From NCBI RefSeq assembly GCF_018141545.1, contig NZ_CP064356.1, forward strand, positions 1,997,001 to 2,061,000: 64,000 nt of DNA. Reading direction: 5' to 3'. This DNA is from Miltoncostaea oceani (lineage in GTDB: Bacteria; Actinomycetota; Thermoleophilia; Miltoncostaeales; Miltoncostaeaceae). A program made the position numbers and the translations under genes. Under the pieces are notes generated by a model that had not been told where the DNA came from, ran no database searches, and was given only the letters and a program-made list of their open reading frames with translations. Below, in pieces: positions 1 to 64,000 of this stretch (its first letter is position 1; each line of letters opens with the position of its first letter).

Positions 1-2654
<2,654 letters not shown>

Positions 2655-2658
<4 letters not shown>

Positions 2659-3347
2659 GGCGTCCCGAAGAGGACGGGCTCGAGCCCCAGGGTCAGGCCG
2701 GGCCGTGTCCGGACGGCGCGCACCGCCATCACGACACCGGGCATGAAGCTCTCCCGCGAGAGCGAGTCGTGGCGGATCGTCAGGGTCTCGTCGTGGCCGC
2801 CGAGGATGACCTCCTGGTGGGCGACGAGGCCGGGGAGGCGGACGGAGTGGACGACGGGGTCGCCCTCCATCAGCCCGGCGGTGCGGAGGGCGGTGCCGGA
2901 GGGGGCGTCGAGCTTGCGGTCGTGGTGCAGCTCGATGATCTCCGCCTTCGGCATGTGCCGTGACGCCTCCGCGGCGAAGCGCATCATGAGGACGGCGCCG
3001 ACGGCGAAGTTCGGGGCGATGAGCGCGTTCGCGGTCCCCCCCTCGGCGAGGGCCCGGATCTCGGCGACCTGGTCGTCGGTGAGGCCGGTGGTGCCGACGA
3101 CGACGTGGACGCCGGCGCGGAGCGCGGTGGTGACGTTCGCGAAGACGGTGTCGGGGATGGTGAAGTCGACCATCACCTCGGGCGTGCCGGACGCGAGCGC
3201 GGCGGTGAGGTTCTCGTAGCTGTCGGGCTGCCCGCCGAGGGTGGGGTCGACGGACATCGCCACGCGCATGTCGTCCTCGCGCGTGACGGCGCCGACCACG
3301 GCCTGGCCCATGCGGCCACCGGCTCCCGAGACGCAGACGTCGATCAC
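2655..3347 (-). CDS. dapB: 4-hydroxy-tetrahydrodipicolinate reductase
   Basis: DapB performs the NAD(P)H-dependent reduction in the diaminopimelate/lysine pathway. The 230 residues begin with the Rossmann motif GAGGRMGQ, followed by VDFTIP, VVGTTGL and APNFAVGA. The catalytic and substrate loop ELHHDRKLDAPSGTA is intact. The protein is slightly shorter than the usual 245-270. The start is GTG, only 6 nt after a TAGGCT -10 element and without a Shine-Dalgarno, so the mRNA is probably leaderless. The gene overlaps pyc by 4 bp and is divergent from the histidine phosphatase. Confidence 0.95.
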
Positions 3348-3353
3348 CCGGCG

Positions 3354-3383
3354 AGCCTACAGTGGGCGCCGGAGTCGTATCGT
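3354..3383. promoter_or_regulatory. Divergent leaderless promoters of dapB and histidine phosphatase
   Basis: TAGGCT on the minus strand (3359-3354) stands 6 nt before the dapB GTG. TATCGT on the plus strand (3378-3383) stands 7 nt before the phosphatase GTG. The two start codons are 43 nt apart and the -10 elements 18 nt apart, so the promoters overlap and transcription of the two genes may compete. No -35 box is evident for either. Confidence 0.6.
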
Positions 3384-3390
3384 TCGCGGG

Positions 3391-3999
3391 GTGCGTCTGA
3401 TCCTCGTGCGGCACGGACAGTCCGAGTGGAACGCCCTCGGGCGGCTCCAGGGGGTGTCCGATCCCCCCCTCAGCGACGCCGGCCGGGCGGAGGCGGTGGC
3501 CCTCGGGCCGTTCGTCGCCGCGCTCGCCCCGGAGGTCGCGGTGTCGTCGGATCTGCGGCGCGCCGTCGTGACCCGGGAGCTGCTCGGCCTGCCCGCGACC
3601 GTCGCCGTGGCGGAGGACGACCCGCGGTGGCGCGAGTCGGACCTCGGGGAGTGGACGGGGCGCCTGCCCGGTGACCTGTCCCCCGCCGAGCACGCCGACT
3701 TCCTGCGCTGGCGCGTCGGGCGCCACACCCCGCCGGGGGGCGAGAGCTGGGCGCGGACCCGGGCCCGCGTGGCGGAGGCGGCGCGGGACCTGGAGGCGAC
3801 CGGCGCCCGCCGCGCCGTGGTCGTGACCCACGGGGGGCCGGTCCGCGCCCTCTGCCACGAACTCGCCGGACTCGACCCGGAGGCGATGGTCCCCGTCGCC
3901 AACGCCACCGTCACCATCATCGAGACCCTCCCCTCCCCCCACCTCGTCGCCTTCGGCATGAGCCCCGACCCCCGGAGCGGGGACCGCCACCTGGGGTGA
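3391..3999 (+). CDS. Histidine phosphatase family protein (phosphoglycerate mutase-like)
   Basis: A 202-residue member of the histidine-phosphatase superfamily. The N-terminal LVRHGQSEWN carries the phospho-accepting histidine, and the second catalytic histidine is in VTHGGPVRAL. Family members are broad phosphatases or cofactor-dependent mutases and the substrate cannot be read from sequence. GTG at 3391 is chosen because it puts the RHG motif at residue 7 and lies 7 nt after TATCGT. The reading frame stays open further upstream but has no family sequence there. Confidence 0.9.
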   Translation: MRLILVRHGQSEWNALGRLQGVSDPPLSDAGRAEAVALGPFVAALAPEVAVSSDLRRAVVTRELLGLPATVAVAEDDPRWRESDLGEWTGRLPGDLSPAEHADFLRWRVGRHTPPGGESWARTRARVAEAARDLEATGARRAVVVTHGGPVRALCHELAGLDPEAMVPVANATVTIIETLPSPHLVAFGMSPDPRSGDRHLG

Positions 4000-4035
4000 G
4001 CCCGGCGGGCTCCGGGTGGGGCTCGTGTCGGTGAT

Positions 4036-4312
4036 GGCCGAATGGACCTCGGGGCTCCGGCCAAGTGGCCGGAGGGGTCGCGGCCAATTGGACCCACCGG
4101 TCACGGCCACGTGGCCGGACGGGTCGTGGCCAAGTGGCCGGACGGGTCGTGGCCAAATGAACCCCGGTCACGGCCACGTAGCCGCCGGCGTCGCGGCTAC
4201 GTGGCCGCCTGATGCGACGCTTCGGGCACCAGGAACTACCTCAGGCGAATGGACTCCGGGCCCACGGCCACGTGGCCGCCCGGTGACATGGCCGAGTGGC
4301 CGGTGGCCGAGC
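4036..4312. repeat. 23-bp palindromic tandem repeat array
   Basis: GGCC-starting units begin at 4036, 4059, 4082, 4105, 4128, 4151, 4172, 4195, 4244, 4266 and 4290, with a partial unit at 4305. The first five intervals are exactly 23 bp, later ones 21-24 bp, and one gap of 49 bp spans an eroded unit. The core is the perfect palindrome GGCCACGTGGCC or a variant such as GGCCAAGTGGCC. Units with a TGGACC-type core tend to precede GGCCACGTGGCC units, giving a rough higher-order period. A 23-bp period is not a multiple of three, so this is not a protein repeat. It fills the gap between two convergent genes. Confidence 0.85.
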
Positions 4313-4369
4313 ACCTGTCCTGTCCGGCGGAGGCGGCTCCGCTCGGACGCCCCCGCTCCGCTCAGTAGA

Positions 4370-4771
4370 TCAGAACTCGTCCTCGGGGTTCCGTTCGAGG
4401 AGCTCGATGCGGTAGCCGTCGGGGTCGCGGAGGAAGCAGATCCGGGGGCCGCCGGGGTACGCCGCGTAGGGCTCCTTCTCCGGCGCGATCCCCGCCTCCG
4501 CGAAGCGGGCGAGCTCGGCGTCCATGTCGTCGCTCACCGTCAGGGCGATGTGGCCGTACCCCTCCCCCAGCTCGTACGGCTCCGTGCGGCCGTCGTTGAG
4601 GGTCAGCTCCAGCCGCGCGCCGTCGCCCGGGAGGGCGAGGAAGATCACCGTCGCCGTGTCCCCACCGACCCGGCGCCGCCCCCGCTCCTCGAAGCCGATC
4701 GCCCCGTAGAACGCCAGGGAACGATCCTCGTCGAGCACGCGGATCATCGTGTGGATCAGTTCGACGGGCAT
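4370..4771 (-). CDS. Lactoylglutathione lyase-like VOC protein (glyoxalase I)
   Basis: A 133-residue vicinal-oxygen-chelate protein of glyoxalase I type. Both beta-alpha-beta modules are present, with the likely metal ligands in HTMIRV, RLELTLN, YGHIALTV and YRIELLE. The family isomerises thiol-methylglyoxal hemithioacetals; in an actinobacterium the thiol would probably be mycothiol (inference). The start is ATG with GGAGG 5 nt upstream. A TAGCAT -10 lies about 36 nt before the start, so this gene, unlike several neighbours, has a leader. It is convergent with the phosphatase across the repeat array. Confidence 0.9.
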   Translation of the reverse strand: MPVELIHTMIRVLDEDRSLAFYGAIGFEERGRRRVGGDTATVIFLALPGDGARLELTLNDGRTEPYELGEGYGHIALTVSDDMDAELARFAEAGIAPEKEPYAAYPGGPRICFLRDPDGYRIELLERNPEDEF

Positions 4772-4806
4772 CGGTGCCTCCGGCTCCGGGGACGGTTCCG
4801 CGCCCG

Positions 4807-4812
4807 ATGCTA
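4807..4812 (-). promoter_or_regulatory. -10 element of the glyoxalase gene
   Basis: TAGCAT on the minus strand lies 36 bp before the ATG and is followed by a GGAGG Shine-Dalgarno. No convincing -35 is visible. Confidence 0.35.
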
Positions 4813-4888
4813 CCCGCCCCCACGTCCCCGAGACCGACGGTCCACCCGGCCGGCGCGGGCGACCCGGCCGGCGGGACGACGCCCCCTG

Positions 4889-5212
4889 CTACGCCGCGAT
4901 CCCCAGCTCCATCTGCGCGGCGCCCTCGGCCGCCCGGTAGGCGTGGGCGGTGTTGCCCCACCCCCGCAGCCCCCAGACGTCCACGCGCTCGACCCGCCCC
5001 TCGTCGCCGAGGAGCCGCAGGGCCTCGCGCACCGACGACAACGCCGGCCCCCCGGCGGGGCGGCCGAACGCCAGGCGGTCCCGCACGTCCTCCGCGCTCC
5101 ACACGTGGTCACCCCGCGACCGCAGGACGGCCTCCACGACGTCCGCCAGATCCGCCGCCGTCCAGCGCCCGTGCGCCCGTCCCCGCCGCAGCCTCCCACC
5201 CATCCCGATCAC
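4889..5212 (-). CDS. Small winged-helix-like protein under a LexA box
   Basis: A 107-residue protein I do not recognise as a named family. The middle (GRWTAADLADVVEAVL, then HVWSAEDVRDRL and VREALRLLGDEGRVERV) reads as three helices and a wing, like a winged helix-turn-helix. There is no signal peptide or membrane segment. GTG at 5212 is chosen because GGAGGAGG ends 5 nt before it; an ATG at 5203 is also in frame. A canonical LexA site 46 bp upstream implies SOS induction. Family and function are unknown, and the fold is inferred from the pattern only. Confidence 0.7.
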   Translation of the reverse strand: MIGMGGRLRRGRAHGRWTAADLADVVEAVLRSRGDHVWSAEDVRDRLAFGRPAGGPALSSVREALRLLGDEGRVERVDVWGLRGWGNTAHAYRAAEGAAQMELGIAA

Positions 5213-5257
5213 GTCCGCCTCCTCCGCATCACGACCTCCCACATCGTAGCGCGTTCG

Positions 5258-5273
5258 TCGAACGTGTGTTCGA
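5258..5273. promoter_or_regulatory. LexA (SOS) box
   Basis: TCGAACGTGTGTTCGA is a perfect match to the actinobacterial LexA operator TCGAAC-N4-GTTCGA. It lies just upstream of a minus-strand -10 (TACGAT, 5248-5243), between the -10 and -35 positions of the small winged-helix gene. Bound LexA would therefore occlude that promoter. The divergent MDR gene starts 86 bp away on the other side and could be co-controlled. Confidence 0.85.
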
Positions 5274-5358
5274 TACCGGACGCGCCGACGTCGGATCGGA
5301 GGGTGCGCGATCGCCGGGATCGGGAAGACTGTCCCGACGCCCCCACCGGAGGATCCCG

Positions 5359-6360
5359 ATGCCCGCCCCCGCACTGACCAGCCGCGCCGTCCGCTTCGAG
5401 GAGTTCGGGGAGCCCGCCGACGTCCTGAGCGTCTCCCGCATCCCGATGCCGGCGCCCGGTCCCGGTGAGGTGACGATCCGGCTGACGTCGCGCCCCATCA
5501 ACCCGTCCGACCTCTCCGTCGTCCGCGGACGGTACGGCGACCTGCCGCCGCTGCCCGCCACCCCCGGGCTGGAGGGCGTCGGCGAGGTCGAGGCCCTCGG
5601 CGAGGGCGTCGGCAACGTCACCATCGGCGACCGCGTCGTCTCCCTCGGCATCACCCCGGGGACGTGGGCGGAGCGGATGACCGCGCCCGCCGCGACGCTC
5701 GTCCCCATCCCCGACGGCGTCTCCGACGACGCCGCCGCCCAGCTCGTCGTCAACCCCCTCACCGCCTGGGTGCTCGTCGTCGAGGAGCTCGACGTGCAGC
5801 CCGGCGAGTGGCTGCTCCAGAGCGCCGCGGGATCGACGCTCGGGCGCGTGGTGCTGCAGCTCGCGAAGGCGCGTGGCTTCCGCACCATCAACATCGTCCG
5901 CCGCCCCGAGGGCGCACAGGAGCTCCTCGACCTCGGCGCCGACGAGGTGATCGTCGGCGGTGACGACCTCCCCGCCCGCGTCGGGGAGATCACCGGCGGC
6001 GTCGGCGTCGCGAAGGCGATCGACGCCGTCGGCGGCCCGCTCGCCGCCGCCATGGCCGCGTCGCTCGCGGTGCGGGGCACCCTCGTCACCTACGGGCGCC
6101 TCTCCCAGGAGCCCGCCCCGTTCGACACCGGCCAGCAGATCTTCCGCGGCTCGACCGTCCGGGGGTTCTGGCTCGCGCACTGGTTCCGCGAATCCACCCC
6201 CGCCCACGTGCAGGAGACGATCGCGACGATGCTCGGGATGATGGCCGAGGGCGTCGTCGACCCCCCGGTCGAGGCGCGGTACGACCTCGCCGACATCCGC
6301 GCCGCCGTCGCCCACGCCGAACGGCCCGGCCGCGCGGGCAAGGTGCTGCTCGTCGGCTGA
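5359..6360 (+). CDS. Zinc-independent MDR reductase, enoyl-thioester-reductase-like
   Basis: A 333-residue medium-chain dehydrogenase/reductase without zinc-binding cysteines. The N-terminal domain has the NPSDL motif. The nucleotide-binding domain reads LLQSAAGSTLGRVVLQLAK, then INIVRR, as in the mitochondrial/bacterial 2-enoyl-thioester reductase (MECR/ETR) and quinone oxidoreductase groups, which use NADPH. The NPLTAW segment also fits the ETR group. ATG at 5359 has GGAGGA 5 nt upstream; the longer open frame upstream is not coding. A quinone reductase role is the alternative. Confidence 0.85.
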   Translation: MPAPALTSRAVRFEEFGEPADVLSVSRIPMPAPGPGEVTIRLTSRPINPSDLSVVRGRYGDLPPLPATPGLEGVGEVEALGEGVGNVTIGDRVVSLGITPGTWAERMTAPAATLVPIPDGVSDDAAAQLVVNPLTAWVLVVEELDVQPGEWLLQSAAGSTLGRVVLQLAKARGFRTINIVRRPEGAQELLDLGADEVIVGGDDLPARVGEITGGVGVAKAIDAVGGPLAAAMAASLAVRGTLVTYGRLSQEPAPFDTGQQIFRGSTVRGFWLAHWFRESTPAHVQETIATMLGMMAEGVVDPPVEARYDLADIRAAVAHAERPGRAGKVLLVG

Positions 6361-6362
6361 CG

Positions 6363-6378
6363 CCGGCCCGCGGGCCGG
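6363..6378. terminator. 16-bp GC palindrome between convergent genes
   Basis: CCGGCCCGCGGGCCGG lies directly after the MDR stop and just before the convergent M16 stop. It can fold as RNA but has no T-tract, so a terminator role is only suggested by position. Confidence 0.3.
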
Positions 6379-6393
6379 GCCCCGCCGTCCCGA

Positions 6394-7692
6394 TCAGGCG
6401 GCGGCGAGCTCCGGGCTGAGCCTGCGGACGGCGTCGCGGATCAGTTCGCCCGTCGGGCCGATCGCGGCGACGGACATCGCCTCCGGGGCCCAGTGCTCGT
6501 GCGCGAGCGCCTGCACGTCATCGACCGTCACGGCCTCGACGCGCTCCACGATCTCGTCGACCGTCAGCATCTCCGTGCCCGTCAGGACGGACCGGCCGAT
6601 GCGGTTCATGCGGGTGCCGGAGCTCTCCATCCCGAGCACCAAGCGGCCCTTCAGGTGGTCCTTCGCCCGGCGGAGCTCCTCGGCGGGCAGCGGTTCCGAG
6701 CCGATGCGCCGCAGCTCCGTCGCGATGATGTCGCAGCACACGCCGAGGTTGTCCTCGCGCGTGCCGAGGTAGACGCCGACCTGGCCGGCGTCGGCGTAGC
6801 CGACGACGTAGGAGCCGACCGAGTACGCCAGGCCGCGCTTCTCACGGACCTCCTGGAACAGGCGGCTGCTCATCGACCCGCCGAGCACCGTGTCGAGCAC
6901 CGACTGGGCGTGACGGCGCGGGTCGTTGCGCGACAGGCCCGGGCCACCGAGGCACAGGTGGTACTGCTCCGTCGCCTTCTCCTTCACCACGAGGGTCGGG
7001 GCGCCGGCGCTGGCGGCCTCGAAGACACCCTCCGACGCCACCGACGGCAGGTCGCCGAGGAGGCGCTCCGAGAGCTCCATCACCCGCTCGTGGGTGATGT
7101 TGCCCGCCGCCGCGACGACCATGTTCGGCGCCGTGTAGTGACCGGCGTGGTAGGCCCGCACCCCCGACTCGGGGACGCTGCCGATGACCTCGCGCGTGCC
7201 GATGACGGGACGGCCGAGGGCCTGGTCCGGGAAGACCGCGCGACTCGCGAGGTCGTGGATCTGGTCCTGGGGGTCGTCCTCGTACATGGCGATCTCCTCG
7301 AGGACGACCTCGCGCTCCTGGTCGAGGTCGAGGAACGACGGCCGCTGCGCCATGTCCGTCAGCAGCGGCATCGCCTGGTCGAGGAGCTCGTCGAGCACCC
7401 GGCAGTAGAGGACCGTGTAGTCCTTGCCGGTCGCCGCGTTCACCTCGCCGCCGAGGCCGTCGAAGGCCTGGGCGATCTGCTCCGGCGAGTGCGTCGGCGT
7501 GCCCTTGAACAGCATGTGCTCGAGGAAGTGGGAGATCCCCGCCTCCTCGTCGCGCTCGAACCGCGAGCCGACCCCGATCCAGATCCCCAGGGCGACCGAG
7601 CGGACCCCCGGGATGGCCTCCGTGACGACACGGAGACCACCCGGGGTGACGCCGATCACCGGCGGGGGCGTGGCCGAGGCCGGCGCGCTCAT
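6394..7692 (-). CDS. M16 family zinc protease (processing-peptidase-like)
   Basis: A 432-residue single-chain M16 peptidase related to mitochondrial processing peptidase beta and B. subtilis MlpA. The inverted zinc motif HFLEHMLFKGT lies at about residues 55-65, with the distal glutamate in the family region EVNAATGKDYT to EVVLEEIAMYEDDP. The C-terminal inactive half is intact (GGSMSSRLFQEVREKRGLAYSV). The ATG has GGAG inside the end of pnp and starts 4 nt after the pnp stop. The pnp-M16 pairing is conserved in actinobacteria. Confidence 0.95.
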   Translation of the reverse strand: MSAPASATPPPVIGVTPGGLRVVTEAIPGVRSVALGIWIGVGSRFERDEEAGISHFLEHMLFKGTPTHSPEQIAQAFDGLGGEVNAATGKDYTVLYCRVLDELLDQAMPLLTDMAQRPSFLDLDQEREVVLEEIAMYEDDPQDQIHDLASRAVFPDQALGRPVIGTREVIGSVPESGVRAYHAGHYTAPNMVVAAAGNITHERVMELSERLLGDLPSVASEGVFEAASAGAPTLVVKEKATEQYHLCLGGPGLSRNDPRRHAQSVLDTVLGGSMSSRLFQEVREKRGLAYSVGSYVVGYADAGQVGVYLGTREDNLGVCCDIIATELRRIGSEPLPAEELRRAKDHLKGRLVLGMESSGTRMNRIGRSVLTGTEMLTVDEIVERVEAVTVDDVQALAHEHWAPEAMSVAAIGPTGELIRDAVRRLSPELAAA

Positions 7693-7696
7693 CCGA

Positions 7697-9886
7697 CTAC
7701 TCCGCGGCGGTCAGTCGCCGGCGGCGGCGGCGCGGGCGCTCGCCGTCGTCGTCGCCGGACTCGCCGGCCGACCCGTTCTCGCCCCCGCCCCCGTCGACGT
7801 CCTCCATGCCGACGATGCGCAGGCCGATGCGGCCGCGTGCCTTGTCCACCTCGACGACCGTCACGTCGACCACGTCGCCGCGGTTGACGACGTCCTCGAC
7901 CTTGTCGACCCGGCCGCGGCCGAGGTTCGAGATGTGCAGCAGGCCGTCGACGCCCTTCGTCAGCTCGACGAACGCGCCGAACGTGGTCGTCTTCACGACC
8001 TTGGCGCCCAGGTAGGTGTCGCCCACCTCGACGTCCTTGGTCATCGCGCGGATCGCCTCGACGGCCGCGTCGGCCTTCTCGCCGTTGACGCCGTACACCT
8101 TGACGGTGCCGTCGTCCTCGATCGAGATCTCGACCTCGTAGTCGGCCTCGAGGCCGCGGATCGTCTCGCCGCCCTTGCCGATGACGGTGCCGATGCGCTC
8201 CGGGTCGATCTTGATCGCCGTGATGCGCGGGGCCCACGCCGACAGCTCCGTCCGGGGCTCCGGCAGGGTCTCCGCCATGATCCCGAGGATGTGCTCGCGG
8301 CCGGCCTTCGCCTGCGCGAGGGCCTCCCGGAGGATCTCGAAGGTCACGCCGGTGATCTTGATGTCCATCTGCAGGGCGTTGATGCCCTCGGACGTGCCCG
8401 CGACCTTGAAGTCCATGTCGCCGAGGTGGTCCTCGTCGCCCTGGATGTCGCTGAGGATGATGTGGTCGTCACCCTCCTTGATGAGGCCCATCGCGATGCC
8501 CGCGACGGGGCGCGTGATCGCGACGCCGGCGTCGAGCAGTGCGAGGGTCGAGCCGCAGACCGACGCCATCGACGACGAGCCGTTGCTCTCCAGCGTCTCG
8601 GAGACGAGCCGCAGCGTGTACGGGAACTCGACGTCGTCCGGGATCATCGGCAGGAGGGCCCGCTCGGCGAGCGCGCCGTGGCCGATGTCGCGGCGCTTCG
8701 GGCCGCGCATGAAGCCGGTCTCGCCCACGGAGAACGGCGGGAAGTTGTAGTGGTGGATGTAGCGCTTCGTGGTCTCGATGCCGAGGCCGTCGATGCGCTG
8801 CGCCTCCTTCGTGGTGCCGAGCGCGAGGCTCGTCAGCACCTGGGTCTCACCGCGCGTGAACAGGCCGGAGCCGTGGACGCGCGGCAGGATGCCGGCCTCG
8901 CACGTGATCGGCCGGATCTCGTCGGCCTTGCGCCCGTCGGGGCGGTGCTTGTCGACCGCGATCCGCTTGCGGATCAGGCTCTTCTGCAGCGCGTCGAACG
9001 CGCGGCTGAAGGCGGCGACGTCCTCCGGGTCGGCGTCGGCGCCGACGACGGCCTCGCGGGCCGCCTCGCGCACGGCGGCGACCTTGTCGCGGCGCAGCAG
9101 CTTCGCCTGCTCGGAGGTGGCCTCGGCGAGGTCCTTGCCGGCGGCCTTCTCGATGGCGGCGGAGACCTTCTCGTCGACCGAGACCGGCGCGATGTCCCAC
9201 TTCTCCTTGCCGGCCTTCTCGACCAGCTCCAGCTGGACGGCGCAGAGGTTCCGGATCTCCTCGTGGGCGATCTGGAGGGCCTCGAGCATCGTCTCCTCGT
9301 CGACCTCGCGGGCGCCGGCCTCGACCATCGAGATGGCCTCGGCGGTGCCGGCGACGACGAGGTCGAGCTCCGACTCCTCGGTCTCCTGCAGCGTCGGGTT
9401 GATGATGAACTCGTCGCCGATCAGGCCGATGCGGACGGCGCCGACCGGGCCCTGGAAGGGCAGCTCGGAGATCATCAGCGCGGCCGAGGCGCCGTTCAGC
9501 GCCAGGATGTCGAACGCGTTGACCTGGTCCACGGACAGCACGGTCGCGACGACCTGCGTCTCGTTGCGGTAGCCCTTCGGCCAGAGCGGCCGGATCGGCC
9601 GGTCGGTCATGCGCGCCGTGAGGGTGGCGCGGTCGCTCGGACGCGACTCGCGCTTGATGAAGCCGCCGGGGATCTTGCCCGCGGCGTACATCCGCTCCTC
9701 GACATCGACGGTGAGGGGGAAGAAGTCCGCCCCCGGGCGGGGCGTCTGCGCGCCCACCGCCGTCACCAGCACCACCGTGTCACCCGAGCGGACGAGCACC
9801 GCCCCGTTGGCCTGCTTGGCCAGCTTCCCCGTCTCGAACGAGATCGGAGCATCACCGATCTTCGCGGTAACGACCTCTACACCCAT
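7697..9886 (-). CDS. pnp: Polyribonucleotide nucleotidyltransferase (PNPase)
   Basis: PNPase degrades RNA 3' to 5' phosphorolytically and can also polymerise. The 729 residues show two RNase PH domains (active-site region GIAMGLIKEGDDHIILSDI in the second), a helical linker, then a KH domain (GKGGETIRGL) and an S1 domain (GAKVVKTTTFGAFVEL). The C-terminus is an acidic-then-arginine tail. Start ATG with AAGGG upstream. The gene follows rpsO and precedes the M16 gene, the usual order, so co-transcription with rpsO is likely. Confidence 0.98.
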   Translation of the reverse strand: MGVEVVTAKIGDAPISFETGKLAKQANGAVLVRSGDTVVLVTAVGAQTPRPGADFFPLTVDVEERMYAAGKIPGGFIKRESRPSDRATLTARMTDRPIRPLWPKGYRNETQVVATVLSVDQVNAFDILALNGASAALMISELPFQGPVGAVRIGLIGDEFIINPTLQETEESELDLVVAGTAEAISMVEAGAREVDEETMLEALQIAHEEIRNLCAVQLELVEKAGKEKWDIAPVSVDEKVSAAIEKAAGKDLAEATSEQAKLLRRDKVAAVREAAREAVVGADADPEDVAAFSRAFDALQKSLIRKRIAVDKHRPDGRKADEIRPITCEAGILPRVHGSGLFTRGETQVLTSLALGTTKEAQRIDGLGIETTKRYIHHYNFPPFSVGETGFMRGPKRRDIGHGALAERALLPMIPDDVEFPYTLRLVSETLESNGSSSMASVCGSTLALLDAGVAITRPVAGIAMGLIKEGDDHIILSDIQGDEDHLGDMDFKVAGTSEGINALQMDIKITGVTFEILREALAQAKAGREHILGIMAETLPEPRTELSAWAPRITAIKIDPERIGTVIGKGGETIRGLEADYEVEISIEDDGTVKVYGVNGEKADAAVEAIRAMTKDVEVGDTYLGAKVVKTTTFGAFVELTKGVDGLLHISNLGRGRVDKVEDVVNRGDVVDVTVVEVDKARGRIGLRIVGMEDVDGGGGENGSAGESGDDDGERPRRRRRRLTAAE

Positions 9887-9977
9887 GTCACACCCTTTGT
9901 CTGCCCCGCCGACCTGTTCGGCCGGGGCGCCTCAGCCCGGCGCCCTGTGCGCCGGTCCGTCCGTTCGTCGGCCGCGC

Positions 9978-10244
9978 CTACCTGCGCAGGCCGAGCTTCT
10001 TCGTCAGCTCGCGGTAGCCGTCCAGATCGGTCTTCTGAAGGTAGTTCAGGAGGCGCCGGCGGCGCCCGACCATCTGCAGGAGGCCACGTCGCGAGTGGTG
10101 GTCCTTCTTGTGGAGCTTGAGGTGCTCGGTGAGGCCGTTGATCCTCTCGGTGAGGATGGCCACCTGCACCTGCGGCGAGCCCGTGTCGGTCTCGTGGCGG
10201 CGGTGCCCACCGATGACCTCGGCCTTCGCGTCCTTGTCGAGCAT
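9978..10244 (-). CDS. rpsO: 30S ribosomal protein S15
   Basis: An 88-residue S15, close to the usual 89. It contains the [15 protein letters not shown] segment, the [15 protein letters not shown] rRNA-binding stretch and the terminal [15 protein letters not shown] at 10244 is chosen over the longer frame because AGGAGA lies 6 nt upstream and the N-terminus then matches the family. S15 binds 16S rRNA early in 30S assembly and in several bacteria represses its own mRNA. Confidence 0.98.
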
Positions 10245-10350
10245 GCGGTTCTCCTGTCTCAGCCGCGGCGCAGCCTGAGCCACCCCGGGTCGTCACGTGA
10301 TGCGCACAGGGGGGTCACGTGGTCCGCGACGCGCACCCCGGCGCGTGGCG

Positions 10351-10356
10351 AGGGTA
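10351..10356 (-). promoter_or_regulatory. Probable rpsO promoter (-10) and leader
   Basis: TACCCT, within CTGATACCCT, lies about 107 bp before the rpsO ATG. The leader between them contains two CACGTG-bearing words around 10293-10320 that could pair and might be an S15 autoregulatory structure, but this is not tested. The rest of the 10245-10557 gap shows no gene. Confidence 0.35.
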
Positions 10357-10557
10357 TCAGAGACCCCCCGCCGCACCCCGTCCGGTAAACGTCCTGCACC
10401 CGTCAGATAAGCGGGGACCCCGCGATCCTGGCCCCCGGGACAATGGCCGGAGACCCCGCGGAGACGGGAGACTGCCCGTGCTTCCCCATCCCGGGGTCCC
10501 GGAAGCGGTAGCGCCACCCGGCGCTCGGAGAGAACCGCACCCATGGAGGCAGGAGAC

Positions 10558-10785
10558 GTGCCCTACACGCCCGAACAGGCGGCGGCGCTCGCCGCCCAGC
10601 TCGGCCCCCTGTACGGACTGCGCCCGGACCAGCTCCCCACGAGCGTGTTCGACAGCGTCCTCAACGGCCTGGAGCAGTGCCAGGCGATCCTCGACGCGAT
10701 CCCCCAGCAGGAGACCCCCGCACCGCTCACGGAGTACCAGGCGACCGTCGTCGTCGAGCCGACCGCGAAGGGATGGGCACCGTGA
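10558..10785 (+). CDS. Small GatC/AtzG-like partner of the downstream amidase
   Basis: A 75-residue helical protein (YTPEQAAALAAQLGPLYG, then VFDSVLNGLEQCQAIL and a Pro-containing tail). Size, helices and position directly before an amidase fit the small partner of amidases (GatC for GatA, AtzG/DUF4089 for AtzE), but identity rests on context more than motif. GTG at 10558 has GGAGG 8 nt upstream; an ATG at 10543 is in frame with a weaker site. Its stop overlaps the amidase GTG as GTGA. Confidence 0.6.
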   Translation: MPYTPEQAAALAAQLGPLYGLRPDQLPTSVFDSVLNGLEQCQAILDAIPQQETPAPLTEYQATVVVEPTAKGWAP

Positions 10786-12347
10786 CGACCACCGCCCCAC
10801 CGTCCACGTCGACCGTCAGCCGGCGGGACTTCGTCAAGACCGCCGCGGCCGGCGTCGCGGCGGCGTCCGTGCTCGCCACCCCGATGTCGGCGCTCGGCAC
10901 GTCGAAGAAGCCGCCGCCCGGGAAGGGATCCGGGGTCCCCGACGTCCCCCTCTACGACCTGGAGCTCTCGGAGGCCGGGCGCCTCATCCGCGCCGGCAAG
11001 CTGTCCCCCGTCGACCTGGCCGTCGCCACCCTCGAGCGCATCGAGGCCGTCGAGCCGAAGGTGCTGGCGTTCGTCAACAAGTACCCCGACGCGGAGATCC
11101 TCGCCCAGGCCCGCAAGGCCGAGAAGCTGGCGCGGCGGGGCACCTACCTCGGCCCCCTCCACGGCATCACCGTCGGCCTGAAGGACATCTACCTCACCGA
11201 GGGCAAGGTCACCGAGGGCAACTCGAAGCTCTACACGGGCTTCGTCCCGGGCTTCGACGCCGAGTCGGTCGCGCGGCTGAAGGCCGGCGGCGCCGTCGTG
11301 CTCGGCAAGGTCGGCACCAGCGAGCTGGCCACCGCGACCGCGTCGGCGGCGAACAACCCGTGGGACCTGCTGCGCACCCCCGGCGGGTCGAGCTCGGGGT
11401 CGGCCGCGGGCGTCGGCGCCTCCGAGTTCATGGTCGGCATGGGCACCTGCACCGGCGGGTCGATCCGCGGGCCCGCCGCGAACGTCGGGATCAGCGGGTT
11501 CAAGCCGACGTACGGGACGATCAGCCTCCACGGGATCCTCCCCCTCGCCTGGTCGATGGACCACCCCGGCCCGCTGGCGCACTCCGCCCTCGACTGCGCC
11601 CTCGTGGTCGACGCGCTCGGCGGCCAGGACCCGAAGGACCCGTTCACGCGGCCGGTGAAGAGGTACCGGCTGGCGAAGCGCCTGCTGGAGGCGCCGTCCC
11701 GCAAGCCGCTGCGCGGCGTCGTGGTCGGCGTCCCCGCCCCCGGCGACTACTTCCTCGGCGTGCCGAACGACGAGGAGCTCGCGGCGTTCACCGCCGCGGT
11801 CGACGTCGTCCGCCGGCAGGGGGCGACGGTCCGCGAGGTCACCACACAGGCCCTCATCCCGGGCCTGACGAGCACCTCGTCGTTCTACGACATCATCCGC
11901 AGCCACGAGGTCGCGGCGTACCAGTACGTCAACCTGATCTCGCAGCCGCAGAACATGTCGCCCGACTACCTCAGCCGCGTCGCGGCCGGGGTGCTGATGC
12001 CGGGGCACGCCTACGCCCAGGCGCAGCGGGTGCGGCGCCTGTGGTGCGACGCGATCCTGTCGGTGTTCGACGAGGTGGACGTCCTGATCCACCCCGCCGA
12101 CAACATCGCCGGGCTGAAGGCGGGCGGCGGCACGCCGTCGGCGCGACGGTCCTCGGGCAGCAAGACCAACCCGTGGAACCTGACCGGCGCCCCGGCGATC
12201 GCGATCCCCACCGGGATCTCGGCCGCCGAGGGGATGCCGCTGTCGATGCAGTGCGCCGCGGCGCCCGGCAACGACGCGGAGGCGCTGCTGGTGGCCCACG
12301 GCTTCCAGCTGGCGACCGACTTCCACAAGGCCCGCCCCGCGCTCTAG
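10782..12347 (+). CDS. Tat-exported amidase-signature hydrolase
   Basis: A 521-residue amidase-signature enzyme. Residues 1-40 form a twin-arginine signal (SRRDFVKTAAAG), so the enzyme should be folded and then exported. The Ser-cisSer-Lys triad is present: lysine in VGLKDIY, cis-serine in GGSSSGSAAG, nucleophile in TGGSIRGPA. The substrate (an amide) cannot be read. GTG at 10782 overlaps the upstream stop; ATG at 10773 is an alternative. The gene pair is inserted on the opposite strand inside a minus-strand translation block. Confidence 0.88.
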   Translation: MTTTAPPSTSTVSRRDFVKTAAAGVAAASVLATPMSALGTSKKPPPGKGSGVPDVPLYDLELSEAGRLIRAGKLSPVDLAVATLERIEAVEPKVLAFVNKYPDAEILAQARKAEKLARRGTYLGPLHGITVGLKDIYLTEGKVTEGNSKLYTGFVPGFDAESVARLKAGGAVVLGKVGTSELATATASAANNPWDLLRTPGGSSSGSAAGVGASEFMVGMGTCTGGSIRGPAANVGISGFKPTYGTISLHGILPLAWSMDHPGPLAHSALDCALVVDALGGQDPKDPFTRPVKRYRLAKRLLEAPSRKPLRGVVVGVPAPGDYFLGVPNDEELAAFTAAVDVVRRQGATVREVTTQALIPGLTSTSSFYDIIRSHEVAAYQYVNLISQPQNMSPDYLSRVAAGVLMPGHAYAQAQRVRRLWCDAILSVFDEVDVLIHPADNIAGLKAGGGTPSARRSSGSKTNPWNLTGAPAIAIPTGISAAEGMPLSMQCAAAPGNDAEALLVAHGFQLATDFHKARPAL

Positions 12348-12360
12348 CGGTCCCGCCGGC

Positions 12361-12388
12361 GCGCCCTCCCCACGGACGGGGAGGGCGT
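12361..12388. terminator. Bidirectional hairpin between amidase and ribF
   Basis: CGCCCTCCCC (12362-12371) pairs perfectly with GGGGAGGGCG (12378-12387) across a 6-nt loop. It sits between the convergent amidase and ribF stops. No T-tract follows on either strand. Confidence 0.45.
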
Positions 12389-12404
12389 GCCGCCGGGCGC
12401 GCCC

Positions 12405-13370
12405 TCAGGCGGTGGGGTCCCCGGGGGGCCGGGCGGCCAGTTCGCGGGTGCGGTCGATGTCCTGGCGGACCTGCGCCATCAGCTCGTCCGCGGAGGCGAA
12501 GCGCTTCTCGTCGCGGAGGCGCTCGATGAAGTCGATCCGCATCGTCTGGCCGTAGATGTCGCTCCCGTCGTGGTCGAGCAGGAACGCCTCCAGCCTCAGC
12601 GTCGAGCGGATGTCGCTGGCCGTGAAGGTCGGGGCGACGCCGATGTTCACCGCGGCCGCGCTGCGGCCGCCGGCGAGCACCGCACGGCCGGCGTAGACGC
12701 CGCGGCTCGGCAGGGCCGAGTCGGCGGGGATCTCGAGGTTCGCGGTCGGCAGGCCGATCGTGCGGCCCCGGCCGTCGCCGGGCACGACGACGCCCTCCAC
12801 CGAGTGCATCCGCCCCAGCAGCGGGATGACGGCGGCGACCTGGCCCGTCGCGACGAGCCGCCGGATCCGGGTCGACGACACCGGCTTGTCGTCGGGGCTC
12901 GTCACCATCCGGGGCGACTCGACGACGAGGGCGCGGGACCGGCCGAACTGGGCGAGCATCTCCACCGTGCCGCTCCCCTGGTGGCCGAACCGGAAGTTCT
13001 CCCCCACCACCACCGCATCCGCACCCACCGGCGGGGCGACGAGCATCTCCGCGAACCGCTCCGCGCGGATCCGGGAGAACGCCCGCGTGAACGGGACCAC
13101 CAGCAGCTCGTCGACGCCGAGGCGCTCGATCAGCTGCGTCTTGAACCCGATGTGCGTCAGCACCGCCGGCCGCAGCTCCGGCCGCAGCACCGCGATCGGC
13201 TGGGGCTCGAACGTCAACGCCATCGAGCCGAGGCCGCGCTCGGCCGCCAGCTCGATCGCCCGGCCGATCACCGCCTGGTGCCCGATGTGGACCCCGTCGA
13301 ACGTCCCGATCGCGACCACCCGCCGGGGACCGCCGAGGGGCAGGTCGCCGAGCGAGTTGTACCGCCTCAC
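12405..13370 (-). CDS. ribF: Bifunctional riboflavin kinase / FAD synthetase
   Basis: RibF phosphorylates riboflavin to FMN and adenylates FMN to FAD. The 321 residues contain the N-terminal nucleotidyltransferase motif GTFDGVHIGHQ and the VSSTRIRRL loop. The C-terminal flavokinase domain has GRGRTIGLPTANL and the metal/ATP region up to RLEAFLLDHDGSDIYG. GTG start overlaps the truB stop as GTGA. Downstream of truB is the common order. Confidence 0.97.
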   Translation of the reverse strand: MRRYNSLGDLPLGGPRRVVAIGTFDGVHIGHQAVIGRAIELAAERGLGSMALTFEPQPIAVLRPELRPAVLTHIGFKTQLIERLGVDELLVVPFTRAFSRIRAERFAEMLVAPPVGADAVVVGENFRFGHQGSGTVEMLAQFGRSRALVVESPRMVTSPDDKPVSSTRIRRLVATGQVAAVIPLLGRMHSVEGVVVPGDGRGRTIGLPTANLEIPADSALPSRGVYAGRAVLAGGRSAAAVNIGVAPTFTASDIRSTLRLEAFLLDHDGSDIYGQTMRIDFIERLRDEKRFASADELMAQVRQDIDRTRELAARPPGDPTA

Positions 13371-14251
13371 CGGGGGCTCCCGATCACGACGGACGGGCGC
13401 AGCGCCCCGCCGTCGGCGGCGCCCACGGCGATCAGGCGGCCGTCCGCCACCATCGCCACCGGACCCCCGTCCGCCCCGGCGTCCGCCGCCGGCACCGCTC
13501 GGCCGTGCAGGACGTCGGCGGCCTCCGCCGGATCGAGGTCGCGGCGGGCCATGTGCCCGAGGGCGCGCAGCGGGTCGACCGCCGCGTCCAGGGAGACCTC
13601 GTCCGGTGCGATCGCGTCGTCGACCGACAGCACCCCCACCGCCGTGCGCCGCAGGGCCGTGCAGTACGCCCCCGTCCCGAGGCTCTCCCCGATGTCCGAC
13701 GCCAGCCGCCGCACGTACGTGCCCGACCCGCAGTGCACCTCGAGCCGGAAATCCCCGTCGCCGAGGTCGTCGACGAGCCGCAGGGCGTGGATCGCCACGT
13801 CGCGCTCCGGCAGGTCGGTGACGTCCTCGCCCCGCCGCACCTTGGCGTAGAGGCGCTCGCCCTCGACCTTCACCGCCGACAGGGCCGGCACCCGCTGGCG
13901 CACGCGGCCGACGAATCCCGGCAGCACGGCCGCGACCTCCTCGGCCGAGGCCGGCGGGCCGGCGGGCTCGATCGGCCCCTCCGTGTCGCCGCTCCGGGAC
14001 GTGAAGCCCGTCCGGACCGTCGCCAGGTACGTCTTGTCGAGGCCGGTGAGGAACGGGGCGAGGCGCGTCGCCCTCCCCACCATCAGCACCAGCAGGCCCG
14101 TCGCGAACGGGTCGAGCGTGCCGCTGTGCCCCACCTTCGTCCCGCGGGGCAGGCGACGCCGCGCCGCGGCGACGATGTCGTGCGACGTCGGCCCGGCCGG
14201 CTTGTCGACCAGCAGCAGGGCGGGCGCCGGCGGGGCGGGCGCCTCAGCCAC
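13367..14251 (-). CDS. truB: tRNA pseudouridine-55 synthase
   Basis: TruB makes pseudouridine 55 in the T loop of tRNAs. The 294 residues carry DKPAGPTSHDIV, KVGHSGTLDPFATGLL with the catalytic aspartate, and CGSGTYVRRLASDIG. The GTG at 14251 overlaps the nrnA stop by 8 nt and puts the catalytic motif at its usual position; the longer open frame upstream is nrnA in another frame. Confidence 0.97.
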   Translation of the reverse strand: MAEAPAPPAPALLLVDKPAGPTSHDIVAAARRRLPRGTKVGHSGTLDPFATGLLVLMVGRATRLAPFLTGLDKTYLATVRTGFTSRSGDTEGPIEPAGPPASAEEVAAVLPGFVGRVRQRVPALSAVKVEGERLYAKVRRGEDVTDLPERDVAIHALRLVDDLGDGDFRLEVHCGSGTYVRRLASDIGESLGTGAYCTALRRTAVGVLSVDDAIAPDEVSLDAAVDPLRALGHMARRDLDPAEAADVLHGRAVPAADAGADGGPVAMVADGRLIAVGAADGGALRPSVVIGSPR

Positions 14252-15254
14252 CGGCCCCGTTCGCGTCGAGCCGCTCCCGCATGCGGTCCTCCAGCCACGG
14301 CAGCAGGTCCTCGGGCGGGCGGCCCGTGCTGAAGCCCGCCGCGGCCTTGTGCCCGCCGCCGCCCTCCTCGCGGGCGATCGCCGCCACATCGACCCGGGGG
14401 TCGACGGAGCGGAGGGACACCCGGTACAGCCCGGGGGGGCCCGACTCGCGGACCAGGGCGGCGGCGCTCACGCCGCGCACACCCCGCATCACCTCGACGA
14501 TGCCCTCGCAGTCGTCGCCGCCGGCGCGGGTGAAGTCGTCCTCCGTCAGCACCGCCGCCAGCATCCGCCCGTCGGCGAGCGCCCGCGCGCCCTCCAGGGC
14601 GCGCCCCATCAGCAGCAGGCGGTCGAGGGGCTGCTCCTCGAACAGCCGCCGCGACATCGCCGCGGGATCGACGCCCGCGGCGATCATCCGCGCCGCGATC
14701 TCGTGCGCCCGGGGGCGGGTGTTCGTGTAGCCGAACCGGCCGGTGTCGGTGACGAGGCCGACGTACAGGGCCTCCGCCACCTCGCGGGTCAACGGCCACC
14801 CCGCCGCGTCGATCACGCCGACCAGCACCTCGGCCGTCGACGACGCGTCCGGCTCGATCAGGTTCAGGTCGCCGAAGCGGGTGTTGTCCTGGTGGTGGTC
14901 GATGTCGATGATCAACCGCGCCGCCTCGTGGACCGGCTCCGGCCACATGCGGCGCTCCGTCGCGCAGTCCACCGCGATGAGGACCCGGTCGGCGATGTCG
15001 TCCGGGAGCTGCGGCGAGAACGACTCGCCCTCGGCCGGCAGGAAGAGCAGGTCGCTCGGGACGGCGGGGACGTCGGCGTGGGCGAGCACCACGTCCCGGC
15101 CGGCGGCGCGCATCGCGCGGGCCAGCCCGAGGATCGAGCCGATCGCGTCGCCGTCGGGGTTGTGGTGCGCCGTGATGACGAACCTCTCCCCGGGGCGGGT
15201 CAGCACCTCGGCGACCTCCGCGGGGGTCGCGTCCCGGCCGTTCCGCTCGCTCAT
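14244..15254 (-). CDS. nrnA: DHH-family oligoribonuclease / pAp phosphatase (NrnA-like)
   Basis: A 336-residue DHH/DHHA1 protein of the NrnA type, which degrades nano-RNAs and dephosphorylates pAp. Motifs are HHNPDGDAIGS, VDCA, DIDHHQDN and, in the DHHA1 domain, EEGGGGHKAAAGF. The ATG overlaps the rbfA stop as ATGA. Its place between rbfA and truB is typical of actinobacteria and links RNA turnover with ribosome assembly. Confidence 0.94.
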   Translation of the reverse strand: MSERNGRDATPAEVAEVLTRPGERFVITAHHNPDGDAIGSILGLARAMRAAGRDVVLAHADVPAVPSDLLFLPAEGESFSPQLPDDIADRVLIAVDCATERRMWPEPVHEAARLIIDIDHHQDNTRFGDLNLIEPDASSTAEVLVGVIDAAGWPLTREVAEALYVGLVTDTGRFGYTNTRPRAHEIAARMIAAGVDPAAMSRRLFEEQPLDRLLLMGRALEGARALADGRMLAAVLTEDDFTRAGGDDCEGIVEVMRGVRGVSAAALVRESGPPGLYRVSLRSVDPRVDVAAIAREEGGGGHKAAAGFSTGRPPEDLLPWLEDRMRERLDANGAGG

Positions 15255-15622
15255 CCGTCCTCCGGTCCGATGCCGCCGGTGACCTCGTCGATGAAGCGGG
15301 TCAGCTCGACGGCGTCCTGCTGTGTCGTGTCGTAGTGGAACGTCAGCTGGGGCGTGTGACGGGACCGCAGCTCCGCGGCGAGGCGGGACTGCAGCAGGCC
15401 CCGCGCCGAGTCGAGGGCCTCCTGGCTGCCGCGCCGCTCGCGGGTGCGGAGCGTCGTGAAGAAGACCTTCGCCTCGCGGACGTCCTGCGTCGACTCGACG
15501 TGGGTGATCGTCACGAAGCCGAGGCGCGGGTCGGACAGCTCGCGGGCGATGACCTCGGCCAGGACCTGGCGCAGCGCGGTGTCGACCCGGCGCATCCGCG
15601 TGGTGCGGGCGCGCTTCGCCAT
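15251..15622 (-). CDS. rbfA: Ribosome-binding factor A
   Basis: A 123-residue KH-type factor that binds pre-30S particles and helps 16S rRNA 5' end maturation. Recognisable stretches are RRVDTALRQVLAEVI, LSDPRLGFVTITHVE, and the AKVFF strand. ATG at 15622 forms TGATG with the stop of the DUF503 gene; an in-frame ATG 12 nt upstream lies inside that gene and is less likely. Confidence 0.95.
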   Translation of the reverse strand: MAKRARTTRMRRVDTALRQVLAEVIARELSDPRLGFVTITHVESTQDVREAKVFFTTLRTRERRGSQEALDSARGLLQSRLAAELRSRHTPQLTFHYDTTQQDAVELTRFIDEVTGGIGPEDG

Positions 15623-15948
15623 CAGGAGCCCCACGCGGCGTCGCGGTCGGACCCGACCGCCACGAGCTCACGCGCCGACCCGACCACCTGGAACGCCTCG
15701 TCGCCGTCGAGCCACCGGGCGGCGTCGGAGATCCGCTCGTCGGTCTCGGAGGCCGACCTGCCCACGAGCGCGAGCGTCAGGCCCGCCCGCTGCCACAGGT
15801 CGTGGTGGTCGACCTCGGACACGGCACAGGAGAACCTGCGGGTGAGACCGGCCTTCACCCGCAGGAGCTCCCTGCGCTTGGTCTTGAGGGACGCGCCCTC
15901 CGGCAGATGGAGGTCGACGCTCAGGATTCCCACGAAGCCGCGCTCCAT
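15622..15948 (-). CDS. ylxP: DUF503 family protein YlxP
   Basis: A 108-residue DUF503 protein with a ferredoxin-like pattern: VGILSVDLHLPEG, SLKTKRRELLRVKAGL, then VSEVDHHDLWQRAGLTLALV. The family lies between infB and rbfA in many Gram-positives, and a role in ribosome biogenesis is presumed from that context. It starts 12 nt after the infB stop. Confidence 0.93.
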   Translation of the reverse strand: MERGFVGILSVDLHLPEGASLKTKRRELLRVKAGLTRRFSCAVSEVDHHDLWQRAGLTLALVGRSASETDERISDAARWLDGDEAFQVVGSARELVAVGSDRDAAWGS

Positions 15949-15960
15949 CTCGACGAGGAC

Positions 15961-18839
15961 CTACCCCTCGTCGGCGTCGTCCGGCTCGGCCGGCGGCGCG
16001 ACGACCTTCGGGGCCGGCGGCGGGGCCGCGGCCTGCGCGGTCCGGGCGACCTCGCGGAGCTCGAACGCCTCGATGGTGTCGCCCTCCTTGACGTCGTTGT
16101 AGTCCTCGATCAGGACACCGCACTCGAAGCCCTGGGCCACCTCGCGGGTGTCCTCGTTGAAGCGCTTCAGCGAGGCGATCTTGCCCTCGTGGACCACGAT
16201 GCCGTCGCGGAGCAGGCGGACGTTGGCGTTGCGGCGGACGATGCCGTCGGTCACGTAGCAGCCGGCGATGGTGCCGATGCGGCTCGCCTTGAACGTCGCC
16301 CGCACCTCCAGCTGGCCGATGACGTCCTCCACGATGTCCGGCTCCAGCAGGCCGACCAGGGCGTCGCGGACGTCCTCGATGGCGCGGTAGATGACCCGGT
16401 ACGTGCGGATGTCGACGCCCTCGCGCTCGGCGAGCACGCTCGCCTCCGGCCGGGGACGGACGTTGAAGCCGATGATGACGGCCTCCGACGCGGACGCCAG
16501 GGAGACGTCCGACTCGGTGATCGCGCCGACGCCGGTGAGGATGACCCGCAGGCGCACCTCGGTCTGCTCGATCTTGTTGAGGGCGTCCTCGAGGGCGCCG
16601 ACGGAGCCCTGCACGTCGCCCTTGATGATGATGTTGAGCTCCTTGAGCCCACCCTCCTTGATGCGCGCGAAGAGGTCGTCGAGCGACACGGGCCGCTTGT
16701 TGGCGAGCTCCTCGGCGCGGAGGCGCTGGCTGCGCTCCGACGCGCGCTGACGGGCGGCGCGCTCGTTCTCGACCACCCGGAACCGCTCGCCGGCGTCCAC
16801 GACGCCGCCGAGGCCGAGGATCTCGACCGGGACCGACGGACCCGCCGTCTCCAGCGCGGAGCCCTTGTAGTCGGCCATCGCGCGGACGCGCCCGTAGACG
16901 TCGCCCGCCACGATCACGTCGCCCACCCTGAGGGTGCCGCGCTGCACCAGCAGCGAGGCGACCGGGCCGCGGCCCGGGTCGAGGCGCGACTCGATGACCG
17001 TGCCCGAGGCCTCCGGCTTCGGGTTGGCCTTCGGCTCCGCGTCGGCGTCCACCACCAGCAGGATCGTCTCGAGCAGCGTCTCGATGCCGGTCCGCTCCGT
17101 CGCGGAGACGGGCACGAACTCGTGGGTGCCGCCCCAGTCGGAGGGGATGACCTCGCGCTGGCTGAGCTCCTGCTTCACGCGGTCGGGGTTCGCCCCGACC
17201 TTGTCGATCTTGTTCACGGCGACCATGAACGGCACCTCGGCGGCGCGTGCGTGGTCGATCGCCTCGACGGTCTGCGGCATGACGCCGTCGTCGGCGGCCA
17301 CCACGATGACCGCGACGTCCGTGATCTTGGCGCCGCGGGCGCGCATGGCCGTGAAGGCCTCGTGGCCCGGCGTGTCGAGGAACGTGATCTCGCGGCCGTC
17401 GTGGTGCACCTGGTAGGCGCCGATGTGCTGGGTGATGCCGCCGGCCTCGCCGGCCGCCACCTCGGTGGAGCGGATCGCGTCGAGCAGCGACGTCTTGCCG
17501 TGGTCGACGTGGCCCATGACGGTCACGACCGGCGCACGGGTGACCAGGTCGGCCTCGTCGTCGTCGAACTCCTCGGCCCGCTCGGCCTCCTCCTCGGCGT
17601 GGACGACGGTGACCTTGCGCTCCATCTCGCCGGCGATCAGCTCGATCGCGTCGTCGGAGAGGGACTGCGTGATCGTCGCGAGCTCGCCGAGCCCCATCAG
17701 GAGCTTGATGATCTGCGACGTCGGGACGTCGAGGATCTCGGCGAAGTCCTTGACCGTGGAGCCCGAGGGCACCTCGACCATGGGCATGTCCGCGGGCGCG
17801 ATGACGACCGCGGGCTTCTCCTCCTGGCGCGGGCCGGGGCGACCGCCACGGCGGTCGCGGCCCTGCTGCGCGGGACCGCGGCGACCGGCCTGCGGGTCGA
17901 TGACCACGCGACGGCGCTTGCCGCGCGGGCCTCCGCCCATGCCGCCGCCCATGCCACCGCCGCCGGGGCCACCCTGGCCACCGCCGCCGGGACGCGGGCC
18001 GGCGCCACCGGCGCCTCCGCCGGTGCGCGGGCCGGGGCCGCCACCGCCACCGGGACGGCCGCCACCCTGGGCGGGGCCGGCCGGGACGGGCGGCGGACGG
18101 TAGAGCGGGGGCTTCGGCTTCGCGGGCTCGGGACGCCGCGGAGTCACCGGGGCCTCCGCCGCGGGGGCGGGGGCCTCGGGCGCGGCGGGTGCCGCGGCCT
18201 CGGGGCCGGCGTCTCGGCGGGCGCCTCGGCGGCCGGGGCGGGCGTCGCGGCCGCGGGGGCCTCGACCGGCGCCTCGGCGGCGGGAGCGGGTGCCTCCTCC
18301 GTCACGGGTGCCGCGGCCTCGGGGGCCGGGGCCTCGGCGGGCGGCGGCGTCGCGGCCTCGGGGGCCGGGGCCTCCGGGGCCGGCGCGGGCTCCTCGACCG
18401 GGGCCGGGGCCTCGGCGGCGGGGACGGGCTCGGGGGCCGGCGGCGCGGGGGCCTCGGCGACCGGGGCCGGCTCCGGCGCAGGGGCGGGCGGCTCCTCGGC
18501 GACGGGCGCCGCGGGAGCGGGCTCGGGGGCCGGGGGCTCCTCCTCGGCGGCGGGCGGGGGCGTGTACGGCGTCCGGGGGGCGCCCGGGCGCGCGGGCAGG
18601 GGCTGACGCACCGGCGCCGGCTTGGGCGCGGGCTCCTCCACCTTCTCGACCTTCGGCGGCTCGGGGGCGCGCTCCGGCTTCGGGTAGCGGTTCGGGTTCA
18701 GGACGTGGAGTGCCTCCGCGACGTCGACGGTCGACGACGCGGTCTTGACGTTCACACCGGCCCGCTGCAGTCGCTGCAGGAGCAGGGAGCTCGGAAGCCC
18801 CTCCTCCTTGGCGATCTCGTAGATCCTCTTCTTCTCCAT
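15961..18839 (-). CDS. infB: Translation initiation factor IF-2, with an apparent frameshift
   Basis: IF-2 is the GTPase that brings initiator tRNA to the ribosome. The N-terminal IF2_N segment ([20 protein letters not shown]), an Ala-Pro-Glu linker and a Gly-rich region lead to the G domain ([28 protein letters not shown]) and the C-terminal domains. The frame breaks at 18202-18205: a repeated linker motif coded by CCCCCGAG elsewhere reads CCCCGAG here. Restoring one C gives 960 codons. Frame 0 otherwise stops at 18144, overlapping a GTG that could start the G-domain part alone. Since infB is essential, a sequence error is most likely. The ATG at 18839 forms TGATG with ylxR. Confidence 0.93.
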
Positions 18840-19132
18840 CACGTCCCCCATTGACCCTCCCCGCCGACGTCCGCGCCGAGCTCCGGATCGATCACCAGCT
18901 CGCCGCTCACCCTCGCTCCACGATGGAACGCGCGCCGCGCGACGGCCCTCTCGAAGCACTCAACCCGCCGGCACACGTACAACCCGCGCCCGCCGAGCCG
19001 GGACCGATCGTCCCGCACCAGGCGGTGCGTCCCGTCGCCCGGAGCGGCGACGAGACGGGCGAGCGCCGGCTTGGGGTGTCGGGCGCCGCAGCCGAGGCAG
19101 CGGCGCTCCGGCACGTGCCGGGCGCGTTCCGT
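18839..19132 (-). CDS. ylxR: YlxR/DUF448 RNA-binding protein, non-standard start
   Basis: A small YlxR protein between nusA and infB, its usual place. It has the conserved RHVPERRCLGCGAR, a middle RLGGRGLYVCR and the terminal helix ECFERAVARRAFHRG; the four cysteines could bind metal. The start is unclear. AGGAGGT (19145-19139) has no ATG, GTG or TTG at proper spacing. The codon 7 nt downstream is ACG (19132), giving 97 residues. The first in-frame GTG (19114) is 25 nt away and would remove RARHV. YlxR family members have been linked to RNase P and rnpB regulation. Confidence 0.88.
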   Translation of the reverse strand, partial: TERARHVPERRCLGCGARHPKPALARLVAAPGDGTHRLVRDDRSRLGGRGLYVCRRVECFERAVARRAFHRGARVSGELVIDPELGADVGGEGQWGT

Positions 19133-19138
19133 CGAGAT

Positions 19139-19145
19139 ACCTCCT
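19139..19145 (-). promoter_or_regulatory. Strong Shine-Dalgarno before ylxR
   Basis: AGGAGGT is complementary to the 16S 3' end and lies 7 nt before an in-frame ACG (19132-19130). It overlaps the end of nusA. It is the main evidence that ylxR starts at a near-cognate codon rather than at the distant GTG. Confidence 0.6.
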
Positions 19146-19149
19146 GCCC

Positions 19150-20511
19150 CTACGCCTCCTCCTCCGTCGTCCCCTCCGCGGCGGCCGCGGCCACGGCCGG
19201 AGCGAGCTCCGACACGCGCGCCCATCCCGATTCGGTGCCCGCCTCCTCGATCTCCTCGGCGGTCAGGGGCCTCCCGAGGGAGCCCTCCACCTCGGCCAGG
19301 CGTGCGTGGGTGGGCACGGCACAGTAGCGCGTCCCCGTCACGGCGGCGTTCGGGCACCGCTTGCCGGTGCGCAGCATCGCCGCGCAACGGAGCGTCCCCG
19401 ACTCGGTCTCGTCGCCGAACTCGTCGTTCTCCTCCTCGCGGGCGAAGGTCGACTCGCTCTTGATGTCGATGTGCCAGCCGGTGAGGCGGGCGGCGAGCCG
19501 GGCGTTCATGCCCTCGCGGCCGATCGACAGCGACAGCTGGTCGTCCGGCACGATCACGGTCGCCTGGCGGTTCTCGTCGTCGACCAGGACCTCGCGGACC
19601 CGGGCGGGCGAGAGCGCCTTGGCCACGTAGCGGGCCGGCTCCTCGTTGAAGGGGATGATGTCGATCTTCTCGCCGCGCAGCTCCGACACGACCATGCGCA
19701 CGCGCGAGCCGCGGGGGCCGACGCACGCGCCGACCGGGTCGACGCCCTGCACGTGGGAGATGACGGCGATCTTGGACCGCCAGCCGGGCTCGCGGGCGAC
19801 GCCGCGGATCTCGACGAGGCCGTCGGCCATCTCCGGCACCTCGAGCTTGAACAGCTCGCGCACCAGCTGGTCGGAGCGGCGGCTCACGATGACCTGCGGG
19901 CCCTTGGTGGAGCTGCGCACCTCGATGATCACGGCCTTGATGCGGGCGCCGTGGTCGTACCGCTCGTTGTGCACCTGCTCGCTCTCGGGCAGCAGCGCCT
20001 CGACGCGGCCGAGGTCGACCAGCGTGTACCGCGAGTCGGACTGCTGGATGATCCCGGTCACGACGTCGCCGACGCGGTCGACGTACTCCTCGTACATCAT
20101 CTCGCGCTCCGCCTCGCGGATCCGCTGCAGGATGACCTGCTTCGCGGTCTGCGCGGCGATGCGGCCGAAGTTGTCCGGGGTGACGTCGATCGCCTCGATC
20201 TCGTCGTCCTGGTACGCGGCCCAGTCGATGTCCGGCGGCGGCGGCTCGTACTCGGCGGGGTCGACGCCCTCGGGGATGACGGGCTCCTCGCGCGGCAGCA
20301 CGCGGAGCTCCTCGCCCTCGGGGAGGATGACCTGCCAGACGCGCATCTCGCCGGTCTCGCGGTCGATGTCGACCCGCGCGAACTCGGCCGGGTCGGGCGT
20401 CTTCTTGTACGCGGCGAGCAGCGCGTCCTCGAGCGCGATGAGCAGGGTCTCGGAGTCGATCCCCTTCTCGCGCTCGATCTGCTTGATGGCCTCGATGATC
20501 TCTCGGTTCAC
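19150..20511 (-). CDS. nusA: Transcription termination/antitermination factor NusA
   Basis: NusA binds RNA polymerase and nascent RNA and modulates pausing and termination. The 453 residues contain the N-terminal domain ([20 protein letters not shown]), an S1 domain ([20 protein letters not shown]), KH1 ([18 protein letters not shown]) and KH2 ([15 protein letters not shown]). A Cys-containing stretch ([13 protein letters not shown]) and an acidic tail follow. GTG at 20511 has GGAG 6 nt upstream; the longer frame upstream is not NusA-like. Confidence 0.97.
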
Positions 20512-20587
20512 CCTCTGCTCCCCCCAACGAACTCGACGGCCGTGGTCATGCCCGGCCGGCCCGCGACGGCGTTCCCGCGTGGCCCGC

Positions 20588-21034
20588 TCACCATGTCCCG
20601 ACCTCCTCAACGGCGTTCGCCCGGCGCACGTGCTCCAGGGGGATCTCCATGACCCCGTCCTCGAGCTCGACGCGCACCGCGGCGTCGTCCGCGGCCACGA
20701 GCACGCCCGTGACCGACCTCGCGCCATCCTCGCGCTCCATCCTGATGCGGACCCTCCGGCCCACGGCCCTGCGGAAGTGCTCGGGCCGGCGCAGCGGCGG
20801 CTCGGGACCCGGCGACCAGACCTCGGCGCCGTGCTCCTCGAGGATCCCCGCGTCGTCCAGGGCCTTCGTCACCGCGACGCAGACCTCGTGGTCGACCCCG
20901 CCGGGGTGGTCCACGACCAGGCGCAGCATCGCGTCCGGACCGGCCAGCACCCTCAGCTCGAGCAGGTCGACCTCGGGCAGGGCAGCGGCCAGCGCCGTCT
21001 CGACGCGACGCTCGATCTCGTCATGGCCTGCCAT
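20588..21034 (-). CDS. rimP: Ribosome maturation factor RimP
   Basis: A 148-residue RimP, needed for 30S maturation. The N-terminal domain contains VDLLELRVL and LRLVVDHPGGVDHEVC with AVTKALDD. The C-terminal SH3-like part has VWSPGPEPPLRRPEHFRRAVG. ATG at 21034 has GGAGG 8 nt upstream; a GTG at 21043 falls inside that site. First gene of the rimP-nusA-ylxR-infB unit. Confidence 0.95.
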   Translation of the reverse strand: MAGHDEIERRVETALAAALPEVDLLELRVLAGPDAMLRLVVDHPGGVDHEVCVAVTKALDDAGILEEHGAEVWSPGPEPPLRRPEHFRRAVGRRVRIRMEREDGARSVTGVLVAADDAAVRVELEDGVMEIPLEHVRRANAVEEVGTW

Positions 21035-21075
21035 CGGCTGCACCTCCCTTCGGCGGGGACTCCGTCCGCGCCCAC

Positions 21076-21101
21076 AAAAAAGGTGGGTTCGTCACCCACC
21101 T
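21076..21101 (-). terminator. Intrinsic terminator / attenuator in the rimP leader
   Basis: On the minus strand an 8-bp stem (AGGTGGGT with ACCCACCT, loop GACGA) is followed directly by TTTTTT. It lies 42 nt before the rimP start and about 38 nt after a TATCGT -10 (21144-21139). It could terminate the degraded gene upstream. The promoter between the two makes an attenuator for the rimP-nusA-infB operon a good alternative. Confidence 0.75.
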
Positions 21102-21138
21102 CCGCCCGCACGCCTCACGTCATCCTCAGAGACAGGTG

Positions 21139-21144
21139 ACGATA
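21139..21144 (-). promoter_or_regulatory. Putative -10 of the rimP-nusA-infB operon
   Basis: TATCGT on the minus strand would place the transcript start near 21132, giving a ~98-nt leader that contains the hairpin with a U-tract. No clear -35. Confidence 0.45.
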
Positions 21145-21191
21145 GCACTCCGCCCCCGCCGCGTCCCGGCGCGGAGGGGGCGGAGCGGTGA

Positions 21192-21684
21192 TCAGGCCCC
21201 GTCCCCCGGCCGGTAGGTCCCGAAGCTCCAGAGGTTGCCCTCGGGGTCGCGCGCCGCGTAGTCGCGCGATCCGTAGTCCAGGTCGGCGAGCGGCCGGACG
21301 ACCTCCGCGCCGGCCGCGACGGCGCGGTCGTGGTGGGCGTCGGGGTCGTCCACCACGACGTAGACGGCGCCCGACCCCGGCGGCGGGGCGAGGGCCCCCC
21401 ACCCGTCCTCGCGCGCGGTGCCGAGCATCACGCGCGACGCGCCGTGCGCGAGCTCGGCGTGGGCGATCGTCCCGTCCCCGCCGGGGTGCACCCCGGCGGG
21501 GGCGAACCCCGAACCCGGCCCCCAGCCCGTCGATCGCGGCGGCGAGACGGCGTCCGAGCGCGTCGTCGAGGACGGCGAAGCGCGCGTCCCAGCCGGGGGC
21601 GTCGTGGAGGCGCTCCAGCAGCCGCGGGGCCTCCGCCCCGATCACGTCCTCCAGCTCGACCGTCCGGCGCGCCAGCGCGTGCAT
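21192..21684 (-). pseudogene. Fused remnant of an AraC regulator and a VOC protein
   Basis: The first part (TVELEDVIGAEAPRLLERL, ARFAVLDDALGRRLA) resembles the ligand-domain end of AraC-family regulators but lacks its beginning and the HTH. At about 21500-21530 the frame changes to a VOC C-terminal portion (GTIAHAELAHGASRVMLG, VYVVVDDPDAHHDRA, DPEGNLWSFGTYRP) that lacks its N-terminal strand. AraC and such VOC genes are often neighbours, so a deletion between the two is a simple origin. A GTG at 21491 would give a 99-residue truncated VOC, too short for the fold and without a Shine-Dalgarno. Confidence 0.6.
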
Positions 21685-21722
21685 CGATGGACGACCGCGT
21701 CATCGCCATCGGCCGAGGCCAC

Positions 21723-21728
21723 TACCAT
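21723..21728 (+). promoter_or_regulatory. Leaderless -10 of the VOC gene
   Basis: TACCAT is followed by six C residues and then the ATG at 21735. There is no Shine-Dalgarno, so transcript start and start codon probably coincide. Confidence 0.5.
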
Positions 21729-21734
21729 CCCCCC

Positions 21735-22088
21735 ATGACCGATCCCGCGCCCCGTGACCCCCACATGCTCGTCGAGTTCCCCGCCGACGACCCCGAGCGC
21801 GCCGTGCGCTTCTGGGAGGGCGTGCTCGACCGGCCGCTCGCGCCGCGGCGCGATGACCAGGGCGAGGGCTGGCAGACGACCGGGGACGGGGCGGCGATGG
21901 GCGTCCACCCGCGGGCGAGCGGACCCGGTGACCGGGTGTCCCTCCCCTACTTCGCGGTCGACGACGTCGAGGCCGCGCTCGCCCGCGTGACCGACCTGGG
22001 CGGCTCCGTCGTCCACGCCGGCGGGCGGTGGGCGATCTGCCGCGACTCCGAGGGCAGCCCGTTCGGCCTGGGGCCGCTCGCGGCCTGA
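21735..22088 (+). CDS. VOC family (glyoxalase-like) protein
   Basis: A 117-residue two-module VOC protein: MLVEFPADDPERAVRFWEGVL, then GDRVSLPYFAVDDVEAALARV and a final FGLGPL. Related proteins are often annotated as glyoxalase or bleomycin-resistance family, but the substrate is unknown. The first module starts with VEF rather than a metal-binding HVx, so metal binding is doubtful. Short spacing to the convergent dtd. Confidence 0.8.
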   Translation: MTDPAPRDPHMLVEFPADDPERAVRFWEGVLDRPLAPRRDDQGEGWQTTGDGAAMGVHPRASGPGDRVSLPYFAVDDVEAALARVTDLGGSVVHAGGRWAICRDSEGSPFGLGPLAA

Positions 22089-22094
22089 ACCGGG

Positions 22095-22565
22095 TCAGGC
22101 GCTGCGGCGGGGGCCCGTGAGGTCGTCGCCGTCGAGCACGATCGTGACCGGGCCGTCGTTCTCCAGCGTCACGGCCATCGTGGCGCCGAACCGCCCCCGG
22201 GCGACCGGGACGCCGTGCGCCTCCACCGCGGTGGCGTAGGCCTCCACCAGTCCCTCGGCGTCGCCGGGCCGTGCGGCGCGCGACCACGACGGCCGGTTGC
22301 CGCGGCGCACGTCGGCGAGGAGCGTGAACTGGCTGACGCAGAGCAGGGCGGCGCCGTCGACCGCCGTCAGCGGCAGGTCGAACGGCCGGTCGCCGGCCGC
22401 GAACAGGCGCAGGCGGACGGTCTTGTCGGCGAGACGCCGGGCCTCGGCCGCGTCGTCGCCGTCCGCCACCCCGACCAGCGCGAGGAGCCCGGCGGCGATC
22501 TCGCCGACGACCGCGCCCTCCACCTCGACCCGGGCCCACCGGACCCTCTGCAGCACCACGCGCAC
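22095..22565 (-). CDS. dtd: D-aminoacyl-tRNA deacylase
   Basis: Dtd hydrolyses D-aminoacyl-tRNA and mischarged Gly-tRNA(Ala), recycling tRNA. The 156 residues contain the N-terminal MRVVLQRVRWARVEV, the SQFTLLADVRRGNRPS active-site motif and the NDGPVTI motif near the C-terminus. GTG start 6 nt after a TAGGCT -10, without Shine-Dalgarno. Confidence 0.96.
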   Translation of the reverse strand: MRVVLQRVRWARVEVEGAVVGEIAAGLLALVGVADGDDAAEARRLADKTVRLRLFAAGDRPFDLPLTAVDGAALLCVSQFTLLADVRRGNRPSWSRAARPGDAEGLVEAYATAVEAHGVPVARGRFGATMAVTLENDGPVTIVLDGDDLTGPRRSA

Positions 22566-22571
22566 CGGCGG

Positions 22572-22621
22572 AGCCTACGCGCGCCGGTGGCGGGGTCGGG
22601 ACCGCCCGGCGCGGGTAGCAT
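22572..22621. promoter_or_regulatory. Divergent leaderless promoters of dtd and the YbjN gene
   Basis: TAGGCT (22577-22572, minus) is 6 nt from the dtd GTG. TAGCAT (22616-22621, plus) is 6 nt from the YbjN-family ATG. Neither start has a Shine-Dalgarno. Confidence 0.55.
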
Positions 22622-22627
22622 CGCGGC

Positions 22628-23086
22628 ATGGACGACGCCGCCCCCGCACGCATCTCCGCCCACCTCGAGGAGATCGGCGCCGACACCGAGCGCCGCGGCG
22701 ACCGCGAGTGGGTGGTGCAGGTGCCGTGCACGAAGCGCGGCGCGATCGGGGTGCTGCTGCAGGCCCGCGAGCGGACGCTGCTGCTGCGGGCGTTCGTGGT
22801 CCGCGGCCCGGACCGCGCGCACGCGGACGTCTACGCCCGCCTGCTCCACAAGAACCTGGCGATCCGCGACTGGCGGTTCGGCATCGACGGCCACGGCGAC
22901 ATCTACGCCGTCGCCGACACCCCGCTCGACGGGCTCGACGGCGACCGCATCGACGGGCTGCTCGGCGCGCTCAGCACGCTCGTGGACGAGACGTTCGAGA
23001 GCATCGTCCGCATGGGCTTCGACGTCCCCGAGGGCATCGAGTTCCGGCCGCCGCCGCGCATGGACGAGGCGGCCGGCCGCACCTGA
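22628..23086 (+). CDS. YbjN-domain protein
   Basis: A 152-residue soluble protein matching the YbjN/type III chaperone-like pattern: an N-terminal helix, strands WVVQVPCTKRGAIGVLLQ and LLLRAFVV, then HADVYARLLHKNLAIRDWRFGID and a long C-terminal helix (GALSTLVDETFESIVRMG). Function in actinobacteria is not established. ATG with a leaderless-type -10. Confidence 0.75.
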   Translation: MDDAAPARISAHLEEIGADTERRGDREWVVQVPCTKRGAIGVLLQARERTLLLRAFVVRGPDRAHADVYARLLHKNLAIRDWRFGIDGHGDIYAVADTPLDGLDGDRIDGLLGALSTLVDETFESIVRMGFDVPEGIEFRPPPRMDEAAGRT

Positions 23087-23089
23087 GCC

Positions 23090-23431
23090 TCAGCGGCCCG
23101 CGGCCTCCGGGAGGCCGGTGCCGAACAGGCGGGCCAGGCGGTAGTGGCGGGCGGCGAGCGGGTCGCCGAGGCGCGAGAGGGACCGCGCCAGCCCGTAGTG
23201 GGCGTATCCGTCGGTCGGCGACAGCTCGACCGCCGCGCCGAACTCCTCGGCGGCCCGGGCGTAGGAGCGCGCCGCGAGGTACGCGCGGCCGAGGGCCTCG
23301 CGGATCGACCCCTTGTCCGGCTCCAGCGCCTTCGCCCGCTCCAGGGCGATCGCCGCCTGGTCGAACTCCCGGACCTGCAGCAGCCACTGGCCGTTGCAGA
23401 AGGCCTCGTACGCGTCGGCGCCGTCGCTCAT
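23090..23431 (-). CDS. Tetratricopeptide-repeat protein
   Basis: A 113-residue all-helical protein with about three TPR units (AYEAFCNGQWLLQVREFDQA, GSIREALGRAYLAARSYARA, DGYAHYGLARSLSRLGD). It probably serves protein-protein contacts. It overlaps the 3' end of the transglutaminase gene by 4 bp. It also has TACGGT 6 nt before its ATG, so it may be transcribed with the upstream MoxR cluster and also on its own. Confidence 0.88.
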   Translation of the reverse strand: MSDGADAYEAFCNGQWLLQVREFDQAAIALERAKALEPDKGSIREALGRAYLAARSYARAAEEFGAAVELSPTDGYAHYGLARSLSRLGDPLAARHYRLARLFGTGLPEAAGR

Positions 23432-25749
23432 CGGTCGACCGTAGCGCGCCGCGGCCGCCGCACGCCGAGCGCCGTCAGCACCCGCACGAGCGGCGTCGCC
23501 TGGCGCCGGACGGCGCGGCGCAGGCGGGCCGACTCGCGCCAGGCGGCGGCGGCGGCCCCCGGCGGGGGCGCATCGGGGGCGTACCGGGCGAGGGCGGCGC
23601 GGCGGTAGAGCCCCGACGGGTCGACGCCGGTGGCGGCGCGGATCGCGGCGGCCCGCTCGGTGGCGGATCCCGCGACGGGCGGGGCCCACCCGAGGGGCGC
23701 GATGGAGGCCTCCAGCTCCCGCGCCGCGGCGGTCACGCGGGTGCGCTCGTCGCCGCGGTGGCGGCCGCGCAGGCGGCGCACGGCGCGACCCACCGGGGCC
23801 GCGAGGGCCGCGACGAGGAGGATCAGGGCGGCGACCGCGGGCCAGTCCGCGCCGCCGGGACCGGAGTCCGGCGGAGACGAGACGGGGACGGGGTCGGCGG
23901 GGATCGGCTCGCGCTCGGCGGGCACGTCGGGCGTGACGGGGGCCGGCGGGGAGACCGCGGCGTCGGCGATGCCGCCGAGGTCGATGTCGATCGGCGTCGG
24001 CGCGTAGTCGGGTGACGACACCGATGCCGGGTTCGGCACGGAGCGGCCGGGGGTCGGGTCGAACGGGATCCAGCCCTCGCCCGGGAACCACACCTCCACC
24101 CAGGAGTGGGCGTCGCGGTCGAGCACGACCCAGCGGTCCTCCGCGGAGTCGTAGCGCCCGCCGGTGTACCCGACGGCGACGCGGGCGGGGATGCCGAGCG
24201 ACCGGACCATCACCGCCATCGACCCGGCGAAGTGCTGGCAGAAGCCGCGGCGGCTGCCGAGCAGGAAGTCGACCAGCGGCGGGGGCGTCCCCGCCGTGCC
24301 GCCCGACCAGTCGTCGGGGACGCTCGTCGGGTACGGCGGCGCCTCGTCGTAGACGTAGGAGCGGCGCAGGTGCGCCTCGATGCGGTTCACCGCCGCGTAG
24401 GCGGTGGGGGCGTCGCCGATGACGTCCCGCGCGAGGGTGGCGACCGGGCCGTAGGCGCCGAGGCGCGCCGGGTCGACGCGGAACCCGCTCCCCCACAGCG
24501 GCACCTCGACGCCCGGCGTGGAGTAGTCGGGGCGCAGCGTCGTGGACCCGGCGGGGACCTCGTCGCCGCGGTACGCCGGCGCGGCGCCCAGCTCGGCGGG
24601 GGTCGGGCGCGGGACGCGCGTGCGCACCGTGTAGCGGTCGCCGGGCCCGAGGGCGCGCTCGAGGCGCACCGCGTCGCCCACCAGGTCGGCGGTGCCGGTG
24701 ATCGCGCCGTTGATGCGCTGCGGCCGCCCCGACGCCATCACGACCTGGGTGCGGGCGCCGCGGAGGGTGATCGTCTGGATGGCGTCGGGTTCGTCCGCGA
24801 CGGTCGGGTCGGGCGGCAGGCGCAGCACGCCGTCGCGCACGGGCAGGCCTGGCGACGGCCCGCTGTCGGCGAGGGTGAAGGCCACGCCGTCGAAGGCGTC
24901 GAGGCTCACCGCGCGCAGCGGCAGCGACCGCTCGGCTTGGACGGTGAGGGCGACCCGGGGGGTCGTCGGCCAGTCGAGCTTGCCGTAGTCCTGGCGCAGG
25001 TCGAGGCCACCGGTGGACGTGTCGCCCGACGTGCCGACCTCCCAGTCCTTCCAGCTCCACCACCCGTCGCCCGCCTGGGCGGGGCCGGGGCCGAGTCCCG
25101 CCGCGAGGGCGACGGCCACGCCGCCGAACGCGAGGGCGCCCCCCGCACGCCGCAGGGTCGCCCCGCCGCCGGCCGACCCGGCGCCGAGGGCGAGCACCGC
25201 GACGAGCGCGGCGAGCGCGAGGGCCCCGGCGGCGGCGCCCGAGGCGGGGGGCTCCACGGTCCACCGGTAGGCGAGGCCGACGCCGACGAGCACGAGACCC
25301 GCGACCGGTCGGCGGCGGGCCAGGATCTGCCAGGCGGCGCCGCCCGCGAGCACGGCGAGCGCCACGTCGAGCAGGGCGACGAGCTCGGGCTTCTCCGACG
25401 GGTCGACCGGCAGCCCCGACTCGGATCCGCTGGCGAGGCCGTCGGGGATCAGGGACCGCACGTCGGACCACGCGCCGCCGTCGAGCAGGGGCAGCGCGAC
25501 CGGCGACAGCCGCAGGGCCATCGCGAGCACGCCGAGGACGGCGACGGCGACGGCGGCGCCGACCAGGGCGCCGCGGCGGCGGGGGGCCAGGGTGGCGACC
25601 GCGGGCAGGCACGCGAACAGGCAGAGCAGCAGCGTCCGTCCGCCGGGGACGCCGGCGTAGAGGCCCGACCAGGCGATGCCGAGCACGGCGACGGCGATCG
25701 CGGCGGCCGCGGCCGCGCCGGCCGCCGGTGCGCGGGCCCCCGGGGTCAC
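23428..25749 (-). CDS. TgpA-like membrane transglutaminase protein
   Basis: A 773-residue membrane protein with about six N-terminal transmembrane segments (for example AAAAAAIAVAVLGIAWSGLY), an extracytoplasmic transglutaminase-like core and a C-terminal segment near VAALILLVAALAAPVG. The papain-like triad is present: Cys in RRGFCQHFAGS, His in RDAHSWVEVW, Asp in PFDPTPG. Such proteins (DUF3488-transglutaminase-DUF4129) accompany MoxR and DUF58; the substrate is unknown, peptidoglycan or protein crosslinks being candidates. GTG start overlaps the DUF58 stop as GTGA. Confidence 0.92.
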   Translation of the reverse strand: MTPGARAPAAGAAAAAAIAVAVLGIAWSGLYAGVPGGRTLLLCLFACLPAVATLAPRRRGALVGAAVAVAVLGVLAMALRLSPVALPLLDGGAWSDVRSLIPDGLASGSESGLPVDPSEKPELVALLDVALAVLAGGAAWQILARRRPVAGLVLVGVGLAYRWTVEPPASGAAAGALALAALVAVLALGAGSAGGGATLRRAGGALAFGGVAVALAAGLGPGPAQAGDGWWSWKDWEVGTSGDTSTGGLDLRQDYGKLDWPTTPRVALTVQAERSLPLRAVSLDAFDGVAFTLADSGPSPGLPVRDGVLRLPPDPTVADEPDAIQTITLRGARTQVVMASGRPQRINGAITGTADLVGDAVRLERALGPGDRYTVRTRVPRPTPAELGAAPAYRGDEVPAGSTTLRPDYSTPGVEVPLWGSGFRVDPARLGAYGPVATLARDVIGDAPTAYAAVNRIEAHLRRSYVYDEAPPYPTSVPDDWSGGTAGTPPPLVDFLLGSRRGFCQHFAGSMAVMVRSLGIPARVAVGYTGGRYDSAEDRWVVLDRDAHSWVEVWFPGEGWIPFDPTPGRSVPNPASVSSPDYAPTPIDIDLGGIADAAVSPPAPVTPDVPAEREPIPADPVPVSSPPDSGPGGADWPAVAALILLVAALAAPVGRAVRRLRGRHRGDERTRVTAAARELEASIAPLGWAPPVAGSATERAAAIRAATGVDPSGLYRRAALARYAPDAPPPGAAAAAWRESARLRRAVRRQATPLVRVLTALGVRRPRRATVDR

Positions 25750-26924
25750 CGCGCCACCGCCCCGGCCGGCGCGGGCGCCGCGGACAGGGCCGACGCCACG
25801 CGGCCGGGACCGGGGATGACGACGACCTCGGCGCCCGCCGCCATCAGGTCGCCCGCGCCCGCCGCCGCGGGGCCGCTCACCACCACCGCGACGCCGGTCC
25901 CCCGGGCCCGCGCCCGGGCGACGGCGGCGGGCAGCGCGGGATCCCCTGCGCTGGTCACGACGATCGCGGTGTCGGGGGCGTCGGGTCCCCCCGCCTCACC
26001 GGCGAGCGCGAGCGCCGCCCCGCGGGAGCCGCCGGCCTCGACGCGCGCGAGCGCCACCTCGATGACCGGCCACGTCGCGAGGGCGGAGGTGATCCGGGCC
26101 GGGGTGCGTCCCGTGTGGGACAGGGCGACCGGCTCGCCCGCCGCGCAGAGGTGGCGGGCGAGGGCGGCGGCGGCCGTGACCGCCGTCTCGAAGTCCTCCC
26201 CCGGCGGCCCGGCGCCGTCGAGCAGGACGAGGGTGGAGCGGCCCGACCCCTCGGGGGCGCGGAGCTCCTTCGTCTGCAGCCGCCCCCGCTTCGCCGTCTG
26301 CGCCCAGTGGACCCGCGACAGCGGGTCGCCCGCCTGGTACTCGCGCACCCGGTCGAGCTCGCCGAACCCCGAGTCGGCGCGGCGGCGGCGCGGCCCGCGG
26401 CCGGGCGCGCGCATCCCGAGGGGCATCCGGCCGATCGCCGGCGCCGCCGGCACCACCAGCAGCCGGTCGTCGCCGCCGCCCGCGCGGGATCGGCGCGCCA
26501 ACCCGAACGGGTCCCGCACGGTCACCCGCGGCGGGGGGAGCCGGTGGTCGCCGCGCACCGCGGTCAGGATCCACCCGTCCCGGGTGGGCACCGGCTCGCC
26601 GGGGCCGCGGGCGGTGCCGAGGCCGGGGTCGACGTCGACGTCGAGGAGGCGGTCGAGGCCGGTGCGGTGCGCCCAGCCCGACCGGTGCGCCGTGATGCGG
26701 ACCTCGTCCCCCGCCGGGCAGCGCGCGGGGGCGAGCCGGCGCTCGACCCGCAGCCCCGACGCGGCGACCCAGACGACGAGGGTCACGAGGACGGGCAGCG
26801 CGATCAGGCCCGCGCCGAGGGTGGCGAGCGCGGGGGTGCCGAAGCCCCCGCTCGCGACGAGGGCCGCCGCCCCGGCGAGCGCCAGGCCGAGCGCCCGCGC
26901 GGGAGCGCCGGCCCCCCGGGTCAC
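25746..26924 (-). CDS. DUF58 / vWA-like protein
   Basis: A 392-residue protein with two N-terminal membrane helices (ALGLALAGAAALVASGG and ALATLGAGLIALPVLVTLVV), then a DUF58 domain with the signature VREYQAGDPLSRVHW and a von Willebrand A-like fold (LVLLDGAG). The family works with MoxR AAA+ ATPases, probably as the client or MIDAS partner. GTG start overlaps the MoxR stop as GTGA. Confidence 0.92.
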   Translation of the reverse strand: MTRGAGAPARALGLALAGAAALVASGGFGTPALATLGAGLIALPVLVTLVVWVAASGLRVERRLAPARCPAGDEVRITAHRSGWAHRTGLDRLLDVDVDPGLGTARGPGEPVPTRDGWILTAVRGDHRLPPPRVTVRDPFGLARRSRAGGGDDRLLVVPAAPAIGRMPLGMRAPGRGPRRRRADSGFGELDRVREYQAGDPLSRVHWAQTAKRGRLQTKELRAPEGSGRSTLVLLDGAGPPGEDFETAVTAAAALARHLCAAGEPVALSHTGRTPARITSALATWPVIEVALARVEAGGSRGAALALAGEAGGPDAPDTAIVVTSAGDPALPAAVARARARGTGVAVVVSGPAAAGAGDLMAAGAEVVVIPGPGRVASALSAAPAPAGAVAR

Positions 26925-27826
26925 AGCGGGACGGGCACCGCGTCGAGGGCGTCCGCCACGACCTCCTCGGCGGACGCGCCGCGGGCTCGGGCGTCGGGCG
27001 TCAGGATCAGCCGGTGGGCGAGCACGCTGCGCCCCAGGCCGCGGACGTCGTCGGGGAGCGCGTAGCCGCGTCCCTCGATCACGGCGCGCGCCTTCGCGGC
27101 CCGCAGCAGCGCCAGGCCGGCGCGGGGGCTCGCGCCGAGCTGGATGCGCGCGTCGCGCCGGGTCGCCTCGACCAGGCCGACGACGTACGCCGCGAGCGCC
27201 GGGTCGGCGTGGACGCGGTCGACGACGTCGCGCGCCGCGACGATCGCGGCGACGTCCGCGACGGGTGCGACGTGGTCGAGGGCATCGCGCGCCGCCAGGT
27301 CGAGCAGCATCGCGGCCTCGTCGCCGGGCGCCGGGTAGCCGATCGCGATGCGCACCGCGAAGCGGTCGAGCTGGGCCTCGGGGAGCGGGAAGGTGCCCTC
27401 GTACTCGACGGGGTTCTGGGTGGCGATGATGATGAACGGCAGGGGCAGCACGCGGGTCTCGCCGTCGACGGTGACCTGCCCCTCCTCCATGCACTCGAGG
27501 AGCGCCGACTGGGTCTTCGGCGAGGCGCGGTTGATCTCGTCGACGAGGACGACGTTCGCGAAGACGGGGCCGGGCCGGAACAGGAACTCCGCGGCGTTCT
27601 GGTCCCAGACGGTGACGCCGGTGACGTCGGCGGGCAGCAGGTCGGCGGTGCACTGCAGCCGCGAGTAGTCGCAGCCCGCGGCGCGCGCCAGGCTCTTCGC
27701 GAGGACGGTCTTCCCCACCCCGGGGACGTCCTCGATCATCACGTGGCCACCCGACAGCAGCGCGACGACGCACGTCTCGATGACGACGCGGGGGGCGCGG
27801 ACCGCCCGCGCGCACGCGTCGGTCAA
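26921..27826 (-). CDS. MoxR family AAA+ ATPase
   Basis: A 301-residue MoxR ATPase: Walker A DVPGVGKTVLAKS, Walker B VVLVDEINRASPKTQ, sensor IATQNPVEYEGTFPLPEAQLDRF, and lid helices (LGASPRAGLALLRAAKA). MoxR proteins act as chaperones that activate vWA-domain partners, here the adjacent DUF58 protein. TTG at 27826 is the nearest standard start and gives a slightly short N-terminus; an in-frame CTG farther upstream would add the usual extra helix. Confidence 0.92.
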   Translation of the reverse strand: MTDACARAVRAPRVVIETCVVALLSGGHVMIEDVPGVGKTVLAKSLARAAGCDYSRLQCTADLLPADVTGVTVWDQNAAEFLFRPGPVFANVVLVDEINRASPKTQSALLECMEEGQVTVDGETRVLPLPFIIIATQNPVEYEGTFPLPEAQLDRFAVRIAIGYPAPGDEAAMLLDLAARDALDHVAPVADVAAIVAARDVVDRVHADPALAAYVVGLVEATRRDARIQLGASPRAGLALLRAAKARAVIEGRGYALPDDVRGLGRSVLAHRLILTPDARARGASAEEVVADALDAVPVPL

Positions 27827-27944
27827 CGCACCGGCGAGCGCGGTGACCGGGTCCAGCTCGTCGGCCCGGAGCGGCGAGGTGGCGAGGGACGAGGACGTGT
27901 CCCGAGGGTAGACGATCGCGCCCCGGGCGCGACCCCCGGCGGGC

Positions 27945-29142
27945 CTACGGGCGAGGCGCCAGCGTCACGGCGCGGCGGGCCGTGACGCGCCAGGCCCCGG
28001 CGGCGCGCTCGCGCACCGTGAGCGTCGCCCGGGTGCGCGGCGCGAGGGCCCGGCGGTCGGACGCACCGAGCCGCAGGCGACGGCCGCCCGCCGGCCGGGA
28101 CCCGCGGAGAACGGGCCGGACGCGAGGACGCGGCCGGCGGCGGTGAGCGTCACCCGCCCGGAGCAGCGCGCCGCGCCGCACGCGACCGACCACCGACCGA
28201 GACGCCGCCGCGCCGCACCGGCAGGGCGGCCGGGCCGACGCCGCGGGGCGTCGCGACCGGACGGGGCGAGGACCGCGGCGTGGGGGCCGGGGCCGGGGTC
28301 GCGGGCGCCGGGGCCGGGGGCGCGGGCGGCGGTCCAGGCGCGCGCGTCCGACCATCCCCCCTCGATCCAGGCGAGGAGGGCGCGGCCGTCCCCGGCGAGG
28401 GACAGGGTCGCGTCGCGCCGGGAGGCCGTCGTCGAGGTGATCGTGGCCGGCGCGCCCCACGCGCCTGCGCGTCGCGCGTGGCGACCTGCACCGCGCCGGA
28501 TCCGCTCTCGAGGGTCCAGGCGGCGAGCACCCCGCCGTCGCCGGTGGCGGCCAGGCCGACCGACGGGCCGACGGCGTCGGGCGAGAGAGACACCGGCGTG
28601 GTCCAGGTCCCGTCGGGCCCGGACGAGGCGGTCGCGAGCCGGAAGGGCTCGCTCGACGTCCAGGCGAGGACGACGTGTCCCGCCGCGTCGACGGTGGCGA
28701 ACGCCTGGGTGTCGGTGCGCAGGCACGAGGAGGTGGCGAGCACCACGGGGGTCCCCCACTCCCCGCCGGGGGGCCGCTGGGCGGCCTCGACCCGCCAGGT
28801 CCCGGACGCGCACCGGGTCCAGGCGGCGACGGTGCGGCCGGAGGGGTCGACGACGATGACCGGGGGGTTGACGACGCTCGACCCGGAGACGAGGACCGTC
28901 GGCTCCCCCCAGCCGGTGCCCGGCTCGCGCGCGACGGCGACGACGGGGAACGCCGAGCCGGTGTAGCCGCTCCACGCGGCCGCCGCGTGGCCGTCCGGCG
29001 CGGCGTCGAGGGACGGCGTCCCCATCCAGCCGGCGGGGTTCGCCGGTGAGGGCAGCTCGGTCCACCCGGTGCCGAGCGCGGGCGGGGCGGCCACGGCGGC
29101 CATCGCGAGGCCGAGGGTGAGCAGGGATCGGATCCGGGCCAC
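27945..29142 (-). pseudogene. Secreted beta-rich protein, frame broken at two or more sites
   Basis: The N-terminus is a signal peptide (SLLTLGLAMAAVAAPPALG). Repeated strand units follow (AAPDGHAAAAWSGY, VVDPSGRTVAAWTR, TVDAAGHVVLAWTSS, GDGRALLAWIEG), suggesting a beta-propeller of about 50-residue blades. A proline-rich linker and a C-terminal domain with two cysteines (SVACGAARCSGRVTL) end the protein. The frame changes near 28464 and near 28093, each fixed by adding one base to a short G/C run, and probably twice more in the linker. The GTG start is only 1 nt from GGAGG, so the true start is unsure. Function unknown. Confidence 0.65.
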
Positions 29143-29185
29143 ACCTCCGGATCGGCCGGGCCGGGGCCCGTCGTGACCGGCCGGC

Positions 29186-30382
29186 TCAGGCCCCCTGGGG
29201 AAGCAGCGCGGCGGCGGCGTCGAGGATGCGCTCGGCGCACGCGTCCTTGCCCATGCGCGCCAGGGACTCCTCGCCGTCGGCCCCGATGATCGTGATCTCG
29301 TTGTCGGCGGCGCCGAACCCGATGCCGTCGATCGAGACGTCGTTGTGGACGATCAGGTCCAGGCCCTTGCGGATCCGCTTGCCGCGGGCGCGCTCCAGCC
29401 CGGCGGCGCCGTGCTCGGCCGCGAAGCCGACGACGACCTGGTGGGACCGGGCGGCCGCGAGGTCCGCGAGGATGTCGTCGGTCGGCTCCAGGTCGAGGGC
29501 GAGGCGGCCCTCGGCGCCCTTGTCGATCTTGCCCGCGCGCGCCTCGGCGGGGCGGAAGTCGGCGACGGCGGCGGCCATCACCAGCAGGTCGCACCCGGGG
29601 AACTCGGCGCGGGCGGCGCGGTGCAGCTCCGCCGCCGTCGGCGCCTCGACGTAGCGGATCCCCGCCTCACGGGGCAGCTCCACGTTCGACGCGAGGACCG
29701 TGACGTCGGCGCCGCGTCGGCGCGCGGCGGCCGCGACGGCCCACCCCATGCGACCGCTGGAGCGGTTGCCGACGTACCGGACCGGGTCGATCGGCTCGCG
29801 CGTCCCCCCGGCGCTCACGAGCACGCGGCGCCCGGCGAGCGTGCCCGCACCGGCGAGGCGCGCCTCGACCGCGTCGGCGACCACCACCGGGTCGGCGAGG
29901 CGCCCGACGCCGGTGTCGCCGTCGGCGAGCAGGCCGCTCGTCGGCGGGATCACCTGGACCCCCCGGCCGGCGAGCGTCGCCATGTTCGCCGCCGTCGCGG
30001 GGTGGAGCCACATGCGGGTGTTCATGGCGGGCGCGATCAGGACGGGCTTGTCGAAGGCGAGGTGGACGGCGTTGAGGAGCCCGTCGCCGAGTCCCGCGGC
30101 CATCCGCGCGATCGTGTTCGCGGACGCCGGCGCGACGACCATCAGGTCGTGGGCGCGGGCGAGGTCGAGGTGCCCGTAGCCGGGGCGCTCCTCGGCCCCG
30201 AACAGGTCTACGCCGACAGGGCGTCCCGACAGGGCCGAGAACGTGGACGGCCCGACGAAGCGCTGCGCCGAGGCCGTCATGACGACGGTGACGCCGTGCC
30301 CCCGCGACTGGAGGATCCGCATCAGGTCGATCGACTTGTAGGCGGCGATCCCCCCGGAGACGCCGAGGAGGACCTCAGCCAT
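29186..30382 (-). CDS. coaBC: Phosphopantothenoylcysteine decarboxylase / synthase
   Basis: CoaBC makes 4'-phosphopantetheine from phosphopantothenate and cysteine, for coenzyme A. The 398 residues have the flavoprotein half (GVSGGIAAYKSIDLMR, VVAPASANTIARMAAGL, APAMNTRMW) and the synthase half (VSAGGTREPIDPVRYVGNRS, AAVADFRP). The flexible-flap motif reads GLLADGDTGVGRLAD, with Asp where the E. coli type has catalytic Cys; actinobacterial enzymes often differ here. It overlaps gmk by 8 bp. No rpoZ lies between gmk and coaBC, where many actinobacteria have it. Confidence 0.96.
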   Translation of the reverse strand: MAEVLLGVSGGIAAYKSIDLMRILQSRGHGVTVVMTASAQRFVGPSTFSALSGRPVGVDLFGAEERPGYGHLDLARAHDLMVVAPASANTIARMAAGLGDGLLNAVHLAFDKPVLIAPAMNTRMWLHPATAANMATLAGRGVQVIPPTSGLLADGDTGVGRLADPVVVADAVEARLAGAGTLAGRRVLVSAGGTREPIDPVRYVGNRSSGRMGWAVAAAARRRGADVTVLASNVELPREAGIRYVEAPTAAELHRAARAEFPGCDLLVMAAAVADFRPAEARAGKIDKGAEGRLALDLEPTDDILADLAAARSHQVVVGFAAEHGAAGLERARGKRIRKGLDLIVHNDVSIDGIGFGAADNEITIIGADGEESLARMGKDACAERILDAAAALLPQGA

Positions 30383-30953
30383 CGCCGGCCTCGGTGAGCA
30401 CGCCGCGGATCACCGCCGCGAGGTCGGCGACCGCGCGGGGGATGTCCTGGTTGACGACGGCGTGGTCGAACTCGTCGCGGGCGGCGAGCTCGATGCGGCT
30501 GGTCTCCATGCGGGCGGCGATCTCGGCGGCGGTGTCGGTGCCCCGGTGGGAGAGGCGGGCGACGAGGTCCTCGAGGGACGGCGGGCTGATGAAGATCGAC
30601 ACGGCCCCGGGGATGCTCTGCTGCACGGCCCGGGCCCCGTGGAGCTCGATCTCGACGACCGGTGAGCGCCCGGCGGCGAGGATGCGGTCGACCTCCGACC
30701 GGAGGGTGCCGTAGCGGTTGCCCGCGTACGTCACGTGCTCGAGGAACTCACCCGCGTCGACCCGGCGCGCGAACTCCTCGGGGGCGAGGAAGTGGTAGTG
30801 CTCGCCGTCGCGCTCACCCGGGCGCATGCGACGCGTGGTCGCCGAGACGGCGACCTCCAGTCCCAGCTCGGGGAAGCCGGTCAGGACACCCTCGATCAGG
30901 GTGCCCTTCCCTGCTCCCGACGGCCCGGAGATGATGAGGACGCGCGTTCGCGT
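30375..30953 (-). CDS. gmk: Guanylate kinase, non-standard start codon
   Basis: Gmk converts GMP or dGMP to the diphosphate. The P-loop ISGPSGAGKGTLIEGVL, the GMP-binding SATTRRMRPGERDGEHYHF, and VEIELHGARAVQ are intact. No ATG, GTG or TTG exists in frame near the expected N-terminus. The best candidate is ACG at 30953, which would give (M)RTRVLIISG, starting 3 nt downstream of the mihF stop. A point error turning ATG into ACG would explain it as well. No Shine-Dalgarno is visible, so translation probably depends on coupling to mihF. Confidence 0.92.
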   Translation of the reverse strand, partial: TRTRVLIISGPSGAGKGTLIEGVLTGFPELGLEVAVSATTRRMRPGERDGEHYHFLAPEEFARRVDAGEFLEHVTYAGNRYGTLRSEVDRILAAGRSPVVEIELHGARAVQQSIPGAVSIFISPPSLEDLVARLSHRGTDTAAEIAARMETSRIELAARDEFDHAVVNQDIPRAVADLAAVIRGVLTEAGDG

Positions 30954-30955
30954 CG

Positions 30956-31291
30956 CTACCGCTGCAACAGCTCCAGCAGCTCCGAGCGCTGTCGGTCGGA
31001 CAGGCCCCCGATGGTCTTCCCCTGCGATATGCGGCAGGTGTTCAGGAATCTGGTCGCCTTGACCTTCCCGTACTTCGGCACGGCCATGAGCATGTCGAAC
31101 ACCTTGGCCGTGAGCACGAACTCGGGCGGGTTCGAGATGACCGTCCCGATCGACGTGTGACCGCTCTTCAGGTCCTTCTTGAGCTGTGCCCGGCGCGAGC
31201 GGATGTCGTTCGCCCGGCGGAGGGCCTCCATTCGCTGGTCGAGCGAGCGCTCGGGGGCCTGCGACTGGGGCTTCGGTGTCGTGGTCGCCAT
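30956..31291 (-). CDS. mihF: Actinobacterial integration host factor mIHF
   Basis: A 111-residue nucleoid protein of the actinobacteria-specific IHF family, which bends DNA and contributes to chromosome organisation. Conserved stretches are LDQRMEALRRANDIRSRRAQ, LKKDLKSGHTSIGTVI, VFDMLMAVPKYGKVKATRFL and GGLSDRQRSELLELL. Start ATG at 31291 lies 7 nt after a near-consensus TATGAT, so the mRNA is probably leaderless; in-frame ATGs at 31300 and 31303 fall within the -10 box. Order mihF-gmk-coaBC is typical. Confidence 0.96.
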   Translation of the reverse strand: MATTTPKPQSQAPERSLDQRMEALRRANDIRSRRAQLKKDLKSGHTSIGTVISNPPEFVLTAKVFDMLMAVPKYGKVKATRFLNTCRISQGKTIGGLSDRQRSELLELLQR

Positions 31292-31298
31292 CGCGGCC

Positions 31299-31328
31299 AT
31301 CATAGGTCCGTGGCGCGCCGCCTCGCAA
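31299..31328 (-). promoter_or_regulatory. Strong leaderless promoter of mihF-gmk-coaBC
   Basis: The -35 TTGCGA (31328-31323), an 18-nt spacer and the -10 TATGAT (31304-31299) form the best sigma-70-type promoter in the window. The expected transcript start is at the A of the mihF ATG (31291). The region just upstream is unusually AT-rich for this DNA. Confidence 0.75.
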
Positions 31329-31424
31329 GGCGCACTTTGCAGCCGTTTTACGTCGTTTTCACGCATGTTGCAGGGGAACTCACACGGCCGCAGACCTTAC
31401 GAAATCTCGGCCTCAGGTTGAGCC

Positions 31425-34400
31425 TCAGACAACCGGCGAGCCTGGTCGGAAGGCCGTCCCGGCGCGTGCGGGACGGCCCCCGTCCTGGAGGGCGCGGGGC
31501 GCCGATCCGGGTCCGGACGCCACCGCCGCGGCGGCCGCCTCGGCGGCCTCGATCGTCGTGATGCAGGGGATCCCGGCGCGGACCGCGGACGCCCGGATCT
31601 CGTAGCCGTCGCTGCGCGCGCCCTGGCCGCCGCGGGGGGTGTTGACCACCATCGCGATCTCCCCCGCCGCGATCAGCTCCGCCGCGTTCGGGGACCCCTC
31701 GGAGATCTTCCGGACCGTCCGCACCTCCAGGCCGGACGCGGTGAGCGCCGCCGCGGTGCCGGAGGTCGCGACCAGGGTCAGCCCGGCCCGCGCGAGGCGC
31801 GAGGCCACCGCGACCGCGCGCGGCTTGTCGGAGTCGCGGGCGGAGACGAAGACGGCGCCCGTGCGGGGCAGCGCCTGGCCGGCTCCCCGCTGCGCCTTCG
31901 CGAACGCCTCGGCGAAGCTGCCGCCGAGGCCCATCACCTCACCCGTCGCCCGCATCTCGGGGCCGAGCACGGGGTCGGCGCCGGGGAAGCGCGAGAACGG
32001 CAGCACCGCCTCCTTCACCGCCACCTGGCGCGGCGTCGAGGCACCCGGCAGGCCGAGGTCCCCGAGGCTGCCGCCGAGCATCAGGCGGACGGCGTGGGGC
32101 ACCAGGGGGACGCCGGTCGCCTTGGAGACGAACGGGACGGTGCGCGACGCGCGGGGGTTCGCCTCGATCACGAAGACGCGGCCGTCGCGGACGGCGAACT
32201 GCACGTTCAGCAGGCCGACCACGCCGAGCCCCTTCGCGAGGGCGGCGGTCTGCTCCTCGAGCTCGGCCACGAGGCCGGGCCCCGCGCTCTGGGCGGGCAG
32301 CACGCACGCCGAGTCGCCCGAGTGGACCCCGGCGGCCTCGACGTGCTCCATGACCGCCGCGATCCAGCAGTCCCGCCCGTCGGCGAGCGCGTCGACGTCG
32401 AGCTCGACGGCGTTCTCGAGGAAGCGGTCGACCAGCAGCACGCCCTCGGGACGCTCCCGGGCGATGTAGGCGCGCAGGGCGTCGGGGGAGTCGCAGACGG
32501 CCATCGCGCGGCCGCCGAGGACGTACGACGGGCGCACCAGCACGGGGTAGCCGACCTCGTCGGCGGCGCGCAGGGCCTCGTCGCCGTCGTGGGCGATCGC
32601 CCACGGCGGCGCCTCCAGGCCGAGCCGGGCGAGCAGGTCGCCGAAGCGCCCGCGGTCCTCCGCCAGGTCGATGGCGTCCGGCGAGGTGCCGAGGATCGGG
32701 ACGCCGGCCTCCGACAGGCCACGGGCGAGCCGCAGGGGCGTCTGGCCGCCGAGCTGGGCGATGACGCCGACGGGGCGCTCGACCTCGCAGATGTCGAGGA
32801 CCGAGTCGATCGTGACGGGCTCCATGTAGAGCCGGTCGCTGACCCCGTGGTCGGTCGAGACGGTCTCGGGGTTGCAGTTCACCATCACCGATGCGTAGCC
32901 GAGGGCCCGTGCGGTCTCGGCGGCGTGGACGCAGCAGTAGTCGAACTCGATGCCCTGCCCGATGCGGTTCGGCCCGGAGCCGAGCACCACGATCGACGGG
33001 CGGTCGTCGCGCGCCAGCTCCGTCTCGCTCTCGAACGCGGCGTAGTAGTACGGCGTCAGCGCCGCGAACTCGGCGCCGCAGGTGTCGACCGCGTGGTAGG
33101 TGGGGCGCACCCCGAGGGACCGGCGGCGGTCGCCGACGGCGCGCTCGGTGGCGCCGGTGGCGTCGGCGACGTGGCGGTCGGCGAGCCCGGCGCGCCGGGC
33201 GGCGCGCAGGTCGTCGGCCCCGAGGTCGTCGAGGTCCCGCCCCTCCAGCGCGGTGCCCGCGGCGGCGACCTGCGCGATCTCCCGGAGGAACCACGGGTCG
33301 ATCAGCGTCGCGGCGTGCAGGTCGTCGACGGTCGCCCCGTGGCGGAGCGCCCACCAGAGCACGTCGTAGCGGTCGGCGGAGGGGACCCGCAGGCGCGCCA
33401 TCGCCTCGTCGAGGTCGGCGGGCGTGACGGACCGCACGTCGAGCTCCCGCCCGGCCATGGCCTTGCCGAACGCCTGGCCGAAGGTGCGGCCGAGCGCGAG
33501 GACCTCGCCGACGCTCTTCATGTGCGTCGTCAGCTCCGTCGACGCGCCGGGGACCTTCTCGAAGGCGAACCGGGGGATCTTCACGGCGACGTAGTCGAGG
33601 GTCGGCTCGAAGCTCGCCGGGGTGACGCCGGTGATCTCGTTCGGCAGCTCGTCGAGGGTGTACCCGACGGCGAGGCGCGCGGCGATCTTCACGATCGGGA
33701 AGCCGGTCGCCTTCGACGCGAGCGCCGAGCTGCGCGACACGCGGGGGTTCATCTCGATGACGACGACCTCGCCGGTCGCCCGGTCCAGGGCGAACTGCAC
33801 GTTGGCGCCGCCGGTGGCCACGCCGACGGCGCGGATGACGGCGATGGCGGCGTCGCGCAGCGACTGCAGCTCCTGGTCGCTGAGCGTCATGACGGGCGCG
33901 ACGGTCACCGAGTCGCCCGTGTGGACGCCCATCGGGTCGATGTTCTCGATGGAGCAGACGATCACCGCGTTGTCGGCGCAGTCGCGGACGACCTCGAGCT
34001 CGATCTCCGCCCACCCGATCAGCGACCGGTCGACGAGCACCTGGCCGATGGGGCTCGCGGCGATGCCGTTCGCGAGCATCGGGCGGAGCTCGTCCATCGT
34101 GTGGGCGACCCCTCCCCCCTCGCCCCCGAGGGTGTACGCGGGCCGCAGGATCACCGGCAGGCCGAGGTCACGGGCGGCACGCATTCCGTCCTCGACGTCC
34201 GAGACGATCCGGTTCTCGGGCACCGCGAGCCCCGCCGCGGCCATGGTGTCGCGGAAGACCTCGCGGTCCTCGGCGCGGCGGATCGCGGCGACGTCGGCGC
34301 CGATCAGCTCGACGCCGTGGCGCTCGAGCACCCCGTTCGCGGAGAGCTCCATCGCGAGGTTCAGGGCCGTCTGGCCGCCGAGCGTCGGCAGCAGCGCGTC

Positions 34401-34649
34401 GGGCCGCTCGATCGCGATGACGGCCTCGACGGCCTCGGCGTCGAGGGGCTCGACGTAGGTGCGGTCCGCCACCGAGGGGTCGGTCATGATCGTGGCCGGG
34501 TTCGAGTTGACCAGGACGACCCGGTAGCCCTCGGCCATCAGGGCGCGGGCGCCCTGGGTGCCGGAGTAGTCGAACTCGCCGGCCTGGCCGATGACGATCG
34601 GGCCGCTGCCGAGGATGAGGATCGTGTGGAGGTCGTCGCGGCGCGGCAT
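31425..34649 (-). CDS. carB: Carbamoyl-phosphate synthase, large subunit
   Basis: CarB makes carbamoyl phosphate for pyrimidine and arginine synthesis. The 1074 residues have two ATP-grasp halves, each opening with the family motif ([20 protein letters not shown] and [20 protein letters not shown]). Metal sites lie in [20 protein letters not shown] and [20 protein letters not shown]. The C-terminal MGS-like allosteric domain is present ([30 protein letters not shown] type). ATG forms TGATG with the carA stop. A weak hairpin after the stop precedes the mihF promoter. Confidence 0.98.
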
Positions 34650-35716
34650 CAGGAACCCCCACCGATCGAGGTGACGAACTCGCGGAACATGTACCGGGCG
34701 TCGCGGGGCCCGGGGCTCGCCTCGGGGTGGTACTGCACCGACCACGCCCGCAGCTCCGGCGCGGCGATGCCCTCGACCGAGCCGTCGAAGAGGCTCGTGC
34801 GGGTGACCTCGACGCCGTCGGGCAGGCCGTCGGCGACGACGGCGTAGCCGTGGTTCTGGACGGTGATCTCGACGCGGCCGTCGTCGCTGCGCCGCACCGG
34901 GTGGTTGGCGCCGCGGTGGCCGAACGCGAGCTTCTCGGTGCGCAGGCCGAGGGCCTGGGCGAGCATCTGGTGGCCGAGGCAGATCCCGAAGACCGGCACC
35001 TGGCCGAGCAGGTCGCGGACCGTCCCGATCACGGGGGTGACGGCCGCCGGGTCGCCCGGCCCGTTCGAGACGAACACCCCGTCGGGGCCGCGGGCCAGCA
35101 CCTCCTCCGCGCTCGTGCCGGCGGGGACGACGTCGAGGCGGCACCCCGCGCCGACGAGCCCCGCCGCGATGCTCTCCTTCATGCCGCAGTCGATGGCGAC
35201 GACCCGCGGGCCGTCGTCGCCCAGGAGACGCGGGGCGGACGCCGCCTGCGAGGCGAGGTCGCGGCCGTCGAGGACGGGGTGCTCCCGGACCTGCGCGAGC
35301 AGCTCCTCGGCCCCGAGCTCGGTGCTGACGCCGCCGCGCATCGCGCCGCGGTCGCGCAGGTGCCGCACCAGGCGGCGTGTGTCGCAGTCGTCGACCGCGA
35401 CCACGCCGCGCGCACGCAGCCAGCTGCACCAGCCCTCGGGCCCGGCGGTGCCGGGTCCGTCGCCGGCGCGCGCCATGATCACGCCGGGCGGCCAGGGCCG
35501 GTCGCTCTCGTCGTGACCGGGCCCGGCGCCGTAGTTGCCGATCATCGGCGCGGTGAAGCAGAGGACCTGCCCCATGTAGGACGGGTCGGTGACGGCCTCC
35601 TGGTAACCGGTCATGCCGGTCGTGAAGACCATCTCCCCGAGCGCCGTGCCGGGGGCGGCGACGCCGCGCGCCGGGAGGACGAGGCCGTCCTCCAGGACCA
35701 CGACCGCGCCGGTCAC
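34649..35716 (-). CDS. carA: Carbamoyl-phosphate synthase, small (glutaminase) subunit
   Basis: CarA hydrolyses glutamine and channels ammonia to CarB. The 355 residues contain the N-terminal [18 protein letters not shown], the class I amidotransferase nucleophile in [15 protein letters not shown], and the His-Glu pair in [16 protein letters not shown] at 35716 overlaps the stop of the isochorismatase gene as GTGA. Confidence 0.98.
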
Positions 35717-36288
35717 CGCACCAGCTTCGAGATCGCCTTGAACTCGGGGGAGCCGGCGACCTCCAGCATCTCGAACAGGGCCATCTCGGAGCTCGTGACG
35801 TGCGCGCCGGCCACGGCCATCCGCTCGAGGGCGAGGGCCTTGTTGGCGGGTGCGCGCGACGACGTCGCGTCGGCCGCGACGTGCACCTCGTAGCCGCGGT
35901 CGAGCAGGTCGAGCACCGTCTGGTTGACGCAGACGTGCGCCTCGATGCCCGCGACGACCCAGGCGGTGCAGTCGGCGGCCGCGAGGGCCGCGTCGAACGC
36001 CTCGACGCCACAGGCCGAGAAGCGCAGCTTCTCGACGGGCTCGGTGCCCTCCGGCAGCCGGCCGGCGACCTCCTCGACGGTGTGGCCGAGGCCCTTCGGG
36101 TACTGCTCGCTCAGCAGCACCGGCCGCCCGAGCACGCCGAACCCCTCGGCCAGGAGCCCGCAGGCCGCGACCGTCGCGTCGAACGCGTCGATCACCGGCC
36201 GGAACGCCTCCTGCACGTCGACCATCACGAGCCCTACGCGCTCCCGGCGCAGCAGCGCCGGGTGCCTCCGCACCTCTACGTCCGCCAT
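35713..36288 (-). CDS. Isochorismatase-like cysteine hydrolase
   Basis: A 191-residue member of the isochorismatase-like hydrolases. The Asp-Lys-Cys triad is readable: Asp in VMVDVQEAF, Lys in [10 protein letters not shown], Cys in [16 protein letters not shown]. Family reactions include nicotinamide, isochorismate and ureidoacrylate (RutB) hydrolysis; the closest type looks like the YcaC/ISOC group, whose substrates are unknown. It overlaps pyrC by 13 bp and carA by 4 bp, so it is fully embedded in the pyr operon. ATG with GGAGGG 8 nt upstream. Confidence 0.9.
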
Positions 36289-37574
36289 GCGATCCGCCCT
36301 CCCGCGATCGTGAGCGCGACCCGGCCGAGGAGCTCCTCGCCGAGCCACGCCGAGTTGCGCGACCTGCTCCGGAAACCATCCTGGCCGACGACGACGCGCG
36401 CCGCCGGATCGACGAGCGCGACGTCCGCGACGGCGCCGTCGGCGAGCGTCGGCACCGGCAGGCCGAGGGCCCGCGCGGGGTCGGCGCTCATGCGCCGCGC
36501 CAGCAGCTCGAGCGTCATGTGCCCGGGCGCGACGAGGCTGGTGTTGCACACCGCGAAGGCGGTCTCGAGCCCCGTGATGCCGAAGGGGGCCTCCTCGAAG
36601 GGGACCTCCTTCTCGTCGGCGTCGTGGGGCGCGTGGTCCGTCGCGACGCAGTCGAGGGTGCCGTCGGCGAGCGCCGCGATCAGCGCCTGCCGGTCGGACT
36701 CCTCGCGCAGCGGCGGGTTCATCTTGTGCCGGCTCGCGTCGAGCGACGTGACGGCCTCGTCGGTCAGCGCCAGGTGGTGCGGCGTCACCTCGCCGGTGAT
36801 GCGGATGCCGCGCGCCTTCGCGCGGCGGATCTCCTCGACCGTCTCCATCGCCGAGACGTGGCAGATGTGGATCCACCCGTCCTCGTACTCGGCGAGCGCC
36901 GCGTCGCGGGCGACGGCGACGCTCTCGGAGATCGAGGGGATCCCCTCCATGCCGAGGCGGCTCGCGACGGCGCCCTCGTGCATCACGCCCCGCCCGGACA
37001 GCTTCACGTCCTCCTCGTGCAGGACCAGCGGGAGGCCGGTGATGGCCTGGTACTGGAGTGCGCGGCGCATCACGCGGGCGTCGGAGACGGGGTGGCCGTC
37101 GTCGCTGAAGCCGGCGGCGCCGAGCGCCGCCATCTCGGCCTGCTCGGTGAGCTCCTGCCCCTTCTGCCCCACCGTGATCGCGGCGAGGAACCCGACGCGG
37201 ATGACCGCCTCCTGCTCCCCGCGCTCCAGCAGCGTCCCGAGCACCGCGGCGTTGTCGACAACCGGGGTGGTGTTGGGCATGGCGATGATGGTGACGAAGC
37301 CGCCCGCCGCGCCGGCGAGGCTGCCGGTGGCGATGTCCTCGAGGTCCTCCCGGCCGGGGGTGCGGAGGTGGACGTGGGGGTCGACGAACCCGGGGAGGGC
37401 GACCATGCCGCCGGCGTCGACCACCTCGAGGCCGTCGGGGTCGCCGCCGATCACGCCGTCGCGGACGACGAGGTCGCGGACCTCGTCGATCCCCGCCTCC
37501 GGGTCGAGGACCCGGGCGCCGCGGATCACCAGGGACGCCCCCGGGCCGGGCTTCTGGACCAGTCGGACCGCCAC
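36276..37574 (-). CDS. pyrC: Dihydroorotase
   Basis: PyrC cyclises carbamoyl aspartate to dihydroorotate. The 432 residues show the metal motif DPHVHLRTPG, the VSAMETVEEIRRAKARGI and TPHHLALTDE histidine sites, and the catalytic ATDHAPHDADEKEVPFEEAP. These are features of class I dihydroorotases. GTG start overlaps the pyrB stop as TAGTG. Confidence 0.97.
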   Translation of the reverse strand: MAVRLVQKPGPGASLVIRGARVLDPEAGIDEVRDLVVRDGVIGGDPDGLEVVDAGGMVALPGFVDPHVHLRTPGREDLEDIATGSLAGAAGGFVTIIAMPNTTPVVDNAAVLGTLLERGEQEAVIRVGFLAAITVGQKGQELTEQAEMAALGAAGFSDDGHPVSDARVMRRALQYQAITGLPLVLHEEDVKLSGRGVMHEGAVASRLGMEGIPSISESVAVARDAALAEYEDGWIHICHVSAMETVEEIRRAKARGIRITGEVTPHHLALTDEAVTSLDASRHKMNPPLREESDRQALIAALADGTLDCVATDHAPHDADEKEVPFEEAPFGITGLETAFAVCNTSLVAPGHMTLELLARRMSADPARALGLPVPTLADGAVADVALVDPAARVVVGQDGFRSRSRNSAWLGEELLGRVALTIAGGRIAWRT

Positions 37575-38530
37575 TAGACGGCGACCGCGCCGATGGGCGC
37601 GCCGGCGGGCTCGGGGCTGCCCGAGGGCCCGGCCAGCAGGTCGTACAGAACCGCCATCCTCACCACCATCCCGTTCGCGGCCTGGCGCTCGATGAGCGTC
37701 GTGGGGTCGTCCGCCAGCTCACCGGAGATCTCGACGCCGCGGTTGATCGGCCCGGCGTGCATGACGCGCTGGCCGGGTCGCAGGCGCCCGTGGTTGATCC
37801 CGTAGGTCATGGCGTACTCGCGCAGCGAGGGGACGAACCCGCCGGGGCCCATCCGCTCGAGCTGCATGCGCAGGACGTAGACGACGTCGGCGTCGGTCAC
37901 GTCGCGCACGTCCGTGCTGGTCTCCACCCCGAGCGCCGCGCCGGCGTCGCGGGGCAGGAGGGTCGGCGGCGCGATCAGTGACACCCGCGCGCCCATCATC
38001 TGGAAGCCGCGGATGCCCGACCGGGCGACCCGCGAGTGGGCGACGTCGCCGACGAAGGCGATGTGCAGCCCGTCGAGGGGCCCGACCTCGCGCTCGATGG
38101 TGTAGAGGTCGAGCAGGGTCTGGGTGGGGTGCTCGTGCTTGCCGTCGCCGGCGCTGATGACCGCGGCGTCGGTGTAGCGGGCGGCCATCGCACAGGCGCC
38201 CACCGACGCGTGGCGGATGACGAGCACGTCCGGCGCGTACGAGTTCAGCGTGATGACGGTGTCCTTGAGGGTCTCGCCCTTCTCCACGCTGGAGCCGGAG
38301 CCCTTGACGTTCACGACGTCCGCGGAGAGGCGCTTGCCCGCCAGCTCGAAGGACGTCGACGTCCGCGTGGAGGCCTCGAAGAACATGTTGATGATCGTCC
38401 GTCCCCGCAGGGTCGGGACCTTCTTGATGTCGCGCGTCATGACCTCGGCGAACCGGTTGCCGACGCGCAGGATGCGCGCGACCTCCGCCCGGTCGAGGTC
38501 GCCGATGGTCAGCAGCGAGCGTCGCGTCAT
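37574..38530 (-). CDS. pyrB: Aspartate carbamoyltransferase catalytic subunit
   Basis: PyrB condenses carbamoyl phosphate with aspartate. The 318 residues carry the carbamoyl-phosphate motif [41 protein letters not shown] and PINRGVEI. No pyrI-like regulatory subunit is present. ATG overlaps the pyrR stop as ATGA. Confidence 0.98.
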
Positions 38531-39084
38531 GCCCTGCCCCCTCCGTCGGAGTCCAGCACCACCTCGTCGCGCCCGTCGATCTCCGCCAGGTGGACGCTGA
38601 TCCGCTCGGTCCGGGCCGTCGGGAGGTTCTTGCCGACGTAGTCGGGGCGGATCGGCAGCTCCCGGTGCCCGCGGTCCACGAGCACGGCGAGCTGCACCAT
38701 CGGCGGGCGGCCGTAGTCGAAGACGGCGTCGATCGCGGCGCGGATGGTCCGTCCGGTGAAGAGGACGTCGTCCACGAGGATCACGGCCCGCTCGGAGACG
38801 TCGAAGTCGAGGATGGTGTCCCCGACGACGGGGAGTGCGCCGCGGCGGCCGTCGAGGCCGACGTCGTCGCGGTAGAGCGCGATGTCCACGGTGCCCGTCG
38901 CGGGTCGGCTGCCGGCGAACTCGCCGATCAACGCCGCGAGTCGCGCGGCGAGCGGGACGCCGCGCGTGTGGATCCCCACCAGGGCCAGGCGCTGCGGGTC
39001 GCCGTGACGCTCCACGATCTCGTGGGCGATGCGGGCGATCGTGCGCCGGACCTGGTCCTCGTCGACCAGGACCTTGTCGGCCAT
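38527..39084 (-). CDS. pyrR: PyrR bifunctional regulator / uracil phosphoribosyltransferase
   Basis: PyrR binds pyr mRNA when UMP is high and represses expression; it is also a uracil phosphoribosyltransferase. The 185 residues contain [25 protein letters not shown] and the PRPP loop [17 protein letters not shown], with NLPTARTE near the end. The ATG starts 2 nt after the stop of a 14-codon leader ORF, so its translation is probably coupled to the leader. Confidence 0.97.
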
Positions 39085-39086
39085 GG

Positions 39087-39131
39087 CTAGGTGCGCAGGG
39101 GGGTGCGGGCGCGGGCGCTGCGGTGGATCAT
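39087..39131 (-). CDS. Leader peptide of the pyr operon
   Basis: A 14-residue [17 protein letters not shown], opens at an ATG with AAGGAG 5 nt upstream and ends in TAG 2 nt before the pyrR ATG. Its Shine-Dalgarno is part of the PyrR-binding hairpin. It probably acts as the translation gate for pyrR: if the hairpin hides this site, coupled pyrR translation falls. Confidence 0.7.
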
Positions 39132-39136
39132 CGTCG

Positions 39137-39169
39137 CTCCTTCTCGGCCTCGCGGGACCGGTTTAAAGG
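39137..39169 (-). promoter_or_regulatory. PyrR-binding RNA loop sequestering a Shine-Dalgarno
   Basis: In the leader RNA, CGGUC (39160-39156) pairs with GGCCG (39149-39145) around the hexaloop CCGCGA. This fits the PyrR loop consensus CNGNGA with the conserved UC and GG flanks. A lower stem pairs CCUU (39169-39166) with AAGG (39142-39139), which is the Shine-Dalgarno of the leader peptide. PyrR binding would stabilise the hairpin and block translation, as described for mycobacteria. Confidence 0.75.
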
Positions 39170-39182
39170 TCGAACGTGGTGG

Positions 39183-39188
39183 ACCGTA
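39183..39188 (-). promoter_or_regulatory. Extended -10 of the pyr operon
   Basis: TGATACGGT (TG-n-TACGGT) on the minus strand lies just downstream of the rnz stop. It gives a transcript start near 39176, just before the PyrR hairpin. Confidence 0.5.
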
Positions 39189-40247
39189 TCAGGTGGCCCC
39201 GACAGCCCCGTCACGGGGGCCCGGCCCCGGGGGCGCGTCCCCCTCCGGCTCACCGGCGTCGTCGGCGTCGGGCACGCCGGCGGGCTCGTCGCGACGCGTC
39301 CGGACGGGGTGGACGATCGGGGCGCCGCGCTCGGGGAACGGGACCTCGACCTGGTCGAAGTCGCGCGGGACGAGCACCCGGTCGAACACCGCCGTCGCCT
39401 CGGCGCGGACCTCCCGGGGCGCGAAGCGGCTGGACAGGTGCGTGAGCACCAGCAGCGCGACGTCGGCGTCGCGGCCGAGCTCGGCGGCCTCGCGGGCGGT
39501 GGTGTGGCGGGTCTCCCGGGCGCGGGCGCGGTCCTCGTCGAGGAACGTCGCCTCGTGCACCAGCACCGACGCGCCGCGCGCCGCGTCGCGTGTCGCGTCG
39601 CACGGCTCGGTGTCGCCGCTCAGCACGACGACGCGCCCGTGGCGGGGGGCGCCGAGCACCTCCGCGGGTCGCACGACGCGGCCGTCCGGGGTCGTCACCT
39701 CCCCCCCGCGCTGCAGCACGCCGAACGCGGGTCCCTCGGGGACGCCGAGGGCACGGGCGGCGGCGATGTCGAACGCGCCGGGGCGGTCCTCCTCGGCCAG
39801 CACGTACCCGACGGAGGCGATGGAGTGGCGGGTCGGGAACGCCCCGATGTGGAAGCCGTCGCCCGCCCACGCCGTCTCGGGCCCGCCGCCGCCGACCTCC
39901 TCCATGTCGACCGGGTACGGGAGCCGCCCGATGACGGGCGCGAGGGTCTCCATGAGGCGCACCAGCCCCCGGGGGCCGATGACGAGCAGCGGCCGCTCCC
40001 GGCCCCGCAGGCCGAAGGTCTTCAGGAGGCCCGGCAGCCCGAGGTAGTGGTCGCCGTGGAGGTGGGTGAGCAGCACGAGGTCGAGGTCGGCGAGGCCGAG
40101 GCCGGAGCGCAGCAGCTGGCGCTGGGTGCCCTCCCCGCAGTCGACGAGCCACCGCTCCCCCCCGCGCGACAGCAGGGTGGCGGCGGTGCCGCGTGCGGCG
40201 GTGGGCACGGAGGCCGCGGTGCCGGCGAAGGTGATGAACATGTCCAC
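39189..40247 (-). CDS. rnz: Ribonuclease Z
   Basis: RNase Z removes 3' trailers from tRNA precursors. The 352 residues have FAGTAASVPT, the zinc motif LLTHLHGDHYLGLPGLL, the HSIASVGYVLAEED stretch, LSGDTEPC, and HTTAREAAELGRDA with LTHLSSRFAP. A disordered acidic/Pro tail is added at the C-terminus. GTG start 6 nt after TAGGAT, no Shine-Dalgarno. Confidence 0.95.
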   Translation of the reverse strand: MDMFITFAGTAASVPTAARGTAATLLSRGGERWLVDCGEGTQRQLLRSGLGLADLDLVLLTHLHGDHYLGLPGLLKTFGLRGRERPLLVIGPRGLVRLMETLAPVIGRLPYPVDMEEVGGGGPETAWAGDGFHIGAFPTRHSIASVGYVLAEEDRPGAFDIAAARALGVPEGPAFGVLQRGGEVTTPDGRVVRPAEVLGAPRHGRVVVLSGDTEPCDATRDAARGASVLVHEATFLDEDRARARETRHTTAREAAELGRDADVALLVLTHLSSRFAPREVRAEATAVFDRVLVPRDFDQVEVPFPERGAPIVHPVRTRRDEPAGVPDADDAGEPEGDAPPGPGPRDGAVGAT

Positions 40248-40253
40248 GCCGCG

Positions 40254-40259
40254 ATCCTA
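40254..40259 (-). promoter_or_regulatory. Leaderless -10 of rnz
   Basis: TAGGAT is separated by 6 nt from the GTG of rnz; there is no ribosome-binding site. Confidence 0.5.
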
Positions 40260-40280
40260 GTCGCCGCGGCGCCGGCGCCC

Positions 40281-40811
40281 TCAGCGGCGGACGAGCCCCG
40301 GGTCGAGCGGCCCGGCGGGGTCGTCGAGCCGCCAGAAGGCGACGCGCGGCGGCGCGTCCGCGGTGACCTCGACCTCCGCCATCGTGTGGTGCGGGGACCG
40401 GCGCCGGTCGGTGGGGCTGCCGGGGTTGAGGATGAAGAAGCCGTCGTCGGCGACCTGGTGCAACGGGATGTGGGAGTGGCCGAACACGACGCCGGCGGTG
40501 CCGGGGAAGCGCCGGCGCATCCGCGCGAGGCGGCCCGCCTCCGGCCCGGCGTCGTGGATCACGCCGATGCGGACGCCGGCGGCGGCGAGCTCGGCCGTCG
40601 GCGGCAGGGCGGCACGGACCTCCCGGTCCTCGACGTTGCCGTGGACGGCGACGAGCGGGGGCCCGAGCGACCGGAGGACGGCGAGCGTCGCGGCGTCGGA
40701 CCAGTCCCCGGCGTGGACGATCGCGTCGGCGGCCCGGAGGCGGTCGAGGCAGGCCCCGGGGATCCCGGCACGCCGGGGCATGTGGGTGTCGGAGATCACG
40801 GCGATGCGCAC
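40281..40811 (-). CDS. YfcE/MJ0936-type metallophosphoesterase
   Basis: A 176-residue calcineurin-like phosphoesterase. Metal motifs in order are ISDTHMPR, VHAGDWSD, VHGNVED and FGHSHIPLH, with LNPGSPTDRR near the end, as in the MJ0936/YfcE group of phosphodiesterases. GTG at 40811 is chosen because it gives the family N-terminus (M)RIAVISDTH and lies 7 nt after CATCAT; an ATG at 40838 is the longer option. Confidence 0.88.
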   Translation of the reverse strand: MRIAVISDTHMPRRAGIPGACLDRLRAADAIVHAGDWSDAATLAVLRSLGPPLVAVHGNVEDREVRAALPPTAELAAAGVRIGVIHDAGPEAGRLARMRRRFPGTAGVVFGHSHIPLHQVADDGFFILNPGSPTDRRRSPHHTMAEVEVTADAPPRVAFWRLDDPAGPLDPGLVRR

Positions 40812-40818
40812 GGGGCCG

Positions 40819-40824
40819 ATGATG
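40819..40824 (-). promoter_or_regulatory. Possible leaderless -10 of the phosphoesterase
   Basis: CATCAT lies 7 nt before the GTG at 40811. It matches only the A2 and T6 positions of the TAnnnT pattern. Confidence 0.3.
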
Positions 40825-40846
40825 CCCGACGGGGGCATCCGCGGCG

Positions 40847-41725
40847 TCAGAGGGCGGGGCGGCGTCCCGACGCGACGAGCGTCACGCCCGGCATCTCCAG
40901 TCCGTCCGGGGACGCGTACGGGGCGACCGCCGCGGCGGCGCGGTCACGCAGACGTGCGGCGGCGGCGGGCGGCAGGTCCGCGACGATCACGGCGAGCGGT
41001 CCCGCGAGCGCGATCGTGCGGTCCCACCACTCCCCCACCGAGGCCGCCCGCAGGGGTGCGGGATGCGCGTCGATGACGACGTCCGCGACCCCCGCGGCGG
41101 TGAGAAGGCGCGCCAGCGCCGCGGCGTCGGACAGCGCGAACGGGCCGGGCACCCCGGGCGGGGGGACCGGCCGGCCGAGCTCGGCGGCCACCGCGTCGAA
41201 CACGAGGCCGAGCCACGGGTTGCGGTCGCGGGGTCCCCAGACCGCCAGCGCCAGGCGTCCGCCGGGACGCAGGACCCGGAGGATCTCGCCGGTGGCACGC
41301 GGCGGGTCGGGGACGAACATCAGTCCCTCGCGGCAGAGCGCCACGTCGTAGGTCCCGTCGGGGTCGGCGATCGCCTCGAGGTCGCGGACGGCCGCCTCGA
41401 CCTGCACGAGCCCCGCGGCCGCGGCGCGGCCGCGGGCCACCGCGACCATCGCCGGCGAGACGTCCGACAGCACGACCCGGCCGGTCGACCCCACGCGGTG
41501 GGCCGCCGCGATCCCGGCCCCGCCGGGCCCGCACGCGAGGTCGATCACGTGCTCCCCCGGCGCCGGGGCGGTGCGCGCGAGCATCTCCGCGGTCACGCCC
41601 GCGGCGCGGTCGTCGGCGTACCCGGCGTGGTCGCGCCAGCCACCGGCGACGGCGTCCCACATCCCGTGCAGGTGGGTGCGCATCGCCCCGCCCCCGGCCG
41701 TCGTCGCCCGCGTCCCGGTCGCCAT
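40847..41725 (-). CDS. Class I SAM-dependent methyltransferase
   Basis: A 292-residue methyltransferase. Motif I is VIDLACGPGGAGIAAAH, with LSDVSPAMVAVARG, REGLMFVPDPPRA and the LRPGGRLALAVWG post-motif. Substrate unknown; the group includes UbiE-like and small-molecule enzymes. ATG at 41725 is chosen for the GGAGG-like site just upstream. Divergent from a TetR gene, which probably controls it. Confidence 0.85.
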   Translation of the reverse strand: MATGTRATTAGGGAMRTHLHGMWDAVAGGWRDHAGYADDRAAGVTAEMLARTAPAPGEHVIDLACGPGGAGIAAAHRVGSTGRVVLSDVSPAMVAVARGRAAAAGLVQVEAAVRDLEAIADPDGTYDVALCREGLMFVPDPPRATGEILRVLRPGGRLALAVWGPRDRNPWLGLVFDAVAAELGRPVPPPGVPGPFALSDAAALARLLTAAGVADVVIDAHPAPLRAASVGEWWDRTIALAGPLAVIVADLPPAAAARLRDRAAAAVAPYASPDGLEMPGVTLVASGRRPAL

Positions 41726-41767
41726 CGCCGCCCCTCCCCCATTCCATGACATCACTGATGCAACGAA

Positions 41768-41781
41768 TGTCGTGCGACACT
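41768..41781. promoter_or_regulatory. Palindromic operator over the TetR -10
   Basis: TGTCGTGCGACA (41768-41779; 5-bp arms, 2-bp centre) overlaps GACACT (41776-41781), which lies 6 nt before the TetR ATG. This is a likely autorepression site. It lies 43 bp from the divergent methyltransferase start, so both genes could be controlled. Confidence 0.5.
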
Positions 41782-41787
41782 ACCGGA

Positions 41788-42468
41788 ATGCCCCCCGATC
41801 CCGTCAACCCCCGCCGGCGCTACGAGTCCCCCCGTCGTCGCGCACAGGCGGCGGCGACCCGGCGCGAGATCCTGCTCGCGGCGGAGCGCCTGTTCGCCGC
41901 GCGGGGCTACACCGCGACGACGATGGCGGCGATCGCCTCCGAGGCGGGGGTCGCCCCACGGACCGTCTACGTCGCGTTCACCGGCAAGAGCGGCGTGCTG
42001 CGGGCCCTCTGGCACCTGCGCCTGCGGGGCGACGACGAGGGCACGCCCATGGGCGAGCGCCCCTGGTACCGCGCCCTGCTCGCCGAACCGGACGCGAGGC
42101 GCCGGCTGGACGCGATGGCGGCGGTGTCGCGCGAGGTCAAGGAGCGGGCCGGGACGCTGCTGGAGGTCATCCGCTCGGCGGCCGCCGCCGACCCTGACGC
42201 GGCCGCCCTGTGGGGGCGCATCGGCACGGAGTTCCACGGGCTGCTCGGCGGGGTCGCCGCGACCTTCGACGAGGGGGGCGCACTCGCGCCGGGCCTCGAC
42301 CGGGCGACCGCGACGGACCTGCTCTGGACGCTCACCCATCCCGACGTGTGGCAGCTCCTCGTCGTCGCACGGGGGTGGACGCCCCGCCGCTACGAGACGT
42401 GGCTCGCCGGGGCCCTCCGGCGCGAGCTGCTCGGGGACCCGGCGGGCGCACCGGTATCGTCCCGGTGA
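41788..42468 (+). CDS. TetR family transcriptional regulator
   Basis: A 226-residue TetR regulator. The HTH is at about residues 25-70 (EILLAAERLFAARGY, TTMAAIASEAGVAPRTVYVAF), followed by a helical ligand domain without a recognisable subgroup. ATG at 41788 is preferred to the upstream ATG at 41746, which would lie in the operator region. The stop overlaps the next ATG as TGATG. Confidence 0.92.
   Translation: MPPDPVNPRRRYESPRRRAQAAATRREILLAAERLFAARGYTATTMAAIASEAGVAPRTVYVAFTGKSGVLRALWHLRLRGDDEGTPMGERPWYRALLAEPDARRRLDAMAAVSREVKERAGTLLEVIRSAAAADPDAAALWGRIGTEFHGLLGGVAATFDEGGALAPGLDRATATDLLWTLTHPDVWQLLVVARGWTPRRYETWLAGALRRELLGDPAGAPVSSR
42455..42460 (+). promoter_or_regulatory. Internal leaderless -10 before the HD gene
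   Basis: TATCGT lies 7 nt before the ATG at 42468, inside the end of the TetR gene. The HD gene may therefore be expressed independently of TetR. Confidence 0.4.
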
Positions 42469-43043
42469 TGGAGGTCACCCGCGAGAACGCCTGGGCGACG
42501 CTGACGCGGTACACGACGGGCGAGTCGCTGCTGCGCCACGCCCTCGCCGTGGAGGCGTCGGTGCGCTGGTACGCGCGTGCCGCCGGCGAGGACGAGGAGT
42601 TCTGGGGCTGCACCGCCCTCCTCCACGACTTCGACTACGAGATGCACCCCACGCTCGACCAGCACCCCCAGGACGGCGCCCCGATCCTCCGCGACGAGGG
42701 GTGGCCGGAGGAGCTCGTCGAGGCGGTGCTCTCCCACGCCGAGCACCTGGCGATCCCCCGCGACACGCCGTTGAAACGGACCCTCTTCGCCTGCGACGAG
42801 CTCTCGGGCTTCGTCCACGCCTGCGGCCTGGTGCGGCCCACCGGCCTCGAGGGCCTCACCCCGAGGTCGGTGCGCAAGAAGCTGAAGCAGCCGTCGTTCG
42901 CCGCCGGTGTCCACCGCGACGAGGTGGTCGCGGGGGCGGAGCTGCTGGGCCTGGAGCTCGACGTCCACATCGCCAACGTCGTCGCGGCGCTCCAGCCGAT
43001 CGCCGGCGACCTCGGCCTGCCGACCGGGGCCGCCGCCGACTGA
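42468..43043 (+). CDS. HD-domain phosphohydrolase
   Basis: A 191-residue HD-superfamily protein. Metal ligands are in LLRHALAVEAS, ALLHDFDYEMHP (the HD pair) and VLSHAEHLAIP, and a later Asp in FACDELSGFV. Proteins of this type are uncharacterised hydrolases. Coupled to TetR by TGATG. It ends 32 nt before tRNA-Arg. Confidence 0.88.
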   Translation: MEVTRENAWATLTRYTTGESLLRHALAVEASVRWYARAAGEDEEFWGCTALLHDFDYEMHPTLDQHPQDGAPILRDEGWPEELVEAVLSHAEHLAIPRDTPLKRTLFACDELSGFVHACGLVRPTGLEGLTPRSVRKKLKQPSFAAGVHRDEVVAGAELLGLELDVHIANVVAALQPIAGDLGLPTGAAAD

Positions 43044-43060
43044 CCGGCGGGGCGGTGCCC

Positions 43061-43066
43061 TATGCT
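43061..43066 (+). promoter_or_regulatory. -10 of the tRNA-Arg gene
   Basis: TATGCT lies 9 nt before the mature tRNA 5' end, with a CTGACC -35-like word at 43040-43045 (15-nt spacer, short). Confidence 0.5.
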
Positions 43067-43075
43067 GTCGGCCGG

Positions 43076-43148
43076 GCGCGCGTAGCTCAGTGGATAGAGC
43101 GCTGGCCTCCGGAGCCAGAAGTCGCAGGTTCGAATCCTGCCGCGCGCA
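43076..43148 (+). tRNA. tRNA-Arg (anticodon CCG)
   Basis: A complete cloverleaf: acceptor GCGCGCG pairs with CGCGCGC, D stem GCTC/GAGC, anticodon stem CTGGC/GCCAG with loop CTCCGGA (anticodon CCG at 43109-43111), T stem GCAGG/CCTGC with loop TTCGAAT, and discriminator A. The length is 73 nt, and CCA is not encoded. It reads the CGG arginine codon, common in this GC-rich DNA. Confidence 0.98.
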
Positions 43149-43265
43149 CTCGCCGGGATCCCCCATTCCCAGGGGGTCTCGGCGTCTCCGCGTCCCGCCG
43201 GTCCGTGACCGCGCCGAGGACCGCCCGCCCGCCGTACGCGACGCCACCCTCGCCCGCGGACGGGG

Positions 43266-43994
43266 TCAGCGCCGGGGCCCCAGGACCACGTCGCTCCCGA
43301 GCGTCCCCGCGACGACCTCCCCGGCGACGTCGCCGATGCGCCGGCTCCGGCCCCGGGCGTAGCGGCGCATGCGGCCGAAGGCATGGTCGACCCCGATGCC
43401 CGCGGTCTGGGCGAGGATGCCCTTCGCCTGCTCGATCACGATCCGGCTGCGGAGGGCGTCCTCCAGCTGGTCGGTGACCACGTGGAGCTCGTTCGTCGCG
43501 CGTCGCTGCAGCAGGGCGATCGTCGCGACGTCCGCGAGGGCCTGTGCGATCGCGATGTCGGACCGCGTGAGCATCACGGGCTCGGTGCGGAACAGGTTGA
43601 GGGTGCCGAGGACCTGGTCGCGGAGCCGCAGGGGCACCGCGTGGGCGGCGTGGTACCCGGCGCGGAGGGCGACGGGCGCGAACGCCGGCCAGCGGTCGGC
43701 GTGGTCGGCGAGGTTCGCGACGTTGACGGGGGCACCCGTCCGGACGCAGTCGCGGCAGGGCCCCTCGTCGTTCTGCACCTGGAAGAGCTCCATCGCCTCG
43801 GTGGCCTCGTTCGTCGCCGCCATCAGCACGAGGTCGCCGTGGCCGTTCACGAGCAGCAGGCCCGCGGCGGACGCGTCGAGCAGGTCGACCGAGCTCTCGG
43901 TCAGGCGTGTGGTGAGGTCGACGACGTCGAAGTCGTCGACGAGGTTGTCGGCGAGCTCGACCAGCGTCCTCGCCAGGCGCTCCTCCCGGCTCAC
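43266..43994 (-). CDS. GAF-ANTAR RNA-binding antiterminator
   Basis: A 242-residue protein with an N-terminal GAF domain (VDLLDASAAGLLLVNGHGD, ELFQVQNDEGPCRDCV, VPLRLRDQVLGTLNLF) and a C-terminal ANTAR helix bundle (LRSRIVIEQAKGILAQ). ANTAR domains bind paired hairpins in mRNA and prevent termination; GAF would sense a small ligand or redox state. The paralog at 57158 has the same layout. GTG at 43994 with GGGGAG 5-6 nt upstream. Confidence 0.93.
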   Translation of the reverse strand: MSREERLARTLVELADNLVDDFDVVDLTTRLTESSVDLLDASAAGLLLVNGHGDLVLMAATNEATEAMELFQVQNDEGPCRDCVRTGAPVNVANLADHADRWPAFAPVALRAGYHAAHAVPLRLRDQVLGTLNLFRTEPVMLTRSDIAIAQALADVATIALLQRRATNELHVVTDQLEDALRSRIVIEQAKGILAQTAGIGVDHAFGRMRRYARGRSRRIGDVAGEVVAGTLGSDVVLGPRR

Positions 43995-44360
43995 GGGCGC
44001 TCCCCCCACCGCCGTGCTCCCGGACGATGTCCGACCACCCGTCACCTCCGGCCCGCGCGACGATGCATGGCCGCCGGGTCTGGGGCGGGGCGCCCGTGAC
44101 GGAACCTCCGTCCGGGCGTCAGCCGCGACGCTACCAGCCCGCCCGGAGGGCGCGGCCGGTGACGGTCCCCCGCCGCACGGCCCCGCACCGGCTCCGGCGT
44201 CCCCCGACCCGGGGGATCGCGGGATCGCTCCCACGTGCCGATGGGCGGGTGAGGATCGTCCACCTGAACCGGCCCGCCGGGCCGACTGGGCCGTCACCGG
44301 CCTCCTCCCCGGACGATCGCATGACCCCGCGCCGACGCGCAGGGGTCGGGAAGGTTCCCC
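43995..44360. other. Intergenic region, divergent promoters
   Basis: 366 bp between the divergent GAF-ANTAR and collagen-like genes. No ORF with family-like sequence and no clear hairpin was found. No convincing -10/-35 pair stands out. Confidence 0.5.
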
Positions 44361-45193
44361 ATGCGTCCCCATCTGCCGGCACGCGGACTCCTGCTGTGCG
44401 CGGCCGTCGCCGCGCTCGGCCTGTCCGCCATGACCGGCTCCGCCTCCGCGGCGACGTCGTCACCCCCGCGCGACTGCGCGCCACCCGCGTTCGCCGGGAG
44501 CATCGAGGCGCAGGCCGCCGGCAAGTGCGTCCCCCTCCCGGCCGTCTGCCGCGCCCCCCGGGCCCGCGGCCTGCGGGGCGTCGCCGGCGCGACCGGCGCC
44601 CGTGGGAAGGTCGGCGCCACCGGGCGCCGCGGCGTCGCCGGGCCCGTCGGTCCCGCCGGCGCGGACGGCGCCACCGGTACGACGGGCGCCACCGGCGCGA
44701 CCGGCGCTCCGGGCCCCGTCGGCGCGACGGGCGTGGCCGGCCCCACCGGACCCGCCGGCGCGACCGGGCCCGCCGGCCTGAACGGGCTCGCCGAGTACGC
44801 CTACGTCTACAACACCGGCGGCGCGGTCATCGCGCTGGAGGCCGACGTGCCCCTCGACGCCAACGGCGTCATGACGCCCGGCATCACCCACGCCCCGGGG
44901 GACCCGGGATCACCCTCGTCACCGCCGGCACGTACGCGGTGACGTTCTCCGTCGCCGGCGTCGAGCCGAACCAGATGGCGCTCTTCCAGAACGGCGCCCT
45001 CGTCCCCGGCTCGATCCACGGGTCCGGCGCCGGGACGCAGCCCTCGACCGGCCGGGTCATCGTGATCGCCGGCGCCGGCGACGTGCTCACGGTGAGGAAC
45101 CACACCTCCTCCGCCGCTGTCACCCTCCAGACCCTCGCGGGCGGCACCGAGGCGAACTCCAACGCCTCCGTCCTCATCGAGAAGCTCGGGTAG
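44361..45193 (+). CDS. Secreted collagen-like protein, frameshifted
   Basis: The protein has a signal peptide ([20 protein letters not shown]), a short N-terminal domain with three cysteines, about 24 Gly-X-Y triplets (44570-44800, many GATG and GPAG) and a C-terminal beta domain. The last resembles the trimerising BclA C-terminal domain ([39 protein letters not shown]). Frame 1 stops at 44942 but the beta domain is in another frame. Adding one base in the C/G runs at 44893-44908 restores 278 codons, 277 residues. It probably forms a cell-surface trimer. Confidence 0.75.
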
Positions 45194-45247
45194 GGACCAC
45201 CGCACCCCCGGCGCCCGCGCCGTGGGTGCGGGCCGCCGGGGCGGGGA

Positions 45248-45988
45248 TCACCCCGGCGGGTGCCCGTCTACCGACCCCGGGGGGAACGCGAAGTCCATTG
45301 TGACCGTGGTGCCCCCGCCGTCGGACGCGACCCCGATGCGGTCCGTCAGGGCGCACATCACGAGCCGTCCCCGGCCACGCGACCGTCCCGGCGACGGGGC
45401 CGTCGGGGACCCCAGCGGCAACGTCGCCCCGAGGCGGCCCTCGTCGCTCACCGACACCCGCGCCCGGTCGCCGTCGACGCGGAGGCCCACCAGGACGCGC
45501 CCGCCCTCCGGGGAGCCGTGCTCGACGGCGTTCGCCACGGCCTCCGTCACCGCCAGGATGATGCGGGCGCACGTCTCGTCGTCGCACCGCGCCCGCGCCA
45601 GCAGCCCGGTGAGCACCCGGCGGACGGAGGACAGGGTCCCGGCGTCGGCGAGGACCCGCAGGTGGTCGCCGCCCGGGACCCCGGCGGCGGCGGTCGCCCG
45701 GCCGCGGACCGCGTCGTGGTGGCGGGCCCACTCGGCGACGAACCGGGGCCGGTCGCCCGCGATCCGCGCGTGGAGCGCGCAGACGTCCACCGTGCGCCGG
45801 TGCGTGCCCCGGACCCGCGCCACGGCGGGGTGGCCACACCGCTCGGCGCCCGGCCGGCTCCGCGTGAGGAGGAGGGCCTGACAGCGTTCGCGGTCCACGA
45901 CCTCCGCGGTACGTCCGGCCCATGCGACCTCGCCGGCGGCGGTGGCACCGTCGGCCACCCGGTCGTCCCGCACCCCTGTGATCCCCAC
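45248..45988 (-). CDS. HATPase anti-sigma-type kinase with Cys/His N-terminal region
   Basis: A 246-residue protein. The C-terminal half is a GHKL ATPase of the RsbW/SpoIIAB type: N box LAVTEAVANAVEHG, then VSVSDEGRLG, GRSRGRGRLVMCAL and GGGTTVTM. The N-terminal part has RCGHPAVAR and VDVCALHARIAG, a possible zinc site. Such kinases bind sigma factors or phosphorylate STAS antagonists. GTG at 45988 with AGGGG 6-7 nt upstream; a TTG at 46081 is the longest start. It is downstream of and in line with a PP2C phosphatase, its probable counterpart. Confidence 0.8.
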   Translation of the reverse strand: MGITGVRDDRVADGATAAGEVAWAGRTAEVVDRERCQALLLTRSRPGAERCGHPAVARVRGTHRRTVDVCALHARIAGDRPRFVAEWARHHDAVRGRATAAAGVPGGDHLRVLADAGTLSSVRRVLTGLLARARCDDETCARIILAVTEAVANAVEHGSPEGGRVLVGLRVDGDRARVSVSDEGRLGATLPLGSPTAPSPGRSRGRGRLVMCALTDRIGVASDGGGTTVTMDFAFPPGSVDGHPPG

Positions 45989-46087
45989 CGTGGTCCCCTC
46001 GTCGCGGGAGCCGCCGGGGTCTCGGGCAGCGTTCCGGTCACTGGTGCCCCGAACGGCCGCCGCCGAATCACACGGCCGCAACCGGGG

Positions 46088-47533
46088 TCACGCGCCGGCG
46101 GGCTCCGGCGCCACGGCCAGGCACACCGCCGTCGCGTCGTCGTCGAGCCCGTCGGGGCTCGCCCGGAGGACCGCGGCGTGGATGTGCCGGACCGTCGAGG
46201 AGGCGCTCCGGTCGCGTGACCGCCGGGCGGCGGAGACGACCGCGTCCATCCCGAGCCCCACCTGGTCGGGCCCGGACCTCACGATCCCGTCGGACACCAT
46301 GACCAGGCGGTCCCCCGGCCCCAGCGACGACACGACCTGCGACGGAGCCGGCCCCGCGCGACCCCCGAGGCCCCGCCCCCCGGGGAACCGCACCCGCTCG
46401 ACGGTTCCGTGCGCCCGGAGGATCACCGGCGGGACGTGGCCGCAGTCGACCATCCGCAGGACGGACGTCGACGCGTTCCAGTGGACCCCGAGCGCCGTCA
46501 TCTCCATGTGGGGTCCCGGCATCTCGCGGAGCGTCTGGTGCATCGCGATCAGGGCCTCGGGGACGTCGGCGCCGCTGCGGCGGCTCGCACGGAGCGCGCC
46601 GAGCGCGACCGCGCTGCTGGCCGCTGCGCGGGTCGTGCCGCCGAGTCCGTCGGCGATGGTGATCCACAACCCGTCGGGGTTCTCGACGATGTCGAACCAG
46701 TCGCCGGCGACCTCGTAGCTCGGCAGGACGTTGCCGGCGACCTCCCCGCCCGTGACCTGGGAGATCCGGGGCGGCAGCAGGCTCTGCTGGATCTCGGCCG
46801 CCGCCACCGGGCGCTTGCGCCGCTGCGCCTGCGCGAAGACGTCGGTGTAGCGGTCGGCGAGCGTGATCGCGGCGGCCGCCTGGCGGGCCATGTCGTCGAG
46901 GGGCTGCGCCGGCCGGCCGAACGCGATCATCACCCCGATCGCGCGCCCGCGCAGCCAGAGGGGGACGACGTGAGCCGGCTCGGGATGCGTCTCGAGGTGC
47001 GCGTGGAGGTGCTGCAGCGCCTCCACGTCGAGCTCGGGGCCGACGGCGAGCGGGGCCTCGAGCAGGTCCGGCAGGCGTCGCGGGCCCGCGACCCGCAGGA
47101 GGTACGTGCCGTCGATGTCGAGCACGTAGAGGGCGACGGGGACCCCGGCGATGCGGGCCGCCTCCGCGACCAGCTGACCGGGGAGCTGCGCGGGCGGCAC
47201 GGCGTCCATGACGTGGATGGCGTCGAGCACCACGGGCCCGGTCCGCCCGAGGCGGCCGGCCGGCAGGTGCCCCGCGCCCGCCGCCGGCCTCGGGCTGCGG
47301 CGCCGCTCGGACACCGCCGCGACCACCCCGTCGCGGTCACCGAAGTGGCGGTACACCGTCGTCCGCGACGTGCCCGCCGCGGCGGCGATGTCCCCGACGG
47401 TCGCCCCCGGCGACTGCCCCAGCAGGCGCCCGGCGGCCGCGAGGATCCGCTCGCGGCTGCGCACCGCGTCGGCCCTCCGGGGCTCGGAGGCGTCCGGGCC
47501 GCCGGCGGACGTGGGTGGGACGTCCTCGGTCAC
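46088..47533 (-). CDS. TetR-HTH / GAF / PP2C (SpoIIE-type) fusion protein
   Basis: A 481-residue protein with three modules. Residues ~20-75 are a TetR-type HTH (ERILAAAGRLLGQS, TVGDIAAAAGTSRTTVYRHF). A GAF-like domain follows (VALYVLDIDGTYLLRVAG, VPLWLRGRAIGVMIAFG). The C-terminal 240 residues are a PP2C/SpoIIE phosphatase with YEVAGDWFDIV, ITIADGLGG, MVSDGIVRSGPD and DDDATAVCLA metal aspartates. TetR HTH joined to PP2C is rare; it suggests a phosphatase that binds DNA or a recruited HTH. GTG at 47533 is used; a GTG at 47590 would add 19 residues. Confidence 0.88.
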   Translation of the reverse strand: MTEDVPPTSAGGPDASEPRRADAVRSRERILAAAGRLLGQSPGATVGDIAAAAGTSRTTVYRHFGDRDGVVAAVSERRRSPRPAAGAGHLPAGRLGRTGPVVLDAIHVMDAVPPAQLPGQLVAEAARIAGVPVALYVLDIDGTYLLRVAGPRRLPDLLEAPLAVGPELDVEALQHLHAHLETHPEPAHVVPLWLRGRAIGVMIAFGRPAQPLDDMARQAAAAITLADRYTDVFAQAQRRKRPVAAAEIQQSLLPPRISQVTGGEVAGNVLPSYEVAGDWFDIVENPDGLWITIADGLGGTTRAAASSAVALGALRASRRSGADVPEALIAMHQTLREMPGPHMEMTALGVHWNASTSVLRMVDCGHVPPVILRAHGTVERVRFPGGRGLGGRAGPAPSQVVSSLGPGDRLVMVSDGIVRSGPDQVGLGMDAVVSAARRSRDRSASSTVRHIHAAVLRASPDGLDDDATAVCLAVAPEPAGA

Positions 47534-47737
47534 GGCGACAGCCTGTCGGAACGCCGCGCGGCCGTCGCCCCCGGGCGTGCGATCTGACACACGTTCGGTC
47601 ACCGTCGTGGCGCATTTCGGGTGCCGGGGCCCCGCCCCGGTTCGCCGTACCGGCCCCGGGTAGGCAGCGCTCCCGAACGACATCGACCGGCCGGGGGGAC
47701 GACGCCCGCCGGCCCCAATCCACACGGGAGGCACCGA

Positions 47738-48541
47738 GTGATCCTCGCCCTCGACATCGGCGACAGCTTCCAGAACTTCAGCGACGAGCTCTTCACGTGG
47801 CTGCCGCGCCTCATCGGCGCACTCGTCATCCTGCTCATCTTCTACGTGGTCGCCCGGATCGTCCGGAAGGTCATCGCGAAGGCCCTCTCCAGCGCCGGGA
47901 TCGACCGCGCGGTGAGGTCCGGCAGGTACGGTGATTACGTCACCCAGTACGCCTCGGGGTTCACCCCCAGCACGGTGATCGCCACCATCGGCTTCTGGTT
48001 CGTGCTGCTGACCGGCGTGCTGCTCGCACTGTCCACCCTCGGGATCGAGGCCCTCGACAACGCGATCGCCTCGATCGTGGGCTACCTGCCCAACGTCGTC
48101 GCGGCCATCGTCATCCTGGTCGTCGCGATCGCGATCGCCGGCATCGTGGGCGGCGCCATCACCAAGCTCATGGGCGACACGGCCCTCGGCAAGATCGCCG
48201 CGAGCATCGTCCCGGTGCTCGTCCTGACGGTCGCCGTCTTCATGGCGCTGGTGCAGCTCGAGATCGCCACCCAGATCGTCGTCGGGATGTTCTACATCGT
48301 GCTCGGCGGCATCGTGCTCGCCGTGGCCCTGGCCTTCGGCCTCGGCGGTCGCAACGCCGCCCAGCGGCTGCTGGACGGGGCCTACGAGAAGGGCCAGCAG
48401 GCCATGCCGCAGGCCAGGGAGGAGCTCGCCCTCGCGAAGGACCGCGCCGCCGAGCGCACCGGCGAGGCCCGGCAGAAGGTCGACGAGAAGCGGTCCGAGG
48501 TCGAGGGCGGCGGCTCCGGCCCCGCGCTGGGCTCCGCCTGA
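47738..48541 (+). CDS. MscS-like channel protein (conserved TM-helix repeats)
   Basis: A 267-residue membrane protein with about five transmembrane helices (LIGALVILLIFYVVARIV, FWFVLLTGVLLALSTL, VVAAIVILVVAIAIAGIVGG, IVPVLVLTVAVFMAL, FYIVLGGIVLAVALAFGLGG). The repeated YLPNVVAAIVIL-type unit is that of the TM_helix family related to small-conductance mechanosensitive channels. The tail is charged and coiled (REELALAKDRAAERTGEARQ). The canonical MscS beta domain is absent. GTG with GGGAGG 6 nt upstream. Confidence 0.85.
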   Translation: MILALDIGDSFQNFSDELFTWLPRLIGALVILLIFYVVARIVRKVIAKALSSAGIDRAVRSGRYGDYVTQYASGFTPSTVIATIGFWFVLLTGVLLALSTLGIEALDNAIASIVGYLPNVVAAIVILVVAIAIAGIVGGAITKLMGDTALGKIAASIVPVLVLTVAVFMALVQLEIATQIVVGMFYIVLGGIVLAVALAFGLGGRNAAQRLLDGAYEKGQQAMPQAREELALAKDRAAERTGEARQKVDEKRSEVEGGGSGPALGSA

Positions 48542-48955
48542 CCGCCGCGCCCCGGGCGGCGTCCGGGCGCACCGCCCGGCCCGGCCCCCGACCGGGGGCC
48601 GGGCCGCACGGGCCCGCATCGCGGGGCCCGCACGACGACATCCGACGGAGGAGACCCCATCGTCGCCATCGCCGTCATCGCGAACCCGCGACGGCGGCTC
48701 CGGCGAGGACGACGGGCCAGCCGGAGGCGGCCCTGACCGTTCCGCGGTCGTCGAGGACGACCCCGACGTGGTCCGGCTCGCCCACGGGCGGGCGCTCCCC
48801 TTCACCGCTGGGCCGTGGGCCCGCGCCTCCTACCGGGAGACCGTGTACGGGCGCCTGCGACCCGCGACCCGGGAGGACGCGACGAGGGTCCGCCAGGGCG
48901 CCGGGTACGCCATCCGGTTCGGCTGGCCGACGGCACCCGGACGGGCGTCGGGGGC
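48542..48955. other. Gene-free stretch with no recognisable gene
   Basis: About 410 bp between a + and a - gene. A plus-strand frame is open through it but continues as antisense of the MMPL gene without a stop of its own, so it is not taken as a gene. A GGAGGAG at 48651 has no ATG, GTG or TTG at proper spacing. Confidence 0.5.
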
Positions 48956-48987
48956 GGTGGGGTGGGTCCGGACGGACCCACCCCACC
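48956..48987. terminator. 15-bp perfect inverted repeat between convergent genes
   Basis: GGTGGGGTGGGTCCG (48956-48970) pairs perfectly with CGGACCCACCCCACC (48973-48987) around GA. It lies 9 nt after the MMPL stop and after the MscS-like gene. It has no T-tract but is a strong bidirectional hairpin. Confidence 0.6.
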
Positions 48988-48995
48988 CCCCGGCG

Positions 48996-51260
48996 TCAGG
49001 CGGGGCCGGCCTCCCGGGTCGCCACCTCGTCCGGGACGCGACGGCCGACGCCGTCGTGCGGCGGCTCGATCGTGAGGTTCGGGAGGACCCGCTCGAGCCA
49101 GCGCGGGATGTACCACGACTTCTCGCCGAGCAGCGTCAGCAACGCCGGGACGAGCGTCATCCGCACCAGCAGGGCGTCCACCAGGATCGCCACGGCCAGC
49201 AGGAGCCCGAACTCCTTCGGGATGCGGTCCGCGCTCAGGATGAACGCCGCGAAGACGGTGCCCATGATGATCGCGGCCGCCACGATGACGCGGCCGATCG
49301 CCGCGATGCCGTGCTCCACCGCCGCCCGGGTGCTGTACCCGTGGACGTGGTTCTCCGTGATCCGGCTCATCAGGAACACCATGTAGTCCATCGAGAGCCC
49401 GAACAGGATCGCGAACGCGATCGGCGGCACGAACGTCTCGATCGGGCCGGTCACGTCGAGACCGGTGAGGCCCAGGAGGTAGCCCTCCTGCACCACCAGG
49501 GTCAGGACGCCGAACCCGACGAAGGCCGACAGGATCGTCGTGATCGCCGCGGTGAGGGCGATCACGGCCGATCGGAACGCCATCGCCAGCACGAGGAACG
49601 TGATGCCGACGATGTAGAGCAGGAAGTACGGCATCCGCTGGAAGATCTGCTCGGCGATGTCCTTGAACGCCGCCGTCTGACCGCTGACGTAGGCCGCGGC
49701 GTCACCCCCGGCGACGGCCTGCGGCACCACCTCGTCGCGGATGCGGTCGACGAGGTCGTCGGTCGCCTCGTCCTGCGGAGCCGACTCCGGCGTCACGAAC
49801 ACGATCGCGACCGTGCGGTCGTCGTTGAAGACCGGCTCGCCGACGCGGGCGACGTCCTCGACGCCATCGAGCCCGTCGGCGATCCTCTGGGGGGCCCCGG
49901 GGTCGCCGTTCACGTCGATCACGACGGGGATGGGGCCGTTGAAGCCGCGACCGAAGCCCTCCGCCAGCAGGTCGTACGCGCGCCGGCTCGTCTGCTCGTC
50001 GGGCTGGGTGCCCTGGTCGGCGGCGCCCAGGCGCACCAGGGACGACGTCGATGCGAGGACGAGGATCAGCAGCAGGACCCCCGGGAAGATGATCTTCGCG
50101 TGGGCGCAGACGAACCGGCCGTAGCGCGCGATGAACGTCTTCTCGCGCCCCTCCTCCGAGTCGTCGAGCTGCTTCAGGAAGGGCACCTTCAGACGGTCGA
50201 CCTTCGTACCGAGCAGCGACAGCACCGACAGCAGCAGGGAGTTCGCGATCAGGACCGTCGTGAGGACGCCGAGGGCGCTGCCGAAGCCGAGGATCGTGAC
50301 GAACTTCAGCCCGATGAGCGCGAGGCCCGTGACGGAGATCGCGACGGTGACGCCCGCGAAGATCACGGCGCGCCCCGCGGACGCCCCGGCCTCGGCCGCC
50401 GCGTCGCGTGGCGAGAGCCCCGCGTGCAGCAGCTCGCGGAAGCGCGTCACGATGAACAACGAGTAGTCGATGCCGACGCCGAGGCCGATCATCGAGACCA
50501 GGATCGGCGTGACCGTGTTGACGTCGGTCAGGCCGGCCATGATGAACAGCAGCAGGAACGCCGTGGCGAGCGCCACGATCGCGAGCGCGATGGGGATGAT
50601 CATCGCGACGAGCGTCCGGAAGACGACGAGCAGCACGATGATCGCCGCGAGCAGGCCGAGCAGCTCCGCGGAGCCCTGCTCGATCGGCGGGAATTCGGCG
50701 TCGCCGTTGTACTCGACGGTCACCCCCACCGGGGCGACGGCCTCGCGGAAGAAGTCCTGGACCTCCACGACCCGGTCGCGGTCGGCCTCCTCGATGGTCT
50801 GGTCGAACTGCGCCTCGGCGTAGGCGATGCGCCCGTCCTGCGACACGGTCGCCGGGTCGAGCGGGTCCTTCACGTCGACCAGCCCGGCCTCGCCGTCGAC
50901 GGGCGTGTCCGACGCCGGCGCGAACCGGGTGCGCGCCTCCGCGACGGCCGCCTCGATCGCCGCGCGGCGCTCGGGCGTGTCGAGCCGCTCGCCCTCGGGC
51001 GCCGCGAACACGACGTTCAGGACGCCGCCCTGCTCGGCGGCGAACTCGGTCTCGATCAGGTCCGTCGCCTTCTGGGTGTCGGACCCGGGGATGTCGAACT
51101 CGTCCCGCAGCGACCCGCCCACCGTCGCGACGAGCGCGATCAGCACGACGATGATGCCGAGCCAGCCGAGGACCGTCTTCCACGGGTTGTAGGCGAACCA
51201 GCGGGCCAGGCGCGCGAGGGCCCCCGTCGACGTGCGCTCGTGCTCGCGAAGCCCTGACAC
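48996..51260 (-). CDS. MMPL family RND transporter
   Basis: A 754-residue transporter with the MMPL/RND plan: one helix at the start ([20 protein letters not shown]), a large exterior domain, five or six helices ([20 protein letters not shown] and on, with [20 protein letters not shown]), then the repeat with a second set ([18 protein letters not shown]). The paired Asp-Tyr motifs GIDYSLF and SMDYMVF are those used for proton coupling. Substrates are often lipids, but here unknown. GTG at 51260 has GGAGG 7 nt upstream. Confidence 0.95.
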
Positions 51261-51382
51261 CTTCCGTCCTCCCCGTTCGTGGGCGCGTCCGACGCGGCCC
51301 CGTGGACCGCAGCTCGCGACGTCCGCGCCGCCCGACGAGAGGGATCTCCCCGCCGGCGCCGGACCATCTCGATCGAAGCGCG

Positions 51383-51413
51383 ATTCTATGGTCCGAACCG
51401 GATGGCGGCGCAA
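51383..51413 (-). promoter_or_regulatory. Promoter of the MMPL gene
   Basis: TAGAAT (51388-51383) is a near-consensus -10 with TTGCGC (51413-51408) 19 nt upstream. The leader would be ~115 nt. The rest of the 51261-51615 gap contains no gene; near-identical CCGATCGGTG words occur at 51494 and 51517. Confidence 0.5.
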
Positions 51414-51615
51414 GCCCCGGAGGGCGATCCCGACGGCCCCGTCCCGTCCCCGGGGAGGGCCGGCCGTCCCGGGGGACCGCCGGCGACCATCCTCCGATCG
51501 GTGCCGCCACGATCATCCGATCGGTGATCGCGCCGGACTGCACCCCGGGGCCCGTCTCGCCGATGAGCAGGGTGGGATCCCCCCGGATCGGCCCACCCCG
51601 TCCCGAGGACCGCGC

Positions 51616-53304
51616 GTGCCCGGATCAACGGACCGACACCCGACGACCACCGAGCCGGACCCGCTGGTGCGCCTCGTGACGCAGAAGGACGCGCTGCTGC
51701 GCGTCGCGCGCGAGGTCGCCGGCGGGGCGCCGCCCGCCGCGGTGTTCGCCACCGTCGCCCGCGAGGTCGCCGACATCCTCGGCGCCGAGGCGGGGATCGT
51801 CTGGCGCTACACCGACGAGGGCTCGCTCGTGGTGGGGTCGCACGGGGAGCACCGGTCCCGGCTCGGCGTGACGTTCCCCCTCGCGGGTGACGGCGCCGTC
51901 GTGGTCGTCTCCCGCACCGGTCGCCCGGCCCGGTGCACCTACCCCGCGCTCCCCCCCACCGACCCCACCACCGCGCGCGTCGGGGGGCAGGGCTACACCA
52001 GCGGGGTCGCGGCGCCCCTCAGCGTCGGCGGGCGCCTGTGGGGCGCCGTCCTCGCCGCGACGACGGGCCCCGCCCCGTTCCCCCCCGACGCGGAGGAGCG
52101 ACTGGAGCAGTTCGCGGAGATGGCGGCCCTCGCGATCGCGAACGCCCAGGCCCGCGAGGAGCTCACGCTGCTCGCGACCATCGACGGGCTCACCGGGGTG
52201 GTCAACCAGGGCGAGTTCCACCGCCGCCTCGACACCGAGGTCGCCCGCGCCCGCCGCCACGGGCGCCCCCTCGCGCTGGTGGTCCTCGACCTCGACCACT
52301 TCAAGCGCGTCAACGACGACCGGGGCCACCAGGTCGGGGACCGCGTCCTGCAGCACGCGGCACGTGCGATCGCCGGGGGGCTGCGCTCCGAGGACGTCCT
52401 CGCCCGCGTCGGCGGCGAGGAGTTCGCCGTCATCCTGCCCGAGGTCGACGCCCGGGCCGGCGTCGCGGCGGCGGAGCGCATGCGCTGCGCCGTGGCGCGG
52501 GTCCACGAGGAGGGCATCCCCGCGGTGACCGCCTCGGCCGGCGTCGCGGAGCTCCGCGACACGGGGGACCACGACGCGCTGTTCGCCGCCGCCGACCAGG
52601 CCCTCTACGTCGCGAAGGGCGCCGGCCGCAACCGGGTCCACCGGTACGACCCCGCCGACCCGCGCCAGGCGACCGCCGCCGCGCCGGGGGCGACGCCCTC
52701 GGAGGCCCTCGCCGCGGTCCGCGCGCTGGCGCTCGCGGTCGAGGCGAAGGACCCCGCGACCCGCCGCCACAGCGAGAGGGTCGCGTCGCTGGTGGGCCGC
52801 ATGGCGGCCGCCGCCGGATGGGGCGCCCGGGAGATCGACGCGCTCCGCCAGGCCGCCCTCGTCCACGACGTCGGCAAGATCGGGGTCCCCGACCGCGTGC
52901 TGCTGCAGACCGGTCCGTTGACGTCCGCGGAGTACGAGCGGGTGAAGGTGCACCCCGCCCTCGGGGCCGGCATCGTGGCCGAGGTCCTCGGCCCGGCCCA
53001 GACCGCGTGGGTGCGCCACCACCACGAGCGGGCCGACGGGTCCGGCTACCCGGACGGCCTCGCGGGTGCGGACATCCCGGAGGGCGCGCGCCTGATGGCC
53101 GTCGCCGACGCCTTCGACGTCATGACGCGCGGCCGCGCCTACGCCCCGGCACGCACCCCGGAGGCGTCGCTCGCGGAGATCCGGGACCTCGCGGGCGTCC
53201 AGTTCGACCCTGCCGCGGTTGCGGCGCTGGAGGACGTCCTCGCCGGGGGCGGCGGCGGCGACGGTCAGCCGGCGAGCAGCGCCTCCAGGCGGACCTCGGG
53301 GTAG
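51616..53304 (+). CDS. GAF-GGDEF-HD-GYP c-di-GMP protein
   Basis: A 562-residue protein with a GAF domain ([19 protein letters not shown]), a diguanylate cyclase domain with active GGEEF and an I-site RSED five residues before it, and an HD-GYP phosphodiesterase ([42 protein letters not shown]). It could make and break c-di-GMP; the domain balance cannot be judged from sequence. GTG at 51616 has GAGGA 6 nt upstream; the longer frame upstream is not conserved. Its last 40 bp overlap the 3' end of the convergent prfC. Confidence 0.92.
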
Positions 53305-54836
53305 TCCTTCTCGATGCCGGCGACGTGCATCGGGGAGCGGAACAGCGCGACCAGCTCGCCGCTGCGCCGGGCCAGCACCTCCACGCCGACGCGGGCGAGC
53401 ACCTTCGCGCCCTCCTCGTCGGTCTCGCGGGCGATCATCCGCCGGGGCGGGTCGATCTCGGTGGGGGCGCCGAACTCGCCCTCGAGGCGGGCCTTCGCCA
53501 CCTCGAGCTGCATCGGCCCGACGGCCGCGAGCACCGGGGACTGGTCGCCGCGGTCGCGGTGGCGGAGCACCTGGACGACGCCCTCCTCGTCGAGCTCGCC
53601 GAGGCCCCGCTGGAACTGCTTGTAGCGCCGGGAGTCGCGGGAGCGCGCGACGGCGAAGTGCTCCGCCGCGAACCGCGGCATCGGCGCGAACCGCACGGCG
53701 GGGCCGTCGTGCACGACGTCGCCCGGACGAAGCCCCGTCGCGTTGACCAGCCCGATCACGTCGCCGGGGAAGGCCTCCTCCACGGGGATCCGGTCACGGC
53801 CGAAGGGCTGGTGCGCGTAGCTGAGGCCCACGGGCTTGCCGGTGCGCTCGTGGCGGGCGGCGAGGGTGCGCTCGAAGCGGCCCGAGCAGACGCGCAGGTA
53901 CGCGATGCGGTCGCGGTGGCGGGGGTCGGTGTTGGCCTGAACCTTGAAGACGACGCCGCAGAACGGGTCGTCGAGCGCCCGCACGCCGCCGTCGGTCGTG
54001 TCCCACCCGGCGGGGGGCAGGCCGATGCCCTCGACGGCCTCCAGCAGCTGGCGCACCCCGCAGTTCCCGAGCGCCGAGCCGAAGAACACCGGCGTCGTGA
54101 CGCCCGCCGCGAACCCGGCGGGGTCGTGGTCGGCCCCGACGCCGTCGAGCAGGTCGAGGTCGTCGGCGAGGGTGGCGCGGGCGGCGGGCGGCAGGTCGGC
54201 CGCGGCGAGGGGCACGGGCTCCTGCTCGCCGGCGCTGGCGCCGTGGACCGGGCGGTCGTACGGGATGAACGTCGCGTCGCGCCGGTCGACGATGCCGAGG
54301 AACACGCCCTCGTGCAGCACCGGCCACGTGACCGGGGTGGGGCGCATGCCGATCTCGCGCTCGATCTCGTCGAGCAGCTCCAGGATGTCGCGCGCCGGGC
54401 GGTCGAGCTTGTTGACGAACGTGATGATCGGGGTGCCGCGCGTGCGGCACACCTGGAACAGCTTGAGGGTCTGGGGCTCCAGGCCCTTCGCCGCGTCGAT
54501 CACCATCACGGCCGTGTCGGTGGCCGTCAGCACCCGGTAGGTGTCCTCGGAGAAGTCGCGGTGCCCGGGGGTGTCGAGCAGGTTCAGCACGTGGCCGCGG
54601 TGCTCGAAGCGCAGCGCGGCGGAGGTGACCGAGATGCCGCGCTGGCGCTCGATCTCCATCCAGTCCGACCGCGCGTGCGAGCCGCCGTCCTTCGCGCGGA
54701 CGGCGCCCGCCAGGTCGATCGCGCCGCCGTAGAGCAGCAGCTTCTCGGTGAGGGTGGTCTTGCCGGCGTCCGGGTGCGAGATGATCGCGAACGTCCGCCG
54801 GCGGGCCGCCTCGGCGACCGCGCGGCCGCTGCTCAT
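53265..54836 (-). CDS. prfC: Peptide chain release factor 3
   Basis: RF3 is the GTPase that recycles RF1/RF2 after termination. The 523 residues contain G1 [17 protein letters not shown], the switch [25 protein letters not shown] and NKLDRPARD, then RF3-specific domains ([40 protein letters not shown]). ATG at 54836. A TACCGT -10 near 55038-55033 would give a ~190-nt leader in the 241-bp gap upstream, which holds no gene. Confidence 0.97.
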
Positions 54837-55077
54837 CGTCGCCACGGTCGGCGCCTGCGGGGGTGTGTGTCGGCGGGGGTCGTCATCGTCGTCGTGGCGC
54901 GTCGCGGACGGCCGGCGGCGCGGGGGCCGGGGGCCGTCGCCGACGGGGCCGCGGGGCGGCCGAGTGCGGCGGTGGTGCGGGGCGGCGGCGAGGCGGCGGC
55001 ACGCGGCCACCGGACGTCGCCGTCCTCACCTGACGGTACCACGGGACCCGGGCGACGCCCCGCGGCGGCAGCGCGGC

Positions 55078-56202
55078 CTAGTGGTCCCGCATCGCCGCCT
55101 TGCGCCGGTACAGGGCCGCGTCGGCCCGCTCGATGAGCGCCTCCAGGCTGTCGCCGTCGGCGAGGGTGGCCAGCCCGGCGCTGATCGACGCGCCGGGGCG
55201 CATCGCGCGGAGGGCGTCCCCGATGGCGGCGACGCGCTCCGCCGCGACGTCGAGGGTCACGTCCGACAGCGCGCAGACGAACTCGTCACCCCCCCACCGC
55301 ACCGTGATGTCGTACGAGCGGAGCGAGGCGATGATCGCGCGGGGGACGTCCCGCAGCAGCGCGTCGCCGGCGGCGTGCCCCTCGGTGTCGTTGACGGCCT
55401 TGAGGCCGTCGACGTCGAGCATCGCGATCACCAGCGGGAGGCGCAGACGGCGGGCGCGGGCGAACTCGTGGGCGAGGGCCAGCTCGCCCGTGCCCCGGCG
55501 GAACACGCCCGTCAGCTCGTCGAAGCCGCCGTCGGAGCGGTCGGACGCGGCACGCCGGCGGTCCGCTGCGGCGGCCTCGCGGTCGACGGCTGCCGCCGCG
55601 CGCTCCCGGGCGGACCGGTGGCGGATCTGCGACGCGCCCCGGCGCATCTCCGCGAGGGCCGCGGCGGCCGGATCGACGAGGCCCGCGTCGCGCGCCAGCT
55701 GCTCGCGCCCCTCGGCGGCGCGATCGCGAGCGTCGGCCGCCCGGTCGCGCGCGTCGGCGGAGCGGTCGCGTGCCTCCGCGGCACGATCCCGGGCGTCGGC
55801 GACCTCGTCGCGGCGCTGCGCGGCGCCGAGCCGCTCCGCGGTGGCGCGCGACCGCTCCGCCGCCGTCGCATGGCGCTCGCGGGCCGTCGCGCGGCGCTCG
55901 GCACGGGTCGCGTCGTGGACGGCGTCCCCGTGCGCCTCGTCGAGGTCCGACGCGCCCCGATCGAGGTCGGAGGCCTCCTGGTCGCGGTCGGCGGCGTCCT
56001 GCTCGCGGTCGGCGAGCGCCTGGTCGCCCCCGAACGTACCGGCGTCCGCGTCGGCGATGGTCTGGTCGATGTCGGCGAGGCCCTGCTCGGCGTCCGCGCG
56101 CGTCACGGCGCCGTCGTGGGCCGCGATCTCGCGCAGCTCGCGACGGACCGCATCGCGGAGGGCCACCGCGGCGGCGTCGTCGGGTGCGGGCTCCGGCGGC
56201 AT
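55078..56202 (-). CDS. Diguanylate cyclase with heptad coiled coil
   Basis: A 374-residue protein. Residues ~75-200 are a charged coiled coil of Asp/Arg/Ala heptads, best in the run ARDRAAEARDRSADARDRAA. The C-terminal domain is a GGDEF cyclase (IAMLDVDGLKAVNDTEGHAAG, RWGGDEFVCALSD) with an I-site RSYD five residues before GGDEF. There is no membrane segment; the coil may set dimerisation, which activates cyclases. ATG forms TGATG with the HD-GYP gene. Confidence 0.92.
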   Translation of the reverse strand: MPPEPAPDDAAAVALRDAVRRELREIAAHDGAVTRADAEQGLADIDQTIADADAGTFGGDQALADREQDAADRDQEASDLDRGASDLDEAHGDAVHDATRAERRATARERHATAAERSRATAERLGAAQRRDEVADARDRAAEARDRSADARDRAADARDRAAEGREQLARDAGLVDPAAAALAEMRRGASQIRHRSARERAAAAVDREAAAADRRRAASDRSDGGFDELTGVFRRGTGELALAHEFARARRLRLPLVIAMLDVDGLKAVNDTEGHAAGDALLRDVPRAIIASLRSYDITVRWGGDEFVCALSDVTLDVAAERVAAIGDALRAMRPGASISAGLATLADGDSLEALIERADAALYRRKAAMRDH

Positions 56203-57020
56203 CAGCGTGCCGCCCCGCCGCCGAGCGCCACCCGGGGCCGGGCCGTCGGGCCGCGGGACGGCGCCTCCACGCACGCGACGAGCGCATCCACGACCTCGGG
56301 GTCGAACCGCGTGCCCCGGCCGTCGCCGATGATCCGCAGGGCCTGGTCCACCGCGATCGCCGGCCGGAAGACCCGGTCGTGGGTGAGGGCGTCGAAGACG
56401 TCGGCGACGGCGGCGATGCGCCCCTCGCGCGGGATCCGGTCCGCCCTGAGCCGGTCGGGGTACCCGGAGCCGTCGATGCGCTCGTGGTGGGTGCGGGCCA
56501 TGAGAGCCGCCAGGTCGAGGAGCGGTTCACCCGACCCGGCGAGCATGCGGAAGCCGATCTCGGCGTGCGTCTCGATGACCTGCCGCTCCTGCGGGGTGAG
56601 CGGACCGGGCTTGTCGAGGATCGCGTCCGGGATGGCCAGCTTGCCCAGGTCGTGCAGCGCCCCGGCCGTCCCGATGGCCCCGCACCGCGTGGGGTCGAGC
56701 CCGAGGTGTGCCGCGAGCGACGAGCAGATCGCGCCCACCCGCTCCGAGTGCGCGCCGGCCTCGCCGTCGCGGGCCGCGATCGCGCCCGCGAGGCGGCGGA
56801 CCGTCTCGGCCCGGGACCGGGTGAGGCTCTCGCCCATCGCCGCCAGCGAGCGCTTCGCCCTCCTCAGCGACGCGGTGCGCTCGGCGACCAGCTCCTCCAG
56901 CTCGCGCGGGTCGGGGCCCGGCGCCGGGGCGACGGGCTCCTGCGGGGGCGGGGACGCACGGCGCTCCCCGCCGGGGGACGTCCCGGTGGGCCGGCGGCGG
57001 GACCTCCTGAGACCGGGCAC
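56202..57020 (-). CDS. HD-GYP phosphodiesterase
   Basis: A 272-residue protein with a basic/proline-rich N-terminus, a short coiled helix (LEELVAERTASLRRAKRSL) and an HD-GYP domain: AGAHSERVGAIC, GALHDLGKLAIPDAIL, MARTHHERIDGSGYPDRLRA, VADVFDALTHDRVFR. It would hydrolyse c-di-GMP. It is translationally coupled to the cyclase downstream, so an opposing pair is made together. GTG at 57020 with GGGAG 5-6 nt upstream. Confidence 0.92.
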   Translation of the reverse strand: MPGLRRSRRRPTGTSPGGERRASPPPQEPVAPAPGPDPRELEELVAERTASLRRAKRSLAAMGESLTRSRAETVRRLAGAIAARDGEAGAHSERVGAICSSLAAHLGLDPTRCGAIGTAGALHDLGKLAIPDAILDKPGPLTPQERQVIETHAEIGFRMLAGSGEPLLDLAALMARTHHERIDGSGYPDRLRADRIPREGRIAAVADVFDALTHDRVFRPAIAVDQALRIIGDGRGTRFDPEVVDALVACVEAPSRGPTARPRVALGGGAAR

Positions 57021-57157
57021 GCATGCTCCCTTCGGAGAGGGACATGCCGCCGGGGTCTCGGGCGGCGGGGGCCGGACGCACCCCCTTGTCGGGATCCGTG
57101 ATCCCGCTCGGAGGGTATGCCCACGGCCGGGACGGCGCAACGCGTCGCCGCGCGACC

Positions 57158-57883
57158 TCAGGTGCTGGTGCGGAGGTCCTCGGGACGGAGGGCGCCGGCG
57201 ACGACGTCGTGGGCGACGTCCGAGAGCCGCAGGCCGCCGCGACGGGCGTGGTTGCGCAGGGCTCGGAACGCCGTGTCCATGTCGCAGCCGTGGCGCTCGG
57301 CGATGATGCCCTTGGCCTGCTCGATGGCCACCCGGCTGTGCAGCGCACCCTGGAGCTGCTCGGCCACCATCCGCGACTCGTGGAGCGCGCGGCTTTGGAG
57401 GACGGCGATCGTCGCGACGTCGGCGAGGGCCTGGGCAGTCGCGACCTCCGCGGCGGTCATGGGGAGCGGCTCGACGCGGAAGAGGTTCATGGCGCCCAGG
57501 ACGCTGCCGCGCAGGCGCAGGGGGAACGCGTGCGCCGCGCGGAACCCGGCGGCCGCGGCGACGGGGGCGAACCGCGGCCAGCGGTCCGCGGCGTGCGCGA
57601 GGTCGACGACCTCGACGGGCGCGCCGTCGTGGAAGGCGTCGCGGCAGGGGCCCTCGTCGTTCTGGATCTGGAAGAGCTCGACCGTCTCGATGGCCTCGCT
57701 GGTCGCGGCGATGAGCCGCAGGTTGCCGTTGCCGTCGGCGAGGAGCAGGCCGGCGGCCTCGGCGCCGAGAAGCTCCACGCTGCGCTCGGTGAGGAGCACC
57801 AGCAGCTCCACCACGTCGAAGTCCTCCACCAGGCTGTCGGCGAGCTCGACGAAGGTCGTCGCGAGGCGCTGTTCTCGGGTCAC
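57158..57883 (-). CDS. GAF-ANTAR RNA-binding antiterminator (paralog)
   Basis: A 241-residue paralog of the 43266 protein with the same order and shared stretches (TREQRLATTFVELADSLVED, ELFQIQNDEGPCRDAF, LRGSVLGAMNLFRVEP). The ANTAR bundle is HSRVAIEQAKGIIAERHG. GTG start. A TACACT -10 lies about 36 bp upstream. Confidence 0.93.
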   Translation of the reverse strand: MTREQRLATTFVELADSLVEDFDVVELLVLLTERSVELLGAEAAGLLLADGNGNLRLIAATSEAIETVELFQIQNDEGPCRDAFHDGAPVEVVDLAHAADRWPRFAPVAAAAGFRAAHAFPLRLRGSVLGAMNLFRVEPLPMTAAEVATAQALADVATIAVLQSRALHESRMVAEQLQGALHSRVAIEQAKGIIAERHGCDMDTAFRALRNHARRGGLRLSDVAHDVVAGALRPEDLRTST

Positions 57884-57918
57884 GGTCGTTCCGTCCTGTC
57901 GAGGCGGTCCGGGGACCG

Positions 57919-57924
57919 AGTGTA
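57919..57924 (-). promoter_or_regulatory. -10 of the GAF-ANTAR gene
   Basis: TACACT, within CATACACT, is 35 bp before the GTG of the GAF-ANTAR gene. Confidence 0.4.
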
Positions 57925-57944
57925 TGAGTGTGCGGGCATCGGCG

Positions 57945-58646
57945 TCACCGGTCCAGCCGGAGCCGGCCGGCGACGACGTCGGCGGCGACCTCGGTGAGGG
58001 GCCGTCCGGTCACGAACGCATGGGCGCGGATCCGCACCAGGGCCTCCCCCACGCCGACCCCGAGCTGGACGCTCACCATCCCCGACGCCTGGTGGACGGT
58101 GGCGCTGTAGTCGGTCAGCACCTGGAGGTCCTCGCCGAGGGCGCCCTCCCCCGCACCGGACTGTGCGGCGAGGATGGCGTGGACCGCCACGTCGGCGGCC
58201 GCGGCGGCGTCGGCGTCGTCCACGTGGCCGAGGTCGCCGGCCGCGACGCCGTGCAGGGTCAGGGCCCCGAGGCGCACCGCACCGACCCGCAGGGGGACGG
58301 ACAGGATCGACACGGCCCCCGCCGCGACGGCCGCCGGGCCGAAGGCGGCCCAGCGCCCCGGCCGCGGCGCGCGCAGGTCGGGCTCGGAGACGCCCGCGCC
58401 CGAGCGGTGGGCGTCGACGCACGGCCCCTCCCCGACGGTGCGCTGGATCTCCTCGAGGCGCCGGCCGACCTCGCCGGACCACGCCAGCGGCGCCGGCCCG
58501 TCGTCTCCCATCACCATCATGCTCGCACCCGGCACGTCCAGCTCCCGCGCGCACGCCCGGCAGAGCTCCGGCATCGGGTCGGGTCCGTTGGCGGCGGCCA
58601 CCAGGGCGGAGATGAGCGCGCGCCGCGCGGCGGGGTCACCGGTCAT
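57945..58646 (-). CDS. Divergent GAF-ANTAR protein
   Basis: A 233-residue protein with an N-terminal GAF-like region (LCRACARELDVPGASMMVMG, QRTVGEGPCVDAHRSG, LSVPLRVGAVRLGALTLHG) and a C-terminal ANTAR-like bundle (VHQASGMVSVQLGVGVGEAL, VTGRPLTEVAADVVAGRLR). It is more diverged than the two paralogs. ATG at 58646, no clear Shine-Dalgarno. Confidence 0.82.
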   Translation of the reverse strand: MTGDPAARRALISALVAAANGPDPMPELCRACARELDVPGASMMVMGDDGPAPLAWSGEVGRRLEEIQRTVGEGPCVDAHRSGAGVSEPDLRAPRPGRWAAFGPAAVAAGAVSILSVPLRVGAVRLGALTLHGVAAGDLGHVDDADAAAAADVAVHAILAAQSGAGEGALGEDLQVLTDYSATVHQASGMVSVQLGVGVGEALVRIRAHAFVTGRPLTEVAADVVAGRLRLDR

Positions 58647-58794
58647 CGCGGCACCGTGTGCCGGGATCGTTCCGTCGTGGCGCGATGTGGCACGGGCCCT
58701 CGGGACCGGTCGGGGCGGCTCCGCCACCGGCACGGCGGCGGGTCGCGGGGTGGTGGCACACGGTCGCGCACGGGGGGGTCCGGTCCGGGCGAGC

Positions 58795-61404
58795 CTAGCG
58801 CGTCGGCGGTCCGTCCGCGCCGGCCCCGGCCGCGACCGGGACGCCCGGGAGGCCCGAGGGGGCGACCGCGAGGAGATCCTCGAGCGCCGCGACGACCGCC
58901 GGCGCGAACTGGAGCCCCGACTCCCGGCGGCACTCCGCGAGGGCGTCGGCGACCGTCATGGGCGCGCTGTAGTGGCGGGCGACCGTCATCACGTCCCACG
59001 AGTCGGCCAGTGCCAGGATCCGCGCGCCCTCCGGGATCGCGTCACCGGCGATGCCGTCGGGGTACCCGCCGCCGTCGTGGCGTTCGTGGTGGCTGCGGAC
59101 CCACGCCGTCTGCTCCGTGTTCAGCACCTCCGCGACGATCTTCGCGCCGAGGGCGGCGTGCTCGCGGATCACCGCGAACTCGCCGGGGGTGAGGCGGCCG
59201 GCGCTGAAGAGGATGGCGTCGGGCACCCCGATCTTGCCGACGTCGTGCACGAGCCCGGCCTCGTGCAGCAGGGCCACCCTGGCCGGGGCCCAGCCCATGA
59301 CGGTGGCGAGGCGCACCGCCAGTCCGGCGACCCTCTCCGAGTGCCGGCGGGTCGCCGGGTCCTTCGCGTCCACGACCCGGGCGATCATGCGGACGCCCGC
59401 CAGCGCCTGCTGGCGCTCCAGGCGCTCGATCCGCTCCTCGGCCGTCAGCGCGTCGATGACGTCGGGCGCGTAGAGGAACACGCTGTTGCGGCCGTGCCGC
59501 TTCGCCCAGTAGAGCGCGCCCCCGGCGCGCTGGTGGAGCTGCTCGGCGTCCTCGGCCGACGCGAGGTCGCAGACGCCGGACGAGATCGTCACGTGGCCGA
59601 CGTCCGGGAACGGCTCCCCGGCGATGGCGACCCGGAGGTGCTCGGCGGCCTCCCAGGCCGTCAGCTCGTCGCACTCCGGGAGGACCCAGGCGAACTGGCC
59701 GCCACCGAGGCGCGCGACGGTGTCGCCGGGACGGGCCGCGGCCGACATGCGGCGGGCGACCTCGATGAGGACGCGGTCGCCGGCCTCGTGGCCGTGGTCG
59801 TGGTTGACGTGGGAGAAGTTGTCGAGGTCGGCGACGACCAGCGCGAGCCGCCGCTCGTGCCGGCGTGCGCGGGCCACCTCCTCGGCGAGGCGCTCCTGGA
59901 ACGCCCGGTGGTGCGGGAGCCCCGTGAGGTGGTCCCGGTCGGCCATCTCGGTGAGCCGGACCCGGCCCTCGTCGTTCGCCACGGCCAGTGCGAACAGGGA
60001 CGCGAGCGTCTCCAGCGCCGCCCGCGGGGGGGCGGGCCCGTCGCCGGGTCGCGGCCCCCCGTGCACCTCGATCGCCCCCCAGACGCCGTCCCCGGTGAGC
60101 ACCGGGACGACGAGCGGGTGCGACGGCCGATGGGGGGCGGCGTCGCCCCACGTCGCGAGCGGCGCGCCGTGGCCCATGACGGTGGCGCCCGTCCCACGGG
60201 CCAGCCACGCCGCCTGCTCGGCCACCGCCCGCGCGGCCGCCGTCACATCCCCCTCGGAGGAGACCAGGGCCGCGACGAGGCGGGTCACGGCCGCGTGCTC
60301 ACGGGTGCCGGGCGGGGTGTGCTCGTCGGCCTCCTCCCGCGGCCGCGCCACGGGCTCTGCCGCCGTCGCCGTGGGCTCGTCGCCCGCGACGACACGGTTG
60401 CGGCCGCCGGCCTTCGCGGCGTAGAGCGCCGCGTCGGCGCGGGCGTAGAGACGGCGTGCGTCGCCGGCGTCGTGGCGATCGACCACCCCGGCGGAGATCG
60501 TGAGCGTCCCGATGCCCTCGATGGGCGTCGCCGCGACGGCGCGGCGGGCGCGCTCGGCGGCCGCGACCGCGTCGGCGCGGGACGTGCCCGGCAGGATCCA
60601 GGCGAACTCCTCGCCGCCGACGCGCGCCAGCACGTCACCCGCGCGCGTCCGGTCGTCGATCCGCCGGGCGACCTCGATGAGGGCCGCGTCGCCGGCCAGG
60701 TGGCCGAAGCGGTCGTTGACGCTCTTGAAGAAGTCGATGTCGAGGAGGATCAGGGCCAGTTCGCGGCCGTCGTCGGGGGCGCCGTCGAGCTCGTCCCGCA
60801 GGCGCTCGTGGAAGGCGCCGTGGTTCAGCAGGCCCGTCATGGGGTCGCAGCGGGCGCGGGCGTGCGCCTCGATCAGCGCGAGCCGCAGCTCGGCCTCCGT
60901 GACGGCCGCGGCGGCCAGGTCGCGGAGGATCGCGAGCTCGTCGCCCGTCCACTCGCGCGGCACGTCGTCGATGACGCAGAGCGACCCGAGGGTCTCCCCG
61001 CCGGTGAGGGTGATGGGGATCCCCGCGTACGACGCGACGCCGAAGTCCGTGATCGAGGGGTTGTCCCGGACGAGCGGGTGCTCCCGCGAGTCCGCGACGA
61101 CCAGCTCCTCGCCGCCGAGTACGAGGCGGCACAACGAGTGGGACAGCGGCGTCTGCCGCGCCGTGGCGACGGGCTCCGCCAGGCCGAGGGCGCTCGTGAA
61201 GAACTGGCGTCCCTCGTCGACCAGCGACACGAGCGAGACCGGCGCCCCGATCGCATCGGCGGCGAGGCGGGTGAGCCGGTCGAAGGCATCCTGCCGCGGC
61301 GCGTCCAGGAGCCCGGTGCGCCGCAGTGCCGCGAGGCGCGCCGGATCGTGGAGGGCCGCGGTTGCACGCACGGGATCCGGGTGCGTGTCCGTCGGGTGTG
61401 TCAT
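58795..61404 (-). CDS. GAF-GGDEF-GAF-GGDEF-HD-GYP protein
   Basis: An 869-residue multi-domain protein. First a GAF (VSLVSLVDEGRQFFTSALGL), then GGDEF-1 with intact GGEEF and I-site RAGD. A second GAF-like stretch follows (PLVVPVLTGDGVWGAIEVHG), then GGDEF-2, in which the signature reads GGGQF with RPGD kept, so it is probably inactive and could bind GTP or c-di-GMP. The HD-GYP ([43 protein letters not shown]) ends it. ATG at 61404 lacks a Shine-Dalgarno. Confidence 0.92.
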   Translation of the reverse strand: MTHPTDTHPDPVRATAALHDPARLAALRRTGLLDAPRQDAFDRLTRLAADAIGAPVSLVSLVDEGRQFFTSALGLAEPVATARQTPLSHSLCRLVLGGEELVVADSREHPLVRDNPSITDFGVASYAGIPITLTGGETLGSLCVIDDVPREWTGDELAILRDLAAAAVTEAELRLALIEAHARARCDPMTGLLNHGAFHERLRDELDGAPDDGRELALILLDIDFFKSVNDRFGHLAGDAALIEVARRIDDRTRAGDVLARVGGEEFAWILPGTSRADAVAAAERARRAVAATPIEGIGTLTISAGVVDRHDAGDARRLYARADAALYAAKAGGRNRVVAGDEPTATAAEPVARPREEADEHTPPGTREHAAVTRLVAALVSSEGDVTAAARAVAEQAAWLARGTGATVMGHGAPLATWGDAAPHRPSHPLVVPVLTGDGVWGAIEVHGGPRPGDGPAPPRAALETLASLFALAVANDEGRVRLTEMADRDHLTGLPHHRAFQERLAEEVARARRHERRLALVVADLDNFSHVNHDHGHEAGDRVLIEVARRMSAAARPGDTVARLGGGQFAWVLPECDELTAWEAAEHLRVAIAGEPFPDVGHVTISSGVCDLASAEDAEQLHQRAGGALYWAKRHGRNSVFLYAPDVIDALTAEERIERLERQQALAGVRMIARVVDAKDPATRRHSERVAGLAVRLATVMGWAPARVALLHEAGLVHDVGKIGVPDAILFSAGRLTPGEFAVIREHAALGAKIVAEVLNTEQTAWVRSHHERHDGGGYPDGIAGDAIPEGARILALADSWDVMTVARHYSAPMTVADALAECRRESGLQFAPAVVAALEDLLAVAPSGLPGVPVAAGAGADGPPTR

Positions 61405-61512
61405 GCGGGGAGGATCGGCACCGGGCCGCCCCCCGCGCATCGACCGATCGGCGGGAACGATCGGAGGACGCGGCGCACCCCGGGTCCGCGCGGGCGCGGA
61501 CCCGGGTGGCGG

Positions 61513-61950
61513 TCACGCGCCGGCGGCCCCGTCGCGGGGGGTGAGGCGCAGGCGCACCTCGGTGCCGCCGTCGCGGTCGCGCCAGTCGACCTCGTCCGCG
61601 AGGTCCCGCATGATCGCGCGCCCCCGTCCCCGCACCGACGAGGGGCCGGGGCGCCGGGGCGGCCCGGCGGGGACCGACGCCCCCGGCCGCCCCCGGTCCC
61701 GCACGACGATCTCGGCCCCCTCCTCGTCGACGTCGACCACCACCTCGACCGGCGCGCGGGGGACCGACCCGTGCTCGACCGCGTTCTGGACGGCCTCGTC
61801 CACCGCGAGCGCGGCGCCGGCGACGTCGTCGCGCGACCACCCGGCGTCGCGCAGCGCACCGGCGACGAGCTCACGGGCGTGGGTCGGCGCCTCGGGCGTG
61901 GCGGGCAGGCGGACCGCGGTGCGGTCGGCCTGCGGCGTCCCCCCGGTCAC
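61513..61950 (-). CDS. HATPase anti-sigma-type kinase
   Basis: A 145-residue RsbW-like GHKL ATPase. N box ALAVDEAVQNAVEHG, G1 VVRDRGRPG and G2 SSVRGRGRAIMRDLADEV. It would bind a sigma factor or phosphorylate an antagonist, but no sigma or STAS gene is adjacent. GTG overlaps the upstream stop as GTGA. Confidence 0.88.
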   Translation of the reverse strand: MTGGTPQADRTAVRLPATPEAPTHARELVAGALRDAGWSRDDVAGAALAVDEAVQNAVEHGSVPRAPVEVVVDVDEEGAEIVVRDRGRPGASVPAGPPRRPGPSSVRGRGRAIMRDLADEVDWRDRDGGTEVRLRLTPRDGAAGA

Positions 61951-62216
61951 GCGTCCGCCCCCGTCCGGCGGTCGTCCTCGAGGGCCGGCGCGAGGCGCAG
62001 GTGCAGGCCGCGCCGTGCGGCCTCGGGCGCCACCTCCCCCACGGCGTGGCGCTGGCCGTCGATGTGGCCGGCGACGTACGCCTCGGCCACGGCGGCGTAG
62101 ATCTCGGCGTGCGGGCACCCGGCATCGCCGGCGTGCAGCACCTCCGCGAGCCCGACGAGTATCGGCTGGAGGCTCCGATGCGCGATCGGGACGAGTGAGA
62201 CTCCGTGGTCCGGCAC
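61947..62216 (-). CDS. Small protein coupled to the HATPase
   Basis: An 89-residue protein I do not recognise (SLQPILVGLAEVLHAGDAG, HAEIYAAVAEAYVAGHIDG). Mostly helical, no membrane segment or signal. GTG at 62216 has AAGGGGGA 4 nt upstream. Coupling to the kinase suggests a partner, perhaps a regulator of its activity. Confidence 0.7.
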   Translation of the reverse strand: MPDHGVSLVPIAHRSLQPILVGLAEVLHAGDAGCPHAEIYAAVAEAYVAGHIDGQRHAVGEVAPEAARRGLHLRLAPALEDDRRTGADA

Positions 62217-62333
62217 GGGGTCCCCCTTTCGTTGGTCGTGTGGTTCCGCACGTACCCGGGGGTCCACACGCGCCACCACCATCCGGTCGGCGGGGAACCA
62301 CACCCGCCTGCCGTGCCCGCGCCGCCGGGACGG

Positions 62334-62537
62334 TCAGCCGTCGAGCACGCGCTCCGCGTCGTGCTGCGAGAGCCCGGATCGCGCGATGACGTCCTGGCGG
62401 TCGAGGCCGGCGAAGTACCCGCCGCGCATCGCCTTCGACAACTCCGGCCGCGCCGCCGGGTCCTCCGCGAACCGCGCCGCGGCGTCCTCGATCAGCGCTC
62501 GCAGCTCGCCCCGTCGCCCCTCGGTGAGATCGCTCAT
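62334..62537 (-). CDS. Small HTH-like hypothetical protein
   Basis: A 67-residue protein (RGELRALIEDAAARFAEDPA, then DVIARSGLSQHDAERVLDG). The end looks like a helix-turn-helix, but the family is not recognised. ATG lies 7 nt after TAGGGT, leaderless type. Confidence 0.65.
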   Translation of the reverse strand: MSDLTEGRRGELRALIEDAAARFAEDPAARPELSKAMRGGYFAGLDRQDVIARSGLSQHDAERVLDG

Positions 62538-62544
62538 GGGCGGG

Positions 62545-62550
62545 ACCCTA
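62545..62550 (-). promoter_or_regulatory. Leaderless -10 of the small HTH-like gene
   Basis: TAGGGT is 7 nt before the ATG at 62537; no Shine-Dalgarno. Confidence 0.45.
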
Positions 62551-62557
62551 CCGACGC

Positions 62558-62845
62558 TCAGCGCTCGGCGGCGGCGGGGCCGAGGGCGTCCAGGACGTCC
62601 TCCTCGAGGGCCGCGACCATGTCGTCGACGCGGGCCCCGCCGAGGCCGAGCGCCTCGGCCACCTCCGGCCGCGTCCGGGGCCGGGGCGGATCCCGGTCGA
62701 GGCCGAGGCGCAGGCGCAGCACGGCGGCGAGGTCGGGTTCGAGGCGGGCGACCACGGGGGCGCGCGCCAGGGCACGCAGGTCGGGGGCGCCGGCGCGCGC
62801 GAGCGCCGCGGCGCGGAGGGTGCGGAGGTCGTCGTCGTCGCTCAT
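62558..62845 (-). CDS. Small sigma-region-4-like protein
   Basis: A 95-residue protein. The C-terminal half (LAAVLRLRLGLD, RPEVAEALGLGGARVDDM) follows the sigma-70 region 4 pattern, with a helix, a turn and a recognition helix, but without the rest of a sigma factor. It could be an HTH adaptor. ATG at 62845 lies 7 nt after TAGCCT. It starts 63 bp from the divergent protease gene. Confidence 0.65.
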   Translation of the reverse strand: MSDDDDLRTLRAAALARAGAPDLRALARAPVVARLEPDLAAVLRLRLGLDRDPPRPRTRPEVAEALGLGGARVDDMVAALEEDVLDALGPAAAER

Positions 62846-62852
62846 CCGGGGG

Positions 62853-62858
62853 AGGCTA
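62853..62858 (-). promoter_or_regulatory. Leaderless -10 of the sigma-region-4-like gene
   Basis: TAGCCT is 7 nt before the ATG at 62845. Confidence 0.45.
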
Positions 62859-62895
62859 TCCACCCGCACCGGGGTCGGGGAGCCGCCCGCGCCGA

Positions 62896-62901
62896 TACGC
62901 T
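62896..62901 (+). promoter_or_regulatory. Leaderless -10 of the secreted protease gene
   Basis: TACGCT lies 7 nt before the GTG at 62909; no Shine-Dalgarno. Confidence 0.45.
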
Positions 62902-62908
62902 GAAACCT

Positions 62909-64000
62909 GTGGGAACCTCACGCCTCGTCACCCTCGCGCTGCTCGCCGCCGCCGCTGTCGCGTCCACGGCCACCGCCGGGGCCGCCGCGCCGGCCACGAC
63001 GGCGGAGGCCCTGCGGCCGGTGGGGACCCCGCTGCGGGTCGTGATCCTGCCGGTCCGGCTGCGCGGGGAGCCGGTGCCGAGCGCGCAACGCCTGCGGCGG
63101 CTGCTGGACGACACGCGCACGCTGATGGCGCGGGCGTCGCGGGGGCGCATCGTGCTGAGCGGCGAGGTCGCGCCCACCATCCCCGCGGGACGGTACGAGA
63201 CGTCGCCCCGCTTCCTCGACCCCCGGATCTTCGGCGTGGCGGTCGCCCGGGCGTCCGCACGCGGCGTGACGTTCGCCGGCGCGGTGCCCGTGTTCGTCGC
63301 CGCGTCGCGGCAGCCCTCGTCGAGCTACGGCTCGACGGCGCAGGTGCTGCTGCAGGGGACGGGCTGGCGGGAGGCGGGGACGCTCGCCCACGAGCTCGGT
63401 CACGCCATGGGCCTGGAGCACGCCGTCGCCCCGACGGGGTGCCGCCGGCCGTTCTCCCCCCTCGGCTGCCTTGAGCGCCCCGCCAACGTCTTCGAGTACG
63501 GCGACGCCCTCGACATCATGGGGTACGGCGGCGACCGCTTCGGGGCGTACGCGATGGCCGTCCTCGGGCTCGCGCCCGTCGCGGACGCGCCGGCGGGCAC
63601 GTCGGCGACGCGGGTGCGCCCGGTCGACGGACCGCGGCCGACGCTGCTCCGCCTGCGCACCGCCGACGGCGACTGGTTCGTCGAGTCACGCCGCCGGGCG
63701 GCGTTGCGCTACTCCCGCCCGGTCGTCGCGCCCCGCGGCGTCGCCGTCTCCCGGGTCCCCGGGGCCTACTCCCCCGCCCCCGGCACCGACCTCTACCCGC
63801 GGCCCGTCCGGCTGCCGGCGACCGACCCGCAGGTCACGTGCCGCGCCGACGGGGCGTGCCTGGCGCGCCAGGTGCTCGCCCCGCGGCGGGTGCTCACGGT
63901 CCCCGGGGCGTTCCGCCTCAAGGTCGCCGGGGGGCGCGTCCCCCGCGTCGTGACCACCTGGCTCGACCGGACGCCCCCCGCGGTCGGCGTCGCGTCGACG
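62909..64000 (+). CDS. Secreted metzincin-type zinc protease, 3' end outside window
   Basis: The 364 visible codons run open to the edge. A signal peptide (LVTLALLAAAAVASTATAGA) is followed by a mature domain with the full zinc motif HELGHAMGLEH at residues 161-171. The distal DIMGYG, about 35 residues later, supplies the metzincin Met-turn. Cysteines in PTGCRR and LGCLERP lie between and may form a disulphide. The C-terminal part is beta-rich. Substrate unknown. GTG at 62909 in a leaderless context. Confidence 0.88.
   Translation, partial: MGTSRLVTLALLAAAAVASTATAGAAAPATTAEALRPVGTPLRVVILPVRLRGEPVPSAQRLRRLLDDTRTLMARASRGRIVLSGEVAPTIPAGRYETSPRFLDPRIFGVAVARASARGVTFAGAVPVFVAASRQPSSSYGSTAQVLLQGTGWREAGTLAHELGHAMGLEHAVAPTGCRRPFSPLGCLERPANVFEYGDALDIMGYGGDRFGAYAMAVLGLAPVADAPAGTSATRVRPVDGPRPTLLRLRTADGDWFVESRRRAALRYSRPVVAPRGVAVSRVPGAYSPAPGTDLYPRPVRLPATDPQVTCRADGACLARQVLAPRRVLTVPGAFRLKVAGGRVPRVVTTWLDRTPPAVGVAST

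What the first reader, a model, noticed from the sequence alone, without database searches (positions are those of the whole stretch)
46088..47533. TetR HTH fused to a PP2C phosphatase
An N-terminal TetR helix-turn-helix, a GAF-like sensor and a SpoIIE phosphatase occur in one chain. PP2C proteins of partner switching usually carry PAS, GAF or CHASE sensors, not DNA-binding heads. It may couple dephosphorylation to a DNA site or use the HTH as a dimeriser. A kinase-type HATPase lies next to it.
Basis: partly seen in the sequence, partly recalled or inferred. Interest (0 to 1): 0.65.

Follow-up and report, generated by a model that had tools for sequence, protein, structure and literature searches.

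The report
DNA-binding head on a stress-switch phosphatase
A soil-bacterium protein joins a gene-repressor's DNA-gripping head to a phosphatase of the stress-response switch; the same build recurs across its bacterial class with a shared DNA landing site beside the gene, so one molecule probably acts both on DNA and on the protein switch.

Summary
Window 46088-47533 (-) encodes one 481-residue chain: TetR_N helix-turn-helix, GAF domain, RsbU/SpoIIE-type PP2C phosphatase. It is not a frame error: a 73% identical paralogue lies elsewhere in the genome, and 57 genes in five families of Thermoleophilia carry the head in frame; 52 of 52 aligned members match both Pfam families. A sister clade has the same phosphatase without the head.

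The head looks like a working DNA binder. Residues R57, T59, R62 and R67 are (nearly) invariant. Upstream regions of head-bearing genes share a 23-bp palindrome, AAcYGgGACANNNTGTCcCRgTT (log-likelihood 183, shuffles 37-43). In 31 of 57 loci the best site of the whole locus lies there (1.9 expected). Headless members lack it. Strong sites also precede PRC/DUF2382 genes elsewhere in two genomes. The window's own site is weak: one good half-site.

Most genes face membrane-stress genes, some with SigB-type promoters; some adjoin STAS, HATPase or SigB-like sigma genes. Best reading: an RsbU-type sigma-switch phosphatase that also binds an operator between itself and its stress operon, probably as autoregulator. 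DNA binding is well supported by sequence; repression, phosphatase activity and coupling are inferred. No description was found in the open-access library.

The parts
46088..47533 (-). TetR_N-GAF-SpoIIE/PP2C protein, 481 aa plus stop
   Evidence: translation; Pfam; model; conservation.
47297..47446 (-). TetR-type helix-turn-helix head (residues 30-79); invariant R57 and R62, near-invariant T59 and R67
   Evidence: TetR_N, residues 30-74; column counts over 52 members.
46856..47221 (-). GAF domain (residues about 105-226)
   Evidence: model of residues 86-243, best Foldseek hits are GAF domains (E 1.5e-4).
46112..46804 (-). PP2C (SpoIIE/RsbU) phosphatase domain (residues 244-474); metal-binding Asp positions 278, 295, 415, 465 and 466 conserved in 48-51 of 52
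   Evidence: (Rv1364c RsbU domain, Z 25.3).
47582..47604 (.). Candidate operator ATCTGACACACGTTCGGTCACCG: one good half-site (47582-47591) and a degenerate second half; weak on its own
   Evidence: the same half-site in the paralogue (ATGTGAGACA).
47640..47663 (+). SigB-type promoter-like element GTTCGC-N12-GGGTAG pointing to the divergent MscS-like gene; conserved in the paralogous copy (GTTGGC...GGGTAG)
   Evidence: consensus from PMC8346170.
47738..48541 (+). Divergent mechanosensitive-channel-like membrane protein (MS_channel_1st_1)
   Evidence: E 3.3e-24; the paralogue locus L054 has the same divergent gene.
45248..46081 (-). Downstream co-directional HATPase_c_2 protein (RsbW/anti-sigma-kinase type domain at residues 145-262)
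   Evidence: found downstream in only a few relatives.

Best explanation
It is a DNA-binding, RsbU-type sigma-switch phosphatase. The TetR head, paired by dimerisation of the GAF/linker/PP2C part, binds a 23-bp palindrome (AAcYGgGACANNNTGTCcCRgTT) in the intergenic region between its own gene and a divergent membrane-stress operon, and at a few other stress genes. There it most likely represses its own promoter and may modulate the divergent one. When the GAF domain senses a signal, the PP2C domain dephosphorylates a STAS anti-anti-sigma protein. This frees a SigB-like sigma factor, which reads GTTT-N12-16-GGGTA promoters such as the one facing the divergent operon. One chain would thus act both as local transcription factor and as activator of the sigma factor for the neighbouring operon. 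Shown by sequence: one chain, its domains, conserved catalytic and DNA-contact residues, conserved operator-like motif, divergent stress genes. Inferred: DNA binding itself, repression, phosphatase activity, STAS substrate, ligand, and any coupling between DNA binding and activity.
For: Single frame and domains. Fusion in 57 genes of 44 genomes plus S. taibaiensis; 52 of 52 aligned members match TetR_N and SpoIIE. Recognition helix invariant: R57 52/52, T59 51/52, R62 52/52, R67 51/52. Palindrome: log-likelihood 183 against 37-43 in 8 shuffled sets; with close relatives left out of training, the best site of the locus lies in the 400 nt upstream in 31 of 57 loci, 1.9 expected; column-permuted matrices average 6.2, maximum 18. 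Clade B alone: log-likelihood 151 at spacer 3, shuffles 35-37; clade C yields the same half-site independently, 84 against 35-45. Headless relatives lack it. No site scoring 12 or more in 765 kb of background, but strong sites outside the training set precede two DUF2382 genes distant from the fusion gene in G271 and G265 and a REC-SpoIIE gene in G279. SigB-type promoters toward the divergent gene: 6 of 57 against 0.05 expected, relaxed form 10 against 0.5. STAS, HATPase or SigB-like sigma genes near some members. Own genome has 11 STAS hits, 28 HATPase_c_2 hits and a sigma gene beside the top-scoring HATPase hit.
Against: The window's own operator is weak: only one convincing half-site, rank 11 in 64 kb, and clade A, to which it belongs, is barely above shuffles alone. 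No strict palindrome match in the own genome. Partner-switching genes adjoin only a minority of members. No experiment shows binding or activity. Outside clade B many loci show only half-sites clearly.
Confidence: 0.6

Rival explanations
1. DNA-tethered or DNA-gated phosphatase: the head does not mainly repress transcription; DNA is an anchor or an allosteric input that holds two phosphatase domains together and switches activity on or off, so that dephosphorylation is tied to operator occupancy.
For: PPM phosphatases of this group are switched by dimerisation through their linker (PMC12143880). A TetR head on a palindrome would impose a dimer. The linker between head and GAF carries a conserved PPGxLGR motif.
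Against: No data on activity. The linker after the head is predicted flexible (pLDDT about 50 at residues 81-100), which argues against rigid coupling. The motif position near the start of the gene suits plain autorepression.
Confidence: 0.2
2. The head is only a dimeriser or an evolutionary leftover and does not bind specific DNA.
For: The window's own operator is weak. TetR folds occur in proteins with non-transcriptional roles (SlmA, RefZ; own knowledge).
Against: DNA-contact residues are invariant, a family-wide palindrome lies upstream of head-bearing genes only, and TetR proteins usually dimerise through the C-terminal domain that is missing here (own knowledge).
Confidence: 0.1
3. The palindrome belongs to another regulator of the divergent membrane-stress genes, and the fusion protein is merely a member of that regulon.
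For: The motif also occurs upstream of DUF2382 and REC-SpoIIE genes without an adjacent fusion gene. One match lies upstream of a stand-alone TetR gene (L155).
Against: The motif is kept although the divergent gene type changes (MscS, BrkB, MpsC, DUF2382). It is absent from headless sister genes (small sample, different neighbours). A constant recognition helix pairs with a constant half-site.
Confidence: 0.12

Closest known systems
RsbU / Rv1364c-type PP2C phosphatases of partner switching (SpoIIE, RsbU, RsbP, SiaA, Pseudomonas RssB)
   Same: SpoIIE-type PP2C domain behind a sensor and helical linker; best solved match is the RsbU domain of Rv1364c (Z 25.3); metal Asp positions conserved; STAS, HATPase and sigma genes near some members.
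   Different: A TetR helix-turn-helix head and a conserved operator-like site; known members carry PAS, GAF, REC, HAMP or RsbU-N heads.
TetR/AcrR family regulators (e.g. LfrR, TtgR)
   Same: TetR_N head with invariant recognition-helix residues; palindromic operator-like site beside the gene; divergent neighbour gene.
   Different: No TetR C-terminal ligand and dimerisation domain; GAF plus PP2C instead.
Headless GAF-PP2C sister clade of the same class (L055, L057, L120 minus strand, L139, L140, L141)
   Same: Same GAF and PP2C core, about 38-42% identity; STAS genes adjacent in three loci.
   Different: No TetR head and no operator-like site upstream.

Membership tests
SpoIIE/RsbU-type PP2C (PPM) phosphatase | SpoIIE/PP2C domain by profile and fold | tested here: met
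   PF07228 E 3.5e-27; Rv1364c Z 25.3, rmsd 2.2 over 213 residues.
SpoIIE/RsbU-type PP2C (PPM) phosphatase | Metal-binding aspartates kept | tested here: met
   D278, D295, D415, D465/D466 in 48-51 of 52 members.
SpoIIE/RsbU-type PP2C (PPM) phosphatase | Dephosphorylates STAS anti-anti-sigma proteins | not testable with these tools
   Needs biochemistry; 11 STAS hits in the genome, one convergent to the paralogue.
TetR/AcrR family transcriptional regulator | TetR_N HTH | tested here: met
   PF00440 over cut-off; 52 of 52 members match.
TetR/AcrR family transcriptional regulator | C-terminal all-helical ligand-binding and dimerisation domain | tested here: not met
   Model shows GAF and PP2C after the HTH; no NCBIfam TetR equivalog near cut-off.
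TetR/AcrR family transcriptional regulator | Palindromic operator close to its own gene | tested here: inconclusive
   Clearly present at family level; for the window copy itself only one good half-site. Binding not tested.
Partner-switching module | STAS antagonist, HATPase anti-sigma/kinase and sigma factor genetically linked to the phosphatase | tested here: inconclusive
   Window copy beside a HATPase, paralogue beside a STAS gene, L135/L136 near STAS and HATPase genes, Solirubrobacter copies upstream of a SigB-like sigma gene; most members have none adjacent.

The most novel reading that the evidence does not exclude
A promoter-bound phosphatase: the head parks the sigma-switch phosphatase on the operator between its gene and the stress operon, and occupancy of the DNA gates its activity. 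Sigma-factor release would then be coupled to local promoter state, a direct wiring of DNA binding to protein dephosphorylation in one chain.
Probability: 0.25. Interest if true: 0.85.

Novelty: new variant of a known kind. Interest (0 to 1): 0.63.

Why it matters
Partner-switching phosphatases are taken to act only on proteins, upstream of a sigma factor. A class-wide lineage with a DNA-binding head and its own operator would merge two layers of control, direct repression and sigma-factor release, in one molecule. It gives a ready test case, with a predicted binding site, for whether DNA can be an input to a PP2C phosphatase.

Tried and rejected
Frame-error or two-gene reading: rejected by conservation in 57 genes. 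HATPase as fixed partner: not conserved. Plain palindrome counts and k-mer counts were drowned by GC-rich background; a start-codon word (TGACCGAG) appeared there and was set aside. The strict palindrome gave no site in the own genome. Spacer lengths other than 3 scored lower in clade B. BrkB genes away from the fusion gene showed no strong sites except the shared G271 region. Outside the class, a sample of the phylum gave no full-length head-bearing relative at E 1e-60; this does not exclude unrelated TetR-SpoIIE fusions elsewhere. Literature searches found no description, but only open-access papers are held. L105 looks headless but is nested among head-bearing members with its frame broken in two, probably a frameshift.

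Full report
OBSERVATION. The minus-strand frame 47533-46088 encodes 481 residues without interruption. Pfam finds TetR_N at residues 30-74 (E 5.5e-9) and SpoIIE at 286-473 (E 3.5e-27); GAF_3 is weak. AlphaFold2 with 52 relatives gives mean pLDDT 90: HTH head, flexible linker (about 81-104), GAF-like domain, PP2C domain. The PP2C domain matches the RsbU domain of Rv1364c at Z 25.3; the middle part alone matches GAF domains.

IT IS A FAMILY, NOT A FRAME ERROR. The genome has a second copy, 73% identical, with the same layout. Named relatives are Solirubrobacter deserti and S. taibaiensis at 64%, which places the set in Thermoleophilia. From 399 genomes of the class, I recovered 57 distinct genes with an in-frame head, from 44 genomes plus S. 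taibaiensis. All 52 aligned members match both TetR_N and SpoIIE. A tree of the shared GAF-PP2C part separates a headless clade from the head-bearing ones, consistent with one gain or loss, though deep forks are not fully supported. A sample of the phylum gave no further head-bearing full-length relative.

THE HEAD LOOKS FUNCTIONAL. R57 and R62 are invariant, T59 and R67 are in 51 of 52, H63 in 48; these lie in and next to the recognition helix. The catalytic aspartates are kept in 48-51 of 52.

A FAMILY-WIDE OPERATOR-LIKE SITE. Expectation-maximisation on 57 upstream regions found a 23-bp palindrome, AAcYGgGACANNNTGTCcCRgTT, with log-likelihood 183; eight shuffled sets gave 37-43. With relatives of 60% identity or more removed from training, the best-scoring site of the whole locus fell in the 400 nt before the head in 31 of 57 loci; 1.9 expected by position alone. 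Matrices with permuted columns gave 6.2 on average and 18 at most, so base composition explains part, not all. In clade B the signal is strong and peaks at spacer 3 (151 against 35-37). In clade C the same half-site emerges independently (84 against 35-45). In clade A, which holds the window, it is marginal (42 against 29-38): the window has ATCTGACACA at 47582-47591 and a poor second half, the paralogue ATGTGAGACA. Headless relatives have no good site. In 765 kb of surrounding DNA no other site reached 12, whereas two DUF2382/PRC-barrel genes far from the fusion gene have sites of 13.4 and 13.5 upstream (G265 L177, G271 L179), and a REC-SpoIIE gene in G279 has a one-mismatch site about 80 nt upstream. 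These were not in the training set.

NEIGHBOURHOOD. About two thirds of the loci show a divergent gene directly upstream, usually of a membrane-stress type: MscS-like, BrkB/YihY, holin-like, PRC-DUF2382, MpsC. SigB-type promoters (GTTT-N12-16-GGGTA) point toward the divergent gene in 6 of 57 regions (0.05 expected), 10 in the relaxed form (0.5 expected); toward the fusion gene the numbers are 0 and 2. Three of the hits are near-identical paralogues of one genome. The window has GTTCGC-N12-GGGTAG at 47640-47663 before the MscS-like gene, conserved in the paralogous copy; the published SigB consensus is GTTTAA-N12-14-GGG(A/T)A(A/T) (PMC8346170). Partner-switching genes lie next to some members: HATPase (window), STAS (paralogue), STAS and HATPase (L135, L136), SigB-like sigma (Solirubrobacter). 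The genome holds 11 SpoIIE, 11 STAS and 28 HATPase_c_2 hits, and a sigma-region-3 gene beside the top-scoring HATPase.

MECHANISM. Most likely the protein binds its operator as a dimer, tunes its own gene and perhaps the divergent operon, and on a GAF signal dephosphorylates a STAS protein to release a SigB-like sigma factor that reads the divergent promoter. RsbU-type phosphatases are switched by linker-mediated dimerisation (PMC12143880) and act on STAS proteins (PMC11418112); so a DNA-held dimer could also alter activity, but this is inference.

COMPARISON AND NOVELTY. As a phosphatase it meets the sequence and fold criteria of the RsbU/SpoIIE group. As a TetR regulator it meets the HTH and, at family level, the operator criterion, but it lacks the TetR C-terminal domain. 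I found no description in the searched library, which holds only open-access papers. I rate it a new variant of a known kind.

Noticed in passing
L177:890-912 (G265:C16) and L179:962-984 (G271:C3): Operator-like palindromes upstream of PRC/DUF2382 genes with no fusion gene nearby; in G271 the site lies between divergent BrkB and DUF2382 genes.
   Followed up: partly
L152:1501-1523 (G279:C179:22194): One-mismatch operator match about 80 nt upstream of a REC-SpoIIE phosphatase gene, hinting at a phosphatase hierarchy.
   Followed up: partly
window 47234-47278 (residues about 86-100): Conserved PPGxLGRxxP linear motif in the linker between head and GAF in nearly all members; function unknown.
   Followed up: no
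L105 (G136:C5): Apparently headless member nested among head-bearing ones; reading frame split in two, probably a frameshift.
   Followed up: partly
window 43266-44372: GAF-ANTAR protein (putative RNA-binding antiterminator), minus strand, downstream of the HATPase gene.
   Followed up: no
window 51232-53304: Long plus-strand ORF that reads as GAF, GGDEF and HD-GYP (by eye, not searched).
   Followed up: no
window 61546-61908: Second HATPase_c_2 domain in the window, minus strand.
   Followed up: no
window 43076-43149: tRNA-Arg (ccg).
   Followed up: no
L098, L096, L118 (clade B): MpsC (Na+-translocating membrane-potential system) gene divergent to the fusion gene in these loci.
   Followed up: no
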